NCBI GenBank assembly: GCA_017503325.1
Contig: JAFVTI010000038.1
Span: 1 to 64,000, forward strand
Reading direction: 5' to 3'
Source: Clostridia bacterium
GTDB taxonomy: Bacteria; Bacillota; Clostridia; Oscillospirales; CAG-272
DNA: 64,000 bases
A model generated the notes under the pieces. That model ran no database searches and was not told the DNA's origin. It worked only from the letters and a program-made list of their open reading frames with translations. Of this stretch, positions 1 to 64,000 are shown one piece after another. A program made the position numbers and the translations under genes. Every line of letters begins with the position of its first letter. The first letter of the stretch is position 1.

Positions 1-14
1 CTGCAAGCGTTTTG

Positions 15-54
15 ACTTTCAAAAATCAGCAATTTGTTGCAGATTTTTGAAAGT
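15..54. repeat. Long perfect hairpin at window start
   Basis: Thirteen-base arms (15-27 and 42-54) are perfectly complementary; an inner GCAA/TTGC pair closes a TTTG loop. A second hairpin, AAAACATCC/GGATGTTTT, lies at 64-86. No gene is seen in the first 200 bases. These may be the end of a transcription unit or repeat that begins left of the window. Confidence 0.5.
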
Positions 55-136
55 TCGACTACGAAAACATCCACACGGGATGTTTTCTCCGCTCAGGATG
101 ACACGAGGGGTATTGCGCTTTTCCCGCTTATTCCGC

Positions 137-161
137 AGCCCCATGGGGCTACTTTTTTTTT
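137..161 (+). terminator. Probable rho-independent terminator
   Basis: The palindrome AGCCCC-AT-GGGGCT is followed by AC and nine T residues on the plus strand. It would end a plus-strand transcript entering from the left. It points toward the 3' end of the convergent regulator gene. Confidence 0.45.
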
Positions 162-202
162 ACTCCATCGATGCTCTCGCGGAACATCCATCCGAAATCA
201 CG

Positions 203-1300
203 TCAGAATTCCGGCTTTTTGGCAACCTTCTTCAAACGATTTACCAGCACCTCATACCGCGCGTCGGAACGGAACACAGCCGCTTCGTTGTCATTTGTCA
301 ACCATTCCAGTATGGACTGCGTGCGATTTCCGTTCGATTCCATGATCCATCCACCCTCCACGTATCCGCGAAGGACAAGCGACGTATGCGGCGCATCAAA
401 ATCATAGGTATCCATATGAATTGCAAAGTCGACGCCCTTTTGGAGCCAATGCCACGCCTGCTCCGAGTCCTGGTTTCTCAAGTAAAACGTCATAATGCGC
501 GAGCAGGCAATTTCTCCGAGCTGTGCGTCAACCAGATAATCTCCATCCGAATATATCAGCTCCAAAAGAGAAACCTCAAGCTTATAAAGGTCTGTCCTCT
601 CCTCGGGCGAATACATGAATTCGCCATTGTCACCTCTGTGAGAAGCAATATTAGAGATCATCATGATCATTTGACAGACCAAATACGACATGTATTTTTG
701 ACGCTTCTCAAAATCCGCAGAGCCCTTCCATCGGTAAACCATAAAATTCTCATAGGAATAGTGAGCACGCGGCATCTGCTCTGCCAGCTTGAGCATCTCT
801 TGATCCTTGCCCGCGTAACCGTAAGCAATGGCGAGTGTTTCCATAGCATTGTATCTGATCACGCTGTCAGTGCATTCCGCAAGGATTCGGTTACACAAGG
901 CAAACACCTCGTCATAGTCCTTCCCTCCCTGCCTGGAAATCACACACACCAATCCATCGGCAAGCTGATCCATAATCTCATACGATCTGGGATATTGGCG
1001 GTTGGCCTTGCGCAAGATCTGCACGTTTTTCTCAAAATCACCGCTGTGCAAAGCCTCTTGAGCCTCGGCGAGATACTTTTGCACCGTCTCCTTGCTCTTC
1101 TCTATATCAATGCCAAGCAGAACGTCGGATGAAACGTCAAAGATATGGCAAAGTGCGGGAATCTGCGAAATATCGGGAGAGGTACGCTCGCATTCCCATT
1201 GTGATACGGAACGCGAGGAAAGGCCTAAATACTCAGCAAGCTGCTCCTGCGTGATATTCATCTCGCGGCGTAAACGCTTGATGTTTGATCCAATAGACAT
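203..1300 (-). CDS. XRE-family regulator with a long C-terminal helical domain
   Basis: A 365-residue protein. Residues 1-60 are a Cro/CI-type helix-turn-helix, with ITQEQLAEYLGLSSRSVSQWE as the recognition unit. The rest is alpha-helical with a TPR-like look, as in regulators that sense a peptide or partner protein; that reading is inferred. An in-frame TTG lies upstream at 1315, but GGAGG sits 8 nt before the ATG at 1300, so the ATG is preferred. A TATAAT/TTGTAT promoter lies at 1345-1372, and a perfect palindrome at 1324-1337 could be an autoregulatory operator. No target gene is adjacent. Confidence 0.8.
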   Translation of the reverse strand: MSIGSNIKRLRREMNITQEQLAEYLGLSSRSVSQWECERTSPDISQIPALCHIFDVSSDVLLGIDIEKSKETVQKYLAEAQEALHSGDFEKNVQILRKANRQYPRSYEIMDQLADGLVCVISRQGGKDYDEVFALCNRILAECTDSVIRYNAMETLAIAYGYAGKDQEMLKLAEQMPRAHYSYENFMVYRWKGSADFEKRQKYMSYLVCQMIMMISNIASHRGDNGEFMYSPEERTDLYKLEVSLLELIYSDGDYLVDAQLGEIACSRIMTFYLRNQDSEQAWHWLQKGVDFAIHMDTYDFDAPHTSLVLRGYVEGGWIMESNGNRTQSILEWLTNDNEAAVFRSDARYEVLVNRLKKVAKKPEF

Positions 1301-1323
1301 ATTTTTGTCCTCCAAAAAGTATT

Positions 1324-1372
1324 CAAAAGCGCTTTTGTGATTTTATTATAACATACTTTTGATACAATACAA
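1324..1372 (-). promoter_or_regulatory. Promoter and palindromic operator of the XRE gene
   Basis: On the minus strand a -35 TTGTAT (1372-1367) and -10 TATAAT (1350-1345) are 16 bp apart. Between the -10 and the ribosome-binding site lies the perfect 14-bp palindrome CAAAAGCGCTTTTG (1324-1337), placed where a repressor would block initiation. Confidence 0.5.
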
Positions 1373-1436
1373 CGAAACATTTGTTGTAGATAATCATAGT
1401 GTTGCTATGATTTTCATAGTGCCCGCGTCACAAGAT

Positions 1437-1709
1437 GTGAAAGAGCGTCCGAGGGATGCATCTCACCCACCGCAACCGCGTCATTGAAACTCGTACTACT
1501 CGTTTCAATTTCCGCTGCGGTCCCCCCTCCCCAGCGGGGAGGGCTCTGTTACGCACATCCGCTTTGTTCGGTTATTCGTGAAAGGATACCACGATGAGCC
1601 CTCTCCGCGGGAGAGGGGGGACCGCAGCGGAGGGTATTCGAGGCGACTGAGCCGAGAATAAACGACGCGGTTGCGGTGGGTGAGATGCATCCCTCGGACG
1701 CTCCTTCAC
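1437..1709. repeat. Nested palindromic repeat, family 1, copy 1
   Basis: Outer arms 1437-1482 and 1664-1709 are inverted copies of 46 bp with one mismatch. Inner arms 1511-1545 and 1597-1631 are inverted copies of 35 bp with three mismatches. No convincing gene lies inside. The outer-arm core GTGAAAGAGCGTCCG, plus CTCACCCACCGC, recurs at about 40536-40572, which marks a dispersed family. The shape is that of a MITE or a large REP-like element; mobility is inferred. Confidence 0.75.
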
Positions 1710-1720
1710 CACTTTATACT

Positions 1721-1766
1721 AAAAAAAGCAGGAATCTGCTCAAAGTCGAACAAATTCCTGCTTTTT
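1721..1766 (-). terminator. Terminator of the uronate-isomerase-like gene
   Basis: Inverted arms AAAAAGCAGGAAT (1723-1735) and ATTCCTGCTTTTT (1754-1766) enclose an 18-nt loop. On the minus strand the hairpin ends in a run of T. Confidence 0.6.
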
Positions 1767-1794
1767 CACTCATTGATCAGCCCTATTGTCCTTC

Positions 1795-2655
1795 TTACAG
1801 ATCGCCCGCCGGCAGCACTCCAATGGGCAGCAGGGTTGCATACAAATCAAGCAACGCTTCCCTTTCAGGCACGTTCGCAATACCCACGCGCACGGTGGGG
1901 ATATCCGAGGGATTGGGCAGGCAGCCCGCCAAAGTCGCGGCGGCGCGCAAAGCATTTTCGCTGCGCACGACAAGCACGATCTGCGCAAGACACCCGCTCT
2001 GCTGCAGGTACGAAAGCAAGGCGCACCATGCGTCGGGATTCGCAAAGTCCGACTGCACGTACAAAACCGAGCCTCGCTCGGCACACAGCTTGCCAAGCAC
2101 GCGCAAGGTCTGTGCGCTCAGGTGATCGCGCTCATCCGCGCTCAGTGATTCTCTTGCCACCCCGCAAAGCCGCTTTGCCGTGTACGGATTGGGCTTGACA
2201 AAGCTCTTTATCTGCGCCGTCACGCAAATTGCCTGCACCTCGGGATCAAGCAGGCGCATCATCAGCTCGACGGTTGGAGTTGCAAAAAAGCTTTCCCCCA
2301 GATCCACACCCAAAACAGCCTCTTGCACGGGCGCAACAAAGCAAACGTCGCAAGGCTCGACGGGAGCGGGGTGTTCGCCCTGCGCACACAGCGCATACGC
2401 AGCGGCATGCCAAAGCGATGCTGCACTTTCGGGGCAGATCGGCACAGAGACGCCAAGCAGGGTGTGGATCAGCTGTGCATCCTCCTCCAATATCCCATGC
2501 CCTTGGCACAGCGGCATGCAGGCGGCATAAGCTGCAAACCTTTCAAAATCCGAGCCGTCTGTCAACAGGGGCTCCGCTACGCCGCACGCACGCATCAACC
2601 GGATTCGGTCGTGCGTTTTTTGCAGCAGCTGCCAGAGATTATTCGGTTCTGCCAT
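1795..2655 (-). CDS. Degenerate uronate isomerase-like protein, probably inactive
   Basis: 286 residues. By eye it lines up with two stretches of glucuronate/uronate isomerase (UxaC, about 470 aa). Residues about 6-90 match the region with MR-x-x-GVAE, a T-x-SD-x-E-x-F run, and P-x-x-A-x-x-W. Residues about 175-270 match the C-terminal region, including TLAGC followed by IP-x-x-x-x-G. The N-terminal metal motif (HCHL in UxaC) is absent, the conserved C-terminal His position reads YVQSD, and the middle is shortened. Catalysis is therefore unlikely. It has its own promoter (2680-2708) and terminator, so it is probably expressed. It is divergent from the PHP gene. No other hexuronate gene is nearby. 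Confidence 0.55.
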   Translation of the reverse strand: MAEPNNLWQLLQKTHDRIRLMRACGVAEPLLTDGSDFERFAAYAACMPLCQGHGILEEDAQLIHTLLGVSVPICPESAASLWHAAAYALCAQGEHPAPVEPCDVCFVAPVQEAVLGVDLGESFFATPTVELMMRLLDPEVQAICVTAQIKSFVKPNPYTAKRLCGVARESLSADERDHLSAQTLRVLGKLCAERGSVLYVQSDFANPDAWCALLSYLQQSGCLAQIVLVVRSENALRAAATLAGCLPNPSDIPTVRVGIANVPEREALLDLYATLLPIGVLPAGDL

Positions 2656-2679
2656 GCGTCTCCCCCCTTCCTTGCTTTC

Positions 2680-2708
2680 ATTGTATCACATAACGTCTTT
2701 TTTTGCAA
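2680..2708 (-). promoter_or_regulatory. Promoter of the uronate-isomerase-like gene
   Basis: -35 TTGCAA (2708-2703), 17-bp spacer, -10 TACAAT (2685-2680) on the minus strand. It lies 25 bp upstream of the start codon. Confidence 0.55.
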
Positions 2709-2769
2709 GTTTTGGAGGCCAAAATGTGAATTTTTCAGAAAATATTGCGTTTTTCTCTATACAAACGAC

Positions 2770-2797
2770 TTGACTTGTGATATGATAATACTATCTA
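2770..2797 (+). promoter_or_regulatory. Probable promoter of the PHP-mutS-like-lrp operon
   Basis: TTGACT (2770-2775) followed after 16 bp by TATCTA (2792-2797). The -35 is good and the -10 is weak, but the position, just ahead of the first gene of a five-gene operon, is right. Confidence 0.4.
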
Positions 2798-2815
2798 TAT
2801 CATATGGAGAAGTAT

Positions 2816-3634
2816 ATGCTTTGCGATTTACATACACATACCCATCATTCCTTTGACGGTTTTCCCCACGCAACCGCGCACGCCATGGCCAAGGCGGCCG
2901 TGGATGCCGGCATTGGCGTGCTGGCCCTGACAGACCATTGCGAGGTCAACGGCCAGGTTCAGGGACTTTACGCCCACTTTGACCAGGCAGCAAGCTTTGC
3001 CGAGGCAACGGCTGCACGCGACGCCTTTGCCGACCGCTTGACGCTTTTGCGCGGCATTGAGCTGGGGCAGCCGCTGGAGCATCCCGAAGAGGCTCTTGCC
3101 ATGAGAGAGGCGCACGATTACGATTTCGTCATTCTTTCGCTGCACAATATCCCTGACGTACCGGATTTCTATCTGCTTCGCACCGACCGCATGTCCGAGC
3201 AGCACTATCATAAGTTGTACGACAGGCTGCTTGACGAGATGATCCGCTCGGTCTCCTTCCCCGGAGTGCACACCCTTGCGCACGTGACCTACCCCGTGCG
3301 CTATTGGGCAGAGGCGGGCAAGCAATTTGATCTGGCGCCGCACTATCCCCGCTTTATGCGCCTGTTTGAGGCACTTTGCAAGCAGGGCGTGGCGCTTGAG
3401 GTCAACGTGTCCACGCTTTGGAAGGGCTACGGCTTTGCTATGCCCGACCGCGAGCTTTTGCAGCTTTACAGATCCTTTGGCGGTGAGCTTGTGACCATCG
3501 GCTCCGACGCGCACGCGCCCGAAAACGTGGGCAACTGCATTTCTGACGGCGCAAGGCTTCTGCGCGAGTGCGGCTTTGACAAAATCGTTGCCTATAAGGA
3601 AGGCAAGCAGTTTTTCGTTCCCATTACTGAGTAA
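2816..3634 (+). CDS. PHP-domain phosphoesterase (histidinol-phosphatase-like)
   Basis: 272 residues. The metal-binding PHP motifs are visible: DLHTHTHHS at the N terminus, a TDHCE motif near residue 40, HTLAHVTYP near 160 and GSDAHAPENVG near 230. This fits the HisK-type histidinol phosphatase branch of the PHP superfamily, but no his genes are near, so the substrate is open. An ATG 12 nt upstream is in frame; the GGAG that overlaps it is spaced 6 nt from the ATG at 2816, so 2816 is preferred. It is the first gene of an operon, with the MutS-like gene 14 nt downstream. Confidence 0.8.
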   Translation: MLCDLHTHTHHSFDGFPHATAHAMAKAAVDAGIGVLALTDHCEVNGQVQGLYAHFDQAASFAEATAARDAFADRLTLLRGIELGQPLEHPEEALAMREAHDYDFVILSLHNIPDVPDFYLLRTDRMSEQHYHKLYDRLLDEMIRSVSFPGVHTLAHVTYPVRYWAEAGKQFDLAPHYPRFMRLFEALCKQGVALEVNVSTLWKGYGFAMPDRELLQLYRSFGGELVTIGSDAHAPENVGNCISDGARLLRECGFDKIVAYKEGKQFFVPITE

Positions 3635-3648
3635 TTGAGAGGTTTTTT

Positions 3649-5262
3649 ATGGAACTGACGTTTTTCTCGCTGCTCTATCCGAGCGAGCAATCTCAAAAGG
3701 ATCATTTTTCGGGCAAATACTGCCCCGATATCGATATGTACACTTTGGACGAGCTGGGTCTTTTGGAGGCGTTTGACCTCAAAAACAGCAAGGTCGAGGA
3801 ATATTTCACCATCGATCCCGCAGTCATGCGCTACCGTAACGAAATGTTTGCGGACATGCTGCGCTGCCCCTCTCTTGGTCAGACGCTTTCGGATCTGATG
3901 CCCATTCTCTCGGACATCATGGAGCTGCGCAGACTTGAGAGCGACAGCGGCGACACGCACGATTACCTTTCCAGCATGACCGAGATCGAGCTCTACATTT
4001 CCTGCATTGAGCTTTTGCAGGAGGGCTTAAGCGCAGCCCGTCCCTACATCAAGGGTGCGGCCTTTACCACGCTTGCCAATCGCATAGCCGAGCTTGCCGA
4101 TTCGGATTATTACCGAGAGCTCAACGCCCGCCTTGCCGAGATGACCAAGCGCGTGCGCGACATCAAATCGGTCACCATCGGCGTCAACCTGGACGCGCAG
4201 CTGCGCCCCGTGCATGCAGGCGTGCTGTCCATCAACCCCGAGGCATTCAAGTCGGGCGACGTGATCGACAAGATTTTGCGTCTGAACTTCAAAAACGACC
4301 AATACACCTGCATTGCAAACCTGGTTCCCTTTGGCAAAAAGCAATCCGAGAACCAGAAAATGGCACTCTCGCTGGCTTTCAATTCGGCCATCAACGACGT
4401 ATACAGCGAATCCCTTCGCTCCTGGAAAAAGATCGTGCAGTCCTACGTGCTGGAAAACGCGGACTTTTTGCTGGGACTGATGCCCGAGATCGAATTCGTA
4501 ACCAAGGCATCGGCCATGCAAAAGTCTCTTTCCGAGCGCGGCTGCACCCTGTCCGTGCCCGAAATCCGTCCCATGTCCGAGCGCGCCTTCGTGGCAACCG
4601 AGCTTTACAATCCCTGCGTGGCGCTCAAGCTGGCCAAGGAAGACACCATCGTGCCCAACGACGTGGAATTTACCAAAGATGGCGTTATGATCTGGGTGCT
4701 GACAGGCCCCAACCGCGGCGGCAAATCGGTCATTACCTGTGCGATCGGACTTGCGCAGGTCATGATGCAGCTTGGCATGTACGTGCCCGCTGCAAAAGCG
4801 CAGATCAGCCCCTGCGACGCTATCTATACCCACTTCCCCACGGGTGCTGACGACACCATCGACAAGGGTCGACTTGGCGAGGAGTGCGCGCGTTTGGGCG
4901 AAATATTTGACAACGTCAGTGCGGATACGCTGGTGCTTTTGGACGAATCCCTTTCCTCGACCGGCTCTTACGAGGCGTCCTACATTGCAGCCGAGGTGCT
5001 GGCAGGCCTTGCACGCGTTGGCTGCCGCTGCCTGTTCTCGACCCACCTGCACGAGCTTGCTGCAGAGATCGACAGGCTCAACGAGCAGTCCCTTGCCGCA
5101 GGCGGCTCGCGCATTGACACGTTAGTCGCAGGCATTGAGGGAGAGGGCAAGCGTTCGTTCAAGATCGTGCGCGCAAAGCCGGACGGCAAGTCCTACGCAC
5201 GCGACATTGCAAAGCGTTACGGCCTGACCTTTGACAGTATCTTGGAGAAAATCAATCACTAA
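3649..5262 (+). CDS. MutS-family ATPase lacking the mismatch-recognition domain
   Basis: 537 residues against about 850 for MutS. The C-terminal ATPase domain is intact: Walker A TGPNRGGKS near residue 352, Walker B LVLLDES near 427, and STHLHEL near 465. The N-terminal half is helical, like the MutS lever and core domains. The mismatch-binding domain with its Phe-x-Glu motif is not present, and neither is a Smr nuclease domain. It belongs to the short MutS-like proteins common in Clostridia, whose role is not known. It sits between a PHP gene and an Lrp regulator, 12 nt before the latter, so it is co-transcribed with amino-acid metabolism genes. Confidence 0.8.
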   Translation: MELTFFSLLYPSEQSQKDHFSGKYCPDIDMYTLDELGLLEAFDLKNSKVEEYFTIDPAVMRYRNEMFADMLRCPSLGQTLSDLMPILSDIMELRRLESDSGDTHDYLSSMTEIELYISCIELLQEGLSAARPYIKGAAFTTLANRIAELADSDYYRELNARLAEMTKRVRDIKSVTIGVNLDAQLRPVHAGVLSINPEAFKSGDVIDKILRLNFKNDQYTCIANLVPFGKKQSENQKMALSLAFNSAINDVYSESLRSWKKIVQSYVLENADFLLGLMPEIEFVTKASAMQKSLSERGCTLSVPEIRPMSERAFVATELYNPCVALKLAKEDTIVPNDVEFTKDGVMIWVLTGPNRGGKSVITCAIGLAQVMMQLGMYVPAAKAQISPCDAIYTHFPTGADDTIDKGRLGEECARLGEIFDNVSADTLVLLDESLSSTGSYEASYIAAEVLAGLARVGCRCLFSTHLHELAAEIDRLNEQSLAAGGSRIDTLVAGIEGEGKRSFKIVRAKPDGKSYARDIAKRYGLTFDSILEKINH

Positions 5263-5273
5263 GGAGATTTATC

Positions 5274-5753
5274 ATGGATAAAATTTTGAAAGCATTGGAA
5301 GACAACGCCACGCTGACCCCCGAGCAGCTGGCTGTCATGTTTGATAAGGAGCAGGGCGCGATCAAGCAGCTGATCCGCAAATACGAGGAAGACGGCGTCA
5401 TTCTCGGCTATAAGGCCATGATCGACTGGGACAAGACCGACCGTGAATACGTCACCGCGCTCATTGAGGTCAAAATGACCCCCCAGCGCGACCGCGGATT
5501 TGACCGCGTGGCAGAAAAGATCTACAACTACCCCGAGGTGCAGAGCCTGTACCTAATGTCGGGCGGCTACGATCTTTGCCTTGTCATCGAGGGCAAGACC
5601 ATGAAGGAGGTTGCTTACTTCGTGGCGCAAAAGCTTGCTCCCATTGAGTACGTGATTTCCACCGCAACGCATTTCGTGCTGCGCAAATACAAGGACAAGG
5701 GAGTCATCTACGGCGCTGAGCAGGTAGACGAGAGAGGCATCAGCGATATATGA
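5274..5753 (+). CDS. Lrp/AsnC-family transcriptional regulator
   Basis: 159 residues. A short N-terminal helix-turn-helix (about 1-60) is followed by the RAM/AsnC ligand-binding beta-alpha fold (about 65-145), with EVQSLYLMSGGYDLCLVIEG the typical strand-turn segment. Lrp proteins sense amino acids. The start has a good AAGGAG. The last four bases overlap the start of the aminotransferase (5750-5753), so the two are translationally coupled, and the regulator most likely controls this operon in response to an amino acid. Confidence 0.9.
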   Translation: MDKILKALEDNATLTPEQLAVMFDKEQGAIKQLIRKYEEDGVILGYKAMIDWDKTDREYVTALIEVKMTPQRDRGFDRVAEKIYNYPEVQSLYLMSGGYDLCLVIEGKTMKEVAYFVAQKLAPIEYVISTATHFVLRKYKDKGVIYGAEQVDERGISDI

Positions 5754-6916
5754 ATTACGACCAATTACTATCCAAAACCGTGTCCGAGCTCAAGCCGTCG
5801 GGTATCCGTAAATTCTTCGACCTTGTCGGAGAAATGACCGACGTGACCGCTCTGACGGTAGGTCAGCCCGACTTTGTTACGCCCTGGCACATCCGCGAGG
5901 CAGGCATTGAAAGCCTTGAGCGCGGCAAGACCTACTATACCTCCAACGCGGGCAATCTTTCCCTGCGCTCGGAGATCAGCAGATACCTGCAAAGAAGATT
6001 TGACCTTTGCTACGCTCCGGCGGACGAGATCGTGGTTACGGTGGGCGGCAGCGAGGCCATTGACATTGCCATCCGCGCGCTGATCGAGCCGGGTGACGAG
6101 GTCATTATCCCCATGCCCTCCTTTGTGTGCTACGAGCCCATCGTTCGTATGTCCGGCGGCGTGCCCGTCATCATCAACACCACCTTTGAAAACAAGTTCA
6201 AGCTGACCGCAACCGAGCTGAAGGCCGCCATCAGCGAAAAAACCAAGCTTTTGGTGCTTCCCTATCCCAACAACCCCACGGGCGCGATCATGGATAGGGA
6301 CGATTTGGAGGCCATCGCCGAGGTACTGCGCGGCACCAATATCGCCATCTTGTCCGACGAGATCTACGCTGAGTTGACCTTTGGCAAAAAGCACGTATCC
6401 GTCGCGACTCTGGACGGCATGTGGGAGCGCACCATCATTGTCAGCGGCTTTTCCAAGGCCTACGCCATGACCGGCTGGCGACTGGGCTATCTCTGTGCCC
6501 CTGCACCGCTTGCAAAGCAGATGCTCAAAATTCACCAGTATGCCATCATGTGCGCACCCACCACGGCACAGTTTGCCGCCGAGGAGGCCTTGCGCAACGG
6601 GGATGCGGACATTGAATACATGGCCGAGGAATACAACCGCCGCCGCAGATATATCTACTCAGGTCTTGCTGACATCGGCATTGAGTGCTTTGAGCCCGAG
6701 GGTGCGTTCTATATCTACCCCTATATCGGCAAATTCGGCCTTTCCAGTGAGGAATTCTGCTCCCGTCTGCTGCTTGAGCAAAAATGCGCCATCGTGCCCG
6801 GCACCGCCTTTGGCGAGTGCGGCGAGGGCTTTGCACGCATCTCCTATGCGTATAGCGTCAAGCATATCACGCAGGCTCTGGAGAAGATCGAGGCGTTTGT
6901 CAAGACACTGAAATAA
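5750..6916 (+). CDS. PLP-dependent class I/II aminotransferase
   Basis: 388 residues, full length for fold-type I aminotransferases. Visible motifs are the N-terminal VGQPDFVTP, the NNPTGA turn, the LSDEIYAEL Asp-containing motif, and SGFSKAYAMTGWRLGY with the PLP-binding Lys near residue 232. The C-terminal GEGFARISYAYS carries the substrate carboxylate-binding Arg. It resembles the PatA/AspC branch that acts on aromatic, aspartate or N-acetyl-diaminopimelate substrates; the substrate cannot be settled here. Coupling to the Lrp regulator suggests amino-acid-dependent expression. Confidence 0.9.
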   Translation: MNYDQLLSKTVSELKPSGIRKFFDLVGEMTDVTALTVGQPDFVTPWHIREAGIESLERGKTYYTSNAGNLSLRSEISRYLQRRFDLCYAPADEIVVTVGGSEAIDIAIRALIEPGDEVIIPMPSFVCYEPIVRMSGGVPVIINTTFENKFKLTATELKAAISEKTKLLVLPYPNNPTGAIMDRDDLEAIAEVLRGTNIAILSDEIYAELTFGKKHVSVATLDGMWERTIIVSGFSKAYAMTGWRLGYLCAPAPLAKQMLKIHQYAIMCAPTTAQFAAEEALRNGDADIEYMAEEYNRRRRYIYSGLADIGIECFEPEGAFYIYPYIGKFGLSSEEFCSRLLLEQKCAIVPGTAFGECGEGFARISYAYSVKHITQALEKIEAFVKTLK

Positions 6917-6926
6917 GGAGAACGAC

Positions 6927-7247
6927 ATGGAAGACTTATTAGGCGGACTTTTAGAGATCGTGTTGGAGATCGTGGGCGAATTTCTGTTTGAGTTTTTCTT
7001 CCCGCATCTCTCGCTTTACCCGCTTCTTCCAAACAAAGCGCGTTCCAAAAAAACGAGGATTTTGCTCCAATGCGTTTGCTATGCGCCCACTGTCATTGCC
7101 ATTCTCGCACTCTTTTCTCCTCTCGCCTGCCTGTTATTCGCGCAGCCGAAGTCTGTGGTACTCTTTTGCACCATCCCGGCCGCCATCGGCCTTGCGTATA
7201 TCGCGATCGTGTTTGTCATAAATCTGGTATTCAAACGAAAAGGATAA
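6927..7247 (+). CDS. Small membrane protein of unknown function
   Basis: 106 residues. A hydrophobic N-terminal segment rich in Leu/Ile/Phe is followed by a basic turn (NKARSKKTR) and two further membrane segments, ending in FKRKG. The GGAG ribosome-binding site is good, and the gene starts 10 nt after the aminotransferase. It is the last gene of the operon, just before a terminator. No family recognised. Confidence 0.65.
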   Translation: MEDLLGGLLEIVLEIVGEFLFEFFFPHLSLYPLLPNKARSKKTRILLQCVCYAPTVIAILALFSPLACLLFAQPKSVVLFCTIPAAIGLAYIAIVFVINLVFKRKG

Positions 7248-7250
7248 ATG

Positions 7251-7284
7251 AAAGCCAAATCCTCGCGGATTTGGCTTTTGTTTT
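7251..7284 (+). terminator. Terminator of the PHP-to-small-membrane-protein operon
   Basis: Stem AAAGCCAAATCC (7251-7262) and GGATTTGGCTTT (7267-7278) with a TCGC loop, followed by TGTTTT. Confidence 0.85.
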
Positions 7285-7357
7285 GGACGCATTGCATGAC
7301 GCACTCGCTCTTTATTTGGCTAAAACGCTGATTTCTCTTGAAATATAAGGGATTCTC

Positions 7358-7386
7358 TTGACAAAAGCACCTTGGTATAGTATGAT
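7358..7386 (+). promoter_or_regulatory. Strong promoter of the surface beta-propeller gene
   Basis: Consensus -35 TTGACA (7358-7363), 17-bp spacer, -10 TATGAT (7381-7386). Confidence 0.75.
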
Positions 7387-7464
7387 GAATTTATGGTACA
7401 AAACATATCGCTTTGCATCATGAAACCGCACTCCCCTATCAAAATATGAAAAAGGAGACTCATC

Positions 7465-8913
7465 ATGAAAAAAATTATGTCACTGATTCTGTTCTCTGCT
7501 CTTTGTCTTGGCTGCATGACCATGAGCATCTCTGCGGATTACACCGAAGAGGATCTGCTGGGCGCAAAGCTGCAGGGGCTGTTCTACCAGGAAAGTGATT
7601 TTCTCTACTCCGATCTGGCCGAGGATTACGAGGCCTGGTGGTGGGATGATTACGTGGAAGAGCTTGACAGCGTTGTCACGGCGGCTTACATCAACATGCG
7701 TGGATTTTCCATGTCCGCTGACGGCCGCTACGCCTATATGGGCACGCTCAACGGCGGCACGGGCATGAGAGGTGTGGTCGTGCTTGACACGCAGGTCGGC
7801 AAGATCACCGATATGTACTATTCCTATAATGAAGAAAATGCGCTTCCCGGCTCTCCCTTCTCTTATGCAAAGGGCATTGCAGCCGATGACCGCGGCTACG
7901 TTTACGTCGGCTTTGCTTATTCGGTCAACTACAACTACCTAAGCCTTGGCATTGCACAGCAGGGCGCAGACGGCAAGCTGACCGAGGTTGTGGAAATTCC
8001 CGTGTATCAGAATGATCTTGAGCCGGGTGACGAGGCGGGCACCAAGGTCGGCGTCAACGGCGTTGAGGTGGCCAAGGTGGGTGACAAATACCTGTGCTTC
8101 GTTATGTCCAACTATCAGCACGACGCACTTTACTGCTACGACGTGACCGATCCCGCAAATCCCGTGCTGTACAAGAGCTGGGGCATTGAGGGCGTGATCG
8201 ATTTCGCAGACCCCGATTGCACCATTGATCTTGACGGCAAGCATCTGGACGAGGGTCAATACATGGCCGTGGACTCTGACGGCACGGTCTGGCTGTGCGC
8301 TTCGCTTGTAGAAGGCGGCACGGGCGTAATCAAGATCGATCCCGCGGGCATCACTTGTCAGGCTTATATTGAATACAGCGGTGCTTACTGTATCGCACAC
8401 GAGGGAGATTTGCTGCTTGTAGGCTTAAAGGACGGCACTGCGGTTGACGTGCTCAACGACAGCACCTACGAAAAGATCGGCTCGATCGAGGTGCCGGATG
8501 CCGATCGCGTGACCCGTATTCAGATCGTGGGCGACACGCTGTACGTTTGCGGCGCGGGCAACGACTCCATGAGCTATAACTACATCTACGCAGCTCCGCT
8601 GAACGCCGATGCGCAGGCTGCATTTGACGCGCAGGTGGCTACGCTGAACGGCTACAGACAGGAGGATGATACCGGCGAAGAGACCGAAGAGGAAACCGAG
8701 CCCGGGGTCACCACCGAGGCAGAAACCGAAACACCCACCGAGCAAGTGCCCGAAGGGGCCACCGAGGCTCCTGCGACAAATGCTCCCGAAACCGAGGCTC
8801 CTGTGACCGAGCCCGAGGCAAAGGGCGGCTGCGGCAGCATCATCGGCAACGGCGCGATCCTTGCCCTGCTGGCCTTTGGCGCATGCGCCGTGGTAAAGAA
8901 AAAGAAGGATTGA
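7465..8913 (+). CDS. Secreted beta-propeller-like surface protein with GGCGS C-terminal signal
   Basis: 482 residues. A Sec signal peptide covers about 1-25. Residues about 60-390 carry repeated strands of the kind GxxYVxxG / VxxLDTxxGKI, read here as a YVTN/WD-type beta-propeller. A Thr/Glu/Pro-rich stalk follows (about 395-450, with ETEAPVTE-type repeats). The C terminus is tripartite: GGCGSIIGNG, a hydrophobic helix, then KKKKD. That layout copies LPXTG sorting signals but has Cys-Gly-Ser instead of LPXTG. It is monocistronic, with its own promoter and terminator. Ligand unknown. Confidence 0.75.
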   Translation: MKKIMSLILFSALCLGCMTMSISADYTEEDLLGAKLQGLFYQESDFLYSDLAEDYEAWWWDDYVEELDSVVTAAYINMRGFSMSADGRYAYMGTLNGGTGMRGVVVLDTQVGKITDMYYSYNEENALPGSPFSYAKGIAADDRGYVYVGFAYSVNYNYLSLGIAQQGADGKLTEVVEIPVYQNDLEPGDEAGTKVGVNGVEVAKVGDKYLCFVMSNYQHDALYCYDVTDPANPVLYKSWGIEGVIDFADPDCTIDLDGKHLDEGQYMAVDSDGTVWLCASLVEGGTGVIKIDPAGITCQAYIEYSGAYCIAHEGDLLLVGLKDGTAVDVLNDSTYEKIGSIEVPDADRVTRIQIVGDTLYVCGAGNDSMSYNYIYAAPLNADAQAAFDAQVATLNGYRQEDDTGEETEEETEPGVTTEAETETPTEQVPEGATEAPATNAPETEAPVTEPEAKGGCGSIIGNGAILALLAFGACAVVKKKKD

Positions 8914-8934
8914 CAAATTTCACGAAACCACAAT

Positions 8935-8962
8935 AAAAATCCCCGCTTCGGCGGGGATTTTT
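8935..8962 (+). terminator. Terminator after the beta-propeller gene
   Basis: CCCCGC-TTCG-GCGGGG stem extended by AAAAAT/ATTTTT pairing, with a UUCG tetraloop and a T-rich tail. Confidence 0.9.
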
Positions 8963-9041
8963 CATTTTTTAATGAATGATCAGAACAATTTGGCAAAAAT
9001 TGCGATGATATAAGTAGAGAGAAAAATATCTCACTTCCCTC

Positions 9042-9092
9042 TTGACAAATGCCGCATTTTGTTGTATGATTGTGTTAGTACAATAGTACAAT
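9042..9092 (+). promoter_or_regulatory. Promoter and operator of the GntR/ABC operon
   Basis: TTGACA (9042-9047), 17-bp spacer, TATGAT (9065-9070). Immediately downstream, at the expected start of transcription, two AGTACAA copies lie 9 bp apart (about 9077-9092). AGTAC-type dyads are typical operators of YtrA-subfamily GntR repressors, so autoregulation is likely. Confidence 0.65.
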
Positions 9093-9115
9093 TCAAGAAA
9101 CGGAGGGATGTAACC

Positions 9116-9481
9116 GTGAACGATATGATGCCGCATGCATCGGTTTCGCAGCAGCTGCTGCACAAATATCGCCTGGACATCATCGGCGGCAAATACCCGC
9201 CCGGCAGCCAATTCCCCACGGTGCGCGCGCTGGCCTATGAGGAGTCGGTCAACCCAAACACCATGCAAAAGGTGCTGACCCTGCTTGAGCAGGATGGGCT
9301 TGTGATCAGCCACGGCACCAAGGGACGCTTTGTCACCGAGGACACGGGCGTGATCGCCGCGATCAAGCTGCTCTTACAGACCGAATATCTGCGCCGCGCC
9401 CACGAGGCTGCGCTGGAGCTTGGCATTACCAAGCAGCAATTTATGCAATTTTTAGAGGAAAGCGAGGACAACGAGGCATGA
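9116..9481 (+). CDS. GntR-family (YtrA subfamily) transcriptional repressor
   Basis: 121 residues. The winged helix covers about 1-75 (PGSQFPTVRALAYEESVNPNTMQKVLTLLEQ). It is followed by only a short helical dimerisation tail, as in YtrA. GGAGG is 9 nt before the GTG at 9116; an upstream in-frame ATG at 9059 lies between the -35 and -10 elements and cannot be used. The stop overlaps the ATG of the ABC ATPase (ATGA). YtrA-type repressors control adjacent ABC transporters that respond to cell-envelope stress or antibiotics. Confidence 0.85.
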   Translation: MNDMMPHASVSQQLLHKYRLDIIGGKYPPGSQFPTVRALAYEESVNPNTMQKVLTLLEQDGLVISHGTKGRFVTEDTGVIAAIKLLLQTEYLRRAHEAALELGITKQQFMQFLEESEDNEA

Positions 9482-10194
9482 GCCAACCCATTTTGATTTG
9501 TGAAAAGCTATCCAAGAGCTATAAAAAAGGCGTCGTCGTGCTTGACGAGCTGGATTTTTGCGTTGAGCCCGGCAAGATCGTAGGATTGCTTGGCCCCAAC
9601 GGCTGCGGCAAGTCTACCCTGCTCAAGCTGATCTCGGGGCTTCTGACCCCCGACAGCGGCAGCATTACCGTCTGCGGGCAGGAGCGCAGCGAGCAGACCA
9701 ACGCGCACATCTCCTTCTTGCCGGAAAGACCTTATTTTTCGTCCGGCATGACGGTCAACGCCATGCTTGACTATTTTGAAGATTTTTACGAGGATTTTGA
9801 CCGCTCCCTGGCAACGGTCATGCTGAAAGATCTGGAGATCGATCCCGCCGCGCGCATGCGTACCCTTTCCAAGGGCACCAAGGAAAAGGTGCAGCTGATC
9901 TTAGTCATGGCGCGCCGCGCAAAGCTGTACCTCCTGGACGAGCCGATCGGCGGCGTTGACCCCGCGGCACGCGACTATATTCTCAAAACCATCATAGGAA
10001 ACTATAACCCCGAGGCTTCGGTCATTATCACCACGCATCTGATTGCGGACGTGGAGAGCGTATTGGACGATTTTGCCTTTGTTGACAAGGGAAAAATCGC
10101 CATGTACGGCAACGCCGATCAGACGCGCGAGCAGCACGGCACGAGCCTGGATGAGCTTTTCAGGGAGGTGTTCAGATGTTCAAGAAATGCTTAA
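9478..10194 (+). CDS. ABC transporter ATP-binding protein
   Basis: 238 residues. Walker A GPNGCGKST near 38-46, signature TLSKGTKEKVQ near 125 (the variant seen in the YtrB/BcrA group), Walker B LYLLDEPIGGVD near 146, and switch His ITTHLI near 184. It pairs with the ABC-2 permease whose start lies 19 nt inside its 3' end. Probably an exporter or stress-sensing transporter under GntR control. Confidence 0.9.
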   Translation: MSQPILICEKLSKSYKKGVVVLDELDFCVEPGKIVGLLGPNGCGKSTLLKLISGLLTPDSGSITVCGQERSEQTNAHISFLPERPYFSSGMTVNAMLDYFEDFYEDFDRSLATVMLKDLEIDPAARMRTLSKGTKEKVQLILVMARRAKLYLLDEPIGGVDPAARDYILKTIIGNYNPEASVIITTHLIADVESVLDDFAFVDKGKIAMYGNADQTREQHGTSLDELFREVFRCSRNA

Positions 10195-11087
10195 AATACG
10201 ATCTTGCCGCCACGCGTAAGATCTGGCTGATCGCGGCAGCCGTCATGCTGCTGCTCGCCATTGTGGGCGGCATCGGCATCAGCGGTATCCCGATTGCGAG
10301 CTTGTTGATGGAATCGCAAGCAGCATCCGGCCCGGATATGGGGCTGTTTGCGGCGGTTGCGCTGATGTTTGTGGGCGTCATTTCCTATATTGCCATCATT
10401 TATGCGGTGGCCATCTTTACGGGCGGCGTCAATATTCTGCTCTACGTGCGCTACTACCGCCACTTTTTCTCCGACCAGGGTTATCTGACCTTTACCCTGC
10501 CCGTCAAGCGCAGCACGCTGTTCTGGTCCAAGACGGTGTCGGGACTCATCTATATGCTGGCAACGCTTACAGTTAGCTTTGTCTCCATCCTTTGCGCAGG
10601 ACTTGGCTTTGTGACGCCCGCGCTGCTCAGCCCGCAGATCGCAGAGATCATGGGCATGAGCTTTCAGGGACTTTTTGCAGGGCTCAGCCTGCTTGACGCG
10701 CTGTACGGCCTTGTGCTGCTCGTTCTATTCCTGGTATTGGTCGTTGTCATCGAATTTGCATCCCTGATGCTGCAATATCTGATCATTACGCTTGCCGCGA
10801 CCCTGTTCCGCTCGCGCAAGGCGCTGGGCGTGATCGGTGTCTACGCAGGTATCGGTGCGGCGTCCATGATACTGTATTTCGTGACCTATTTTATCTGGGC
10901 GATCTACTTAGTGCTCACGATCGCCATGCTCGGCATGGGGCTTTTCGCGCTGTTTGCAGTCCCCGTGCTTGGCTGGCTTGGCATTTACTTGCTGATTCTG
11001 GTGCTGATCGCTGCTGCGCTGACGGCCGGTACAGTCTTTGCCAACTGCACCATGCAGCGCCTGGAGCGCAAGCTCAACTTATCTTAA
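10176..11087 (+). CDS. ABC-2 type membrane permease
   Basis: 303 residues with about six hydrophobic membrane segments and a short cytoplasmic N terminus (MFKKCLKYDLAAT). The loop FSDQGYLTFTLPVKRSTLFWSK after the second helix is typical of permeases encoded next to YtrB-like ATPases. GGGAGG precedes the start, which lies within the ATPase gene, so the pair is translationally coupled. Substrate unknown. Confidence 0.85.
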   Translation: MFKKCLKYDLAATRKIWLIAAAVMLLLAIVGGIGISGIPIASLLMESQAASGPDMGLFAAVALMFVGVISYIAIIYAVAIFTGGVNILLYVRYYRHFFSDQGYLTFTLPVKRSTLFWSKTVSGLIYMLATLTVSFVSILCAGLGFVTPALLSPQIAEIMGMSFQGLFAGLSLLDALYGLVLLVLFLVLVVVIEFASLMLQYLIITLAATLFRSRKALGVIGVYAGIGAASMILYFVTYFIWAIYLVLTIAMLGMGLFALFAVPVLGWLGIYLLILVLIAAALTAGTVFANCTMQRLERKLNLS

Positions 11088-11100
11088 CGGGAGGTGCAAT

Positions 11101-12117
11101 ATGAAACATGTTAAAAAGCTTTCGATATTCTTGCTTTGCATCTCGCTGATGCTTTCTCTCTCGCTCCCCGTGCTTGCGTCCGATGCCGAGACCGAGGCCG
11201 AGGAGGAGATCGAATGGAAAGTATCCGACGATCAGATGACCCTGACCGGCGGAGATACCGTCTATGAGCGCTACGAGCTCTATACCTTCGACCGCTTCAG
11301 ACCTCACGATTTTTATGAATACACCGGGCGCATCGAGACCGACAGCTCTTACGTGAATATAATCGGTCAGCCTGCAAGTGAGGTTGAGGGCGAAATGACC
11401 ATCAACCGCGACGTGGCGGTCATATTTGATTACTTCAGCGACATGGCTGATTTCCGCGTATACGTAACCGCCGAGGGCGCGGCTGCGCTGGATCAATTCG
11501 TACAGGGCAACTACGCAGCCTACGAGCTTGCCGAAAGCCGCTTTTACAGCGCACCCGTGGATGCGGACTTGATGGTAAGCCTTCAGAGCAGGACCTCCGA
11601 CACCATCGTGGAAGTCGCTGAGCTTGGCAATCTGTCCTATTACGACGTCTACGGCTACGATTCCACCATGACGTTCGTGCACGTGGTCGGCGTAGTATTT
11701 GACAATGATGGACAATACCTGTACGTGGATTACGAATGGCTTGACAACACCCACTTTGACGCAGACGGCAACCTCTCCTTCCGCAGCGGCAGCGTCCCCG
11801 TATACACGCTCAGCGAGGCAGAATCGGAGCAGATCGCAGCTGCGACCGAGCAAATGCAGCATTATTCCGTCAATCTGATCGAGGACGAGGTCGAGCCCCT
11901 GGATGCAACGATTGCCATGGTATTCTTCCTGCTGTTGGCCTCTCCCCTGCTCTATCTGCTGCCCATCGGTCTTATGGTGCTGGGTATTGTTTTAAGTCAT
12001 TCCAAAAAGGTTTCCAACAGAGCGCGTTGGAAGCTTGTCATACTGCTGGCAGCGATCTGGCTTGGATTGGCAATCCTTACAAGCGGCGTGCTGCTGATTC
12101 CCACGTTTTTCCTGTAA
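11101..12117 (+). CDS. Secreted protein with C-terminal membrane anchor, ABC operon
   Basis: 338 residues starting at the ATG preceded by GGGAGG. A signal peptide (about 1-24, ending VLASDA) is followed by an acidic extracellular domain (about 25-280) with many Tyr and Asp residues and no recognised motif. Two hydrophobic segments follow (about 285-310 and 317-336) with a basic SKKVSNRARWK turn between them. Being 13 nt behind the permease, it is probably an extracellular accessory of the transporter. Confidence 0.7.
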   Translation: MKHVKKLSIFLLCISLMLSLSLPVLASDAETEAEEEIEWKVSDDQMTLTGGDTVYERYELYTFDRFRPHDFYEYTGRIETDSSYVNIIGQPASEVEGEMTINRDVAVIFDYFSDMADFRVYVTAEGAAALDQFVQGNYAAYELAESRFYSAPVDADLMVSLQSRTSDTIVEVAELGNLSYYDVYGYDSTMTFVHVVGVVFDNDGQYLYVDYEWLDNTHFDADGNLSFRSGSVPVYTLSEAESEQIAAATEQMQHYSVNLIEDEVEPLDATIAMVFFLLLASPLLYLLPIGLMVLGIVLSHSKKVSNRARWKLVILLAAIWLGLAILTSGVLLIPTFFL

Positions 12118-12123
12118 CTTATC

Positions 12124-12726
12124 ATGAAGGAAAAGAGAATAACAAAGGGCTACGTCAGACCTTACAACGCAGTCAGTCTTTGGATAATCGTTTTGATCCC
12201 GCTCTTTCTTATGACGCTTTTATTCATTTACATGTTCTTTGCGCTTGGGAAGGTCGAACCGATCATAGCGATCATGTGGCTTTCATTCTGCGTGCTGTGC
12301 GTCGTGTCCTGGCTCATCATGCTGACTTTTGACAAAACCTCCATGCGCTATTGCATCGGCACGGACGCGGTGTACAGTCGCGACCTTGTGCGTAAGCATT
12401 GCATTTTGCGTGATGAACAGGTCAAGCAAATTGAGATTTGCATGTCGGTTGGTGACGTTCATCGATACAATCTGCATGCCAAAGCACCGCACATGATCTG
12501 CTCGGATCGCTTTTACGCGCACGACAATCGCATTTCGCTATCCTATCACCGCAAATCACAGGTCGTAGTGCGTATCACGCGCAAGAACTTCCCCCAAGTG
12601 CAAGAATACCTTTCGCGCATGGGGGTGTCGATAGAGTTTGATGATTACGACAGCATGATGCAAACGCTGCCATACGGGCATCTGCTGCAAAGACGCCGTA
12701 GTGATAGCACGTGGCAGCAGCAATAA
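12124..12726 (+). CDS. Membrane protein with PH-like cytoplasmic domain
   Basis: 200 residues. Two membrane helices (about 18-42 and 48-70) are followed by a soluble region with the alternating pattern of bacterial PH/YdbS-like domains (RYCIGTDAVYSRD...). That assignment is tentative. No clear ribosome-binding site precedes the ATG, six bases after the preceding stop, so translation may depend on coupling. Function unknown. Confidence 0.6.
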   Translation: MKEKRITKGYVRPYNAVSLWIIVLIPLFLMTLLFIYMFFALGKVEPIIAIMWLSFCVLCVVSWLIMLTFDKTSMRYCIGTDAVYSRDLVRKHCILRDEQVKQIEICMSVGDVHRYNLHAKAPHMICSDRFYAHDNRISLSYHRKSQVVVRITRKNFPQVQEYLSRMGVSIEFDDYDSMMQTLPYGHLLQRRRSDSTWQQQ

Positions 12727-12742
12727 ACTTTAGGAGATTCAT

Positions 12743-13204
12743 ATGAAACGATATTGGATTATCGGCCTGATTCTGGCCATGTGCCTGGGGCTTGCGGCCT
12801 GCGGGCAGATTGAGGACACCAACGGCGAACAGGATTATTCGCTTGCCACCATCACCGAGGAGCAGCTGGTCAAGGGCACAAACAGCAGCAGCAAGGTCGG
12901 CTTTCTGCACACGCAGATCAACGACTCGCACACCTTCAAGGTAAACAAATTCTCGGGCGTTGAGGCAATCGAGAGCGTTCGCGCAACCGAGAACACCAAA
13001 AGCATTACCTTCTTGGTAGAATGCACGCGCAAGAGCGGAAACTTGTACGTTTACGTGCGCTGCGACGGTCAGATCGTGGGAGATTTTGAGATCGGAGCAA
13101 GAGACGATCTCGTCTTAGAGAACCCCGCGCCCGGCAAATACGAGCTTTGCGTTGCAGGTGAGAGCGCAAGCTACGAGCTGAGCGTGACGATTACAATCCA
13201 TTAA
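12743..13204 (+). CDS. Small lipoprotein
   Basis: 153 residues. A type II signal peptide ends in the lipobox LAAC near residue 20. The mature part, about 130 aa, is beta-rich and has no recognised domain. AGGAG precedes the start, and the gene follows 16 nt after its neighbour. It is the last member of the GntR/ABC operon, suggesting a surface-exposed component of the same envelope-response system. Confidence 0.7.
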   Translation: MKRYWIIGLILAMCLGLAACGQIEDTNGEQDYSLATITEEQLVKGTNSSSKVGFLHTQINDSHTFKVNKFSGVEAIESVRATENTKSITFLVECTRKSGNLYVYVRCDGQIVGDFEIGARDDLVLENPAPGKYELCVAGESASYELSVTITIH

Positions 13205-13213
13205 AATAAAGCA

Positions 13214-13320
13214 CAGCCCGATAGGGCTGGTGAATTAGCGAAGAAAAGAGAGAGTAATGCGAATATGATTTCGCAAAGCTCTCTCTTTGTTATATGAGTG
13301 ATACTCCAAGCGGAGCATCA
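13214..13320. terminator. Cluster of three hairpins after the ABC operon
   Basis: CAGCCC-GATA-GGGCTG (13214-13229); a larger stem AAAGAGAGAG (13245-13254) and CTCTCTCTTT (13279-13288) with inner TGCGAA/TTCGCA; and TGATACTCC-AAGC-GGAGCATCA (13299-13320). None has a long T run, but their position between convergent genes suggests bidirectional termination. Confidence 0.5.
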
Positions 13321-13350
13321 CTCCATCGACTCAGCCCTTTACCATATTTA

Positions 13351-14358
13351 TTACGTTCTGCTCTTGCCATAGAATCGGAAATAGAACCAGATCACCAACA
13401 CGAAGATCAGCACCGCAAGCACGCACAGCGTAACCATGACCACGACCGTGCAGCGCGTGCACAGTGCATTCTCGGTCATGCTGCCGCAGAACAGGCATTT
13501 TTGCCGCTGCGGCGGCTGATTACTTGGCAAGTGCTCACTCTCGCGCTCGCTTTCCGTCTCCGTCAGGTCTGTTTCAACGGTGGTTTCGGTCTCTGTACTT
13601 GTGTCAATCTGCTCCCACTTGGCGTACAAGCGCATGTTTCCCTGCACCGTATCCGCATCAAAATCCCAGGCCTCGGTCAGAAAAATATCTGTATACCAGC
13701 CCGCAAAGCGCATGCCCTCGCGCTCGGGGTCGGGCGGACGCGTCACCTTTTCGCCAAACACGACCGATTGCGCGCCTACTTGTGTGCCGCCGTTGGATTC
13801 AAACCTGACAAGGCAATCGGAATTCAGAACCACGGTCAGCTGATTGGAGCTGTCGGGGTATCCCTCGCCCTGTCCCGGGGCAGATACGCTGTGATCCTGG
13901 TTGGTGATGGTGGTCACGCCCTGCGTGCCGATCACACGAAGCTGAAAGCTGCCCACAAATGTTCGTGCTTGCCATTCTTCCCCACCGGACAAGGAAAGAT
14001 AATTGATGTAGAGCTCGCGAAAGCCGCCCTCTCTTGCAATGTCCTTGCTCTGCACGCCCTCGCGCAAATGCACGCTGTCCTCTACCAGCTCAAAGAATGA
14101 GCCGTCATAGCGCAGCTCGCTTTGCATGGCATACATGGTAAAGGGAGCGTCCTCGTCCGTGCGGATCAGATACAGCGTCACCGTGATCACGTCACCCACG
14201 TCAAGCTCCACGGCATCCTCACCGTCCACCGTGATCTCATAGTAAAACTCGGGATTTTCCTCTGCACTCACGAGCAGAGAAAGCACACAGCATGCCAACA
14301 TAAGCGTCAAAAGCAGAACAATGCTTTGTTTTGCGTTCATATGTATCTGTTTATACAT
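13351..14358 (-). CDS. Secreted protein with cohesin-like and InlB repeats plus zinc ribbon/TM tail
   Basis: 335 residues. A signal peptide (about 7-32) precedes a beta-sandwich region (about 35-185) that looks like a cohesin domain (VGDVITVTLYLIRTDEDAP). Then comes a Listeria-Bacteroides InlB-type repeat (about 190-255, RFESNGGTQ to GWYTDIF to LYAKW). A Thr/Glu-rich linker leads to CLFCG-x-CTRC, a possible zinc ribbon, and a final membrane helix. The ATG at 14358 overlaps the previous stop by 8 nt; a second ATG six codons later is possible. Neither has a strong ribosome-binding site, so coupling to the upstream dockerin gene is likely. Confidence 0.65.
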   Translation of the reverse strand: MYKQIHMNAKQSIVLLLTLMLACCVLSLLVSAEENPEFYYEITVDGEDAVELDVGDVITVTLYLIRTDEDAPFTMYAMQSELRYDGSFFELVEDSVHLREGVQSKDIAREGGFRELYINYLSLSGGEEWQARTFVGSFQLRVIGTQGVTTITNQDHSVSAPGQGEGYPDSSNQLTVVLNSDCLVRFESNGGTQVGAQSVVFGEKVTRPPDPEREGMRFAGWYTDIFLTEAWDFDADTVQGNMRLYAKWEQIDTSTETETTVETDLTETESERESEHLPSNQPPQRQKCLFCGSMTENALCTRCTVVVMVTLCVLAVLIFVLVIWFYFRFYGKSRT

Positions 14359-16474
14359 TTTTCTGCTTGATCAGCGCAACGATCTCGGCAGCGTCATTCA
14401 TGTCAACCTTGCCGTCACCGTTCATGTCCGCACGCAGGAATTTTTCAACCGTGACCGCTGCGTCAAAATCAACGTACGCAGCATTGTACATGTTCCAGAC
14501 CAGCTGCGCGTCGTTTGCGTCAAGGCCGGAGGAACCGTTGACGTTTCCGTCATAGTTGATCTCTTTTGAATCACTGCCTGCAAGACCGATCTCGGCACGC
14601 GCTGCCGCCTCGGTCAGCGGTGCGTTGGCATCCGTGATGACCAGATACACCTGTGCGTCGTACTTTTCGGAACAGAACATGGCAAGGGAGTCATACGTGT
14701 AATCCAATTCACCCGTGACCTTGACCAGATACATGCTGCGGCCTTGGTCGAGTGCAAGATATTCGGACACAGATACACGAACAGAGTTCTGATCAAACAC
14801 CTTTTCCACGCTGACCGTGACCTTGCCGTTGATGCCGATGATGGCAAACTTGCCGTCATCGCTCCACTTGTTGATCACGACCTCCGCACCGTCACCGATC
14901 TTATACTTGACCGTGTAGGTATAGTTGGGATTGGCATCCAAGGTCAGCGTTGCAGTATAGTTCTGGTCTTTGCCTACAACCTTGTGATCTATGGTCAATT
15001 CAGGGCAATTGAGCGGCATTTCAACGGCGTATTGATCCGCAGAAACGGCGGTCTTTCTGGTCATGACGGTTATATTTCCCGTGATATGCTGCCCTTTGAT
15101 GGTATATACTTTGCCGTTGGGCGTGCAAGGCACGACCGTGCCGTCATCGTACAGAATAGACACGACCTCATAATGCATGCCGTCCGCGGTGGATGCATCC
15201 ACATCTTCCTTGAGCGTAAAGGTGAAATCCGTGCCGTAGGGGGCGGACACAGGGCTTGTTTCCACGCCTACAAGATGCGAAGGATCGGTAAAGGCAATGG
15301 AATACTGCTTAGCCACTCTGCCTTCGGTGTTTTCGAATACTTCTACGTCCGAGGTCACGTTCTGAATGGTCCAGGTGTTGTTTTCATGATCAATGAGCGC
15401 ATACGGTTCTGCGCTCAAATCATACGTATAATGCACGTTTTCTGCCGCAAAGGTAAAGCTTTGGCCGTATGCCACCGTATCATCGCCCGAAACAGAAAAA
15501 AAGCCCTCGGGCAATTGCACGTGCAGATCGGCAGGTGTGATAGTGATTTGCGCGGTCGCGTCCGTCAGAGCTGCAGCCGTCAGATTCTGCCCCGCTGCCG
15601 CTGCGGCCTTGCTGAAGGCTGCGCTTTCAAGCCGCACAACGGCAGCTCCGCTTGCGGTATTCTCTGCCAAAGCGTTGACCGTAAAAGTCAGCGTATATGC
15701 CTTGGCTGCGCTCTCTGCGCTCATGGTGCAGGACTTACCGTAGTCAATGATCTCAAGTGTCCCGTTCGTGTTGTCATGATCAAAGCTGACATATCCGTCC
15801 TCGACTGCAGCAGAACCCTTTACAAAGGTAAGCCCCTCGAAAGCAAGACTGAGCTGAGAGGAGGCAAAGCTCGGTTCGCTGCCGCCTACTAAAACGTCCA
15901 CGCTGACCGTGTCGCCAACCTTGGCAGAAGCAAGATCGGATCGCAGTGCGGCGGTGTATGCAGAATCGGAAGATGCGGGACGCGTCACCGTGATAGTGGC
16001 GGTATACTCGCTGTCATATTCATAATCATTTGTTTCCATCATAACGTCATACATACTAAGAACAACAGAATAATCATCCGGCTTAGTGTCTGCAGGGATA
16101 AGATAGGTCGCTGTCAGAATAGGAGCGTTAGCATCAACTTCATTCATTACCTCATAGTCACTGTAGTGGAAGCCTCCGGTTTCTGAATCTGTCTCACCCA
16201 TACTTTCCAAAGCATCCGAAAAGCACAGATCTATCAATCTGATGCCTTCATTGCCGGCTTCCAGAGAAAAAGCCCCATCCAATGAATAATAAATATTCGG
16301 AACAGTTCCGTAAAAAACGATTTCCACCGTTTGGTCTTGAATTCCATCCATCTCAACAGTCGCACCTTCCAGCACAAACGAATCGCTTTCAACTGCAAAT
16401 ACTGTACCGCAAAGCACGGAGATAAAAATTGAGAGGGCAAGAATCACAGATAGAACAATAACAGTCCTTTTCAT
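14351..16474 (-). CDS. Secreted cohesin-like protein with C-terminal dockerin
   Basis: 707 residues. A signal peptide spans about 1-27. A cohesin-like beta-sandwich (about 175-310) starts with LASAKVGDTVSVDVLVGG. Several beta-rich domains follow (about 315-600), repetitive in aromatic and Gly residues. The C terminus (about 640-705) has two EF-hand-like dockerin repeats: YDGNVNGSSGLDANDA and DMNGDGKVDMNDAAEIV. Dockerins bind Ca2+ and dock onto cohesins of partner proteins. AGGA precedes the ATG, and a TTGTAA/TATAAT promoter lies at 16558-16586. Forms an operon with the downstream cohesin-like gene. Confidence 0.75.
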   Translation of the reverse strand: MKRTVIVLSVILALSIFISVLCGTVFAVESDSFVLEGATVEMDGIQDQTVEIVFYGTVPNIYYSLDGAFSLEAGNEGIRLIDLCFSDALESMGETDSETGGFHYSDYEVMNEVDANAPILTATYLIPADTKPDDYSVVLSMYDVMMETNDYEYDSEYTATITVTRPASSDSAYTAALRSDLASAKVGDTVSVDVLVGGSEPSFASSQLSLAFEGLTFVKGSAAVEDGYVSFDHDNTNGTLEIIDYGKSCTMSAESAAKAYTLTFTVNALAENTASGAAVVRLESAAFSKAAAAAGQNLTAAALTDATAQITITPADLHVQLPEGFFSVSGDDTVAYGQSFTFAAENVHYTYDLSAEPYALIDHENNTWTIQNVTSDVEVFENTEGRVAKQYSIAFTDPSHLVGVETSPVSAPYGTDFTFTLKEDVDASTADGMHYEVVSILYDDGTVVPCTPNGKVYTIKGQHITGNITVMTRKTAVSADQYAVEMPLNCPELTIDHKVVGKDQNYTATLTLDANPNYTYTVKYKIGDGAEVVINKWSDDGKFAIIGINGKVTVSVEKVFDQNSVRVSVSEYLALDQGRSMYLVKVTGELDYTYDSLAMFCSEKYDAQVYLVITDANAPLTEAAARAEIGLAGSDSKEINYDGNVNGSSGLDANDAQLVWNMYNAAYVDFDAAVTVEKFLRADMNGDGKVDMNDAAEIVALIKQKNV

Positions 16475-16557
16475 ATTGATGTCCTTTCAAACCATGAAAT
16501 ATTTTACTCCCGGATTTTTCACACATTTTGGCATGAAACATCCAAAAGTATACGCTC

Positions 16558-16586
16558 ATTATACAATATTCACGTTATTTTTACAA
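16558..16586 (-). promoter_or_regulatory. Promoter of the cohesin/dockerin operon
   Basis: -35 TTGTAA (16586-16581), 17-bp spacer, -10 TATAAT (16563-16558) on the minus strand. Confidence 0.65.
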
Positions 16587-16620
16587 GTATTTCAGACAAA
16601 TAAGACGCATATACAGCAAA

Positions 16621-16652
16621 AAAACAGCGAGATCCGCAGATCTCGCTGTTTT
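16621..16652 (-). terminator. Terminator of the MerR gene
   Basis: Perfect 14-bp stem AAAACAGCGAGATC / GATCTCGCTGTTTT around a CGCA loop, directly after the MerR stop codon. It ends in T on both strands. Confidence 0.8.
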
Positions 16653-16657
16653 TCGCC

Positions 16658-17584
16658 TTACAGGCTACGCTCGTATAAGTAATCCTTGACGCCCTTGTGA
16701 AACCAAAGCATATAGATACACGCACAATCCAGGGCAACGGCAATCACCATCAGCGTGGTCAGAAAAATGCCGAGTCCTTGGGGCATGAGCTGCTCGGTAA
16801 AAGTCACCGTGCCGTCCATACTGGTTTCGTATTCGATGCCGATGCGCGCACCCGGCAGCAGGTCCTGGATGCGCCAAAGCCCCGAGAACACACCGAAAAT
16901 ATGGCTGATAATGGCCACCACGCGCGCCCAGGCTGCGCCGCGCAAAAGATAAGTGATCAACAGAATAAATACCGCAATGCTGACCACAGCTGACAAAAGC
17001 GATCCTGACGAAAGCAGGTTGATGACGACGCTGAACAACGTGGTAACTGCCATAAAAATGCAATAAATGATCAAAAAGCGTTTGCCGAATCGCTCGCGCT
17101 TCTCTTCCCTTGCGCAGATTTCCAGGATCTCTGCGGAGTATTCCATCTCCTCCCACGGGTTGCGCTCGCAGAACTCTGCAAAGGTCTCTCCGTGATAAGG
17201 CGATGCGCCGTGGGTGGCGGTCTTTGCCCCCAGCTGCTCAGCAATCCGCTCGGCTGACAGCTGATCATGAGAGGAAAGCTCGGCAAGCTTATCCTTGGCT
17301 TGAGTCAAGCGTTGATTCTGCTCAGTCACGCGGCCGCGCCAGCCCGCCAGTACGTCGCCGCACTTCTCGGGGCGCTCCAGCATGAGCGCGATCTCGTCAA
17401 GCGAAAAGTCGGCATGACGCAGCTCGGAAACAATGGCCAGCTCGCGCAGGTTGTGATCCGAGAAAACTAAGTATTCCCTGCCTCGCTCGCTGTATTTTTC
17501 AGGATGCACCAGCCCCCGTTCACAGTACAGTCGCACGGCACGCTCGGTCAATCCGGAGCGCTCGCATATCTCTTTCATTTTCAT
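16658..17584 (-). CDS. Membrane-anchored MerR-family regulator
   Basis: 308 residues. Residues 1-70 are a MerR winged helix (MKEICERSGLTERAVRLYCERGLV). A coiled-coil linker follows (about 85-115). After a hydrophilic stretch there are four hydrophobic membrane segments (about 170-300). MerR proteins normally have a soluble effector domain; a membrane effector domain suggests sensing of membrane state or a hydrophobic compound, which is inferred. AGGA is 8 nt before the ATG. Its own promoter has the 19-bp spacer typical of MerR control. Confidence 0.8.
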   Translation of the reverse strand: MKMKEICERSGLTERAVRLYCERGLVHPEKYSERGREYLVFSDHNLRELAIVSELRHADFSLDEIALMLERPEKCGDVLAGWRGRVTEQNQRLTQAKDKLAELSSHDQLSAERIAEQLGAKTATHGASPYHGETFAEFCERNPWEEMEYSAEILEICAREEKRERFGKRFLIIYCIFMAVTTLFSVVINLLSSGSLLSAVVSIAVFILLITYLLRGAAWARVVAIISHIFGVFSGLWRIQDLLPGARIGIEYETSMDGTVTFTEQLMPQGLGIFLTTLMVIAVALDCACIYMLWFHKGVKDYLYERSL

Positions 17585-17639
17585 GACAGTGTCCTTTCAA
17601 AGTAAAAATGGGTTGCTACTTTTCGTGTGTAACAACCTC

Positions 17640-17670
17640 ATTTTACATTCATACCTTGGGTAAGTTTCAA
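17640..17670 (-). promoter_or_regulatory. MerR-type promoter with 19-bp spacer
   Basis: On the minus strand TTGAAA (17670-17665), a 19-bp spacer, and TAAAAT (17645-17640). The spacer carries the dyad TACC-CAA-GGTA. Overlong spacers with a central dyad are the hallmark of MerR-activated promoters, so autoregulation is likely. Confidence 0.55.
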
Positions 17671-17698
17671 GGGATTTGACTCATTATTTACAGAAAAT

Positions 17699-18256
17699 TC
17701 ATCTTCTGTCGCTATCCGGGTACACCGCGCGGCTGCCGCCCACGAATTTGGGGCGCGTGCGCGCACACAGCACGCTTGCCTGCCCGATGGTGCTCTGCGA
17801 AATTCTCACGGGCACCGCCACGCTGCGCAAATGCATGCCGATCAGCGTACCGCCGATATCCATGCCTGCGTGTGCCCTGATGGATTCCACCGCGCAGGGC
17901 TCTTGCATATTCGCCCATGCAGCGGTTGCAAACGAGCCGCCTGCCTTGGGTTGCGGAATGACGCAGACCTCGCAGAGGTCGTACTGTTCGGCACATGCTC
18001 TTTCCACGATCAGCGCGCGATTGAGGTGCTCGCAGCATTGCGCTGCAAGGTACAATCCGCGTGCCGCGCAGGCCTCGGAAATGGCCTCGTAAACCGCATT
18101 TGCCACCTCGGGTGCGGATGCGTGGCCAATGCTGCCACCCGCAATCTCGGACGAGGAACAGCCCACCACCAAGATCTGCCCCGCCTTGACGTTTGCAGCA
18201 TCCAGCAGCTGCTCGACTGCCAAGGACGCCTGGGCTTTGATTTGCTCTGTGCTCAT
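17699..18256 (-). CDS. UPF0340 / TIGR01440 family protein (YwlG-like)
   Basis: 185 residues with the conserved GCSSSEIAGGSIGHAS motif and a C-terminal MHLRSVAVPV segment followed by a VGGSRAVYP motif, typical of the YwlG family (unknown biochemical function). The start at 18256 is one base after the nagB stop (TGA-T-ATG), with GAGGG in the nagB 3' end as ribosome-binding site. Upstream in-frame ATGs lie inside nagB and are less likely. Tight coupling to nagB suggests a link to amino-sugar metabolism. Confidence 0.8.
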   Translation of the reverse strand: MSTEQIKAQASLAVEQLLDAANVKAGQILVVGCSSSEIAGGSIGHASAPEVANAVYEAISEACAARGLYLAAQCCEHLNRALIVERACAEQYDLCEVCVIPQPKAGGSFATAAWANMQEPCAVESIRAHAGMDIGGTLIGMHLRSVAVPVRISQSTIGQASVLCARTRPKFVGGSRAVYPDSDRR

Positions 18257-18257
18257 A

Positions 18258-18980
18258 TCAGCCCTCATATGCGTCGCGATCACAGATCAGTGTCACGTCA
18301 GCGTGCAGATTGAGGAAGGATGCGGGGCAAGAGGTGGATACTGTACCCGCAAGCATTGCCTTGACGGCCTCACGCTTGCCCTTGCCGTTTGCCAGGATAA
18401 TGATCTTCTTGGCAGAGAGAATGGTGCCCATGCCCATGGTCAGCGCCTTGGTGGGAACCTCGTCTGCGCTTGCGAAAAAGCGTGCGTTGGCGTCGATGGT
18501 ATCAGCAGTCAGAGCGGTAACGTGCGTTGCGGGGTGCAGCGCCTCTGCAGGCTCGTTGAATGCGATATGACCGTTGCGGCCAATGCCAAGGATCTGAATA
18601 TCCGCACCGCCAAGTCCGCGCACGAATGCCTCGTATCTTGCAGCCTCTGCTGCAGCGTCAGCTGCGCTGCCGTCCGGCACGTAGGTGTTTGCCTTGTCTA
18701 TATTGACGTGGTCAAACAGCTTGGTATTCATAAAATAGCGGTAGCTCTGCTCGTTTTCAGGCGAGATGGGATAATATTCGTCCAGGTTGACCGTGGTGAC
18801 AGCCGAGAAATCCAGCTCACCCTTGTCACACATGGAAATCAGCTCGGCATACAGCCCCTCGGGGGTCGATCCGGTTGCAAGACCCAGCACGCAGTCGGGC
18901 TTATTCTTGATCACGTCGGCAACCATACCTGCGCCGACGCAGGACATTTCAGCGTAATTGTTACAGCAAATAATTTTCAT
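18258..18980 (-). CDS. nagB: Glucosamine-6-phosphate deaminase
   Basis: 240 residues, the usual NagB length. Motifs are LGLATGSTPEGLY, TVNLDEYYPIS with the catalytic Asp, GIGRNGHIAFNEP, and ALTMGMGTILSAKKI. The enzyme converts glucosamine-6-phosphate to fructose-6-phosphate and ammonia, feeding amino sugars, including recycled cell wall, into glycolysis. AAGGAG is 8 nt before the ATG at 18980; a TTG six codons upstream is not supported. No nagA is nearby. Confidence 0.93.
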   Translation of the reverse strand: MKIICCNNYAEMSCVGAGMVADVIKNKPDCVLGLATGSTPEGLYAELISMCDKGELDFSAVTTVNLDEYYPISPENEQSYRYFMNTKLFDHVNIDKANTYVPDGSAADAAAEAARYEAFVRGLGGADIQILGIGRNGHIAFNEPAEALHPATHVTALTADTIDANARFFASADEVPTKALTMGMGTILSAKKIIILANGKGKREAVKAMLAGTVSTSCPASFLNLHADVTLICDRDAYEG

Positions 18981-19008
18981 CACAAAATCTCCTTCCAAAA
19001 ATGTAGGC

Positions 19009-20235
19009 TTACCACTTGTCGCTCTCGTCCTCGGGGATGACTTCCTTGATGGCGGCGATCGCGCATTCGATCATGCTGTCGTCCGGCTCAAGCACGGTGA
19101 TGTGCTGCAGCCAAACGCCGGGCAGAGAGATCAGACGGGTCAGGAAATTGTCGTATCTGCCTGCCAGCTTGAGCAGCTCGTAGCCGATGCCCATGACCAA
19201 GGGGAGCAATACTAAGGATATGCCGGTACGTACCAGCGTGGGAAGAACGCCGTGAATGGGGCCGAGAATTTCTTTCATGGAGCCACCGAAGATCGCGATA
19301 AACGAGGGCTCGATAAAGAACGAAACGAACACGTTGACCAGCACCATCAGAATCAGGAACGAGGTGCCGCAGCGGGGATGGAATCTTCTCTGCTTACGCA
19401 CGTTTTCTACGGTCAGTTCAAGTCCTGCCTCATAACAGAAGATAGACTTGTGCTCTGCACCGTGATAGCGGAAGGTGCGGCGGATCTCCTTCATCAGGGA
19501 AACGGCAGCCATGTAGCCGACCACGATGACGATCTTGAGAATACCCTCGATCAGAGAGCGGATCAGCGACTCCAGCGCCACGTTTGCGGGCTTGAGCGCG
19601 GGGATCAGCCAGACCAGGAGATCGTAGAGTGCGGTGGGCACGAACTTAAACAGCACAATGGCAAGACCCAGACCCAGCACGACGCCAAGGATCATGACAA
19701 GCGTGGTGGTCAGCGATGCGCCGTCTGCCTTTTTCTTTTCCTTCTTTTCCTCAATGACGGGAGCCTCGACAGCGGTTGCAGCTTGTTCGGTGACGGGTGC
19801 TTGCTCCTCGACGAAAATCTCTTGTGCTACGGGTGCCTGCTCTGCGGGCGAATCGTGATTCTCCCCTACGGGCTCGGCAACGGGGGAGATGCCCTTCTTG
19901 GCGGCCTTTTTTGCAGCCTTGGCGGCTTTTTTGGCCTCGGCCTCGCGGCGCATTTCCTCCTCAGCCTCTTCAAGGCCGGAGATCTCAGCCGAGCGCATCA
20001 GGCACTTATAGCCCTGGATCATGGACATAGTAAAACTATATACGCCGCGCACCACGGGGATTTTTGCGATCAGCGGGGTTTTGCTGTCATTCTGCTTGAT
20101 CTCGAGCACGATCTCGCCCTCGGGATTGCGCACCGCCATAGCGGTTTTCTTGGGTCCTCGCATCATAATGCCCTCCATCAGTGCCTGGCCGCCGATGGAA
20201 GTCTTTTTGCAAGGAGGACATTTATCTTTTTTCAT
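19009..20235 (-). CDS. yqhQ: DUF1385 membrane protein YqhQ
   Basis: 408 residues. The N terminus SIGGQALMEGIMMRGPKKTAMAVR is the YqhQ signature. The C-terminal half carries the family's FRYHGAEHKSIFCYE and HPRCGTSFL motifs and several membrane helices. A low-complexity charged insert lies near 100-175, Ala/Lys-rich then Glu/Pro/Val-rich, before the first helix; it is longer than I expect for YqhQ. GGAGGG is 6 nt before the ATG at 20235. Widespread in spore-forming Firmicutes, function unknown. Probably co-transcribed with nagB 28 nt downstream. Confidence 0.85.
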   Translation of the reverse strand: MKKDKCPPCKKTSIGGQALMEGIMMRGPKKTAMAVRNPEGEIVLEIKQNDSKTPLIAKIPVVRGVYSFTMSMIQGYKCLMRSAEISGLEEAEEEMRREAEAKKAAKAAKKAAKKGISPVAEPVGENHDSPAEQAPVAQEIFVEEQAPVTEQAATAVEAPVIEEKKEKKKADGASLTTTLVMILGVVLGLGLAIVLFKFVPTALYDLLVWLIPALKPANVALESLIRSLIEGILKIVIVVGYMAAVSLMKEIRRTFRYHGAEHKSIFCYEAGLELTVENVRKQRRFHPRCGTSFLILMVLVNVFVSFFIEPSFIAIFGGSMKEILGPIHGVLPTLVRTGISLVLLPLVMGIGYELLKLAGRYDNFLTRLISLPGVWLQHITVLEPDDSMIECAIAAIKEVIPEDESDKW

Positions 20236-20338
20236 ATATTTCCCTCCATAATAAGGTGTTAACATAATATATCACATTACATGATAGCACACGTTTATTA
20301 ACATGATATGAATTATTTGCACCTTTTTCGTTTTCGGC

Positions 20339-20367
20339 TTGACTTTCGGAAAATTTTGGGATATAAT
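20339..20367 (+). promoter_or_regulatory. Promoter of yajC
   Basis: TTGACT (20339-20344), 17-bp spacer, TATAAT (20362-20367), about 38 bp before the yajC start. Confidence 0.8.
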
Positions 20368-20404
20368 AGTTGTGTATGTGAAAACTCTCAATGGAGGATA
20401 AAAA

Positions 20405-20737
20405 ATGAATTTTTCGGCATTAACCAATCTGCTCACCAATCAGGGCGGCGGTGGCGGTCAGATCATTATGACCATTATCATGGTTGTTCTGGTCGGCGTG
20501 TTCTTCTATTTCTTCATGATCCGCCCTCAGAAGAAGCAGGAAAAGGAAATCAACGAAATGCGCAACAGCCTGTCCGTGGGTGACGAGATCACCACCATCG
20601 GCGGCATCATCGGCAAGGTCATCAGCATCAGAGACGAAACTGTTGTCATCGAGACCAGCCACGACCGCACCAAGATCCGCCTGCTCAAGAGCGCGATCAG
20701 CAAGGTGGACGTCAAGGCAGAGGACGCACAGAAGTAA
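20405..20737 (+). CDS. yajC: Preprotein translocase subunit YajC
   Basis: 110 residues. One N-terminal membrane helix (about 18-40) is followed by FFMIRPQKKQEKEINEMRNSL and VGDEITTIGGIIGKV, both signatures of YajC. It associates with SecDF-SecYEG at the membrane to support export. GGAGG is well placed. secD/secF are not in the window. The next gene encodes a TIGR04086 protein, a neighbour pair often seen in Clostridia. Confidence 0.93.
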   Translation: MNFSALTNLLTNQGGGGGQIIMTIIMVVLVGVFFYFFMIRPQKKQEKEINEMRNSLSVGDEITTIGGIIGKVISIRDETVVIETSHDRTKIRLLKSAISKVDVKAEDAQK

Positions 20738-20755
20738 TTGGGATTTCCCAAACAT

Positions 20756-20821
20756 AAAAACGGCTCCGTACTCATATAGTATTACCAAATACGGTAATAT
20801 TATGGATACGGAGGCGTTTTT
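20756..20821 (+). promoter_or_regulatory. Hairpin that overlaps the downstream ribosome-binding site
   Basis: AAAAACG-G-CTCCGTA (20756-20770) pairs with TACGGAG-G-CGTTTTT (20807-20821); an inner TATTACC/GGTAATA stem closes the loop. The 3' arm contains the only GGAGG of the next gene and runs into its T stretch. It reads both as a yajC terminator and as a structure masking the ribosome-binding site of the TIGR04086 gene. Confidence 0.65.
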
Positions 20822-20823
20822 TT

Positions 20824-21306
20824 ATGAACAGATCGGTCAAAGGGATTCTTCCCGCACGCGCGCACAAAGCCGAGAAGGCACAAAGCAGCGGCAGCTTTGC
20901 AGCAGGAGCTTTGTGGGGCATGGCGTTTTGTACAGTCGGCGGGATCATTCTGCTTGTGGCAGGCGCACTTGTTGCGTACTTCACCCCCGACCCCAACGCG
21001 CTGATCCTGCCGCTGGGCTTTGGCGCGATGGTGCTCTCCTGCCTGCTTGGCGGCCTTGGCGTTGGGATCAAATGCGACTCGGCCATTCTTCCCTGCTCTC
21101 TGCTCTGCGCTTGCATTTACGTGGGTCTTGGGCTTTTGCTGGGACTGTTTTTCAGCGGTGAGCTGCGGCAATCCTTAACGCTTGGCTTAGGTCTTGGTGC
21201 ATCGCTCGGCATTCGCGCGGGGCTGGTTGCCCTGTTTTGCGCCTCGGCCGTATTGACCGCGCAGATCAAAGGCAAAATCGCAGCAACACCGAGAAGACAC
21301 AGATAA
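20824..21306 (+). CDS. TIGR04086 family membrane protein
   Basis: 160 residues. A basic N terminus is followed by four hydrophobic segments: about 28-52, 58-80, 88-108 and 115-145. The segment order and Gly-rich helices fit TIGR04086/YrzE-type proteins encoded beside yajC in Clostridia; function unknown. Its GGAGG lies in the 3' arm of a hairpin, so translation may be controlled. Confidence 0.7.
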   Translation: MNRSVKGILPARAHKAEKAQSSGSFAAGALWGMAFCTVGGIILLVAGALVAYFTPDPNALILPLGFGAMVLSCLLGGLGVGIKCDSAILPCSLLCACIYVGLGLLLGLFFSGELRQSLTLGLGLGASLGIRAGLVALFCASAVLTAQIKGKIAATPRRHR

Positions 21307-21312
21307 AAGAAA

Positions 21313-21341
21313 AACCCGCACCTGCGATGCAGGTGCGGGTT
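21313..21341. terminator. Bidirectional terminator
   Basis: Perfect 13-bp stem AACCCGCACCTGC / GCAGGTGCGGGTT around GAT, between convergent genes, with T-rich flanks on both sides. Confidence 0.8.
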
Positions 21342-21358
21342 CTCTTTATTCATCGGAA

Positions 21359-22522
21359 TTATTCCACGTAATTGTAAATTGCGTCCTCAATGTCAAAGCT
21401 CTCGACACGCATGTCACCCGGATCAAACCAAAGCGTGATGCCGCCGTTTTCGGGATACCAGCCCTCGCCCGTGACCAACGAGCCCTTTACCTTGGAGGTG
21501 CCCCAAGCGCCCGTGATCACACCGTCCTGATCATAGTCCAGGTAGCAGACCAGCATGACTGCCTTGACGTTGTCCGAATCGATCTTGAGATCGTCCAGAT
21601 CGTTGATTCCCAGCTTGGCGATCAGATCAAAGAGCAGGTTTTCCCACGGAATCGCAATCTCGGCAGTCCAGCCGGAGCCATCCTCGCGTACCTTGGTCGC
21701 GCCCATAAGGCCGCCGATTGCCTCATCCTGCGAGCTCATGACGTAGTCCACGGAAGCTGCAGCATCCGACGTGATGCACTGTACGGTGACGTGCGCAGAG
21801 CCGTCCTCTTGCAGGCCGAACGAATAGAATACGCCGCGCTCATACATGCCGCTCTGGCCGCAAAGGCCGCCAAGATCCAGCTGAATCTGGAACGCATCGC
21901 CCTGATACGTGCCGTTCTCGCAAGCTCTGATGGTGGCATCGTTGACGTCAAACGCCATGTAAACGTATTCCAGGTCACAGGTGACCATCATGCCAAAGCC
22001 GTCGTCCGCACCGACCTCGCCAACCCATGCGTCCAAAGCGTCCGCACCAAAGTACATACCCCAATAGGGCAGCCAATTGTTGCCGTACCAATCGCCAAGA
22101 TCACCGTCCATGATCAGCACATCCTGCAAAGAAGGCATGGGATCCACGGGAAGCTCGGTCTCCCCAGCAATCTCGGTGGTATCGACTTCAATATCCACGG
22201 GCCAGGTCTCCTCTATCCAGGTCTCATCCACCCATGTTTCGTACGACACGGTTTCATCACCCCAATAGCCCCCGGTCCATTCCTCCGCCCAATCTACTTC
22301 AATATCGGTTTCCACCTCGGGATGTCCTTCGAGCGCATCCCCCTCGGGCACGCCAATCGTGGCATCATTGCCCACGATTCGGTCAAGCAGTGCGCCCAGG
22401 TCAAGCTCGCCCTCGTAATCGGCAAGCAGCTCGCCTACAAGACCGTTGCCCATGTCACAAGAGACAAGCATGGTGCACAGCAAAAGTGCTGCCAAAGCAA
22501 AAGCAAACAATCTTTTTTTCAT
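21359..22522 (-). CDS. Lipoprotein with CBM9-like domain (GLV-motif family)
   Basis: 387 residues, start preceded by GGAGG. The lipobox VSC (near residue 21) is followed directly by CDMGNGLVGELL, a motif shared with the next two genes. An acidic Trp/Thr-rich region (about 60-125) leads to a domain (about 130-385) resembling the CBM9/DOMON-like fold: DGDLGDWYGN at its start, then VYMAFDVND and WTAEIAIPW. CBM9 binds carbohydrates; that ligand is an inference. Third of three tandem lipoproteins in transcription order. Confidence 0.7.
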   Translation of the reverse strand: MKKRLFAFALAALLLCTMLVSCDMGNGLVGELLADYEGELDLGALLDRIVGNDATIGVPEGDALEGHPEVETDIEVDWAEEWTGGYWGDETVSYETWVDETWIEETWPVDIEVDTTEIAGETELPVDPMPSLQDVLIMDGDLGDWYGNNWLPYWGMYFGADALDAWVGEVGADDGFGMMVTCDLEYVYMAFDVNDATIRACENGTYQGDAFQIQLDLGGLCGQSGMYERGVFYSFGLQEDGSAHVTVQCITSDAAASVDYVMSSQDEAIGGLMGATKVREDGSGWTAEIAIPWENLLFDLIAKLGINDLDDLKIDSDNVKAVMLVCYLDYDQDGVITGAWGTSKVKGSLVTGEGWYPENGGITLWFDPGDMRVESFDIEDAIYNYVE

Positions 22523-22546
22523 ATTCTTTCCTCCTGTCATCTCAGT

Positions 22547-23338
22547 TTAGTCTATGATCGGATCCTCCACCGGCACCTCCTCGGTCTCGGGCACGGTGGT
22601 AAACATTTCAATCTCGAAATCATCATGGAATACCCAGCCGTCAATCAACGCGCCGATCGGATCGGCCAGCAGTGTCACACCGTTGAGCCCGGGCTCCAGC
22701 ATCTCGGTCGGCACGGTCACGATAAAGCCGACGGGATAGTCCGCGCCCATTTCCCTGATCTTATCAAGCGTTGCCGCATCGGGCTCAAAGGTGGTAACGT
22801 ACTCAAAATGCTTTTGGGTCGAGATATTCAACCAGTAATAAAAATCCATATCATCCGATCTGTTATAGCCCGCGTATCCCACGATGCGAATGCACTCAAG
22901 AGACTCGTCGATGTGGACAAAGCCATCCCAGTCCTCCAGCTGCTCCTCGTCAAGCAAAATCTCGGTTTCGGGCTCGTAGGAGCCATCTGTCTTATACACG
23001 CCCTCCACGTACAGGTATCCGTAACCCATCAGCTTGGGTACCTCAACGTCCGATCCGTAATCCCCGGTGGTCTGCGGCTCTTGCGTTTCAGGCGCAGGAT
23101 CGGTAACGGGATATTCAACAGGCGGGGTGGTTTCCACCTCAACAGTTCCCCACGGCTCAATCGGATCGATTGCAACAATTTCAGATTCCTCAAGGCCCAC
23201 AGAGGGCTCGACAATGACGTGATTTCCCTGTTCCTTCAAGTCTCCTATCAGCTCGGCAACAAGACCGTTGCCCATATCGCATGCTACAAAACTGCAGCAT
23301 AAACAGGCTATCAAAAAGAACAATGCAATTCTTTTCAT
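22547..23338 (-). CDS. Lipoprotein (GLV-motif family)
   Basis: 263 residues. The signal peptide ends at the lipobox VAC near residue 20, then CDMGNGLVAELIGD, nearly identical to its neighbour. A Thr/Pro/Glu-rich linker (about 65-95) precedes a beta-rich domain with EDWDGFVHIDESLECIRIVGYAGY, a segment comparable to one in the next lipoprotein (RIRGYATYDV). A strong GGAGG precedes the ATG. Function unknown; probably the middle of a co-transcribed lipoprotein trio. Confidence 0.65.
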   Translation of the reverse strand: MKRIALFFLIACLCCSFVACDMGNGLVAELIGDLKEQGNHVIVEPSVGLEESEIVAIDPIEPWGTVEVETTPPVEYPVTDPAPETQEPQTTGDYGSDVEVPKLMGYGYLYVEGVYKTDGSYEPETEILLDEEQLEDWDGFVHIDESLECIRIVGYAGYNRSDDMDFYYWLNISTQKHFEYVTTFEPDAATLDKIREMGADYPVGFIVTVPTEMLEPGLNGVTLLADPIGALIDGWVFHDDFEIEMFTTVPETEEVPVEDPIID

Positions 23339-23349
23339 AGGTACCTCCT

Positions 23350-24594
23350 TTATCCCTGCGTTTCTTCCGCGATCTCGGTTTCGATCTCGGGCTGTGGCAT
23401 CAAAACGTCGATTTGCTGCTCATAAATCACCGGAGCGTTCTCTCCTATCAGGGCATCAATCGGAACTACGCCGCTCAGATAAATCGTATCCCCGGTATTC
23501 CACAACGCCTCAACGGGTACGGAAAATTCGAACACGGTCATGCGCTTCTCGTATTCCATACCGATCAATGCAACGTCGGATGCATCGGGCGTGACAATGC
23601 TGATCGGTTCGCTGTGTACACCTGTATCCCCATACCAAGTCATCACTGTTAAGTAATAGGTCACATGCGGCATAACGTCATACGTAGCGTATCCTCGGAT
23701 ACGAAGCTCTCCCTGTGTAAAGTCTTCAGCATTCAACATGCTCTCCCACTCCCGAAGTTCCTCTCCGAGATCCAATACGCCATTCCAGTCCTTCAGCTCC
23801 CCAAAGGTCATCAGCGGTGCAGACTTCCCATTTGGTGTGTGCAGCGTTATCCCGAGAAATCCACACGTTTCCAGAGTCGGAAGCTCTGAAGTCGTATCCG
23901 TGCGGTTGACCACAAATTTGATCATCTGCATGGTATATTCTCCCTGCTCATTGGTTGCGCGTGCATAGCAGGTCACGGTATGGCTTCCCGGAGAAAGCTC
24001 GGATACCGGGATCACGATATCACAGTAGTTGAGCGCTGCAGTACCGTTGATCGTCCATTCACCATGTGCTCTTGTCACAAAGCTTTCATCGTACAGAATT
24101 TCGCCGCCGTCGATCGAATAACCCAGTATCGCCCCCTTTTCAGGGCAACGCCAGCACCCTCGCACGATCAGCGCGGAAATGCTGTCGTCCACGTCAGCCT
24201 GACCATTCCATTCGTGACTGTTCTCCGACGTAAAGTAGCGGCCTACAATCTGCTCACCGTTGACCACGGCAACCAACGTATAAATGCTGAATCTATGCGT
24301 TGGCCGAGGCTCGTCGGGTGCATCAAGGTCGCATTGACCGCAATCGCAGCCCGTCTCGGGCGGCTCGGTCGTGCTTACCTCGGTCGTCACGTAAGAATTT
24401 TGCGTGGTTTGGATTTCTACGGGCGGTATAGGGTCAATAGCCTCTTCGATACAATCCTCGATCGGATAAAGATGTTCATCCGCACGATCGGTCCCACCGA
24501 ACAGCTCGGCCACAAGGCCACCTCTTGTGTCACAGGAGGTTAAGACCGTCATACAAAGCGCGGTCAGAAGTAAAATCGTGATCGTTTTTTTCAT
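23350..24594 (-). CDS. Lipoprotein (GLV-motif family)
   Basis: 414 residues. Lipobox TSC near residue 20, followed by CDTRGGLVAELFGG. A CDCGQCD cluster, possibly metal-binding, occurs near 88-95. Two beta-rich domains follow (about 100-235 and 245-395), each with a phrase about self-orienting strands (SALIVRGCW, ELRIRGYATY), suggesting an internal duplication. GGAGG is 8 nt upstream of the ATG. Shares its N-terminal motif with the two downstream lipoproteins and lies 31 nt after the glycosyltransferase gene. Confidence 0.65.
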   Translation of the reverse strand: MKKTITILLLTALCMTVLTSCDTRGGLVAELFGGTDRADEHLYPIEDCIEEAIDPIPPVEIQTTQNSYVTTEVSTTEPPETGCDCGQCDLDAPDEPRPTHRFSIYTLVAVVNGEQIVGRYFTSENSHEWNGQADVDDSISALIVRGCWRCPEKGAILGYSIDGGEILYDESFVTRAHGEWTINGTAALNYCDIVIPVSELSPGSHTVTCYARATNEQGEYTMQMIKFVVNRTDTTSELPTLETCGFLGITLHTPNGKSAPLMTFGELKDWNGVLDLGEELREWESMLNAEDFTQGELRIRGYATYDVMPHVTYYLTVMTWYGDTGVHSEPISIVTPDASDVALIGMEYEKRMTVFEFSVPVEALWNTGDTIYLSGVVPIDALIGENAPVIYEQQIDVLMPQPEIETEIAEETQG

Positions 24595-24625
24595 GGCGAT
24601 TGCCTCCTTTCATTGCTTACAATAT

Positions 24626-25339
24626 TCAGATTTTCGCTTTTTTGATCCTTCTCTTCATCTTGGCAAGGTCGCGCAGCATCTTGAGCGTGTCACGCACCAA
24701 GTTGACCGACGACTCGCGGTGATTGATGATCTTGACCGGGATCTCGTGGATGGTCATGCCGTACTTGACCGCCCACAAAATGGCCTCAAAGTCAAAGGCG
24801 AAGCGATCCACCTCGCATCTCGGAAAGATCTTTTTGACCGCATCCCCCGTAAACGCCTTGCAGCCGCACTGGGAGTCGGACAGCTTAAAGCCACCCGCCA
24901 GGCAAAGCACCTTGATATAGGTCTTGCTGGCCAGCTTACGGATGGGTGTATAGCCCTCGTAGCCGTCCTTGGAGAGGTTGCGCGAGCCGATGACCATATC
25001 TGCCTCGGGATGCTCCAAAAACGCGTCTCGCACGCGCGCGATCACGTCGGTGCCGTAGGCAAGGTCGGCATCGGTGAACATGACGTAATCTCCCTTGGCG
25101 GCAAGCATGGCGGTGCGGACGGCGTAGCCCTTGCCGCGATTCTGCTCGTAGCCCACGACGCGCACAGAAGGCAGATGCATCTGCTCTACCAGCTTGTCGC
25201 AGCCGTCCTTGGAGCCGTCGTTGGAGAAAATGATCTCGTAATCGTCAAAATTCGCCTGCATATAGTCGGACAGCTGACGCGCGGTGTCCTCGATGATGCT
25301 CGACTCGTTATACATGGGAATGCAAAGTGAAAATTTCAT
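24626..25339 (-). CDS. Family 2 glycosyltransferase (dolichyl/polyprenyl-phosphate type)
   Basis: 237 residues. GT-A fold motifs are CIPMYNESS, FSNDGSKDG, and TDADLAYG with the metal-binding DxD-like centre. A GSRN motif and the C-terminal RESSVNLVRDTLKMLRDL are typical of DPM1/polyprenyl-phosphate mannosyl- or glucosyltransferases. It has no membrane helix, so a soluble DPM1-like enzyme is likely, moving a sugar onto a polyprenyl phosphate. The nearby uppP gene, in the same operon, supplies that carrier. Confidence 0.85.
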   Translation of the reverse strand: MKFSLCIPMYNESSIIEDTARQLSDYMQANFDDYEIIFSNDGSKDGCDKLVEQMHLPSVRVVGYEQNRGKGYAVRTAMLAAKGDYVMFTDADLAYGTDVIARVRDAFLEHPEADMVIGSRNLSKDGYEGYTPIRKLASKTYIKVLCLAGGFKLSDSQCGCKAFTGDAVKKIFPRCEVDRFAFDFEAILWAVKYGMTIHEIPVKIINHRESSVNLVRDTLKMLRDLAKMKRRIKKAKI

Positions 25340-25360
25340 GATATTGATAGTCCTTTTCGT

Positions 25361-26182
25361 TTATTTTCTGTATATGTAAAGCAGCATGTCCACTTCTGTG
25401 GTCAGAGTGTCCAAGGCTTGCAGCTTTGCCTTGTCGGCCTCGCTTGTGCGCCAATAGTAGGGCGTCATGGAAAACAGCGCCGCAATGTCGTCCTGCCCTT
25501 CGACCGTGATCTCAAAGGTCGCGCGTCTGGTTTCCACCGGTGTCATCGCGGTGGGCAGATCGGCTCGCTCGGCATTTTCGTAGGTGGTTTCATACAGGGC
25601 GCGCTTGAGCCCCATCAGATGCTGCTTGCCTGCTCCCAAAAGGAACAGATAACCGCCATCCCGCAGCACGCGGGCGTATTCCTGCCCTGCGCAGGGCGCG
25701 AAGATATTGAGCACGCCGTCCGCGCACGCGTCGGATACCGGCATGGTGTACACCGAGGCCACGGCGTAGGCCGCGTTGTCAAGCCCCTGCAGGCTTGCAT
25801 CCTTGGCGGCACGCGCACAGCCGAATTTGGAAAGGTCAAAGCCCAGCATGCGGTATCCCTGCCCTGCCATGCGGTTGGAATACCATCCCTGCCCGCAGCC
25901 CGCGTCAATCAGCGCAGAGCCGTTTGGCAGATAGTCACGAACCGCCCGCTCCAGTACCTCGGCGGCAGGTGCGTAATAGCCCTTGCCAAGAAAGCTTGTC
26001 CGCGCGGCAATCGCCTCCTTGGAGTCGCCTCCGGGCATGTGTCCCGTGGCAAGGTTGACGTACCCTTCCTTTGCCACGTCAAATTTATGCTTGCCGCCAA
26101 GGCAGCAAAGCGCTTTTTCCTCGATCCGCACGCCGTTTTTGCACACGGGGCAGACCAGGATATCGGTCAGATTGTTTAACAT
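25361..26182 (-). CDS. rlmA: 23S rRNA (guanine-N1) methyltransferase RlmA
   Basis: 273 residues. The N-terminal zinc ribbon CPVC-x-CC and H-x-FDVAKEGYVNLA, and a SAM-binding core (LIDAGCGQGWYSNRMA near 95-110), are typical of RlmA(I)/(II). It methylates G745 or G748 in 23S rRNA; the RlmA(II) branch in Gram-positives affects tylosin susceptibility. The start overlaps the end of rnmV by 7 nt, so expression is coupled. Confidence 0.85.
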   Translation of the reverse strand: MLNNLTDILVCPVCKNGVRIEEKALCCLGGKHKFDVAKEGYVNLATGHMPGGDSKEAIAARTSFLGKGYYAPAAEVLERAVRDYLPNGSALIDAGCGQGWYSNRMAGQGYRMLGFDLSKFGCARAAKDASLQGLDNAAYAVASVYTMPVSDACADGVLNIFAPCAGQEYARVLRDGGYLFLLGAGKQHLMGLKRALYETTYENAERADLPTAMTPVETRRATFEITVEGQDDIAALFSMTPYYWRTSEADKAKLQALDTLTTEVDMLLYIYRK

Positions 26183-26781
26183 GTCGTATCTCTCCGTTCT
26201 CTTCCCACCAAGGCAAGATACTCGTCGTAACTCAAGAGCAGTCGCAAGGCGTCCAGCAGCGCATTGGCCGTCATGTCTGCGGGCAGCCCGCAGGCCAGCG
26301 CAATCTCTGTGCGTCTCGCCTTACTGTCTGCACCGCCCGAAAGCCCGTCTAAGAAGAAATCGGTCTTGGAGAGCGGATTTTCGCGATAACGCTCGGCCGC
26401 GTCACCCTTGGCATATGGCGCGAGCAGCTCGTAAAGCAGCTCTGTATCCATGCCCTCCACGCCAAGCAGTCCTTGTGCGCCCGGCGCTTGCTTGCGGCGC
26501 TCCTTGCCCTTGATTTGCGGGATGTACAGCTGGATCAGCCTGTCCTTGGGGATCAGACCCGAGATATGTGAGCGGATGACCTTGCCGCCGCCGTCGCTGT
26601 CGGTCAGCACGATGATCATGCTGCGCTGTGCAAGCCTTTGCAAAAGGCTTGCAAGCTCTGTATTCTTGAACACGCCGAATCCGCCCGTGGAGATGATCTG
26701 CCCCTCGACGACCGAGGACAGCTTGATCTTATCATATTTCCCTTCCACGATGATGGGATACGGAATCACAAGCCTTTCCAT
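26176..26781 (-). CDS. rnmV: Ribonuclease M5 (toprim nuclease, 5S rRNA maturation)
   Basis: 201 residues. Toprim motifs are visible: IIVEGKYDKIKL, STGGFGVF, and LTDSDGGGKVIR with the DxD, followed by GKERRK. The C-terminal domain (about 110-200) fits RnmV. The enzyme trims 5S rRNA precursors in Firmicutes. It sits between uppP and rlmA and overlaps rlmA. rsmA (ksgA), its usual neighbour, is not adjacent. Confidence 0.88.
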   Translation of the reverse strand: MERLVIPYPIIVEGKYDKIKLSSVVEGQIISTGGFGVFKNTELASLLQRLAQRSMIIVLTDSDGGGKVIRSHISGLIPKDRLIQLYIPQIKGKERRKQAPGAQGLLGVEGMDTELLYELLAPYAKGDAAERYRENPLSKTDFFLDGLSGGADSKARRTEIALACGLPADMTANALLDALRLLLSYDEYLALVGRERRDTTC

Positions 26782-26793
26782 CGTAAATACCTC

Positions 26794-27672
26794 TTAAAGT
26801 AAACTCATCAAAAGCACCGCCGCGCCAAGCAGTATGCGGTAAACGCCAAACGGCGCAAAGCCGTGGCGGGCGGAGAAATCCATCAAAAATCGGATGGCCA
26901 GGCGCGAGGTGACGTATGCGGTCGCGCCCGCAACCAGTAAGACCAGCGCCGCCTCGTACGGCATACGCAGACCGTTTTGCAACAAAAACTTGCCAAAGCC
27001 CAACGCCTTGAGCCCCGACGCGCCAAGCATGACCGGCACGGCCATGAAAAAGGAAAACTCAGCCGCAGCCTTGCGGGAAAGCCCCAGCAGCATGCCGCCA
27101 AGGATGGTGGCACCCGAGCGCGACGTACCGGGGATCAGCGAAAGCATCTGAAACGCGCCCACGCCAAGAGCGACGGTATACGGCATCCTCTCAAGGTCGG
27201 TCACGCGCGGCGTCTTGCCCCTTTGCACCCTTTCCACGACGATGAACAACACGCCGTACAGGATCAGCATGCAAGCGACAACAACGGGCGTATACAAAAG
27301 GCCGTCCATGTCCTTACCGGTAAGCTTTTCCAATAATTCGTCCAGCACAATGCCCGCAAGCCCCGCGGGAATGCATCCCACCAAGGCACGCGACCAAAGG
27401 CTGATCGCCAATTTCTTTTTCTCGCGGCTCTGTCCTGCGTGAAACAGCCGCTTTGCATACGTGGTGACAACTGCCAAAATCGCGCCAAGCTGAATGGCGA
27501 CCAAAAAGAATTCCGAAAACTCGGCGGAAAATTGCGGGTGCACGTCAGTGCCCACATGCAAGGCAAGCAGATCCTCAAGTAAGATCAGATGCCCCGTGGA
27601 GCTGACGGGCAGCCATTCGGTCACGCCCTCCAGAATGCCGTAAAGCAACGATTTGAGCAGGTATATCCCCAT
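26794..27672 (-). CDS. uppP: Undecaprenyl-diphosphatase UppP (BacA)
   Basis: 292 residues with about eight membrane segments. Family motifs are the N-terminal LEGVTEWLPVSSTGHLIL and SLIPGTSRSGATILGG, which hold the catalytic Glu, Ser and Arg residues. It dephosphorylates undecaprenyl pyrophosphate at the outer membrane face to recycle the lipid carrier for peptidoglycan, and gives bacitracin resistance. GGAG lies 4 nt before the ATG. It is 10 nt after the U32 gene and 12 nt before rnmV. Confidence 0.93.
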   Translation of the reverse strand: MGIYLLKSLLYGILEGVTEWLPVSSTGHLILLEDLLALHVGTDVHPQFSAEFSEFFLVAIQLGAILAVVTTYAKRLFHAGQSREKKKLAISLWSRALVGCIPAGLAGIVLDELLEKLTGKDMDGLLYTPVVVACMLILYGVLFIVVERVQRGKTPRVTDLERMPYTVALGVGAFQMLSLIPGTSRSGATILGGMLLGLSRKAAAEFSFFMAVPVMLGASGLKALGFGKFLLQNGLRMPYEAALVLLVAGATAYVTSRLAIRFLMDFSARHGFAPFGVYRILLGAAVLLMSLL

Positions 27673-27682
27673 TTATCTCCTA

Positions 27683-28984
27683 TCAGAGCGAATCGGGTCT
27701 GCGCTTGTCAAAGCCCTTGGGGCTGCCTGCGCGCATGATGTCGCCCTCGCGTATTTCAAAGGGTACGCGGCACCAGAAAATCATGGAAGGATGCGGTGCT
27801 GCGGGAATGGTCGAGCCGTCTGCGGCATAAAGCTCGCAAACCTCAAAGCCGCGACCGATCTTGCCGGGAGAGATGACCTCAGCCCCCTCGCCCACGCTGA
27901 CCTTGTTTCTCTGCACAAAGCGGTAAAGGCTTCCCTGTTCTGTTTGCATGGGCACGCCTGCCGCTGCCAGCGCATCTGCTTCCTCTTGATTATATTCCAC
28001 GGCCGTTGCGAAATATGCCTTTTCGCGCATATATCCGCATTCCCCAAGCAGTTGGGGATTGTTCATAGGGTCGTCTAAGTAAAATCCCGTGCCGTAGGTG
28101 CGGTGAGAAACGCTTTCCAATTCGGAGAGCCACTCGGGATTGAACTTATAATGCTCGGGGTCTGCCGTATAAGCATCCATGGCCATGCGGTAGGCATTGG
28201 TGACCACGGCTGCGTAGTACGCGCTCTTCATTCTGCCCTCAATCTTGAAGGAATCAATGCCGCTCTGCATCAGCATCGGGATGCAATCAATGGTGCACAT
28301 GTCCTTGGAGGACATGATGAACGTGCCAAGCTCGTTCTGCTCGATCGGGATGGGCATCTCGGGTCTCTTTTCCTCGACCAGCACGTAATTCCAGCGACAG
28401 GGCTGCGAGCAGGTACCGCGATTGCCGTCACGGCCGTTGAGCGCGTTGGCGAGCAGGCATCTGCCGCTGTAGGAAACGCACATTGAGCCGTGCACGAACG
28501 CCTCCAGCTCCACGTCCGCGGGCAGGGCCGCGCGGATGGCGGCAATCTCGGAAAAGCTCAGCTCACGTGCCAGCACCAGTCTCTTTGCGCCAAGCGCTGC
28601 CCACGCGCACGCTGCAGCGGGGCTGACAATGCTTGCCTGCGTGGAGATATGGATCTCCATATCGGGCAAAATCTCTTTGACTGTGGACAGTACACCCATG
28701 TCCGCTATGATCATGGCGTCAATGCCATAGTCCTTGATTTCGTGTAAAAATTTGCGCAAGAGCGGGTATTCCGCGGTGCGCGGCATGGTGTTGACCGTCA
28801 GATACAGCTTTTTGCCGCGCGCGTGGGTATATTCCACCGCTTCCTTGAGCTCATCGTTTGTAAAGTTATCTGCCGCAGAACGCATACCAAACATCTGTCC
28901 TGCGCAATACACGGCGTCCGCACCGTAAAGCAGCGCCGCCTTGAGTTTTTCAAAGTTCCCCGCCGGGGATAAAAGCTCGGGCAT
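27683..28984 (-). CDS. U32-family peptidase/tRNA hydroxylation protein
   Basis: 433 residues. The U32 signature lies near 165-200: ELEAFVHGSMCVSYSGRC, followed by RGTCSQPCRW with the cysteines thought to ligate a cluster. The N terminus PELLSPAGNFEKLKAALLYGADAVY is typical. Members of this length (YrrO/TrhP-like) take part in tRNA U34 5-hydroxylation, while older annotation calls them collagenases. The C-terminal beta domain (about 350-420) is present. It starts with GGAGGGG and heads the uppP-rnmV-rlmA-GT2 run. Confidence 0.88.
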   Translation of the reverse strand: MPELLSPAGNFEKLKAALLYGADAVYCAGQMFGMRSAADNFTNDELKEAVEYTHARGKKLYLTVNTMPRTAEYPLLRKFLHEIKDYGIDAMIIADMGVLSTVKEILPDMEIHISTQASIVSPAAACAWAALGAKRLVLARELSFSEIAAIRAALPADVELEAFVHGSMCVSYSGRCLLANALNGRDGNRGTCSQPCRWNYVLVEEKRPEMPIPIEQNELGTFIMSSKDMCTIDCIPMLMQSGIDSFKIEGRMKSAYYAAVVTNAYRMAMDAYTADPEHYKFNPEWLSELESVSHRTYGTGFYLDDPMNNPQLLGECGYMREKAYFATAVEYNQEEADALAAAGVPMQTEQGSLYRFVQRNKVSVGEGAEVISPGKIGRGFEVCELYAADGSTIPAAPHPSMIFWCRVPFEIREGDIMRAGSPKGFDKRRPDSL

Positions 28985-29067
28985 GTTGACCCCTCCATCT
29001 TCTGTATGCGTCCTTATCTATATAGACGCGAAAATTTCAAAAATGTTCCGTATTTTGAGAAAATTTT

Positions 29068-29517
29068 TCAGTTTTCCTTTTCCTGCTGCTTTTTTTCCTT
29101 TGCTTTATTGACTGCAGGACGGATGACCTGGGTATATACGATCACGCCGACCAAGAGACAGAGCGTCAGGCAAGGCCACAGGATATATCCCTTGGGCGTC
29201 AGCACCAGCACCAGAATAAAGGTCAGAAGCGAAAGGCCGAACAAGGAGCACAGAAAGACCGTGATCAGATTGCGCTTTTTCTGCTGCTTGGCGCGATATG
29301 CCTTGACCTCGTCATTTTCGTGGCTTGCCCCGACTGCCGCCTGCTTTTCAAGGCGGTCAATCTCCTTTGCGTACTGCTCGTAAAGCGCGTCCGCATCGCG
29401 GTAGCCGTGGATCTTTTGGAGCAGCGAGAGCGAGCGGTAATATTCGTGCACCGCACAGGGCGCAGGCTCGGTTGCTTCGGTGTAGATCTGTAATTTTTCG
29501 TCCTCGGTATATGCCAT
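29068..29517 (-). CDS. Membrane protein of unknown function
   Basis: 149 residues from the ATG 6 nt after AAGGAG; an earlier in-frame start is not supported. The N-terminal half is charged and helical (about 1-75, possibly coiled-coil). Two membrane helices (about 80-102 and 108-130) precede a Lys/Glu-rich tail. A TTGTGA/TATAAT promoter lies at 29552-29580. It may be transcribed together with the U32 operon 83 nt downstream. Confidence 0.65.
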   Translation of the reverse strand: MAYTEDEKLQIYTEATEPAPCAVHEYYRSLSLLQKIHGYRDADALYEQYAKEIDRLEKQAAVGASHENDEVKAYRAKQQKKRNLITVFLCSLFGLSLLTFILVLVLTPKGYILWPCLTLCLLVGVIVYTQVIRPAVNKAKEKKQQEKEN

Positions 29518-29551
29518 AAGATTCTCCTTACAAAAAAGCATACTTTTTTTG

Positions 29552-29580
29552 ATTATAACATATTTTGAAAAAATTCACAA
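29552..29580 (-). promoter_or_regulatory. Promoter upstream of the 29517 membrane-protein gene
   Basis: -35 TTGTGA (29580-29575), 17-bp spacer, -10 TATAAT (29557-29552). Confidence 0.55.
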
Positions 29581-29612
29581 GGGGTTTAGGCAAATATCCT
29601 TGCAAAAGAAAA

Positions 29613-29645
29613 AGCCCGAATTCCAAAGGATTTGGAATTCGGACT
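29613..29645 (-). terminator. Terminator of the SLC13/ArsB-type transporter gene
   Basis: CCGAATTCCAAA / TTTGGAATTCGG stem with a three-base loop. On the minus strand the hairpin is followed by GCTTTTTC. Confidence 0.75.
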
Positions 29646-29649
29646 GATT

Positions 29650-30807
29650 TTACAGAATCAACAAAGCGACGGCGCAAAGCACGACGACAAAGCCGAAGTT
29701 GAAGGCCGTGAACTTGGCAAGATACGAGCCTGCCTTGCCGGGATTGTGCGCGCAGTATTCGCGGAAGGTGATCAGCGAGGCAAGAGACGCGATAAGCGTA
29801 CCTGCACCGCCGATATTGACACCCAGAAGCAACGCGGGATAATCGGCCGTAAACTGCGAGAGCAGGATAGCCGAGGGTACGTTACTGATGACCTGGCAGG
29901 AAAGCACCGAGAAGATCAGCGTGTTCTTTTCAAGAAGTCCGCTCATAAGAGTGCTGACGGCGGGAATGCGTGCCATGTTGCCAGCAAACACAAAGAAGCA
30001 GACAAACGTGCCAAGCAGACCGTAATCCACGTCGGCAAGTGCCTTGCGGTCCATGAACAAGAGTGCTGCCGTGATCACGATCAGGCCCAGCCAATAAGGC
30101 ACGATGCGGAATACCACCACAAGCGCCAGCGCAAACAGCGCAAGATAGATAACGGTGCGGCCGACGGGCAGCTTGCTCTCCCCTTGTGCGGGCATTTCCA
30201 GCTTGACGCGGGGCAGGCACAGGCAGCAGATTGTGATCAGCGCGATGGCTGCTGCAAACGGGATGGCCATAATGCCCATGAATTCGCCCGTGGGGATATT
30301 GAAATAGCTGTAAAGATAGAGATTCTGCGGGTTGCCGAAGGGCGTCAGCATGCCGCCGAGATTGGCAGCGATGTTCTGCATGATGAATACGAACGCCATA
30401 TGTTTCTGCATGCCCGTATAGCTCAGCACGAAAAAGCCAAGCGGCAGGAAGGTCAGAAGCGCCATGTCGTTGCTGATCAGCATCGAGCCGATAAAGGTGA
30501 TCCACACCAGGGCCAGCACCGCCATGCGCAAGGATCCCGTGCACTGCACGATTTTGCGCGCCAGTACCGTGAAAAAGCGGATGTTCTTGAGCGCACAGAT
30601 CACCGCCAGCGTACAAAACAGGCAGGTCAGCGTTTTCAGGTCAAAATAGCCAAGATAAGCCGCGTCCGGGGGCACGATGACCGACGTGACGGCTGCGCAC
30701 GCAAGCGCGATCAGCAGCACGACGTTCTTCTTGGCAAACGCCCCTGCCTTGCGCAGCGTGTCTTGTGGATGTATAACAAACCGAGGATGCAATCTTTGTT
30801 GAATCAT
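29650..30807 (-). CDS. SLC13/ArsB-CitM family anion transporter
   Basis: 385 residues with about eleven membrane segments. Conserved loops are the ISNDMALLTFLPL motif and TPFGNPQNLYLYSYF, both characteristic of the ArsB/NhaD/SLC13 (CitM) superfamily (YbiR-like branch). The second half repeats the ISNVPSAILLSQF helix-break motif, as expected for an inverted duplication. Substrate is unresolved: dicarboxylate, arsenite or Na+ are all used in the superfamily. ATG at 30807 is chosen over an adjacent GTG because AAGGA is better spaced. Monocistronic, with a consensus promoter. Confidence 0.8.
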   Translation of the reverse strand: MIQQRLHPRFVIHPQDTLRKAGAFAKKNVVLLIALACAAVTSVIVPPDAAYLGYFDLKTLTCLFCTLAVICALKNIRFFTVLARKIVQCTGSLRMAVLALVWITFIGSMLISNDMALLTFLPLGFFVLSYTGMQKHMAFVFIMQNIAANLGGMLTPFGNPQNLYLYSYFNIPTGEFMGIMAIPFAAAIALITICCLCLPRVKLEMPAQGESKLPVGRTVIYLALFALALVVVFRIVPYWLGLIVITAALLFMDRKALADVDYGLLGTFVCFFVFAGNMARIPAVSTLMSGLLEKNTLIFSVLSCQVISNVPSAILLSQFTADYPALLLGVNIGGAGTLIASLASLITFREYCAHNPGKAGSYLAKFTAFNFGFVVVLCAVALLIL

Positions 30808-30848
30808 CACAAAATCCTTTCGCCCCGTAAAATTTCACAACGAGAAAA

Positions 30849-30877
30849 ATTATACTACAATGCGCCCCGGATGTCAA
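30849..30877 (-). promoter_or_regulatory. Consensus promoter of the SLC13/ArsB-type gene
   Basis: -35 TTGACA (30877-30872), 17-bp spacer, -10 TATAAT (30854-30849); both hexamers match consensus exactly. Confidence 0.85.
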
Positions 30878-30896
30878 GGGTTTTTCCTAAAAAATG

Positions 30897-30931
30897 CAAA
30901 AAAACATCCGTGCACCGTAAGGTGCACGGAT
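30897..30931 (-). terminator. Terminator of the ispH-rpsA operon
   Basis: Stem ATCCGTGCACC (30906-30916) / GGTGCACGGAT (30921-30931) with a GTAA loop; the minus strand continues with GTTTTTTTGC. Confidence 0.85.
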
Positions 30932-30949
30932 ACTTTTGCTTATGTAAGA

Positions 30950-32965
30950 TTACTCAGCGTCAGCCTCTGCAGCTTCCTCAGCGGGAGCAGCCTCAAGCTC
31001 AGCCTTAGCCTCTTCCAGAAGAGCGCGGATGGACAGGTTGACTTTCTGCTTCTCGTTGTCGATAGCAACGATCTTAGCATCAACGATCTGGCCGATCTCA
31101 AGCACGTCTGCGGGCTTTGCGATCTTGGTCATAGCGATCTGGGAAATGTGGATCAGACCGTCTACACCGTCAACGATCTCTGCAAATGCACCGAAGGGCA
31201 TCATGCTGACGATCTTAACGCTTGCTACGTCACCCTCAGCGTAGGTGTGGGTGAATACGTACCAGGGGTTGGTCTCTGCGGTCTTGTAGCCCAGAGCGAT
31301 TCTCTTCTTTTCCTTATCAAAGCTCTTGACGAAAACAGTCAGCACGTCGCCGATTGCTACAACGTCAGCGGGAGACTTGATTCTCTTCCAGGACAGCTCG
31401 GATGCGTGAACCATGCCGTCAACGCCGCCCAGGTCAATAAATGCACCGTAAGAGGTCATGCTCTTTACGACGCCGGTATAGGTCTTGCCTTCCTCGATCT
31501 CGTTCCAGAAAGCTTCCTGAGCAGCCTTGCGCTCGTCTCTCTGTACCAGACGGATGGAGCCCTTAGCTCTCTTGCCGTCACGGATCTCGATGATTCTCAG
31601 CTTAACAGTAGTATTCAGAATGGTGTTCAGGTCGCCGTCCTTGGGAACGCCGGTCTGAGATGCGTGTACGAACACGCGGTTGCTGTCAACGGAAACGATG
31701 ACGCCACCCTTTACGACTTCGACAACAGTGCCCTCCAGCACTTCCTCGGAGTCCTTAGCTGCGACGATTCTGTACCAGTTCTTGTCAGAATCAACGCGCT
31801 TCTTGGAAAGTTCAGCAACTCCCTCGATGTCGCTGACACGAATGACAAAGGCATCTACCTTGTCACCTCTGTGGAATCTGTCAGTCAACTTTTCGGGAGA
31901 ATCATCAACTTGCTCGGCCTTGATGTAACCCGTAACGCCTGCGCCGAGGTCCAGCTGGATCTCTGCATCGGTAACGTATTCAACGGTTCCGGTAACGACA
32001 TCTCCTGTATTTAAAGTTTTGAGTGATGATTCCAACAGCTCTTCAAAGTTTTCAATAACTTCGCTCATGGTTTTTTCTACCTCCTCAATTATATCGCGCG
32101 GTGTTGAGGCACCTGCCGCGATCCCCACCCTTTGGTGAGTAAACGGTCCATACGCAGAAAGCTGTGCAGCACTTTCAACCAGGTAGGTATCCTTGCACGC
32201 ACTCTTGCTGATATGGTACAGTTTTGTCGAATTTGAACTGCTCCGACTTCCTATGACAATCATGCAATCACACGTGCCGGCAAGGCTTTCAACCTCTTTC
32301 TGGCGAATTTCCGTGATACTACATATTGTATCAAAAATTATCGGATTTGTATATAGTTTTTTGATAAATTCTTTCGTTTTTAACCATTCGCCCAATTTTT
32401 GTGTTGTTTGGGCAACAATAATTGGTACTTTTGCGCATATCTTTTCCCACTTTTCGGGGGTCAGAATACGCCCGAGCTCCTCGGTATCCGAAAATACGAT
32501 TTTTTCGCCGTCAAAGCGGGACAAAAAGCCCACGACCTCGGGGTGCTCGGCTGCGCCAAGCACGAATAACACGTTGTCGGGTTGGTTGTGCTCGGCCACG
32601 ATTTTATGGATCTTTCGGACGAACACGCAGGTGCAATCCTCAAAGGAAAAATACGGATTTTTCGCACTGCACGCCAAAAGCTGCTGCTCGGTTTGCTTGG
32701 TCATACCGTGCGCGCGTACGAACACCTTGACGGGTGCACTTTCGCAGGCTTGGGCGCAAAGCCGGTCAAGATCCGCTTCACTTGCGATACCCACACCCTG
32801 CGCTGCAAGACGGGAGACGTAGGTCTCGTTATGGATCAGCTTTCCGAGCGTATAGATACGCGTACCGGGAGCGTGCCCGGCAATCTCCTTCTCCACCGCT
32901 TCTGCTGCTCTGCCCACGCCAAAGCAAAAGCCTGCGTGCTTGGCTACGATCACTTCTCTTTTCAT
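30950..32965 (-). CDS. ispH-rpsA: IspH – ribosomal protein S1-like fusion
   Basis: 671 residues. Residues about 1-285 are IspH (HMB-PP reductase, last step of the MEP isoprenoid pathway): HAGFCFGV (Cys 14), FEDCTC near 96 and ICSITEIRQ near 200 give the three cluster-binding cysteines. Residues about 300-655 hold four S1 RNA-binding repeats, such as GVVKSMTSYGAFIDLGGVDGMVHASEL. The fusion is known in Clostridia. The Glu/Ala-rich tail ends AEADAE. It overlaps plsC by 4 nt at the end of the rpiR operon. The physical link couples isoprenoid synthesis to a translation factor of unclear purpose. Confidence 0.93.
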   Translation of the reverse strand: MKREVIVAKHAGFCFGVGRAAEAVEKEIAGHAPGTRIYTLGKLIHNETYVSRLAAQGVGIASEADLDRLCAQACESAPVKVFVRAHGMTKQTEQQLLACSAKNPYFSFEDCTCVFVRKIHKIVAEHNQPDNVLFVLGAAEHPEVVGFLSRFDGEKIVFSDTEELGRILTPEKWEKICAKVPIIVAQTTQKLGEWLKTKEFIKKLYTNPIIFDTICSITEIRQKEVESLAGTCDCMIVIGSRSSSNSTKLYHISKSACKDTYLVESAAQLSAYGPFTHQRVGIAAGASTPRDIIEEVEKTMSEVIENFEELLESSLKTLNTGDVVTGTVEYVTDAEIQLDLGAGVTGYIKAEQVDDSPEKLTDRFHRGDKVDAFVIRVSDIEGVAELSKKRVDSDKNWYRIVAAKDSEEVLEGTVVEVVKGGVIVSVDSNRVFVHASQTGVPKDGDLNTILNTTVKLRIIEIRDGKRAKGSIRLVQRDERKAAQEAFWNEIEEGKTYTGVVKSMTSYGAFIDLGGVDGMVHASELSWKRIKSPADVVAIGDVLTVFVKSFDKEKKRIALGYKTAETNPWYVFTHTYAEGDVASVKIVSMMPFGAFAEIVDGVDGLIHISQIAMTKIAKPADVLEIGQIVDAKIVAIDNEKQKVNLSIRALLEEAKAELEAAPAEEAAEADAE

Positions 32966-33600
32966 GCATCCTGCTCCTTGCCCATGAACTGCTCGCCCAG
33001 CGTACAGATGCGGTCAAATACCTTATTTGTAATGGCGGCATATTCCGCCTTTCCCGAAAGGCCTGCAGAGTACTCTTCATAAGACATGGGGGCTCCGATC
33101 ACGATATCCAGTCTGCGGCCGAACTTGTATTTGTAGTCCTTCATGCAAAGGTAGCATGGCAGAACGGTGGCATGCGTACGGCTTGCGATCATGCCGATGC
33201 CGTGATGGATTTCGGTCTCTCTGGGATTGACGCCAACATTGCGGTGTCCCTGCGGGAAAATGCCCACGCACTTTCCCTCTTCCAGCATGGCAATGCTGCG
33301 CTTGATGGCGGAAACGTCACCGCCCTTACGGTCAACGGGAAACGCGCCAAGCCCCTTGATCAGCCAGTTTAACAGCGGAATTCTGAAAAGCTCCTTTTTG
33401 GCCATGAAATGCGGCTGCTGCTTATGCGTCGCCCCACACAGAAAGATGGGATCCGCAAACACGGTATGGTTAGCGCAGATGATATATGGGCCGTCCTCGG
33501 GGGAAGGCTCGTTCTCCGCGCCATGCACGTGCACACGAAACAGCCATAAAAACGGCTTGCGCAGCACACCGTGAAATACGCGATAAAATCCGCTCTTCAT
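32962..33600 (-). CDS. plsC: 1-acyl-sn-glycerol-3-phosphate acyltransferase
   Basis: 212 residues. The acyltransferase HX4D motif is NHTVFADP near 43-50. The substrate-binding motif reads FPQGHR near 114 in place of the usual FPEGTR, a variation worth noting. The enzyme acylates lysophosphatidic acid to phosphatidic acid at the membrane. It starts one base after the cmk stop and ends in a 4-nt overlap with ispH-rpsA. Confidence 0.88.
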   Translation of the reverse strand: MKSGFYRVFHGVLRKPFLWLFRVHVHGAENEPSPEDGPYIICANHTVFADPIFLCGATHKQQPHFMAKKELFRIPLLNWLIKGLGAFPVDRKGGDVSAIKRSIAMLEEGKCVGIFPQGHRNVGVNPRETEIHHGIGMIASRTHATVLPCYLCMKDYKYKFGRRLDIVIGAPMSYEEYSAGLSGKAEYAAITNKVFDRICTLGEQFMGKEQDA

Positions 33601-33601
33601 C

Positions 33602-34285
33602 TTACAGATCGTTCAGCTTATCGCCCAGCTTTTCCTTGATAAAGGCAAGCAGGCTCTCAAGGCTCTCCTCAAAGGTCAGCCCCGAGTTGTCGTACATAAT
33701 AGCGTCGTCCGCGGGGATGGCAGGGGCAATATCGCGGCCTGCATCCTGTGCATCACGAGCAACCATTTCCTCCATGACCTGCTCGAGCGTCACGTCCTGT
33801 CCCTTTTCCCGCAGCTCCAGATAGCGGCGCTTTGCACGGGTCTCGGGAGAGGCGGTCATGAATAGCTTGAGGTCCGCATCGGGCAGAATGACCGTACCGA
33901 TGTCGCGACCGTCCATGATCACGCTGTTCTTGCGCGCGATCTCCTTCTGTGTCTCCAGCAAAAATGCTCTGACCGCGGGGATCTTGGAAACGCCGGACGC
34001 GTACATGGAGATCTCGGGCTCGCGGATGCGGTCACCGGGATTTATGCCGTTGAGATAAATGTTCTGCACGCCATCCTCAAACTTGACCTCAATATGGATC
34101 TCGGGTAAAAGCGAGATCACGGCAGCGGTATTCTCCCAGGAAAAGCCGTGGTCACGCACGTAAAGACCCACGGTGCGGTACATAGCACCCGTGTCCACGT
34201 AAACGATGCCCAGCCTTTTGGCAATAGCCTTGGAAAGCGTTGTCTTACCGGCTCCGCCCGGTCCGTCAATGGCAATCTGAATCAT
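33602..34285 (-). CDS. cmk: (d)CMP kinase
   Basis: 227 residues. P-loop IDGPGGAGKTT at the N terminus, YVDTGAMYRTVGL, GRDIGTVILPDADLK, and the LID segment TRAKRRYLELREKGQ identify Cmk. It phosphorylates CMP/dCMP, feeding CDP-diacylglycerol and nucleotide pools. GGAG is 7 nt upstream. The cmk-plsC-ispH/rpsA order is a common Clostridia arrangement. Confidence 0.95.
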   Translation of the reverse strand: MIQIAIDGPGGAGKTTLSKAIAKRLGIVYVDTGAMYRTVGLYVRDHGFSWENTAAVISLLPEIHIEVKFEDGVQNIYLNGINPGDRIREPEISMYASGVSKIPAVRAFLLETQKEIARKNSVIMDGRDIGTVILPDADLKLFMTASPETRAKRRYLELREKGQDVTLEQVMEEMVARDAQDAGRDIAPAIPADDAIMYDNSGLTFEESLESLLAFIKEKLGDKLNDL

Positions 34286-34306
34286 AATGAAGCTCCTTGT
34301 AATATC

Positions 34307-35566
34307 TTAATAATCGGTAGCGGCACTCTCGCCTGCGAGGTGTCCGGTAGAAAATGCGATCTGTAAATTAAAGCCGCCCGTATATGCGTCCACATCCAGC
34401 ACCTCGCCCGCAAAGTAAAGGCCCGAAACAAGGCGGGATTCCATGCTGGCAGGCTTGATCTGGCGCACGTCCACGCCGCCCTTGGTCACGATGGCCTCGT
34501 CAATGGGTCGAAAGCCTGTCAGCCTGACAGAAAAGCTCTTGAGCAGCGACACAAGCACATGACGCTCCTCGGCCGTGATCGAGTTGACCTTTTTGCGCGG
34601 GTCAATGCCCGAGCGCGCGACCACCACGTCAATCATTTTCTGCGGCAAAAGGTCGCCAAGGCTGTTGACGAAATCCTTATTATGATACTTGGAAAAATCC
34701 GAAAGCATACGCGCATCCAGCGTTTTTTCGTCCAGCGCGGGCTTGAGATCGATATACGCAGTATATTTCCCGGGCGCGATATCCGGCAGGTGCGCCGATG
34801 CGCTGAGAATCATAGGGCCTGTCAGGCCAAAATGCGTGAACATCATCTCGCCGAAATCGCGGTACACCGCCTTGTCCGTGGCGTTGTCCTTGATGACAAG
34901 CCCCACGTTGCGCAAGGAAAGCCCCTGCATGGTGCGGCAATCGTGGCCCTCACAGGTAATGGGCACCAGCGAAGGGATCAGCCTTGTGACGTTGTGCCCT
35001 GCATAGGCTGCGAAACGGTAGCCGTCACCGTCCGATCCCGTCAGCGGATAGGACTTGCCGCCCGTGCACACGATCACGCGGTCAAATTCATAAATTTTAT
35101 CGGTACGCAATCCGCAAACGCGTCCGTTCTCGATCTGCAAGGCACTCACTCTCTCGCATACCACCTTGACGCCCGCGTCCTGCACGGCACGCTTCATGGC
35201 GTTGACGATATCAATGGCCTTATCCGATTCGGGAAAGACCCGGTTGCCTCGCTCAGTCTTGAGCGGCACACCCAGATCCTCGAAAAAAGCCTTGATGTCC
35301 GCTGTGGTAAAGGCTGCCAGCGCGCTGTAAAGAAAGCGCGGATTGGTGGGCACGTTGGAAAGGAAGGTATCTCTGTCGCAATCGTTTGTCACGTTGCATC
35401 TTCCCTTGCCCGTAATGCGCAGCTTTTTGCCAAGGCGATCGTTTCGCTCAAACAGCGTCACATCTGCGCCCATATTGGCGGCAGCCACGGCTGCCATCAT
35501 ACCCGCAGCACCGCCGCCCACGACGGCAACGCGCACGGGAGAAAAATCGTTATAATCCATACTCAT
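34307..35566 (-). CDS. HI0933-type FAD-dependent oxidoreductase
   Basis: 419 residues. N-terminal Rossmann motif VAVVGGGAAGMMAAVAAA (near 12-30) and ERNDRLGKKLRITGKGRCNVTN, the signature of the HI0933/YhiN family. Also GGKSYPLTGSDGDGY and a C-terminal GLYFAGEVLDVDAYTGGFN FAD-binding motif. The family includes BaiN, but its general substrate is unknown. The start overlaps the rpiR stop (ATGA), and a second ATG follows two codons in; no strong ribosome-binding site is present. Confidence 0.88.
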   Translation of the reverse strand: MSMDYNDFSPVRVAVVGGGAAGMMAAVAAANMGADVTLFERNDRLGKKLRITGKGRCNVTNDCDRDTFLSNVPTNPRFLYSALAAFTTADIKAFFEDLGVPLKTERGNRVFPESDKAIDIVNAMKRAVQDAGVKVVCERVSALQIENGRVCGLRTDKIYEFDRVIVCTGGKSYPLTGSDGDGYRFAAYAGHNVTRLIPSLVPITCEGHDCRTMQGLSLRNVGLVIKDNATDKAVYRDFGEMMFTHFGLTGPMILSASAHLPDIAPGKYTAYIDLKPALDEKTLDARMLSDFSKYHNKDFVNSLGDLLPQKMIDVVVARSGIDPRKKVNSITAEERHVLVSLLKSFSVRLTGFRPIDEAIVTKGGVDVRQIKPASMESRLVSGLYFAGEVLDVDAYTGGFNLQIAFSTGHLAGESAATDY

Positions 35567-36426
35567 TGCTGGGTTTTGTCATAAATATCGTATTCGTCCC
35601 ACAGCACCTCAAGGTGACGAAGTCGCTCGGTCACCTGCTCCTGGCAAACGCGGGAAACGGCTACGACAAGCGCGTTGATCACGCTCAGAGGGGCGACCAG
35701 CGAATCCACAAAGGAAGCCATGTCGCTTTGTGCGACCAGCAGCTGATCTGCACTTGCGGCAAGCGGAGATTCTACGCTGTCGGTCAGACAGATGACATCC
35801 GCACCGCTCCTGTGGGCATACTCGGTAGCCTTGATGATTCTCTTGGAGTATCTGGGGAAGCTGATGGCTATGACCACATCGCCCTCTCCAACGCTGACCA
35901 TCTGCTCAAACACCTCAGCACCCGAGGCGGTCTGCACGCGGCGCACGTTGTCAAAAATCATACGCAGGCTGTGGTCCAAAAAGGATGCCAGCGAGGACGA
36001 GGAGCGTACGCCTAGAATGTAGATATTCTTTGCGCCCACGATGCTGTTCACTGCAGCGTCAAACGCTTCGCGGTCAATGCCCTCCAGCGTCTTGCGGATC
36101 TTTTCAGCATCCGACTCCAGCACCTTGGAGAGCACGTCGCCCTTACCGATCAGGTTGTTGGTGACCTCGATACGCTGGAAGGAGGTCAGCTTGGTGCGGA
36201 TCAACTCCTGCAGCGATTTCTGGAACTCGGGGTAGCCCTCGTATCCAAGCTCGATCACAAAGCGCACGACGGTGGACTCAGAAACGCCTACCGCCTGCCC
36301 CAGCTTGGATGCGGTCATGTAAGCCGCCTTGTCATATTCCTGCAAAATATATTTCGCGATCAGCTTTTGCCCCTTGGAAAAGCCGGTCATATTCTCTTCA
36401 AGAAGTCTTAAAATGTCTCTTTTCAT
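35563..36426 (-). CDS. RpiR/MurR-family transcriptional regulator with SIS domain
   Basis: 287 residues. N-terminal RpiR helix-turn-helix (about 1-75, SESTVVRFVIELGYEGYPEF) and C-terminal SIS sugar-phosphate domain (about 115-250, NIYILGVRSSSSLASF). It senses a phosphorylated sugar, perhaps MurNAc-6-P or similar. AGGA is 8 nt before the ATG at 36426. It is the first gene of a five-gene envelope/nucleotide operon and probably controls it; an inverted repeat lies within its own promoter. Confidence 0.88.
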   Translation of the reverse strand: MKRDILRLLEENMTGFSKGQKLIAKYILQEYDKAAYMTASKLGQAVGVSESTVVRFVIELGYEGYPEFQKSLQELIRTKLTSFQRIEVTNNLIGKGDVLSKVLESDAEKIRKTLEGIDREAFDAAVNSIVGAKNIYILGVRSSSSLASFLDHSLRMIFDNVRRVQTASGAEVFEQMVSVGEGDVVIAISFPRYSKRIIKATEYAHRSGADVICLTDSVESPLAASADQLLVAQSDMASFVDSLVAPLSVINALVVAVSRVCQEQVTERLRHLEVLWDEYDIYDKTQQ

Positions 36427-36478
36427 AACAGATTTCCTTTCTGCCGTCAAGATTGGTGCTCAAAGCACGCCAACTTTA

Positions 36479-36507
36479 ATTATACACCCATTCTTTTTGG
36501 GTGTCAA
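36479..36507 (-). promoter_or_regulatory. Consensus promoter with operator-like dyad in the spacer
   Basis: -35 TTGACA (36507-36502), 17-bp spacer, -10 TATAAT (36484-36479), both perfect. The spacer is an inverted repeat, ACACCCA (36484-36490) and TGGGTGT (36498-36504), reaching into both hexamers. This is an ideal place for repressor binding, probably by the RpiR protein. Confidence 0.75.
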
Positions 36508-36569
36508 GGCTTTTTGCAAGTCTTTAGGCGCAAAATTGCATTTTAGGAGCACTGCAATTCTGCGCCAAT

Positions 36570-36635
36570 GCAGAATGCAGAATGCAAAATGCAAAATTGC
36601 GGTAGAAAAGCCGCCTGATGGGCGGCTTTTCTACC
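36570..36635. repeat. Heptamer tandem repeat and long hairpin
   Basis: Four heptamers, GCAGAAT twice then GCAAAAT twice, occupy 36570-36597. A perfect 15-bp hairpin follows, GGTAGAAAAGCCGCC (36601-36615) and its inverse (36621-36635). The hairpin lies 12 bp past the GNAT stop and may terminate it on the minus strand. Confidence 0.6.
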
Positions 36636-36647
36636 ATAACTCTTCAC

Positions 36648-37226
36648 TTACTGATTTCTCGCAAACTCACTTGAAAGCATGGAATAGGTTCCCACGGTGC
36701 GATACGCGCCCTTGACCAGCATGGCCTCGCGTCTTTCTCCCTCAAAGCGCATGCCAAGGCGCTCCATGAGCCTGCAGGAGCGGTCGTTACCCTTTAAGTA
36801 CCTTGCCTCGATGCGATGCAGCTTGAGCGCGACAAAGCCAAAGCGTACCACCTCGGCAACCGCCTCGGTCGCATACCCCTTGCCACAGTAGTCGGGATGA
36901 AATACGTAGCCGATCTCGCCTGCGTCGTTGGGGTAATCAAAGCGCGTAAAGCCGCAAGAGCCGATGACTCTGCCGCTTTCCTTTTCCACCACGGCCCAGT
37001 CGAAATAGTCGCCCACGCTGTATCTCTGCCCGATATAGCGCAGATAATCCTGCGTGTACGCCATGCTCGTGTGCGGTGCCCAGGTCAGATACTCGGTCAC
37101 GTCGCTGCGGCAGGAATAGGCGTAAATATCCTCCTTGTCCGAAACCAGCATCTTGCGCAAGATCAGTCGCTCGGTCTGGAGCGTGGGGATTTTTGAAAAG
37201 ATACGGTATATGCTTTCCTTTTTCAT
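36648..37226 (-). CDS. GNAT acetyltransferase (RimJ/RimL-like)
   Basis: 192 residues. Typical features are LQTERLILRKM at the N terminus, IGSCGFTRFD, and AGEIGYVFHPDYCGKGYATEAV with the acetyl-CoA-binding pyrophosphate loop. It acetylates an unknown amine, perhaps a ribosomal-protein N terminus or an antibiotic. GGAG lies 8 nt before the ATG at 37226; an upstream in-frame ATG has no such site. Its promoter (TTGCAA, 17 bp, TATAAT) is at 37257-37285. Confidence 0.88.
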   Translation of the reverse strand: MKKESIYRIFSKIPTLQTERLILRKMLVSDKEDIYAYSCRSDVTEYLTWAPHTSMAYTQDYLRYIGQRYSVGDYFDWAVVEKESGRVIGSCGFTRFDYPNDAGEIGYVFHPDYCGKGYATEAVAEVVRFGFVALKLHRIEARYLKGNDRSCRLMERLGMRFEGERREAMLVKGAYRTVGTYSMLSSEFARNQ

Positions 37227-37256
37227 GGATATTGCTCCTTTGGTCGTCATATCCCC

Positions 37257-37285
37257 ATTATAACGGATTACAAGAGCTTTTGCAA
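37257..37285 (-). promoter_or_regulatory. Promoter of the GNAT gene
   Basis: -35 TTGCAA (37285-37280), 17-bp spacer, -10 TATAAT (37262-37257). Confidence 0.65.
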
Positions 37286-37325
37286 GAGTATGGAAAAATT
37301 ATTTGCTAAATATTACTCCCGAGCG

Positions 37326-37354
37326 GTGACAAGACACGACTTTTGTGATATAAT
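37326..37354 (+). promoter_or_regulatory. Promoter of the pre-ATP-grasp/murE2 pair
   Basis: -35 GTGACA (37326-37331), 17-bp spacer, -10 TATAAT (37349-37354), 34 bp ahead of the first start codon. Confidence 0.65.
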
Positions 37355-37387
37355 GGATGGGAATATGAAAAAGAGAGGAGGACGCAT

Positions 37388-37777
37388 ATGAAAGAACAGC
37401 TTGGCCGCGTGATGGTACCCGTGCTGCTGGGTGACGGCGCACAGGCAAAAGGCATTGCGCGCAGACTTTACCGCCGCTTTGGCGTGATCTCGCACATCTA
37501 TTGCGCTCACCCCTCGCTCTTTACCTATCTGCTTTCCTGCGCCCGTGTGGTGCGCACGCCCGACTATCTGCAAGGGGAGCTGCTGCTCGAGGATCTTTGC
37601 ACCTTTGCGCGGGAATACCCCGATCTGCTCTTTTGTCTGATCCCCTGCACCGATGCATACAAGGCCTTTTGCATGGCGCATGCGGAAAGGTTAGAGCCCT
37701 ACTACGTCATCCTGCAGCCCGAGCAGCTTGCCCGCGATGCGCTGCCCTATCTTTCCAAGGAGGAGATGGCCGTATGA
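37388..37777 (+). CDS. Stand-alone pre-ATP-grasp-like domain protein
   Basis: 129 residues with a strong GGAGG. The fold pattern VPVLLGDGAQAKGIARRLYRRFG, then VVRTPDYL, and LFCLIPCTDAY, resembles the N-terminal pre-ATP-grasp domain of carboxylate-amine ligases of the D-aspartate-ligase kind (VLLG-x-D-x-x-x-YGMAR...). The ATP-binding grasp domain that should follow is missing; the reading frame ends and overlaps the ATG of the MurE-like gene (ATGA). It may be a remnant, or a small partner subunit of the MurE-like enzyme. Assignment is by eye and tentative. Confidence 0.6.
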   Translation: MKEQLGRVMVPVLLGDGAQAKGIARRLYRRFGVISHIYCAHPSLFTYLLSCARVVRTPDYLQGELLLEDLCTFAREYPDLLFCLIPCTDAYKAFCMAHAERLEPYYVILQPEQLARDALPYLSKEEMAV

Positions 37778-39243
37778 AGCTTTCCGAACTCATCCGAGAT
37801 TTAGCATATACCTGCTCGCGTCCCATTCCCGACGCAGAGATCACTTATATCTGCCACGACTCGCGCAAGGCGGGTCCCGACGCGCTGTTCGTATGTATTT
37901 GCGGCTACGTCAGCGACGGACACAGCTACGCCCTGTCTGCTTATTCAAACGGTGCACGCGTATTCGTGGCGCAAAAGCCGCTCTCGCTGCCCGCTGACGC
38001 GCTGGTGCTTTACGTGCCCGATTCCCGCCTCGCGCTTGCCAAGCTGGCAGCCGCCATAAACGACCACCCCGCGGACAAGCTGCACATAATCGGTATTACG
38101 GGCACCAAGGGCAAAACCACCACCGCGCTGATGATCCACGGTGTGCTGGAATCGCTGGCCATTCCCTCGGCCTACATAGGCACCAACGGCATTGATTTTA
38201 GCGGCAGACACTACGCCACGGTCAATTCCACGCCTGAAAGCTTGGATCTGCACGAATACATGGCGCAGATGGTGGAATGCGGTATCAGATACGTAGTCAT
38301 GGAGGTGTCCTCGCAGGCACTCAAGCTGCACCGCGTGTACGGCATCAGCTTTGACACCTGCATCTTTACCAATCTCTATCCCGATCACATCGGTGGCGTG
38401 GAGCACGCCGACATGGAGGAATACAAATCCTGCAAGAAAATGCTGTTCTCCTTCCCCGGTATCAAACATATCCTGTGCAACGCGGACGATCCCGAGGCGG
38501 CATACATGGTCGAAAGTGCAAGCGCGCCCGTGACCACATTTGGCAAGGGCAAGACTTGCGATTGGCGCGGCAGCCGCGTCAAGGCCGAAATCTGTCACCG
38601 CGTACCGGGTACGACATTTACCTGCCACACACCGGATGGTCTTACCCTGCCCGTACAGATCCCCTTCCCCGGTGATTACAGCGTTTACAACGCGCTGTGC
38701 GCTCTGGCGGTTTGCGACAAGCTGGGCATTCCGCTTGAGGACAGCGTCGCCGCGCTTGGCCACGTGCGCGTCAAAGGTCGCTTTGAGCCTGTATTTCTGC
38801 CAGGTCGACCCGATACCACCTTTATCATCGATTACGCGCACAACGGGGCTTCCCTGCGTGCCGTGCTGGAGTCCTTGCGTGCTTATAAGCCGAGGCGTCT
38901 GATCTGCTTGTTCGGATCTGTGGGCGACCGCACGCAAATGCGCCGCTTGGAGCTTGGCGCGGTGGCAAGCGAGCTTTGCGACCTCTCGATCCTGACCTCG
39001 GACAACCCGGGCAACGAATCTCCCGATCAGATCATCGCGGACATTGCAGCCGCCTTTACCCACGACCGCTATGTCTCTATCCCCGACCGCGCCGAGGCGA
39101 TCGCCTGGGCGGTGAAGCAAGCGAAAAAAGGCGACGTGATCGTGCTTGCAGGCAAGGGCCACGAGACCTACCAGTACGTGCGCGGCAAATACCTGCCCTT
39201 CTCGGAAAGGGAGATTTTGATGGAAGTTGATAAGATGCTGTAA
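37774..39243 (+). CDS. MurE-like UDP-MurNAc-peptide ligase, second paralogue
   Basis: 489 residues from the ATG that overlaps the preceding stop; in-frame starts further upstream lie inside that gene. Mur ligase features are GITGTKGKTTTALMIHG (ATP loop near 110), VNSTPESLDLHEYM, VMEVSSQAL, TNLYPDHIGG, YKSCKKMLF (carbamylated Lys region) and DYAHNGASLRAVL. MurE enzymes carry DNPR for meso-DAP; here the motif is DNPGNE, so the Arg is absent and another amino acid may be attached. The cluster murE at 48020-49537 has DNSR. The final 60 bp are duplicated at 40689-40748. Confidence 0.8.
   Translation: MKLSELIRDLAYTCSRPIPDAEITYICHDSRKAGPDALFVCICGYVSDGHSYALSAYSNGARVFVAQKPLSLPADALVLYVPDSRLALAKLAAAINDHPADKLHIIGITGTKGKTTTALMIHGVLESLAIPSAYIGTNGIDFSGRHYATVNSTPESLDLHEYMAQMVECGIRYVVMEVSSQALKLHRVYGISFDTCIFTNLYPDHIGGVEHADMEEYKSCKKMLFSFPGIKHILCNADDPEAAYMVESASAPVTTFGKGKTCDWRGSRVKAEICHRVPGTTFTCHTPDGLTLPVQIPFPGDYSVYNALCALAVCDKLGIPLEDSVAALGHVRVKGRFEPVFLPGRPDTTFIIDYAHNGASLRAVLESLRAYKPRRLICLFGSVGDRTQMRRLELGAVASELCDLSILTSDNPGNESPDQIIADIAAAFTHDRYVSIPDRAEAIAWAVKQAKKGDVIVLAGKGHETYQYVRGKYLPFSEREILMEVDKML
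39184..39243 (+). repeat. Direct repeat, left copy (3' end of murE2)
   Basis: These 60 bp encode the last 19 residues and stop of the MurE-like protein. They match 40689-40748 at 57 of 60 positions. Such a duplication of a gene's 3' end around an insert looks like the footprint of site-specific integration. Confidence 0.75.
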
Positions 39244-39302
39244 TAACATTCCCAGTCCAACTCACAGTTGTAGTTAGTCGAATTCGTGAAATACCCTGTC
39301 GC

Positions 39303-39331
39303 TTCCAATACGTCAAAAAATACGGTATAAT
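39303..39331 (+). promoter_or_regulatory. Promoter of the HTH-methyltransferase gene
   Basis: TTCCAA (39303-39308), 17-bp spacer, TATAAT (39326-39331). Confidence 0.55.
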
Positions 39332-39361
39332 ATCAGCACCAAGAAGAAAGAGGTGTGAATT

Positions 39362-40339
39362 ATGATAAACAAAACCCATTTTGGAAAGAAAATAGCTGTA
39401 CTAAGACGTAAAGCAGGATTATCACAAACAGATTTAGCCGAAAAGCTTGGTATTACATCACAGGCGGTATCAAAATGGGAATGTGGCAATGCAATACCGG
39501 ATATTGATATACTCCTGGAGCTATCCCATCTGTATAAAGTTACAATTAACGAGATGCTTGAAGATGTTGATCTGCTTTGCGAATTAACCGGCAAGGAAAC
39601 CGGCCGCTCTGGAATAGCCTATTTTGTGCCGGAGCAGGAACGAGATTATAATCTCGAATGGGTAAACAATATACAAAGCGGGAAATGGATCAAGCGTAAT
39701 TGGGAACGCTCACGAGCCGACAATGCCTATATGGACGGTGTCGGAAAGCAGATCGCTTCTCAAGGCGGAATCATTCTTGAAATCGGCGCAGGTCCCGGTG
39801 GTGGATATATGCCCTACATTCTCAAAGCAAATCCGGATTCGACGGTAATCATCAGCGATCTTTCTCCAACGGTTGTTCGGGAATGGAAATCTTTCTTGGA
39901 CAAGTCGCTTGATTCGCCCAATATCTATTACGCTGCTCTTGATTTTTGTAATATGCCTTTCAAGGATAACACCATTGATATCATTTCAGATGGTGGAGGC
40001 ATTGGTAACTGCGAAGGAATAAAGGCAAAAGCCTTAAAAGAAGCGTTCCGAGTCTTGAAGCCCGGTGGCAAACTCATTACATCCACAGGTTTTGTAAACA
40101 AGGAAACGCTTGCAGCTCTCCCCCAACAAGCTCAAAAGGTTTTGCTTGAACAGCGTCCCGATGTGTTCGAAGATTTATATGAGGATACGGTTCTTGCCGG
40201 ATTCAGTAAAATTGATAGTGTCATCAGCGGTTGTTGGTACACCGACAATGACGAAAGCACTATTGCCGATTTAGCACGTTCCCTTGGTGTGAATTTGAAA
40301 TTCACAAGCTATACAAGATACTGTACCAAAGAGGAATAA
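39362..40339 (+). CDS. XRE regulator fused to SAM-dependent methyltransferase
   Basis: 325 residues. Residues 1-65 are an XRE helix-turn-helix (GLSQTDLAEKLGITSQAVSKWE). Residues about 130-260 are a class I methyltransferase: motif I IILEIGAGPGGGYM, motif II VIISDLS, and a VLKPGGKLITSTGF strand typical of Methyltransf_11. Codon use is clearly AT-richer than its neighbours (many AAA, GAA, ATT codons). It sits between the two copies of the murE2 3' end, which fits a recently acquired cargo gene. The methyl acceptor is unknown. Confidence 0.8.
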   Translation: MINKTHFGKKIAVLRRKAGLSQTDLAEKLGITSQAVSKWECGNAIPDIDILLELSHLYKVTINEMLEDVDLLCELTGKETGRSGIAYFVPEQERDYNLEWVNNIQSGKWIKRNWERSRADNAYMDGVGKQIASQGGIILEIGAGPGGGYMPYILKANPDSTVIISDLSPTVVREWKSFLDKSLDSPNIYYAALDFCNMPFKDNTIDIISDGGGIGNCEGIKAKALKEAFRVLKPGGKLITSTGFVNKETLAALPQQAQKVLLEQRPDVFEDLYEDTVLAGFSKIDSVISGCWYTDNDESTIADLARSLGVNLKFTSYTRYCTKEE

Positions 40340-40384
40340 TACCTCATTGATCCAAACGGATGTGCATTTAAGCATATGCGCGAT

Positions 40385-40640
40385 ACAAGCCTTCTCCGCG
40401 GGAGAAGGTGGCGGCGTAGCCGACGGATGAGGTTCCCATAAAACCGCTCAAAGCCGTCTTAAACCGCTCGCCCCCAAAGGGCGACAAATGCATCCTCCAT
40501 AGTGTGCATTCACGAATGCACCGCACATCCGCTCATGTGAAAGAGCGTCCGCAAGATGAACCTCACCCACCGCCCGCTCGCAAGCTCGCTGCGCGGTCCC
40601 CCCTCTCCAGCGCCGAGGGCTTTTTTGTAAGATCGCGCCC
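40385..40640. repeat. Palindromic repeat, family 1, copy 2
   Basis: Hairpin-rich segment without a gene. CTTCTCCGCGGGAGAAG (about 40390-40406) precedes GGTGGCGGC and GACGGATGAGG. At 40536-40572 the string GTGAAAGAGCGTCCG, then CTCACCCACCGC, matches the outer arm of the copy at 1437-1482. GGTCCCCCCT followed by CCGAGGGCT near 40592-40621 matches the inner arm. Lies inside the insert between the two murE2 3' ends. Confidence 0.65.
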
Positions 40641-40688
40641 AAAAGGCGAATCCCCAAGCGCGAGAGCCTTCTTTTTTGAAAAGGATAG

Positions 40689-40748
40689 GGCAAATACCTG
40701 CCCTTCTCGGAAAGGGAGATTTTGATGGAAGCGGATAAAATGCTGTAA
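40689..40748 (+). pseudogene. Duplicate of the murE2 3' end
   Basis: 60-bp copy of 39184-39243 with three substitutions, all in the last 20 bp. It keeps the reading frame and stop but has no upstream coding region. A terminator follows at once, which would be the original murE2 terminator; the intact murE2 has none. So this copy is probably the ancestral end of the gene. Confidence 0.75.
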
Positions 40749-40752
40749 ATGC

Positions 40753-40786
40753 ACAGGGACTGCGAAAAAGCAGTCCCTGTTTTATT
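40753..40786 (+). terminator. Terminator behind the murE2 3'-end duplicate
   Basis: Stem ACAGGGACTGC (40753-40763) / GCAGTCCCTGT (40770-40780), loop GAAAAA, then TTTATT. Confidence 0.8.
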
Positions 40787-40821
40787 GAAAAAAGGACTCC
40801 CGCAGCAAACGGGAGTCCTTT
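40785..40821 (-). terminator. Terminator of ftsZ
   Basis: Stem AAAGGACTCCCG (40791-40802) / CGGGAGTCCTTT (40810-40821), ending in T on the minus strand 10 bp past the ftsZ stop. Confidence 0.8.
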
Positions 40822-40831
40822 ATGTTTTCAA

Positions 40832-41935
40832 TTATCTTCTCGTGCCCTGCTTGAACATGGACAGCATGTCGTCCAGATCGTCATCGGTAGAGGTTGCCTT
40901 GGGAGCTTCCTTTACGATTGCCTTTGCGGGCTCGGTCTTGGGCTGCAGAGAGATCTTACCGGGGTTCTGGTTGTCGTCCTTCTTGTCAAAGCCGGTTGCG
41001 ATGATGGTGATCTTCATCTCATCCTCCAGCTCAGGATCAAAGCCAACACCCCAAATAACGCTCGCGTCGGGATGTGCCTCGTTGGCGATCATGGTGGATG
41101 CCAGATCCACGTCCTCCAGACCTACGTCGGGAGAAACCATAATGCTGATCAGAACACCGCGTGCGCCCTTGATAGAGGACTCGAGCAGCGGGCTGGAGAT
41201 AGCAGCGCGAGCTGCCTGCTCTGCCTTATCCTTACCGGTAGCGGAGCCGATACCCATATGTGCATAACCTGCATCCTTCATGATGGAAGTGACGTCAGCA
41301 AAGTCGAGGTTGATGAACAGGGATTCGTTGACCAGGTCGGAAACACTCTTTACGCCGCGATGCAGCACGTTGTCTGCGATCTCAAATGCGTTAGCCAGCG
41401 TGATTCTGGTGTCGGTCACCTGCTTGAGCTTCTCGTTGGGAATGACGATCAGAGAGTCTACGTACTGGCTCAGCTCGGCAATGCCTGCCTCTGCCTGTGC
41501 TGCTCTGCGTGCGCCCTCAAATGCGAAGGGCTTGGTTACGATACCAATGGTCAGAATGCCCATTTCGCGGGCTACGCGGGCTACGACGGGAGCTGCGCCC
41601 GTGCCGGTGCCGCCGCCCATACCTGCGGTTACGAATACCATATCGGTTCCCTGCAGGAACTTCTTAATATCATCAAGGGATTCCTCTGCTGCGCGTGCGC
41701 CGATCTGAGGATTGGAGCCTGCACCAAAGCCCTTGGTCAGCTTTTCGCCGATCACCAGCTGAAGACCTGCTTCGGATCTGCGAAGAGCCTGTCTGTCTGT
41801 GTTAATGGACACGAATTCCACACCGAGGATGTGGCTGCTGATCATTCTGTTGACAGCGTTGTTTCCGCCGCCGCCGACACCGACCACCTTAATATTGACG
41901 CCACAATCATAGGTATCGTCATGTTCAAAAGTCAT
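40832..41935 (-). CDS. ftsZ: Cell division protein FtsZ
   Basis: 367 residues. GTPase motifs are VVGVGGGGNNAVNRMI near 14, the tubulin signature GGGTGTGAAPV near 100, and TIGIVTKPFAFEG. The C-terminal peptide is DDLDDMLSMFKQGTRR. FtsZ polymerises at midcell to recruit the divisome. GGAGG is 8 nt before the ATG at 41935; an earlier in-frame ATG is out of register with it. It has its own promoter and is separated from ftsQ by about 195 bp without a gene. ftsA is absent. Confidence 0.97.
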   Translation of the reverse strand: MTFEHDDTYDCGVNIKVVGVGGGGNNAVNRMISSHILGVEFVSINTDRQALRRSEAGLQLVIGEKLTKGFGAGSNPQIGARAAEESLDDIKKFLQGTDMVFVTAGMGGGTGTGAAPVVARVAREMGILTIGIVTKPFAFEGARRAAQAEAGIAELSQYVDSLIVIPNEKLKQVTDTRITLANAFEIADNVLHRGVKSVSDLVNESLFINLDFADVTSIMKDAGYAHMGIGSATGKDKAEQAARAAISSPLLESSIKGARGVLISIMVSPDVGLEDVDLASTMIANEAHPDASVIWGVGFDPELEDEMKITIIATGFDKKDDNQNPGKISLQPKTEPAKAIVKEAPKATSTDDDLDDMLSMFKQGTRR

Positions 41936-42042
41936 GTTATTGCCCTCCCGAAAATTTATCATCATGTTTTTTTATTACATAAGTAAAAGCACAACACCTT
42001 GTGTCTTGCGGGCAAAATCAGCCCAACATATGCCTTATATAT

Positions 42043-42071
42043 ATAATATAACAAACTCTTAAATAATTCAA
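42043..42071 (-). promoter_or_regulatory. Promoter of ftsZ
   Basis: -35 TTGAAT (42071-42066), 17-bp spacer, -10 TATTAT (42048-42043), in the AT-rich gap between ftsQ and ftsZ. Confidence 0.65.
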
Positions 42072-42129
42072 GAGGTTTCGCAAAAATAATTGCAATAATT
42101 TATGAAAAATTCACAATTTTTCGTGCTCT

Positions 42130-43041
42130 TCAGGACCTTGGCTGATCAAGATCCCGGTCATTTGCGGGGTAAATGGAGCACTCGTCCTCGCCAAGCAGAA
42201 TGATATACTTCTGTTCGGGGTCGACCCCTGCTTCGGCAAGGATCTGCTCTGCTAAGGACAGCTTTTGCAAAAAATCCTGCTCGTCACGGACTCTGCCGAA
42301 ATCAATGCGGTATCTGCTGTCAAACGTCACGCGCACGTCGAATTTCTGCGAGAGATCCATACAAGTCAGCGTACCTGTCAGATCAGCATTTTCCACCCAG
42401 GAAAGAAACTCCGAAATGTAGGCAAAATCCTGCTCGGTCTTGGCGTTTTCCTCGGTCTCCTCCTCGCGGGTAAAGCGCAGTCTGCTGGCTCTTCCGGGCT
42501 CGGTCTCGTCCAGCACGGGAGCGGGAATGGCGATCTTGCAAAGCCCAAGCTCAGCAAATCTCTGCCCGTCGCGCGCTGCGTCAACCACGCGCAGATCCGC
42601 ACCGATGGCCAGCCAGCCGGTATGCGGCTTTCCGCCGATCTGCGTATCATAATAGAAATAATACAAGGGCGTCTCCTCTGTCACGCTGATGCGCAGCGTG
42701 GCGGGAAATTGATATTTCACCTCGGCACTCTCCAAGTAAAGAAGGTTGTCCATCAGCTTCTTTTCGGCGCGTCGCGGCATCAGGCTGAGCATCGGCGTCA
42801 TGGCGGACTTGTCCAGCGCATCCACAATCTCCTGCTCGGTATAATGCGACTGATTGGAGTCGATCTGCACGTCGAGAACGGGAAAGAGCGCCAGCACTAG
42901 CAAAACCACGGCCACAAGGGCGACAGCACCGCCGATCAGCGCTGTTTTTTTGGTGATGGCGGCCTTTTGCTCGGGGGTGTAATTTTTATGCGGGATCGCA
43001 TCAAGCAAGGCATCCCTGAATTTCTGCAGCTTTTCCTTCAT
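42130..43041 (-). CDS. ftsQ: Cell division protein FtsQ/DivIB
   Basis: 303 residues. Cytoplasmic N terminus (about 1-33), one membrane helix (about 34-55), then a POTRA domain (about 55-125: DVQIDSNQSHYTEQEIVDAL) and a FtsQ/DivIB beta domain (about 130-280). It links early and late divisome proteins. The first four bases overlap the murG stop. Longer than typical E. coli FtsQ, close to B. subtilis DivIB. Confidence 0.85.
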   Translation of the reverse strand: MKEKLQKFRDALLDAIPHKNYTPEQKAAITKKTALIGGAVALVAVVLLVLALFPVLDVQIDSNQSHYTEQEIVDALDKSAMTPMLSLMPRRAEKKLMDNLLYLESAEVKYQFPATLRISVTEETPLYYFYYDTQIGGKPHTGWLAIGADLRVVDAARDGQRFAELGLCKIAIPAPVLDETEPGRASRLRFTREEETEENAKTEQDFAYISEFLSWVENADLTGTLTCMDLSQKFDVRVTFDSRYRIDFGRVRDEQDFLQKLSLAEQILAEAGVDPEQKYIILLGEDECSIYPANDRDLDQPRS

Positions 43042-44177
43042 GCGCGGGGCTCCTTCTTTTCAAGCAACGCCTCAACCTCTGCAAGGATCTTTTGGTTTGC
43101 ATCCGCGCAGGCAAAGGCTGCGATGCGCTCGCGCATCTCGGTTCTCTTTTGTTCGTTTGAAAGCAGCTGCTCGACGCGCGCCTGCAGACCGCCGTCCGCA
43201 TATTCGCTCTCACGCGCATACACGGCAGCACCCGCGTCGCCAAGTGCCTTGGCGTTCTTGTACTGGTGATCGTTTGCCACGTTGGGAGACGGGATCAAAA
43301 TGGCCGCCTTACGCATCAGCGCAAGCTCGGAGACCGTCATGGCACCTGCGCGGGAAATGACGATATCCGCTGCCGCCATTTGTACGGGCATATCGTAAAT
43401 ATACTCCGAAACGCGCACGTTGGGCAGCTTATCAAGCCCGGTCTTGGCGTATTTTTCTTTATATTCTCCGAAATAGTCCTTGCCCGTAGCCGTCACGAAC
43501 AGCACGTCTGGATTCTTTTTGGCCATGCTTTCGATCATTTCAAAGACGTAGCGATTGACCATCATGGCGCCTCGGCTGCCGCCGAAGGCCAAAACCGTAT
43601 AGCGAAACTTTCCGTCTGCGTCGATCTTTCTTCTCGCCTCTGCGCGATCGCACGCGTGAAAGCCGTGCAGCAAGGGGTTGCCGACCACGCTTGTTTTTTC
43701 GGGACGGTCGAACAGCTCTGCCGCCTCGGAGAAATTGACCAGGATGCGATCCACCTTGTCCCTGACCTGCATCAAGGCCTTTCCGGGAAGTGCATTGGAT
43801 TCATGCACCAGGGTGGGCACGCCCATGCGTGCGCCTGCCGCCAACAGCGGCCAGCTGGCATATCCGCCCGTGCCGATGATGATATCGGGCTTGAAATCGC
43901 GGATCAGCTTTTTGGCTTGGGATTGCGACCGGAGCATCAGGTATGCCGTGCGCAGGTTGCCCGGATGGAACACGGGCGAGCGCAAGCCGCAGATATCGAT
44001 CGAATAATACTCGCTGTAGCGCGTACGCGACAAAAGCTCCTCTGCCTTATCCGAGCGTTCGGTGGATGCGGCAAAGGCGACGTGTGCCTCGGGATATTTC
44101 TTTTTTATGGTGTCAGCTATGGCGATGGCAGGGTTTACATGCCCTGCCGTACCGCCACCGGTCATTAAAACGTTCAT
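43038..44177 (-). CDS. murG: UDP-GlcNAc:lipid I N-acetylglucosaminyltransferase MurG
   Basis: 379 residues from the ATG 6 nt after GGAG; a longer frame extends upstream but overlaps ftsW and lacks support. N-terminal VLMTGGGTAGHVNPAIAIAD, IIGTGGYASWPLL, VHESNALPGK, and FGGSRGA with the nucleotide-binding loop. It makes lipid II at the inner membrane face. 13 nt follow ftsW; overlaps ftsQ by 4 nt. Confidence 0.95.
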   Translation of the reverse strand: MNVLMTGGGTAGHVNPAIAIADTIKKKYPEAHVAFAASTERSDKAEELLSRTRYSEYYSIDICGLRSPVFHPGNLRTAYLMLRSQSQAKKLIRDFKPDIIIGTGGYASWPLLAAGARMGVPTLVHESNALPGKALMQVRDKVDRILVNFSEAAELFDRPEKTSVVGNPLLHGFHACDRAEARRKIDADGKFRYTVLAFGGSRGAMMVNRYVFEMIESMAKKNPDVLFVTATGKDYFGEYKEKYAKTGLDKLPNVRVSEYIYDMPVQMAAADIVISRAGAMTVSELALMRKAAILIPSPNVANDHQYKNAKALGDAGAAVYARESEYADGGLQARVEQLLSNEQKRTEMRERIAAFACADANQKILAEVEALLEKKEPRA

Positions 44178-44190
44178 ACGTGTCTCCCAG

Positions 44191-45477
44191 TTACTTTTTC
44201 TGATAGGAATAACGTGAAATGGATAAAATGATGCCCATCTCGAAGATCTGCAAGGCAAGCGCCGTGCCGCCCGACGAGAAGAAGGGCAACGAAATGCCCG
44301 TGTTGGGCATGGAATTGGTCACCACCGCGATATTGAGGATGGTTTGCAGCGCGACCTTGGTGGTAAGTCCGTACACGGTCAGTGCACAGAATTTATCGGG
44401 CGCGTTTGCCGCGATCTTGTAGCCACGCCATACCAGCATGACCACAAGTGCCATCAGGATCAGCACGCCCAGCATGCCAAGCTCCTCGCAAAGGATGGTA
44501 AAGATAAAGTCGTTCTGCGGCTGCGAAACATAGCCGTATTTCTGCTGGCTCATGCCAAGACCGCGACCGAAAAATCCGCCCGATCCGATGGCGTAAAGCC
44601 CCTGCAGCGTCTGCCAGGCCTCGCCCAGCGGGTCAACCTTGTCAATATTGATCCAGGTATCGATTCTCTGTCTTGCGTAATCCGATACCAGAAGCACGCC
44701 GCCCACGACCGTGACGCCCGCAGCACCGATGACTGCGAACCACCGCAGCTTTGTGCCTCCCAGATACATGACTACGATGCCAAGCACACCGAGGATAATC
44801 AGACCCGAGAGGTGCTTTTCCAGCATGACAAGGCCGCAGATAATGCCGATGATGACCACGGGGCCAAGCACGCCGTAAGTAAAGTGCCCGCCGAATTTCT
44901 GCACCGTGTTGATCTGCTTCTGATATTTGGACATAAACAGCGAAAGGAACATAATCAGCGCCATTTTTGCAATTTCCGAGGGCTGAATGGTGATGCTGCC
45001 GATCGCGATCCAGCGGTTTGCACCGCCGAATACCGTACCGCTGACCAGTACCGCCAAAAGCAGCACGACCGATCCGGCGTACGCGCAGATGGCAAAGAAT
45101 TTCCAGAACCAGGGGCGCGCCATAAGCACAAAGGGTGCGGTGGCGGCCACGGCCAGCACCAGATACATCACGTGTTTTTTGATAAAGTAGGTGGAATCCC
45201 CGTGGTACTGCGCCGCGTAGATTGAGCTTGCGCTGTACGCCATGATCACACCGTAGAGGATGAGTCCCAGCACGATCAGGAAAAACCACACGTCAATGCC
45301 GCCGCGCGTCAGCACGCCCGGCTCGGGCAGAGGCTCACCGTGAATCTTTCTTTGATAGATCGGATCCTCCGGCTCTAAGATTGCATCCTGCTTTTGGTTG
45401 ATACGGTCTGTCACTTCCCCGCCCTTCAGGCGCAGGGCACGCTTGAAGCGCTCCCAATAAACCCGATGCTTTTTCAC
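44191..45477 (-). CDS. ftsW: Peptidoglycan polymerase FtsW (SEDS family)
   Basis: 428 residues, GTG start preceded by GGAGG at 7 nt. A cytoplasmic N terminus of about 60 residues rich in Arg, Lys and Glu is longer than usual. About ten membrane segments follow, with SEDS motifs NRWIAIGSITIQPSEIAKMALI and GGFFGRGLGMSQQKYGYVSQPQNDFIFTI, plus SLPFFSSGGTAL near the end. Septal glycan polymerase working with the PBP SpoVD/FtsI partner. Upstream mraY is adjacent, so murD is missing from its usual place. Confidence 0.93.
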   Translation of the reverse strand: MKKHRVYWERFKRALRLKGGEVTDRINQKQDAILEPEDPIYQRKIHGEPLPEPGVLTRGGIDVWFFLIVLGLILYGVIMAYSASSIYAAQYHGDSTYFIKKHVMYLVLAVAATAPFVLMARPWFWKFFAICAYAGSVVLLLAVLVSGTVFGGANRWIAIGSITIQPSEIAKMALIMFLSLFMSKYQKQINTVQKFGGHFTYGVLGPVVIIGIICGLVMLEKHLSGLIILGVLGIVVMYLGGTKLRWFAVIGAAGVTVVGGVLLVSDYARQRIDTWINIDKVDPLGEAWQTLQGLYAIGSGGFFGRGLGMSQQKYGYVSQPQNDFIFTILCEELGMLGVLILMALVVMLVWRGYKIAANAPDKFCALTVYGLTTKVALQTILNIAVVTNSMPNTGISLPFFSSGGTALALQIFEMGIILSISRYSYQKK

Positions 45478-45518
45478 GGTCTCACCTCCTTTTCAAAATG
45501 ACAAATTCTATCGATCGA

Positions 45519-46562
45519 TCAGAAAATTACGATCAGGGATGCAATGACGCAAAGCATTGCGGTAACGGCGCTGAACACTGCCACGATCTTTTTCTCGCTC
45601 CAGCCGCACTTTTCAAAATGATGGTGCAGGGGTGCCATCTTGAACAGCCGCTTGCCGTGCGTCAGCTTGAAATACAGAATCTGGAACAGGCTGGACAGCA
45701 TTTCGACAATATACACAAAGCCTGCCACGATGACTGCGACCTCCATGTGCGCCATAAACGCGCAGCCCATCAGCACACCGCCGATGAACAGCGAGCCCGT
45801 GTCACCCATAAACACGCGTGCGGGGTGATGGTTATAGATTAGGAATGCGCACACAGCTCCGAGCAGCGCGGCAGAAATCGCACCCAGCATACCGTCGCCG
45901 CCAATGACTGCCATCACGGCCAAGAACAGCGACACAACGGCGGTGATGCTGCCTGCAAGGCCGTCGATGCCGTCGGTCAGATTGGTGGCGTTGACAAAGC
46001 CCGCTATGATAATGATATAGACGGGATATGCAAGCCAGCCAAGCTTGATGGTAATCTCGGTAAACGGAATGACGAGATCGGTGGAAAGGTTGCCCGTAAT
46101 AGCCATCATAGCCACGTAAGCACCGGCAAACACCAGCTGAAGCAGCAGCTTTTGCCAGGCGGTCAGGCCCTGATTCTGCTTTTTGAGCAGCTTGCAGTAG
46201 TCATCGATAAAGCCGATGGCCGCATTGCACACACCAAGCAGCAGCGCAAGCGCCATGGGAATGAGTGCCTTGGATTGTGCAGCGCCTGCCTTGATCAGGT
46301 AAATCACCGAAAAGGCGGCCAGCACCAAAAGAAACGGCGGGATAAAGCCAATACCGCCCATGGTGGGTGTTCCTTGCTTATTTCCGTGCCAGGCGGGTCC
46401 CAGCTCATAGATGGTCTGACCGATCTTTTTTGCACGCAGCACAGGGATCAGAAAATACAGCACCAACGCGCTGATGCCAAACACCGCAAGGGCAATGATC
46501 AACGCCTCTGCCGCAATGGCGGCCTGCTCGCTCATTTCCACACCAAATAATCTCAAAAGCAT
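45519..46562 (-). CDS. mraY: Phospho-MurNAc-pentapeptide translocase MraY
   Basis: 347 residues, about ten membrane helices. Motifs are HGNKQGTPTMGG, GFIDDYCKLLKKQNQGL with the Asp pair, NATNLTDGIDGLA, VFMGDTGSLFIGG and HHHFEKCG. It transfers phospho-MurNAc-pentapeptide to undecaprenyl phosphate, giving lipid I. GGAG is 6 nt before the ATG. It follows murF by 16 nt. Confidence 0.96.
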   Translation of the reverse strand: MLLRLFGVEMSEQAAIAAEALIIALAVFGISALVLYFLIPVLRAKKIGQTIYELGPAWHGNKQGTPTMGGIGFIPPFLLVLAAFSVIYLIKAGAAQSKALIPMALALLLGVCNAAIGFIDDYCKLLKKQNQGLTAWQKLLLQLVFAGAYVAMMAITGNLSTDLVIPFTEITIKLGWLAYPVYIIIIAGFVNATNLTDGIDGLAGSITAVVSLFLAVMAVIGGDGMLGAISAALLGAVCAFLIYNHHPARVFMGDTGSLFIGGVLMGCAFMAHMEVAVIVAGFVYIVEMLSSLFQILYFKLTHGKRLFKMAPLHHHFEKCGWSEKKIVAVFSAVTAMLCVIASLIVIF

Positions 46563-46578
46563 TTCCGTCTCCCTTATC

Positions 46579-48012
46579 TTACGCGTTCAAGCGTCGTTTT
46601 ACAATGTCATAGATCTCTTCAAGTCTGACGCCTCTGCTTGCCTTGAGCAGCAGCGCGTCTTTTTCCTTGAGCATTTCACAAAGCTGTGCGGCAGCCTGCT
46701 CCTTTGCCTTCTCTCCCGTATAGGAATATACCGTGCATCCGCCGCGCTCCCGCGCGCCCTTTGCAATGTACTCGCCAAGAGAGCCAACCGTGATCAGCAC
46801 GTCAACCGTCTCTGCCGCAAGCGCGCCTACCTGTCCGTGCAGCTGCTCGGTAGTCTTGCCAAGCTCCAGCATATCGCCAAGCAGCGCGATGCGTCTGCCC
46901 TGTGCACGCAGCTCACCAAGCGTTTGCAGCGCGGCTCTCATGGACTCGGGGCTTGCGTTATAGCAATCGCACAGCAGCGTCACGCCGCCGACCTGCTCGA
47001 TCTGCTGGCGCATGGGCATGCCTTGATAATCCAGAATGCCCGCACGGATCTCTGCATCGGGCAGATGAAAGATCTTGCCGGTCACAGCCGCAAACATGGC
47101 CGCCATGACCATATGCTTGCCAATTGCAGGCACGCGCACGTCGGTGCGCACCTCGTGCTTCGTGTGCAGATCAAATACGGTATATCCATCCTGTGTATAG
47201 CGAATATTCTCGGCACGCACGTCCGCCTCGGGATTGTCGATGCCGATATAGACCGTGCGTCTGCCCTCTGCTCTCTTGCCCGCCAGCAGCGGCTCATCTG
47301 CGTTGAGCAGTAAAAATCCGCCGTGACGCAAGCCGTCCGCCACCTCCAGCTTGGCTGCCGCGATGTTCTCGCGCGTGCCCAGATGCTCAAGGTGCGAGCT
47401 GCCCACGTTGGTGATCATGGCCACAAAGGGGCATGCGGTGCGGCTCATGCGGGAAATTTCCCCGCGTGCGCTCATGCCCATCTCCAGCACGGCTGCGCGG
47501 TGATGCGCACCCGCCTGCATCAGCGACATGGGCATGCCGATCTCGCTGTTGAAGTTGCCTGCAGCCGCATACAGATTCAGCTCACGACGCAGCACGGCCG
47601 CCACCATTTCCTTGGTGGTGGTCTTTCCTACGCTGCCCGTAATGGCAACCGTTTTCATGGGATCGTTTTGTCCGAATTTTTCAATTCTGTAGCTCTTTGC
47701 CAGTTGGCAAAAGGCAGCCACACTGTCCTCTACCACAGCCGCGCCCACGCTCTGGGCGCAAATATCCTGCGGCACGTACTCGCACAGAATGCATCTGCAT
47801 CCCGCCGCGATGGCCTGCCCGATATAGTCGTGTCCGTCCACGCGCTCGCCGCGAATGGCAACGAACATAGTATCCTTATCCGCTTCTCTGGAGTCGGTGC
47901 AAATATATGAAAACTCCACGCCTGCGCTGCCCGTAAAATCATACAGCTCGCCACCGCAATACGCTGCCGCTTGCCCAAGCTTCATGGGCTGCATACCAAG
48001 CTTGATCTTCAT
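46579..48012 (-). CDS. murF: UDP-MurNAc-tripeptide:D-Ala-D-Ala ligase MurF
   Basis: 477 residues. Mur ligase ATP loop VAITGSVGKTTTKEMVAAVL near 105, YAAAGNFNSEIGMPMSL, VLEMGMSARGEI and ITNVGSSHLEHLG are MurF-typical. It adds D-Ala-D-Ala to UDP-MurNAc-tripeptide. The longer frame upstream overlaps murE and is not used; the ATG at 48012 starts 7 nt after the murE stop, with GGAG at the end of murE. Confidence 0.94.
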   Translation of the reverse strand: MKIKLGMQPMKLGQAAAYCGGELYDFTGSAGVEFSYICTDSREADKDTMFVAIRGERVDGHDYIGQAIAAGCRCILCEYVPQDICAQSVGAAVVEDSVAAFCQLAKSYRIEKFGQNDPMKTVAITGSVGKTTTKEMVAAVLRRELNLYAAAGNFNSEIGMPMSLMQAGAHHRAAVLEMGMSARGEISRMSRTACPFVAMITNVGSSHLEHLGTRENIAAAKLEVADGLRHGGFLLLNADEPLLAGKRAEGRRTVYIGIDNPEADVRAENIRYTQDGYTVFDLHTKHEVRTDVRVPAIGKHMVMAAMFAAVTGKIFHLPDAEIRAGILDYQGMPMRQQIEQVGGVTLLCDCYNASPESMRAALQTLGELRAQGRRIALLGDMLELGKTTEQLHGQVGALAAETVDVLITVGSLGEYIAKGARERGGCTVYSYTGEKAKEQAAAQLCEMLKEKDALLLKASRGVRLEEIYDIVKRRLNA

Positions 48013-48019
48013 ATTCCGC

Positions 48020-49537
48020 TCACTCTCCTTTTCGTATATCCTCTTGGGTGCTCCCGCGACGTTCCGCCACCGCTTGTGCCACGATGGCCCGCTCGTCAAA
48101 CGGAAGTCTTTGGTTTTCCTTGATCTCGTATGTTTCGTGACCCTTGCCCGCAAGCAGAATGACGTCTCCCCTTCTTGCGTGTGCGATCACGTGTCGGATC
48201 GCCTCCCGCCTGTCACGGATGACGCGATAATGCGCCCGCCTGTCAACGCCCTTGATGATATCCGCTATAATATCCGAGGTCTGCTCGCCTCGGCTGTTAT
48301 CCGCTGTAATGACCGTGTAATCGGCATATCTTGACGCGATCTGCCCCATCTGTGCGCGCTTGCCGCGATCTCGATCTCCACCGCAGCCAAACACCAGCAC
48401 CACGCGCTGCGCGCGCATTTTCATGCGCTGCACCGCCTTGAGAAGATTCTCCAGTGCGTCAGGCGTGTGCGCATAGTCGATAAACACCGAGCAATCCATA
48501 TCGGCAGGCAGGGCCACGCGCTCCATGCGCCCCGGGATGGGCTGCACCAAGGGCATAACGTCCTTGATCTTGTGCGCCTTGACGCCAAGCAGCATGGCAG
48601 CCGCCACAGCTTCAACGGAATTGATCACGCCAAACAATCCGCCGATCGGACATCCGATGCGCACGCGTGCGTTGGGCGAGACCAGATTGTACGAAACGCC
48701 CGAAAAGCTCATGCCGATCTCCTCGGGATAATAGTCCGCCTGCTTGCTTCTTACCGAGCAGGTATAGATTCCGTCGGGGCGGATGGTGCGCAGCGTTGCA
48801 AGCTTGGCATCGTCCACGTTGAGCAAGATCCGCTCGCTTTGCTCGATCAGCTTTTTCTTGGCTGCAAAGTAGGCCTCTTGCGTGCCGTGAAAATCCAGAT
48901 GATCACGCGTCACGTTTGTAAAAATGCCAAGGTCAAATCGGATGGGAGCGCACCGTTGCATGCAAAGCGCATGTGAGGTGACCTCCATGACCACGATCTT
49001 GGCCCCCTGCCCTGCCATCTTTGCAAGCATAGGGTACAGCACCTCGGGATCGGGGGTGGTCATATTGGCGGTCGTGCTCTCGTCCTTGGGGAAAATACCC
49101 TCGGGCCCCTCGCACTTGACCGTGCCGATCAGTCCGCACGGAATTTGTGCCGCGCGCAAAAGCTCGTACAAAATCCAGGAGACCGAGGTTTTGCCGTTGG
49201 TGCCCGTCACGCCCACAAAGCGCATTTTGCAGGAGGGCTTACCGCACCACGCGTCCATCAGCTGCGCGATGGCCAGTCTGGTATCGGGAACACGCAGCGC
49301 AAATAAACCGCTCGGGATCTCTCCCTCGTAATCCTCAGCCACGACGGCTGCGCATGCGCCGCGATCGGCTGCGTCCTGCAGGTATGCATGACCGTCGGTT
49401 TTTGTCCCCTTCAGGCAGACGAACAGCTCCCCGTCCGTCAGCTTGCCAGAATCTGTGCAGATGCCGCATACCTCGATTTTCTCTGCACCCGCGGGGCAAT
49501 CCAGCCCCGCTGCTTCACATAATGACGAAAGAATCAT
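48020..49537 (-). CDS. murE: UDP-MurNAc-dipeptide:amino acid ligase MurE (cluster copy)
   Basis: 505 residues. ATP loop VGVTGTNGKTSVSWILYEL near 110, MEVTSHALCMQRC, TNVTRDHLDFHGT, YFAAKKKLI and DYAHTPDALENLL. The substrate-selecting motif reads DNSRGE, close to the DNPR of meso-DAP-adding enzymes, so DAP is the likely third residue. It follows spoVD by 56 nt with GGAGG 5 nt before the start. A paralogue at 37774-39243 has a different motif. Confidence 0.93.
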   Translation of the reverse strand: MILSSLCEAAGLDCPAGAEKIEVCGICTDSGKLTDGELFVCLKGTKTDGHAYLQDAADRGACAAVVAEDYEGEIPSGLFALRVPDTRLAIAQLMDAWCGKPSCKMRFVGVTGTNGKTSVSWILYELLRAAQIPCGLIGTVKCEGPEGIFPKDESTTANMTTPDPEVLYPMLAKMAGQGAKIVVMEVTSHALCMQRCAPIRFDLGIFTNVTRDHLDFHGTQEAYFAAKKKLIEQSERILLNVDDAKLATLRTIRPDGIYTCSVRSKQADYYPEEIGMSFSGVSYNLVSPNARVRIGCPIGGLFGVINSVEAVAAAMLLGVKAHKIKDVMPLVQPIPGRMERVALPADMDCSVFIDYAHTPDALENLLKAVQRMKMRAQRVVLVFGCGGDRDRGKRAQMGQIASRYADYTVITADNSRGEQTSDIIADIIKGVDRRAHYRVIRDRREAIRHVIAHARRGDVILLAGKGHETYEIKENQRLPFDERAIVAQAVAERRGSTQEDIRKGE

Positions 49538-49593
49538 GAAAGCCTCCGAAAATTTTCTCTTTTGGCTTCCTGTTCTTTGAACTTACTCTATTT

Positions 49594-51918
49594 TTATGCC
49601 TGTGTATCCGGCAATCCTTCGTTTTCCACGTCGTCCGCTACGTTCTCGTCACGGAAGTATACGGTGACGACCGTACCGATGGTCACCTGTGTGCCCGGCT
49701 CGATCGACTGTGCATACACGGTCGAAGCAGTGCCGCTCATATAATTATACGCGCCCGAGATCTTGATATTCAGATTGCTGTTTGCAAGCAGCTGGCTTGC
49801 TGCCACGGCAGTCTTGCCGGAAAGATCCGGCACCTTGACCGTCTTTTGCTCGGCATTTCTGTCGGTATACACGATCAGCGTAGCGCCTTCCTTTTCCACG
49901 CGCGTGCCCGCCTCGGGAGACTGCGCATAGATCAGATCGCCGCTGCCCACGACCTTGAGCTCAAAGCCAACGCTTTCGGCATAGCCGCGCGCTGCTTCCA
50001 CCGACCACCAAAGCACACCGGGAGCTTCCACGGCCATTTTCTCAAGCTCGGCATCGGTATATACTGCCTCCACGCCAAGATACGGCAGAATGGTTTCGAG
50101 TACGTTTGCCACGTAAGGTGCTGCGACCACAGAGCCGTACAGCGTTCCCTTGGTGGGCTGGTCTACCATGATCATGGTAATATACTGCGGATCGTCCGCA
50201 GGTGCGTATGCAACGGTTGAGCAGATATACTTGCCGTCCAGAATCTCACCATTTTCATCGCGAAGGTCCTTTTTCTCGGAGGTACCCGTCTTTGCCGCCA
50301 CTCTGTAGCCTGCAACGTATGCATTTTTCGCACCGCCGTTGCCGGAAACGCCCTCCTCCAAGATCTGCGAGATGGTCTTGCAGGTCTGCTCGCTGACCAC
50401 GCGGCGTCTGATCTCGGGCTCAAAGCTCTTGATCACGTTTCCCTCGGTATCGGTAATGCTTCTGACCAGTCTGGGAGTAACCAGATCGCCGCCGTTGGCA
50501 ACTGCCGCGATGGCGGTCACGTGACCAAGCACCGAGATCTTGAAGTTCTGACCAAACGAAGCGGTTGCCAGATAGATATCCGCACTCTCAAACAAACTCT
50601 TGTCCCAGAAGGTCACGCCCTCCACCGTGCTTCCCTCGCCCGGCAGGTCGATCCTGGTCTTTTCAAAATAGCCGAATGCCTTGAAATAGTTATAGAAATT
50701 GGTGGTGCCAATGCGCTCACCCAGCTTCATCAGCCAGGGGTTGCAGGATTGCTGAATACCCTCGGGGAAGGTCAGCGTACCGTGTCCCTGCACCTTGTGG
50801 CATTTAATTTTGTGTCCGTTGACGATATGATAGCCGGGGCAGAAAGAGGTCTCAGACAGGCTGACCAAGTTTTCCTCCAGAGCCATGGCGGCGGTGATGA
50901 TCTTGAAGGTCGAGCCGGGCATATATACCTCGGTGACCGCCTTGTTATTCCAGGTGGTCAGCAAAAGCTCCTGCGAAAGCTTGCCGTATTCCTCGCTGTC
51001 CTCTGCAAATCCGCTCTCCTCCAGCTGCTTCAGGCTCTCCTCATTGAGCTGCCAGGGGTCGTTGAGGTTAAAGGTGGGATAAACCGAAATGGCCAGCACG
51101 TCGCCCGTATTGACGTCCATAACGATGCCGCACGCGCGGTTTTCGCCACCCGATTCGATATAGGCAGCCTTGACCTGCTCGTCAAGCGCGGCCTGCACGA
51201 ACACGTCAATGGTGGTATTGATCTGATAGCCCGCCACAGCGGGGATCATGCTCTCGTAATCATAGGGCATTTCGTTGCCGTCCGCGTCACGCGCGGTCAC
51301 ATATTTGCCGTCCGTTCCCTTCAGATATTCCTCATAGGTATATTCCAGGCCGTAAATGCCCACGCCGTCGCTGTTGGTAAAGCCGATGGTGTGCGCAGCC
51401 AAGGATTCGTAAGGATAATAACGGGTGGCGGTTGCCTCTAAGAATACCATATCCTCAAGGCTGTTTTCCTTGATAAACTCGCGGATCTGCTTGGCCACGT
51501 CCGAGGTCACCTTGCGCGCGATGGTTCTGTCAAGATAGTGCGTTTTGGTAGTCTGATACTGCACGTCCTCGTAGCTGATGTCCTCGATCAGCTCGGAGAG
51601 GCCGTAAGAAATCATGTCCGCATAATCCACGCCTGTCTCGTCACTGTCCTGCTTGATAATACGGGGTGCGATGAACACGCGGTAGGTGGTCACGTTGCCC
51701 GCCAGCAGGATGCCGTTGGCATCGTAGATCGCGCCACGATCCGCTTCAATTACCGTCTCCGTGGTGATCTGGCTGATGACCTTGGCCTGATACTTTTCAT
51801 ACTCCACAGTCTGAAGCAGCAGGATGCGGAGCAACAATAACGCAAAAGCCAGCGATACCAGAAAACCAAGTACCGCTGCCCTTTTGATTGTTTTTGTATC
51901 CGTTGTATGAAGACTCAA
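49594..51918 (-). CDS. spoVD: SpoVD/FtsI-type penicillin-binding protein with PASTA domains
   Basis: 774 residues, TTG start with GGAGG 8 nt upstream. One N-terminal membrane helix (about 12-32), a class B PBP dimerisation domain (about 50-250), transpeptidase with PGSTFK (Ser 336, Lys 339), SCNPW, and KTG at 543, then two PASTA repeats (about 640-770). Cross-links septal or cortex peptidoglycan with FtsW. Spore-forming Firmicutes have SpoVD with PASTA; since no second PBP is in the cluster, it may also be the division PBP. Its transcript has a structured leader. Confidence 0.9.
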   Translation of the reverse strand: MSLHTTDTKTIKRAAVLGFLVSLAFALLLLRILLLQTVEYEKYQAKVISQITTETVIEADRGAIYDANGILLAGNVTTYRVFIAPRIIKQDSDETGVDYADMISYGLSELIEDISYEDVQYQTTKTHYLDRTIARKVTSDVAKQIREFIKENSLEDMVFLEATATRYYPYESLAAHTIGFTNSDGVGIYGLEYTYEEYLKGTDGKYVTARDADGNEMPYDYESMIPAVAGYQINTTIDVFVQAALDEQVKAAYIESGGENRACGIVMDVNTGDVLAISVYPTFNLNDPWQLNEESLKQLEESGFAEDSEEYGKLSQELLLTTWNNKAVTEVYMPGSTFKIITAAMALEENLVSLSETSFCPGYHIVNGHKIKCHKVQGHGTLTFPEGIQQSCNPWLMKLGERIGTTNFYNYFKAFGYFEKTRIDLPGEGSTVEGVTFWDKSLFESADIYLATASFGQNFKISVLGHVTAIAAVANGGDLVTPRLVRSITDTEGNVIKSFEPEIRRRVVSEQTCKTISQILEEGVSGNGGAKNAYVAGYRVAAKTGTSEKKDLRDENGEILDGKYICSTVAYAPADDPQYITMIMVDQPTKGTLYGSVVAAPYVANVLETILPYLGVEAVYTDAELEKMAVEAPGVLWWSVEAARGYAESVGFELKVVGSGDLIYAQSPEAGTRVEKEGATLIVYTDRNAEQKTVKVPDLSGKTAVAASQLLANSNLNIKISGAYNYMSGTASTVYAQSIEPGTQVTIGTVVTVYFRDENVADDVENEGLPDTQA

Positions 51919-52095
51919 CTCCGTATCCTCCCATAAAGCAGAAATTGCCCCAAGGCAAATTTCCGATTATACTACATTTTGATTAAAAATAGCGGCAGAC
52001 GCCCCGTGTCCGTCTCCTGCGCAGGCAAGAGTCGAAGCACTCCTTTTCGGCCTTTGCCGAAAGGCTGCGCCCGCCGCCGATTCAAGTCCGATCAT
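51919..52095 (-). ncRNA. Structured 5' leader of spoVD
   Basis: About 175 nt between the promoter and spoVD. On the minus strand GCGGCGGGCGC (52077-52067) can pair with GCGTCTGCCGC (52002-51992), enclosing hairpins such as CCTTTCGGC-AAAG-GCCGAAAAGG. The base stem is followed by TATTTTT (about 51991-51985), as in an intrinsic terminator. AGACG/CGTCT (about 52015-51997) would compete with the base stem. This suggests an attenuator; the match to a known RNA class is not recognised. Confidence 0.45.
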
Positions 52096-52099
52096 AAAA

Positions 52100-52128
52100 A
52101 TTATATCGGAATTATCTTGTCCTGTCAA
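52100..52128 (-). promoter_or_regulatory. Consensus promoter of spoVD
   Basis: -35 TTGACA (52128-52123), 17-bp spacer, -10 TATAAT (52105-52100), both perfect, giving spoVD and downstream genes a start independent of mraZ. Confidence 0.8.
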
Positions 52129-52174
52129 TGTCAATTTATGAAATGCCTGCGGCTTTTATGCACGAGAGTGCGAC

Positions 52175-53053
52175 TTAGTCCGCAATGATTCCGATCGCGC
52201 CAAGCAAGTTCGACAACCCTTGACCGAATTCGCTTTTTGTTTCATAAACCTCAACTGAATTTTCACTATCCGTGCTCAACACCTCAGCAGAAACAAAGTC
52301 GGAACGCACCATGCCGTATTCCTCGACCGCGATCCGCTCGATCTCCAGCATATCGTTTTTGAGCGACAGCTCGGTATTCAGCGTTGTATACTGCTTATTG
52401 AGCGAGTCCAGCTCGCTTTGCAGAATGCTCGCTTCTCTGATGGACAGGCTTACCATAACCGAACTGCCAACGATCATGACGCAGCAGAGTGTGACAGCCA
52501 GCATCGCGCCAAGCACGCCTGCGGGCATTTTCTTTACGTCACTCTTTTCGCGTCTTTCTTCCTTTTCAATCGGAAACCAATCTTTCGAGATCTCAGCTAA
52601 CCTTGCGGTCGCGGGGCTTTCCAGATACTTGCGTACCGACTGAGGCATTTGCCCGGTCACCGTAAGCCACAGGGCTTTTTTTGGCGATTGTCCTCCTGCA
52701 GCTGCACCGGACTCCTCTGCCTGCGAGGGCATTTCGGTTCTTACGTTGTAATTGGGCATCTTATAGCTGCGCTGATCGTGATAATATCTCACGAAATCGT
52801 CCGCTGTCATGTGTCTCTGTCCCTTATAAAGACCCGTGCGGTACTTGTCCGCCTTACCGTCCGACACCTTCTCGGCCATGATATACGCACCGGGTGCCAT
52901 GGCGTGCGAGAGAGCCTCTTCGCGCTCCTGACGCTTGGCATCCAGCCGCACGTGCGCTGCAATGCCGCGATCCTTGTACCGTTCGCACAAGGCCTGCACG
53001 TACTCGGAGCAAGCGGTATATTGGGGCTTTTTTGCTTGCATGATGTGCTCCAT
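52175..53053 (-). CDS. ftsL: FtsL-like divisome protein with long cytoplasmic domain
   Basis: 292 residues. Recognised by position, between rsmH and spoVD, and topology: one membrane helix near 178-202, followed by a coiled-coil (about 205-245, SELDSLNKQYTTLNTELSLKNDMLEIERIAVEEYGM), the usual FtsL/DivIC core ending. FtsL is normally about 100-120 residues; here about 175 residues of charged, low-similarity sequence precede the helix. AGGAGG lies 5 nt before the ATG. Stabilises the FtsQLB complex. Confidence 0.75.
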   Translation of the reverse strand: MEHIMQAKKPQYTACSEYVQALCERYKDRGIAAHVRLDAKRQEREEALSHAMAPGAYIMAEKVSDGKADKYRTGLYKGQRHMTADDFVRYYHDQRSYKMPNYNVRTEMPSQAEESGAAAGGQSPKKALWLTVTGQMPQSVRKYLESPATARLAEISKDWFPIEKEERREKSDVKKMPAGVLGAMLAVTLCCVMIVGSSVMVSLSIREASILQSELDSLNKQYTTLNTELSLKNDMLEIERIAVEEYGMVRSDFVSAEVLSTDSENSVEVYETKSEFGQGLSNLLGAIGIIAD

Positions 53054-53062
53054 CGGGTCCTC

Positions 53063-54007
53063 CTATCGTTTTTGTGCTACGCGAAGCTTTGCGCTGCGCG
53101 AGCGGGGATTGACTTCCAGCTCTTGCTCACTTGGCAAGATGGGCTTGCGGCTGATGATATCCACCAGCGGCTTTTTGCCGCACACGCACACGGGAAAATC
53201 GCGCGGGCAGGTGCAGCCTGACGCCAAGGATGCAAAGGTCTGCTTGACTATGCGATCCTCCAGCGAGTGGAACGTAATGATCGCGATCCTGCCGCCCGGC
53301 TTGAGCAGCGAAACGGCGTCGCGGATGGTGGGTTCGATCACGGAAAGCTCACCGTTGACCTCTATACGAATGGCCTGGAAGGTGCGCTTTGCGGGATGGT
53401 GGCCGCCCTCCTTGGCAGCAGCGGGCATGGCAGCCTTGATAATGCTGACCAGCTCGCCCGTGGTGCGAATGGGCTGCTTTTCCCTTTCCTGCACGATGCG
53501 CTGCGCAATGCGGGGGGCAAAACGCTCCTCGCCGTAATCGTAAATGATGCTTTTGAGCCTCTGCTCGGGGTAGGTGTTGACCACGGTGTACGCATCCAAA
53601 GTGTCCTCGCGGTTCATGCGCATATCTAAAGGCGCGTCGGCCATGTAAGAGAATCCGCGATCCGCCGTATCCAGCTGATACGAGGAAACGCCAAGATCCA
53701 GAAGCACGCCGTCAATGCCGTCGATTTCAAGCTCGCGGCATACCTGCGCCATCTCGGAGAAATTGCTGTGCACCACCTGTGCGTGCTCTCCGAATTCTGC
53801 AAGTCTTGCGCCGGCGGCCGCCACGGCACTCATGTCGCGATCCAGCGCGATCAGCTTGCCCGTGGTCAGGTGCGAGGCGATCTCGTGCGAGTGTCCTCCG
53901 CCGCCTGCGGTTCCATCAATATAAATACCGTCGGGCTTGATGCAAAGCGCGTCCATGCACTCCTGTAGCAGCACCGATACGTGAGAAAATACCTGTCCTT
54001 CCATCAT
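53063..54007 (-). CDS. rsmH: 16S rRNA (cytosine1402-N4)-methyltransferase RsmH
   Basis: 314 residues. SAM motif GIYIDGTAGGGGHSHEIA near 30, LDLGVSSYQLDTADRGFSY near 105, and ITFHSLEDRIVKQTF near 235. It methylates C1402 of 16S rRNA. The start overlaps the mraZ stop by one base (TGATG); another ATG follows immediately. No strong ribosome-binding site, so expression probably follows mraZ translation. Confidence 0.94.
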   Translation of the reverse strand: MMEGQVFSHVSVLLQECMDALCIKPDGIYIDGTAGGGGHSHEIASHLTTGKLIALDRDMSAVAAAGARLAEFGEHAQVVHSNFSEMAQVCRELEIDGIDGVLLDLGVSSYQLDTADRGFSYMADAPLDMRMNREDTLDAYTVVNTYPEQRLKSIIYDYGEERFAPRIAQRIVQEREKQPIRTTGELVSIIKAAMPAAAKEGGHHPAKRTFQAIRIEVNGELSVIEPTIRDAVSLLKPGGRIAIITFHSLEDRIVKQTFASLASGCTCPRDFPVCVCGKKPLVDIISRKPILPSEQELEVNPRSRSAKLRVAQKR

Positions 54008-54429
54008 CACAACCCGTAAAGCTCCAGCTTTGCGCGCAGATCCTCTGCGCTCTCAGCGGCAATTTCCGCCTCGTACAAGGCCTCCGACCAGATCTCCGCG
54101 CAATCGCAGTTGCCCACCACGACGGCGTTCTTTTCCACCTGCGCATACTCAAGCAGCGCCTGGGGCAAAAGAATTCTGCCCTGTGAGTCAGGCGTGACCT
54201 TGACCGCATTGCGGTGCAAATAACGCAACGCAGGCTCGGCGATTCTTCTTTCCTGTTGCTTGATGGGAGCGATATAAGCCTCCCAGCCTTCTACGGAAAA
54301 GACCTTGAGCCTTGGGCCGCGGATATCACGCGCCACGATCAGCTCGTCACCCAGCTCCTCGCGGTGCTTAGCGGGGATAAACAGCCTGTTCTTGGCATCC
54401 ACACTGTGCCGATATTCACCTGTTAACAC
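54007..54429 (-). CDS. mraZ: Transcriptional regulator MraZ
   Basis: 140 residues from a GTG 10 nt after AGGAGG; longer frames have no support and would exceed the family's normal length. Two SpoVT/AbrB-like repeats: GEYRHSVDAKNRLFIPAKHR and VKVTPDSQGRILLPQALLEYA. MraZ binds repeats upstream of its own gene and controls the dcw cluster. Three such boxes precede it. Confidence 0.93.
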   Translation of the reverse strand: MLTGEYRHSVDAKNRLFIPAKHREELGDELIVARDIRGPRLKVFSVEGWEAYIAPIKQQERRIAEPALRYLHRNAVKVTPDSQGRILLPQALLEYAQVEKNAVVVGNCDCAEIWSEALYEAEIAAESAEDLRAKLELYGL

Positions 54430-54481
54430 GACGCGCAGTCCTCCTTTTCCGTAAATTTGGGGGCGACAAACGGGGCGAGTC

Positions 54482-54549
54482 CAACACTTCGCCCCACAAT
54501 CCCCCACATCGGGTATATTTATTATAAACTTAATACAAAAAAAACGCAA
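54482..54549 (-). promoter_or_regulatory. mraZ promoter with three MraZ boxes
   Basis: On the minus strand GTGGGG (54507-54502), GTGGGG (54497-54492) and GTGTTG (54487-54482) repeat at exact 10-bp intervals, the known MraZ operator layout. Upstream are -10 TATAAT (54526-54521), a 17-bp spacer and -35 TTGCGT (54549-54544). The boxes lie just past the start of transcription, fitting repression by MraZ. Confidence 0.8.
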
Positions 54550-54600
54550 TAGGGATATGCACACTTTTTCAAAAAATCGTTCGGTTTTTTTGTATCTATT

Positions 54601-54638
54601 GCGAAAAATAACGGGTGCAATCCTAAAGTTGCACCCGT
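54601..54638 (-). terminator. Terminator of gerA
   Basis: ACGGGTGCAA (54611-54620) / TTGCACCCGT (54629-54638); on the minus strand the stem is followed by TATTTTTCGC. Confidence 0.7.
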
Positions 54639-54770
54639 GATTTTACTAATTCATGTTATTACTTACATTTATTCCCAATTATTTATTTTTGCGATATTTC
54701 CCGCCAAAAGAAATATCGGGAAATGGCGAAAAGCTGTACGACATACGCGCAAAATATCACGCATCAGCGG

Positions 54771-54825
54771 CGGCAGGAGTCAAGCCCCGGCCCTACAGCG
54801 GCAGGAGCCGAGCCCCTGCCCTACC
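54771..54825. repeat. Two copies of a 27-bp GC-rich unit
   Basis: CGGCAGGAG and AGCCCC and GCCCTAC recur at 54771-54797 and 54799-54825, with three differences. The rest of 54639-54770 is AT-rich, holds a CGATATTTC/GAAATATCG hairpin (about 54692-54718) and no gene. The repeats end one base before the gerA stop codon. Confidence 0.6.
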
Positions 54826-54826
54826 A

Positions 54827-56275
54827 TCATCGTTTCCCGGATGCATGGATATCACTTTGCTTTTTGCGCCTGACAAGCAGCGTCAGGAGTGCGCGTCCGT
54901 CAAACGGAATGAGCGGATAGAGATACTGCCGCTTCCCGTTGACCGTTTTGTTGGTTGCCAGCAGCACAAGGATAAGCACCACGCCGATGGCGTAGCCCCA
55001 GACGTTACCTACGGCGGTCATAATCAAAAGTCCGATGCGCAAGAACTTGAAGGCATATCCAAGCTCATAGGATCTTTGCGTAAACGTGGCAATGGCCACA
55101 AATGCCATATACAGAATGACCTCGGGGATCAGCCAGCCGATGCCCACCGCAAAGTCACCAAGGATCAAGCCGCCCACAACCGAGAGCGAATTGGAGAGCA
55201 TGCTGGGCGTATTGAGCGAGGCCATGCGCAGTCCGTCAATGATAAACTCGGTCAGAAGCAGCTGCGCGATCAAGGGGATGCGTCCATGCTCCTGCGGAAT
55301 GATAAAGGCCAGCCAATCGGGTACGATAGCCGAATTAGAGACCAGAAGATACCATGTGGGCACCAAAAACAGCGAAAGCGCGAACACGATATAGCGGATG
55401 ACACGGATATAAGTGCCTGTCAGCGGGGTAAAATAATAGTCGTTGGTCTCTTGCATGAAGTCGAAAATGCTGACAGGCAGGATCATGACCTGCGGAGAAT
55501 TGTCGCAAAAGATCAGTACGCTTCCCTCCAGCACCTGTGCGGCGGCCGTATCGGGACGCTCTGTATAGCGGATCTTAGGAAAGGGGTTATACCAGCGCGT
55601 TTTGATCAAACACTCAGCCAGCGACTGTTGCCCAAGCGTGAGCGCATCGGTATCAATGGCAGCAAGCCGTTTTTGCAGCATGCGCACGTATTCGGCGTTG
55701 GCCTTTCCCGAAAGATAACAAAGCACAACGTCGGTTTTGGAGCGTCTGCCGATCGAAAAATACTGCATGGTCAGCTGCGTGTCGCGCACGCGGCGGCGCA
55801 AAAGCGCGGTATTGAAAATCAGCGTTTCGACAAAGCCGTCGCGCGAGCCGACCATAACGCGGTCGCCCTCGGGCTCCTCTGTCGAGCGCGCGGGATAGGT
55901 GCGGGCATCCACAATGATGGCCTGCGGGCCAAAGGTTGAGCCGAGAATGAGCGAAGCGCCCGAAAGCACCATCTGGAGCATAAGCTCTACGTCGCCCGTG
56001 GTTTCTGCCTCAACGTGCGGCACGTTGTATTCGACAAACCGCTCTGCCGAGGATTTTTGTCCGTCGGGCGGGGTCTGCATGGAATCCAGCGAGAGGAAAT
56101 GCATCATCAGCTTTTGCATGGGGGTTGCATTCACAAAGCCGTCGATATAGTAAAGCGTCATTTCATCCGTGCCGATACGCAGGACCTTTCGAATGATGTC
56201 GAAGTTGTCGTCGGGATGCAAGAGGCTGTCGACGGTAGCCACGTTGACCCGATAGTTTTCACCCAGTTTACCCAT
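54827..56275 (-). CDS. gerA: Spore germination protein, GerA family
   Basis: 482 residues from the ATG at 56275, ten bases after AAGGA; a GTG nine codons upstream has no ribosome-binding site. A soluble N-terminal domain (about 1-270, DNFDIIRKVLRIGTDEMTLYYIDGF and RTKWYNPFPKIRYTERPD-like PERPD segment) precedes about five membrane helices (about 285-440). GerA subunits form the spore germinant receptor with GerB and GerC; neither is adjacent. Presence supports a spore-forming host. Confidence 0.88.
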   Translation of the reverse strand: MGKLGENYRVNVATVDSLLHPDDNFDIIRKVLRIGTDEMTLYYIDGFVNATPMQKLMMHFLSLDSMQTPPDGQKSSAERFVEYNVPHVEAETTGDVELMLQMVLSGASLILGSTFGPQAIIVDARTYPARSTEEPEGDRVMVGSRDGFVETLIFNTALLRRRVRDTQLTMQYFSIGRRSKTDVVLCYLSGKANAEYVRMLQKRLAAIDTDALTLGQQSLAECLIKTRWYNPFPKIRYTERPDTAAAQVLEGSVLIFCDNSPQVMILPVSIFDFMQETNDYYFTPLTGTYIRVIRYIVFALSLFLVPTWYLLVSNSAIVPDWLAFIIPQEHGRIPLIAQLLLTEFIIDGLRMASLNTPSMLSNSLSVVGGLILGDFAVGIGWLIPEVILYMAFVAIATFTQRSYELGYAFKFLRIGLLIMTAVGNVWGYAIGVVLILVLLATNKTVNGKRQYLYPLIPFDGRALLTLLVRRKKQSDIHASGKR

Positions 56276-56374
56276 AGTTTCAAGTTCCTTTTTTGTATTC
56301 ACGGTTAGTTTGGTGGAATTAGGAGAAGATTATGACAAACAAAATTTGGAGACCTAACACTGCACGGACGACCA

Positions 56375-56765
56375 CGGATAAAAAGTTTTGATCGAGCTTT
56401 TTCAAAAGCTCGCGGGGCGTGGGGCAGAGCCCCGCATATCGCCGTTTTTGGTTCTTTTTGCGGCAATTTTGCCAAAAAGAACGGAAACGGTTTCTTCACA
56501 TAAACAAAAAAGGGAGTTACCTACATCAGGTAGCTCCCTTATGCTTTAACACTGAGATAATCCTCTCCGTTCTTTTTTTGAGCAAGTAGCCGCAAAAAAA
56601 GAACCAAAAAAACGGCGTTTTAGAGTGTTTCGCTCGTTGCGACGAGCGACGAGGGCGCTGCCCTCGACCTGCGAGCCTTTGAAAAGGCTCGACCCAAACT
56701 TTTATCCTGTGAGAGCGTTCCGTCTTGGGGGAAGGCGGGCGAAAACTTTTATGAGTAGGTCGTCA
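56375..56765. repeat. Palindromic repeat, family 2, copy 1
   Basis: About 390 bp without a gene. The centre is a hairpin, AGGGAGTTACCTA / TAGGTAGCTCCCT-like (56510-56539). On its left lies GCCGTTTTTGGTTCTTTTTG (56442-56461) with GCCAAAAAGAACGGAAACG; on its right the inverse, CCGTTCTTTTTT and AAAGAACCAAAAAAACGGCG. Outer modules contain GAGGGCGCTGCCCTCGACCT (56650-56669). The whole corresponds to the reverse complement of 63571-64000. It ends 7 bp before the SDR stop codon. Confidence 0.75.
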
Positions 56766-56771
56766 AAATTC

Positions 56772-57530
56772 TTACAGCTTCTGCTGATTACACCAGATCT
56801 TCATGACCATCTTGGTAGGCAGCAGCCACGCCAAGAATCTCGCTCTGCGAATGGCATGCCCGCAAACCGAGACGTCCCTGCCCTTCTTCATATCCTTGAG
56901 CGCTCTGGTCACTACCTGCTCTGCGGTATAATATCTTGCGTAATACTTGATGGTATCATCGGTCACCGCATGGTCAAAGAACTCGGTCTTGACCCAGCCG
57001 GGGCAGATCGCCATGACGCGGATCCCCCTGCTCTTCAGCTCGACGTTCAGCGATCTTGAAAAGCTGAGCACGAACGCCTTGGTCGCTCCGTACACGCCAA
57101 TATACGGCACGGGCTGAAAGGCCGACTGGCTGTCGATCTGATAGATCTGCCCGCCCGCCTTCATATAAGGCAGCGTCATATACGTCATGCTCATCAGCGC
57201 ACTTGCATTGAGCGTGATCATGCGCTCCTGCGCCTCAAGGTCAATCTCGGTAAACGCACCGAAGCGGCCAAAGCCGCTGCCGTTGACCAGCACCGCCACG
57301 TCGGGGTTATGCTCTGCAAGCAGTGCCTTGTAAGTCTCAAGCGCTTCCTTTTGGCACAGATCCAGAGCAAGCGCTCTTACCTTAGCGCGCGTCTGATTGC
57401 CGATCTCGACAAGTCTGTCCTCTCTGCGTGCGATCAGCCAAAGCTCGTCAAATTCCTGCTGCGCATCCAGCTGCAGCACGAATTCCTTGCCCATGCCGGA
57501 CGATGCACCCGTAATGACCGCTATTCTCAT
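56772..57530 (-). CDS. Short-chain dehydrogenase/reductase
   Basis: 252 residues. TGASSGMGKEF cofactor motif at the N terminus, NGSGFG in place of the usual NNAG, catalytic Ser near 133 and YGATK (Tyr/Lys near 147-151), then CPGWVKTEF. It is a classical SDR, NAD(P)H-dependent, with a substrate that cannot be named. Its start lies 10 nt after the phosphofructokinase stop, so the two share a transcript. Confidence 0.9.
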   Translation of the reverse strand: MRIAVITGASSGMGKEFVLQLDAQQEFDELWLIARREDRLVEIGNQTRAKVRALALDLCQKEALETYKALLAEHNPDVAVLVNGSGFGRFGAFTEIDLEAQERMITLNASALMSMTYMTLPYMKAGGQIYQIDSQSAFQPVPYIGVYGATKAFVLSFSRSLNVELKSRGIRVMAICPGWVKTEFFDHAVTDDTIKYYARYYTAEQVVTRALKDMKKGRDVSVCGHAIRRARFLAWLLPTKMVMKIWCNQQKL

Positions 57531-57540
57531 CTTGCACCTC

Positions 57541-58782
57541 TTACAGAATAATCTGCTCGGGCAGACCGCTTACGTACTTGGGATATCTCTCTCCCTCGAT
57601 CAGCGGGCGCAGGTATGCAAGGCACGCATCGGTAATACCGTTGTGCTCTGCGTTGATATATTCATCGGGCACGCACTTGATCTTGTTGGCGATCTCATGC
57701 ACGTCAGCGCAATCAAACTCGCAAGCATAAGGCGCGCTCGAAATTCTGCGATACAGCATCATCTTGCCGCTCTCGCCCTGCTCTGCAGCAATGGCAGCCG
57801 CACGGCCGATGGCCACGGAATCCGCAATGTCGGTTGCAGACACCAGGTGTCCTGCGCAACGCTGGCTGACGTTGAGCTCAACCGAGCGCACCTTGCAGCC
57901 GATACGGTCGCGTACCGCGTACTCCAGAGCCTTGCCCGTGCCTGCCAGATACTGGTGGCCAAACACGTCCTTGACACCGCTCTGCGCGCCTGCGCCCACG
58001 TAAGTGCCGTCGGCAAAGCGAATACCCTCGGAAACCGCCACGACCACACTCGGGTGCTTGTCCAGCGCCTTCTTGGTGCTTTCGATAAATTCATCCATGC
58101 AGAAGGGCTTTTCGGGCAGGTAGACAAGATCCGGCTCATCGCCGTTTGCCAGTCTGCCAAGGGAGGCCGAGGTAGTCAGCCAGCCTGCGTCTCTGCCCAT
58201 GATCTCCACGATGGTGACAGCCTTGGTGGTATATACGGCCGCGTCACGGATGATTTCGGACACGGTGGTCGCCACGTACTTGGCAGCCGAGCCAAATCCG
58301 GGCGTATGGTCGGTGCCCTCCAGGTCGTTGTCAATGGTCTTGGGCACGCCCATAACGCGCATGTCGTAGCCGCTCTCTGCCACGAATGCAGACAGCTTGG
58401 ATACGGTATCCATGGAGTCGTTGCCGCCGATATAGAAGAAATAACGAATGTCGTATTTTTTGAAAACAGCCAGCAGCTGCTCGTAGAACGCGGGATCATC
58501 CTCGTGCTTAGGCAATTTTTTACGGCAGGAGCCGAGAGCCGCTGCAGGGGTTAGCTCAAGGGCCGAAAGCTTTTGCTCGTCCTCTGCGAAAATTCCGAGG
58601 TCTACAAGGCGTTCCTGCATCAAACCCTCGATGCCGTTGCGCATGCCGTACAGCTTGCCGATCGCACCCTGTCTTTGATTGATCTCGATCACGCCGCGGA
58701 TAACGCCCGCCAGCGTTGCATTGATCGCCGCAGTCGGTCCGCCCGACTGTCCTACAACTGCGTTTCCGTATAATTTGCTCAT
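57541..58782 (-). CDS. pfp: 6-phosphofructokinase, pyrophosphate-dependent type
   Basis: 413 residues. GQSGGPTAAINATLAGV near 10, YIGGNDSMDT near 115, GVPKTIDNDLEGTDHTPGFGSAAKY near 145 and EIMGRDAGWLTTSA near 185. Lys in PKTID and the Asp after GGN are the residues that favour PPi over ATP (ATP enzymes have PGTID and GGDG). It phosphorylates fructose-6-phosphate, reversibly with PPi. A TTGACA/TATACT promoter is at 58823-58851. Confidence 0.9.
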   Translation of the reverse strand: MSKLYGNAVVGQSGGPTAAINATLAGVIRGVIEINQRQGAIGKLYGMRNGIEGLMQERLVDLGIFAEDEQKLSALELTPAAALGSCRKKLPKHEDDPAFYEQLLAVFKKYDIRYFFYIGGNDSMDTVSKLSAFVAESGYDMRVMGVPKTIDNDLEGTDHTPGFGSAAKYVATTVSEIIRDAAVYTTKAVTIVEIMGRDAGWLTTSASLGRLANGDEPDLVYLPEKPFCMDEFIESTKKALDKHPSVVVAVSEGIRFADGTYVGAGAQSGVKDVFGHQYLAGTGKALEYAVRDRIGCKVRSVELNVSQRCAGHLVSATDIADSVAIGRAAAIAAEQGESGKMMLYRRISSAPYACEFDCADVHEIANKIKCVPDEYINAEHNGITDACLAYLRPLIEGERYPKYVSGLPEQIIL

Positions 58783-58822
58783 ATATTTTCCCCTTCCTTT
58801 TGGTACAAAAACTACTGTCTTT

Positions 58823-58851
58823 AGTATATCACATTACTGCCGGATTGTCAA
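58823..58851 (-). promoter_or_regulatory. Promoter of the pfp-SDR operon
   Basis: -35 TTGACA (58851-58846), 17-bp spacer, -10 TATACT (58828-58823). Confidence 0.75.
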
Positions 58852-58982
58852 CGCAAAAAGCGCAAGTCGAGGCGTTCACAAAACGTTTACAATTATTTTT
58901 GAAAAATATCCGAACATTTTTGCAAAAAATGCGACTGTATAGATGAAGGTGGAGCTTCAAATACATACACAGGGGGGCTATA

Positions 58983-60377
58983 ATGAAAAAAATTCTATTC
59001 TTTTTCTGTATTATTCTGATTTTTACCACGCTGATCTCCTGCAGCGACCTTTCGCGCCTGCAAGCACCGGCAGTGGATATCAGCACGCCCCCCGAAACAG
59101 CGGCCGAGGCACTTGCATACATGGACGCACAGCTTTCAGCGCAGAAAAGCTACCGCGCAGACGGAACGACCGAATTCATTCTGTATACGCAAGGCATTCG
59201 GGTACGCAGCGAGATGGAAAACGTGACGATCGAGGACGTGGGCGAGCGGACAAGTGATTACTATTCTTACAGTCACGCCGACGGAACCATGCAGTTGGGC
59301 TCGCAAAAGTACGACGTTTTCACCGTTGAGGCATACTCCGAGGGCGTTGCATATTCATCGGTTGCGCAAAACAAAAAGAAGCGCAAATTACGCGCAAAAA
59401 TGTCACTTCCCGCTTACATCGAATACCGCAATCAAGAGCAGGCCTTGCTGGATTTCGACTTTGCGAATTGCCAAAACGCCAATCTGGAAGCCACCGAAAA
59501 GGGCTATCTTGTCACCTGCTCCGGCTATGGCGAGCAGGCTTTGCAGGATATGGCGGATATGACCGGCATTGCCGCGTTCAACGGCGACGTGCTGCAGGAT
59601 ATGCAGGTCACCTTTACGCTGGATCAAATCTATCTGCCGCAAAATATCAGCCTGGAGCTGATCATCACAAGCGATAATTACTACAAGGAATACCCGCCCT
59701 ATTTCCGCTTGGAGCTCAAATTCTCGGAGTACAACGAGGCTGAGCACATTACAAGGAACATTGAACCCGAGGATTACACCGAGGTCAAGGATCTGCGCCT
59801 GCTTGGCGAGCTGGAGCATCGGATCCTTGAGACGCTGGATCAAAAGAAGGGCGGCTTTACGAGAGAGCTTTCACACACGATCACGGTCGACGGCCAAAGC
59901 AGCACCGACACCGTGGTGGATACCGTAGCCACCTTTTCCAACACCGACAAGGGCTTTTCCTTCAAGGCCGAGCTGGAGGACGGTGACGTGGGCACCAAGG
60001 TGACCTATGGCGGCGGAGATCTGATCGGGCTTCCCGGTATCGCCGGCTCCAAGATCAACCGCATGAGCGACGAGCAGGCAAAGCAGACGCTGTCCGTGCT
60101 GATCAACGACCCTTCTTACGGATACGACCCAACACGCGTGACCAACATTGAAAAGACCCGCAACGGCTATCTTGTCACGCTTGTCCCGTCCGAAACAAGC
60201 TTCCCCGAGCAGCTGGAGGGCTCGCTCGGTATTAACCTTGAGCAAGAGAGCGAGACCATTGAATTCGTGATCAAATGGGGCAAGATCACCAAGATCATCC
60301 ACTCGTTTGACTCAACGGGAAAATTCAACGGTCAAGAGATACAATATTCGGGTAATATCACCGTTACTTTTGATTAA
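58983..60377 (+). CDS. Lipoprotein, paralogue A of a tandem pair
   Basis: 464 residues. Type II signal peptide with lipobox ISC near residue 20. The mature part has two similar halves: residues about 45-270 and 285-460. Phrases such as EFILYTQGIRVRSEMENV and DYYSYSHADGTMQLGSQKYDVFTVEAYSEG recur in the next gene. The C-terminal NGQEIQYSGNITVTFD matches its partner's VNGSISVTFE. No known domain. Start preceded by AGGGGGG. Confidence 0.7.
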   Translation: MKKILFFFCIILIFTTLISCSDLSRLQAPAVDISTPPETAAEALAYMDAQLSAQKSYRADGTTEFILYTQGIRVRSEMENVTIEDVGERTSDYYSYSHADGTMQLGSQKYDVFTVEAYSEGVAYSSVAQNKKKRKLRAKMSLPAYIEYRNQEQALLDFDFANCQNANLEATEKGYLVTCSGYGEQALQDMADMTGIAAFNGDVLQDMQVTFTLDQIYLPQNISLELIITSDNYYKEYPPYFRLELKFSEYNEAEHITRNIEPEDYTEVKDLRLLGELEHRILETLDQKKGGFTRELSHTITVDGQSSTDTVVDTVATFSNTDKGFSFKAELEDGDVGTKVTYGGGDLIGLPGIAGSKINRMSDEQAKQTLSVLINDPSYGYDPTRVTNIEKTRNGYLVTLVPSETSFPEQLEGSLGINLEQESETIEFVIKWGKITKIIHSFDSTGKFNGQEIQYSGNITVTFD

Positions 60378-60393
60378 ATAAAGGAGGACGACC

Positions 60394-61785
60394 ATGAAAA
60401 AAAGACTTTCCATCATTGCACTTTTACTATTGTTTACGCTGATGCTTGCATCCTGCGACAGCCTTCTGGGTGTGCTCCCTGCCCCCTTGACGGCAAATGC
60501 GCTGGAGCGACGCGTCAATTTCAAAATGAACGATTATAAAAACTATCGCGTTGATATTGAAATGAACTACACCACTTACGTGGGCGGCAAGCTTACGGGC
60601 ACGGCCAAGGGCTTTATGATCGAGGATCAGGGAGAAAAAAAGGATGACTACTACTCTTACATGGAGCTGCAGAACGAGGTCAAAAATGGCTCTGCCTCGA
60701 TCCGTATCAGAACCGTGGAGGCATATTGTGACGGCCTTGCATTCTCGGTATTCGGCGACGGAACAGCTACACGCAGGCTGTATGCCGAAATGTCGGTCAA
60801 GGAATACAACGCATACAGACAGGGCGAGAGCGTGACCGAGCTGAATTTAGAGGATTGCAAAAGCGCGGATATGGAAAAAACCGCGAATGGGTACGTGCTC
60901 AAATATTCGGAATACACGCCCGGGGCGATAGAGCAGTTTGCCCGTGCCTCGGGACTTGATCGGGACTTATTTGGCGAGGATCTCAAGGATCTGATCGTCA
61001 CCATGGAGGTCAGCCACGACTACCTGCCTACCAAGGTCACGCTGGAGCTGGTGTTTGACGTAGAGGAGGGGGCCTACTATCAGCCCAAGGCGAGCATGAC
61101 CATGACGTATTCGCAGTTTGGCGAGGCCGAGCGCGTTACAAAAGGATTGGATCCCGATAAATACACCCAAATTGAAAGCCTTTCCCTGCTCAAGGATCTG
61201 CAGCAGCTGATTGACGACAGAACGGAGGCCAAGAAGGGATCGTTCACTTACACCGCCTCGCAAAGCGCGTCACTCATGACACAAAGCGAGAAGCAGAATC
61301 AAACCAGCAAGGTCACCTTTGAACGCACCAAGGACGGCTTGACCTACGCGATGGATGTTTCGGGTGATGGCGTGACAAGCTATCACGCAGAATACGCAAA
61401 CGGTGAGCTGAGTACCGAAACCAACGGCACGACCAAAACCAGCAAAATGGGTGAGGAAAAGGCCGAAAAGACGATTGCAGAGTTGATCAACGACCCTGCC
61501 ATGGGGTACAACGTAAGCTATATTTCCAACGTTGAAAAGACCGACACCGGCTATCTGGTCACCATGCTGGTCACCAAAAACAGCACCTTGGGGCGCAGCG
61601 TTGCAGCTTCGGGCGCAAGCTTTGGCAGCGGCACGCACACCATAGAATTCGTGCTGGACGGTGACGAGCTGAAATCCATGACCGTGAATTACAAAGCGCA
61701 GGGCGGCGTCACCATTGATATGGGATGGAATACCTCAATGGCAACGCTGCACGTAAACGGCAGTATTTCTGTCACGTTTGAATAA
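60394..61785 (+). CDS. Lipoprotein, paralogue B of a tandem pair
   Basis: 463 residues. Lipobox ASC near residue 21. Same architecture as the preceding gene: VDIEMNYTTYVGGKLTGTAKG, DDYYSYMELQNEV, RTVEAYCDGLAFS, and the repeat YNVSYISNVEKTDTGYLVTML against YDPTRVTNIEKTRNGYLVTLV. The AAGGAGG and 16-nt gap show an operon. Tandem duplication of an envelope lipoprotein; function unknown. Confidence 0.7.
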   Translation: MKKRLSIIALLLLFTLMLASCDSLLGVLPAPLTANALERRVNFKMNDYKNYRVDIEMNYTTYVGGKLTGTAKGFMIEDQGEKKDDYYSYMELQNEVKNGSASIRIRTVEAYCDGLAFSVFGDGTATRRLYAEMSVKEYNAYRQGESVTELNLEDCKSADMEKTANGYVLKYSEYTPGAIEQFARASGLDRDLFGEDLKDLIVTMEVSHDYLPTKVTLELVFDVEEGAYYQPKASMTMTYSQFGEAERVTKGLDPDKYTQIESLSLLKDLQQLIDDRTEAKKGSFTYTASQSASLMTQSEKQNQTSKVTFERTKDGLTYAMDVSGDGVTSYHAEYANGELSTETNGTTKTSKMGEEKAEKTIAELINDPAMGYNVSYISNVEKTDTGYLVTMLVTKNSTLGRSVAASGASFGSGTHTIEFVLDGDELKSMTVNYKAQGGVTIDMGWNTSMATLHVNGSISVTFE

Positions 61786-61797
61786 ATCAAAAACGCT

Positions 61798-61828
61798 TCC
61801 CCTGCCGCACATGCGGCAGGGGATTTTT
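61798..61828 (+). terminator. Terminator of the lipoprotein pair
   Basis: TCCCCTGCCGCA / TGCGGCAGGGGA stem (61798-61823) followed by TTTTTG. Confidence 0.9.
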
Positions 61829-61842
61829 GTCCATTTTTGCCG

Positions 61843-61871
61843 TTGACAAGATCGCATCGCGGTGCTATAAT
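61843..61871 (+). promoter_or_regulatory. Consensus promoter of mgtE
   Basis: TTGACA (61843-61848), 17-bp spacer, TATAAT (61866-61871), both perfect. The leader is only about 20 nt, too short for an Mg2+ riboswitch. Confidence 0.9.
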
Positions 61872-61895
61872 GAGAATGGTATGGAAGGGCTAATT

Positions 61896-63563
61896 ATGCC
61901 CTATACTAATACACACGAAAGCGGGGTGACTCTCTTGCAAGAAAACAAGGACAAGGAGCTGGACGAGCTCGAAGAGAATCAAAAGCAAAGCACATACCAA
62001 CAAGAACCGCCCGCACCCCGACAGTGTGAGAATGAAGACGAGCAAGAGAGAGCCGAGCGCGCTTTGGACGAGCAGTTTGAGCGCGAGGAGCAGGAGCAGG
62101 AGCGAGAGGTCGAGCAGGACGAGCAGGCCTTGGCCGAGGACGAAATGCCCGACTCCTACGAGGAGATCATCGAGGACACCTTCGAGAGCTTGGAAGATCT
62201 TCTTGACAACAAAAAATACGCTGATTTCGTGCGCGAGCTGGAAAAGCTCAACCCGATCGACGCCGCGGATTTCTTTGAAAATCTGCCCCCCAAGCGAATC
62301 CCCGCCGTGTTCCGTCTGCTCAAAAAGGACAGCGCGGCCGAGGTTTTTGCCGAGCTGGACGTGCCCATTCAGGAGCGCATCATCTCGGCTATGACTGACC
62401 GAGAGATCTCGGTTATCGTAGAAGATTTGTTCCTTGACGACGCGGTTGACATGCTTTCCGAAATGCCTGCCAACATCGTGCGCCGCATCAAAAAGAACAC
62501 CACGCCCGAAACGCGTGCGCAGATCAACCGTCTGCTTGCCTACCCCGAGGACAGTGCGGGCAGCGTTATGACCTCCGAGTTTGTGGACCTGCGCAAGTCC
62601 ATGACCGTTTCCGAGGCCATCAAGCACATCAGACAGACCGGTATTGACAAGGAAACCGTATATACCGCCTACGTAGTGGACGACCGCCGCATCCTGGAGG
62701 GCATTGTTTCCTTCAAGGATCTGCTGTTCTCTCCCCGTGATGCGCTGATTTGCGACATCATGGAGCCCAATATCATTTACGCAAACACGCTGGACGACCA
62801 GGAGACGGTTGCTGACATCATTGCAAAGTACAACCTGCTCTCGCTGCCCATCGTGGACCGCGAGTCTCGCCTTGTCGGTATCGTCACCGTCGACGATGCG
62901 TTGGACGTCTTGGAAGAAGAGACCACCGAGGACATTGAAAAAATGGCGGCAATTTTGCCGACCGACAAGCCCTATATGCGTACGAGCGTTTGGGAGAACT
63001 TTACCAAGCGTATTCCGTGGCTGCTGCTTCTGATGCTGACTGCGACCTTTACCGGTACCATCATCACCATGCTGGAGGGCAAAATCGACGCGCTGGACTT
63101 CCCTCTTGTGCTTTCCCTTTCTGCGTTTATTCCCATGCTGATGAGCACGGGCGGTAACGCGGGCGGACAGTCGTCCGTTACGGTGATTCGTGCGCTTTCG
63201 CTGGGCGAGATTGAGCCCAAGGACATTTTGCGCGTGGTCTGGAAGGAGCTGCGCATTGCTTGCCTGTGCGGCTTGACGGTATTCGTTGCGTGCTTTGTCA
63301 AGACCTGGGCGATCGACTGCAAGTTCCGCACCGAGCCCGAGTATCTGATGATCGCGTTGGCGGTCAGCGCGACCGTGTTTGTGGCAATCGTGCTGGCAAA
63401 GCTGATCGGAGCCATGCTGCCGATTGGCGCGAAGGTGATCAAGCTTGACCCCTCGGTCATGGCATCGCCGTTTATTACGACCATCGTGGACACGCTGACG
63501 CTGCTGGTCTATTTCCTTATCGTCATTTACCTGCTGGTGCCCCAGATGGCAGCGGTGATGTAA
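61896..63563 (+). CDS. mgtE: Magnesium transporter MgtE
   Basis: 555 residues from the ATG after GAAGGG; frames opening earlier start upstream of transcription. An extended acidic N terminus (about 1-85, runs of Glu/Gln) precedes the MgtE N domain (about 100-195), two CBS domains (about 205-330, LEGIVSFKDLLFSP and LVGIVTVDDALDVLEEE) and five membrane helices (about 360-550, with MLMSTGGNAGGQSSVTVIRALSLGE forming the pore). Channel for Mg2+ gated by cytosolic Mg2+. The acidic extension is longer than usual. Confidence 0.95.
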   Translation: MPYTNTHESGVTLLQENKDKELDELEENQKQSTYQQEPPAPRQCENEDEQERAERALDEQFEREEQEQEREVEQDEQALAEDEMPDSYEEIIEDTFESLEDLLDNKKYADFVRELEKLNPIDAADFFENLPPKRIPAVFRLLKKDSAAEVFAELDVPIQERIISAMTDREISVIVEDLFLDDAVDMLSEMPANIVRRIKKNTTPETRAQINRLLAYPEDSAGSVMTSEFVDLRKSMTVSEAIKHIRQTGIDKETVYTAYVVDDRRILEGIVSFKDLLFSPRDALICDIMEPNIIYANTLDDQETVADIIAKYNLLSLPIVDRESRLVGIVTVDDALDVLEEETTEDIEKMAAILPTDKPYMRTSVWENFTKRIPWLLLLMLTATFTGTIITMLEGKIDALDFPLVLSLSAFIPMLMSTGGNAGGQSSVTVIRALSLGEIEPKDILRVVWKELRIACLCGLTVFVACFVKTWAIDCKFRTEPEYLMIALAVSATVFVAIVLAKLIGAMLPIGAKVIKLDPSVMASPFITTIVDTLTLLVYFLIVIYLLVPQMAAVM

Positions 63564-63570
63564 GCAATTG

Positions 63571-64000
63571 CTCTCACAGGATGAAAGTTTTTGCGTCGCT
63601 CCCCCCGACGGACCACTTTCACAGGATGAAAGTTTTCGCCCGCCTTCACCACAGTGGATCACTCTCACAGGATGAAAGTTTTTGCGTCGCTTTTTTCAAA
63701 AAGCGACCAGGTCGAGGGCAGCGCCCTCGTCGCCTCCGCAGAGGCGAAACATGCTCGGCGTTTTTGGTTCTTTTTGCGCCCGAGGTGCCAAAAAGAACGG
63801 AGAGAATCACCTCAATGTAAAACATAAGGGAGCTACCTTGCATAGGTAACTCCCTTTTTTGTTTATGTGAGAAAATCGTTTCCGTTCTTTTTGGCAAAAT
63901 TGCCGCAAAAAGAACCAAAAACGGCGGTATGCGGGGCGTTGCCCCGAACCCCAGTCGCTTTTTGAAAAAAGCGACGCAAAAACTTTCATAAGTGGGTCGT
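63571..64000. repeat. Palindromic repeat, family 2, copy 2 (reaches window end)
   Basis: Reverse-oriented relative of 56375-56765. Central hairpin AGGGAGCTACCT / AGGTAACTCCCT (63828-63855); flanking GCCAAAAAGAACGG and CCGTTCTTTTTGGC arms; AAAGAACCAAAAACGGCG near 63911-63928. Left edge has three direct copies of TCACAGGATGAAAGTTTT, at about 63574, 63619 and 63665. It follows mgtE directly and may end it. No gene seen. Confidence 0.75.

Follow-up and report, generated by a model that had tools for sequence, protein, structure and literature searches.

A stand-alone pre-ATP-grasp domain and a second, probably non-DAP MurE ligase at one locus of gut Clostridia: a possible binding or regulatory protein derived from an enzyme

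Introduction

What function can be left to a protein that resembles only the first domain of a ligase, and what is its relation to the second MurE that directly follows it? This question is raised by a locus in the window, i.e. the whole stretch of 64,000 nucleotides that was analysed (contig JAFVTI010000038.1, positions 1 to 64,000, from a Clostridia bacterium). An earlier note on this DNA had described the small protein as a split version of a D-Asp-ligase-like enzyme, coupled to a MurE paralogue without the DAP motif and expressed with it from their own promoter, and had suggested that the pair could attach a different third amino acid or build a peptide other than the wall stem. The D-Asp ligase AslA/Aslfm and the racemase RacD are known from Lactococcus lactis and Enterococcus faecium, with a racD-aslA operon in lactic acid bacteria (PMC4155827). 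In our literature searches on murE2 and on MurE together with ATP-grasp and racemase genes, this review was the only relevant report and no MurE2/ATP-grasp/racemase operon was found described.

Results and Discussion

Organization of the locus

The small protein, here called N, is a stand-alone pre-ATP-grasp domain protein of 129 aa (37388-37777, forward strand), as judged from its ORF, homology, dN/dS and an AF2 model. The second MurE-family ligase, MurE2, is an intact protein of 489 aa (37774-39243, forward strand) identified by motifs, family models and a structure-sequence match. The stop codon of N and the start codon of MurE2 overlap by ATGA (37774-37777, forward strand), as the earlier note had stated, and NTGA overlaps with the next gene were common among relatives. 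A sigma-A-type promoter, GTGACA-17-TATAAT with TG ahead of the -10 (extended -10; 11/12 positions), lies at 37326-37354 on the forward strand and ends 33 bp upstream of N. It is conserved in the window genome and in 3/3 genus-mates, and the proposal that the pair has its own promoter thus held in all four genus members. In the three genus-mates N was 64-71% and MurE2 79-84% identical to the window copies.

On the other side a divergent gene for a RimJ/RimL-like GNAT acetyltransferase was found in the neighbour survey (36648-37250, reverse strand), with a promoter of its own from the motif search (TTGCAA-17-TATAAT, 37257-37285, reverse strand) that is conserved within the genus. The MurE of the dcw cluster (48020-49537, reverse strand; DNSR, TRDHLD), presumably the housekeeping DAP ligase, was used for comparison only.

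Homology and fold of N

In direct HMM and sequence searches N alone had no match in Pfam, NCBIfam or the PDB sequences, and it is covered by no Pfam or NCBIfam model. Its relationship emerged from profile-profile comparison with relatives from the same family, in which a ligase of 400-440 aa occupies the operon position of N and is followed by an Asp/Glu racemase and then by MurE2. N aligned with residues ~4-114 of this ligase, with an hhalign probability of 98.2 (E 4e-14) for a profile of 8 sequences and of 99.1 (E 1e-18) for one of 16 sequences. The resemblance to the N-terminal domain of ATP-grasp ligases, missed by the standard libraries, is thereby supported, and the D-Asp-ligase-like context was also recovered, given that the relatives' ligase with the homologous N-domain lies next to an Asp/Glu racemase, like the D-Asp ligases. 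The AF2 model of N (pLDDT 82, pTM 0.79) is Rossmann-type with a strand/helix alternation matching that of the relatives' ligase, and its matches include carbamoyl-phosphate synthetase, biotin carboxylase and PurT. Since a Foldseek search with N alone gave generic Rossmann-type matches, none at E <= 0.001, the fold assignment rests on the sequence homology.

N contains the pre-ATP-grasp N-terminal domain of the ATP-grasp carboxylate-amine ligases and ends at residue 129 with the ATP-grasp domain absent. An ATP-binding half was found neither near the locus nor elsewhere in the window genome, and an Asp/Glu racemase was found in none of the genomes searched for it (the window genome, its three genus-mates and five further N genomes); at some other N loci a racemase does adjoin N. 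With both the ATP-binding half and a racemase homologue missing from the genome, N is almost certainly a domain-only derivative of an ATP-grasp ligase, and the catalytic domain was lost rather than split off, contrary to the word "split" in the earlier note. A frameshifted or divided ligase was considered and ruled out: there is no second half nearby or elsewhere, no frameshift was found and the ORF is intact throughout the genus. Homologous loci with a full-length ligase do exist in other genera, not at the locus of this genus.

The full-length ligase of the relatives was modelled with a pLDDT of 92.6 and matched PylC, PurK, an L-amino acid ligase and carbamoyl phosphate synthase-like proteins. 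PylC, an enzyme that joins a D-ornithine derivative to the side-chain amine of L-lysine, was the best Foldseek match (E 4e-16; VIA Z 22.6-23.3), at only 13% identity and with PurK, PurD and biotin carboxylase scoring about equally; unlike PylC, N has no catalytic domain. The operon of the relatives holds the same two kinds of gene as the AslA/RacD system, an ATP-grasp ligase and an aspartate racemase in one operon, and the agreement with AslA/Aslfm lies in fold and operon context and not in a sequence comparison. The relatives' operon differs in adding a second MurE, and the window in lacking both the ATP-binding domain and the racemase.

Distribution of N and of the operon

The window organism and its relatives are gut Clostridia, and a series of losses at the MurE2 locus extends across the family. 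A profile search over 395 genomes of the window's family gave matches in two length classes, one of about 120-180 aa and one of about 400-440 aa. Among the fetched loci, stand-alone N occurred in eleven genera (g1, g3, g6, g40, g44, g47, g48, g53, g63, g64 and g67). Outside the family no stand-alone N was found in 295 genomes of the order, where all matches lay in frames of at least 400 aa. The genomes are mostly metagenome assemblies, in which absences may partly reflect incompleteness, and the locus counts given here are not independent, the loci being phylogenetically related.

With the full-length ligase the gene orders were ligase-racemase-MurE2 and ligase-MurE2; with N they were N-racemase-MurE2, N-MurE2 and, in g53, N followed by a degenerate MurE2. 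In five g44 genomes an intact N stands without racemase or MurE2 downstream. Conversely, MurE2 was found without N at four loci (L015, L018, L019 and L068), and in one genome (G302, locus L204) N is broken by stops. Given such lineages without N and the one with a stop-broken copy, N appears dispensable in places. The earlier picture of N and MurE2 as a pair therefore stands as far as their coupling goes and fails for an obligate unit, each occurring without the other and their divergence showing no specific correlation (see below).

In a tree of the N-domain, built on few columns, the stand-alone forms fall on one side of a branch with support 91, which fits a single origin of stand-alone N. 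In the MurE2 tree the N-rich clade also contains a locus with a full-length ATP-grasp ligase (G020), and the loss may thus have occurred several times or been followed by re-acquisition.

In Claveliimonas bilis the operon contains an extra MurE-like ligase of 507 aa (L129:4279-5802), flanked by the racemase on one side and by the operon's MurE, which has DNPR, on the other.

Conserved residues of N and selection

The stand-alone N proteins were compared position by position with the full-length ligases. The ligase-invariant residues D14, N16, Y18 and G83 were present in only 0-5% of the stand-alone proteins, D86 in 16% and T85 in 24%, and of the second ligase motif (G83-C-T-D86 of ligases) the window N keeps only C87, T88 and D89; the invariant N-domain residues of the ligases are thus, as a set, not preserved in N. 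Other positions have become conserved instead: E103 was found in 96% of the stand-alone proteins, while no residue exceeds 32% at this position in the ligases, and position 41 is K/R in 80% of the former versus Tyr in 94% of the latter (His in the window N). This combination of lost ligase residues and newly fixed ones is a pattern of changed function rather than of decay.

Within genus g1, N had a dN/dS of 0.15-0.25 and MurE2 one of 0.09-0.14; where MurE2 is missing from the genome, N gave 0.20-0.37 at dS 1.3-2. For most pairs compared dS was close to 1 or higher, and one g1 comparison at dS 0.53 gave 0.15 for N. In the closest g53 pair, where MurE2 is degenerate, N was 91% and MurE2 82% identical, with dN/dS of 0.07 and 0.17, respectively. 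N is clearly maintained by purifying selection and has therefore probably acquired a role of its own.

Two alternatives can be weighed against these data. According to the first, N is a relic leader ORF: translation of MurE2 depends on the strong ribosome-binding site of N and on the ATGA overlap, and the protein itself is idle. N is indeed the first ORF, its NTGA overlaps with the next gene are common, and across genera the stand-alone proteins are only 24-36% identical to the window N. Selection acts on the amino acid sequence, however, E103 is newly conserved, and N is intact in the five genomes with nothing to translate downstream in the way of racemase or MurE2, which makes an idle leader unlikely. 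According to the second, the whole locus is decaying stepwise (ligase, racemase, MurE2 and finally N) and no new function has arisen. The graded series of losses, the degenerate MurE2 of g53 and the one stop-broken N would fit such a course, but N and MurE2 both have dN/dS well below 1 and ORFs that have stayed intact for long, the promoter is conserved and N has newly conserved residues; all this already speaks against decay, which we regard as highly unlikely. A binding or regulatory role of N accounts for more of the data than a leader role.

Motifs and predicted specificity of MurE2

MurE2 matches the MurE family (TIGR01085), with three Mur ligase domains, the P-loop Lys, the carbamylated Lys, the DYAH His and GKGHE, and an alignment confirmed that the P-loop Lys, carbamylated Lys, His, Arg, Asp and Glu positions are retained. 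Because all catalytic residues checked are retained, MurE2 is probably active. Textbook MurE motifs are DNPR and VSSHAL. MurE2 has DNPG (residues 410-413, codons at 39001-39012 on the forward strand), VSSQAL and TNLYPDHIGG, exactly as first reported from the letters; for the dcw MurE, to which the usual motifs had been ascribed, DNSR and TRDHLD were found as described and VSSHAL was not, the protein reading VTSHAL. The two MurEs of the window genome are of the same family with the same catalytic residues and are 35% identical, and they differ in DNPG versus DNSR and YPDHIG versus TRDHLD.

The possibility that VSSQAL and the DHIGG loop mark specificity was ruled out, as they are clade features that occur in DNPR enzymes too: the Gln of VSSQ was present in 22/53 other MurEs, many of them with DNPR, and VSSQ and the DHIGG-type loop are seen in DNPR MurEs such as those of L083 and L090. 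This leaves DNPG as the only mark of MurE2 as unusual. The DNPR motif is a feature of DAP MurEs (PMC3681970), and MurE2 lacks its arginine, as had been claimed. Residue 413 was Arg in 45/53 other MurEs and non-Arg in nearly all operon MurE2s. It was Asp in 36/46 loci with MurE2 beside a full-length ATP-grasp ligase, mixed Gly/Asp in loci with N and racemase, and Gly/Asn/Ala, never Asp, in 19/19 N loci without racemase.

The Lys-type MurE of PDB 4c12, named as an L-lysine ligase, matched MurE2 with E 1e-74. It has DNPA, hence no Arg at this site either, and its R/D/E side-chain contacts align with those of MurE2, an alignment that by itself does not fix the substrate; MurE2 differs from it by Gln for His in VSSHxL, a DHIGG loop two residues longer and a location outside the dcw cluster. 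As with the DNPA of 4c12, Gly, Asp, Asn or Ala at residue 413 suggests that the third residue lacks a second carboxylate. With DNPG standing where DNPR is expected, MurE2 is probably a non-DAP (Lys/Orn-like) ligase, and we consider it likely that the enzyme is both active and non-DAP; addition of a different third amino acid, as originally suggested, is thus plausible.

Could MurE2 nevertheless add DAP, or be a redundant housekeeping MurE in which DNPG is irrelevant to specificity? It passes the NCBI DAP-ligase model NF001126 with 440.7 bits (cut-off 373), a model not shown to separate substrates. The loss of Arg at residue 413 from nearly all operon MurE2s and the presence of a dcw MurE with DNSR in the same genome speak against a DAP-adding MurE2, which we judge distinctly improbable.

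Catalytic residues of MurE2 were intact across the survey except in g53. There, apparent pseudoenzymes (L190, L191, L197-L200 and L227-L232) are kept beside N as full-length ORFs of 478-508 aa, in which the DYAH His is lost in 12/12 (now Tyr/Phe), the Gln of VSSQ is now Tyr and the Glu of GKGHE is often lost.

The GNAT neighbour and covariation with MurE2

The GNAT gene was the immediate divergent neighbour in 49/56 N loci versus 0/37 loci with the full-length ligase, in both cases counted over related loci, so that a p-value computed from these counts exaggerates the association. It persists beside N even where MurE2 and the racemase are lost, and in genomes with full-length ligases its orthologue usually lies elsewhere. 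The adjacency may reflect frozen synteny or a functional link. The divergence of N tracked that of GNAT more than that of MurE2, and no specific covariation of rates between N and MurE2 was found (partial r given GNAT 0.09, permutation p 0.13; partial r 0.29 when g53 was left out).

These numbers bear on the idea that N is a subunit dedicated to MurE2 and, by docking on it, changes which substrate the enzyme chooses or how active it is. The gene order and the coupled stop and start codons agree with a subunit, as does the contrast at residue 413 between N loci without racemase and loci with a full-length ligase. Against it are the occurrence of N without MurE2 and of MurE2 without N as well as the closer match of N divergence to GNAT, and we hold a subunit to be improbable to about the same degree as an idle leader. 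Both roles are possible and both explain less than a binding or regulatory protein.

A possible history of the locus

The ancestral locus would have held the genes of an ATP-grasp ligase and an Asp/Glu racemase in one operon with a second MurE. In this operon MurE2 would supply position 3 of the stem with a non-DAP diamino acid, the racemase would make a D-amino acid and, by analogy to AslA/RacD, the ligase would attach it to the side-chain amine; the product would be a stem with a non-DAP residue bearing a D-Asp-like branch, as the racD-aslA analogy suggests. The ATP-binding part of the ligase was then lost, probably once, in an ancestor of several genera of the family, with the pre-ATP-grasp domain alone being kept. 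The freed domain has shed residues conserved in the ligases, gained others and been kept by selection.

In the window lineage the racemase and the branch ligation are gone, as far as this assembly goes, and MurE2, most likely an active UDP-MurNAc-dipeptide ligase judging from its motifs, would still make an unusual tripeptide with a residue without a second carboxylate, e.g. Lys or Orn. N would most likely be a non-catalytic binding protein, such as one that senses or regulates a wall precursor or an amino acid; it would be expressed together with MurE2 where the latter exists, without depending on it. Our preferred, if tentative, assignment for N is a binding or regulatory function that can be separated from MurE2. 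For the locus as a whole, read as a non-DAP MurE that is active and, next to it, a former ligase domain that now serves as a non-catalytic binding or regulatory protein, we estimate a probability of roughly 45%. More doubtful is the wider proposal that the domain, freed once, makes up a family of autonomous wall-precursor or amino-acid sensors or regulators whose linked MurE2 builds a non-DAP stem beside the DAP stem. Should the reading hold, a second kind of stem peptide is encoded in these gut Clostridia, and the successive losses within one family illustrate how a domain of an enzyme can outlive the enzyme.

The 3' end of murE2

An insert of ~1.5 kb (window 39184-40748) follows murE2 in the window; it carries an XRE-type/methyltransferase gene (39362-40339), and a 60-bp direct repeat (95%) corresponding to the 3' end of murE2 stands on either side of it. 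Given that the hairpin seen after the second repeat copy sits directly after murE2 in a genus-mate (L058), it seems that an element inserted itself at the end of murE2 and rebuilt that end. The assembly SIG620 (loci L058 and L055) contains two different murE2 copies on separate contigs, 92% and 84% identical to the window murE2, perhaps from mixed strains.
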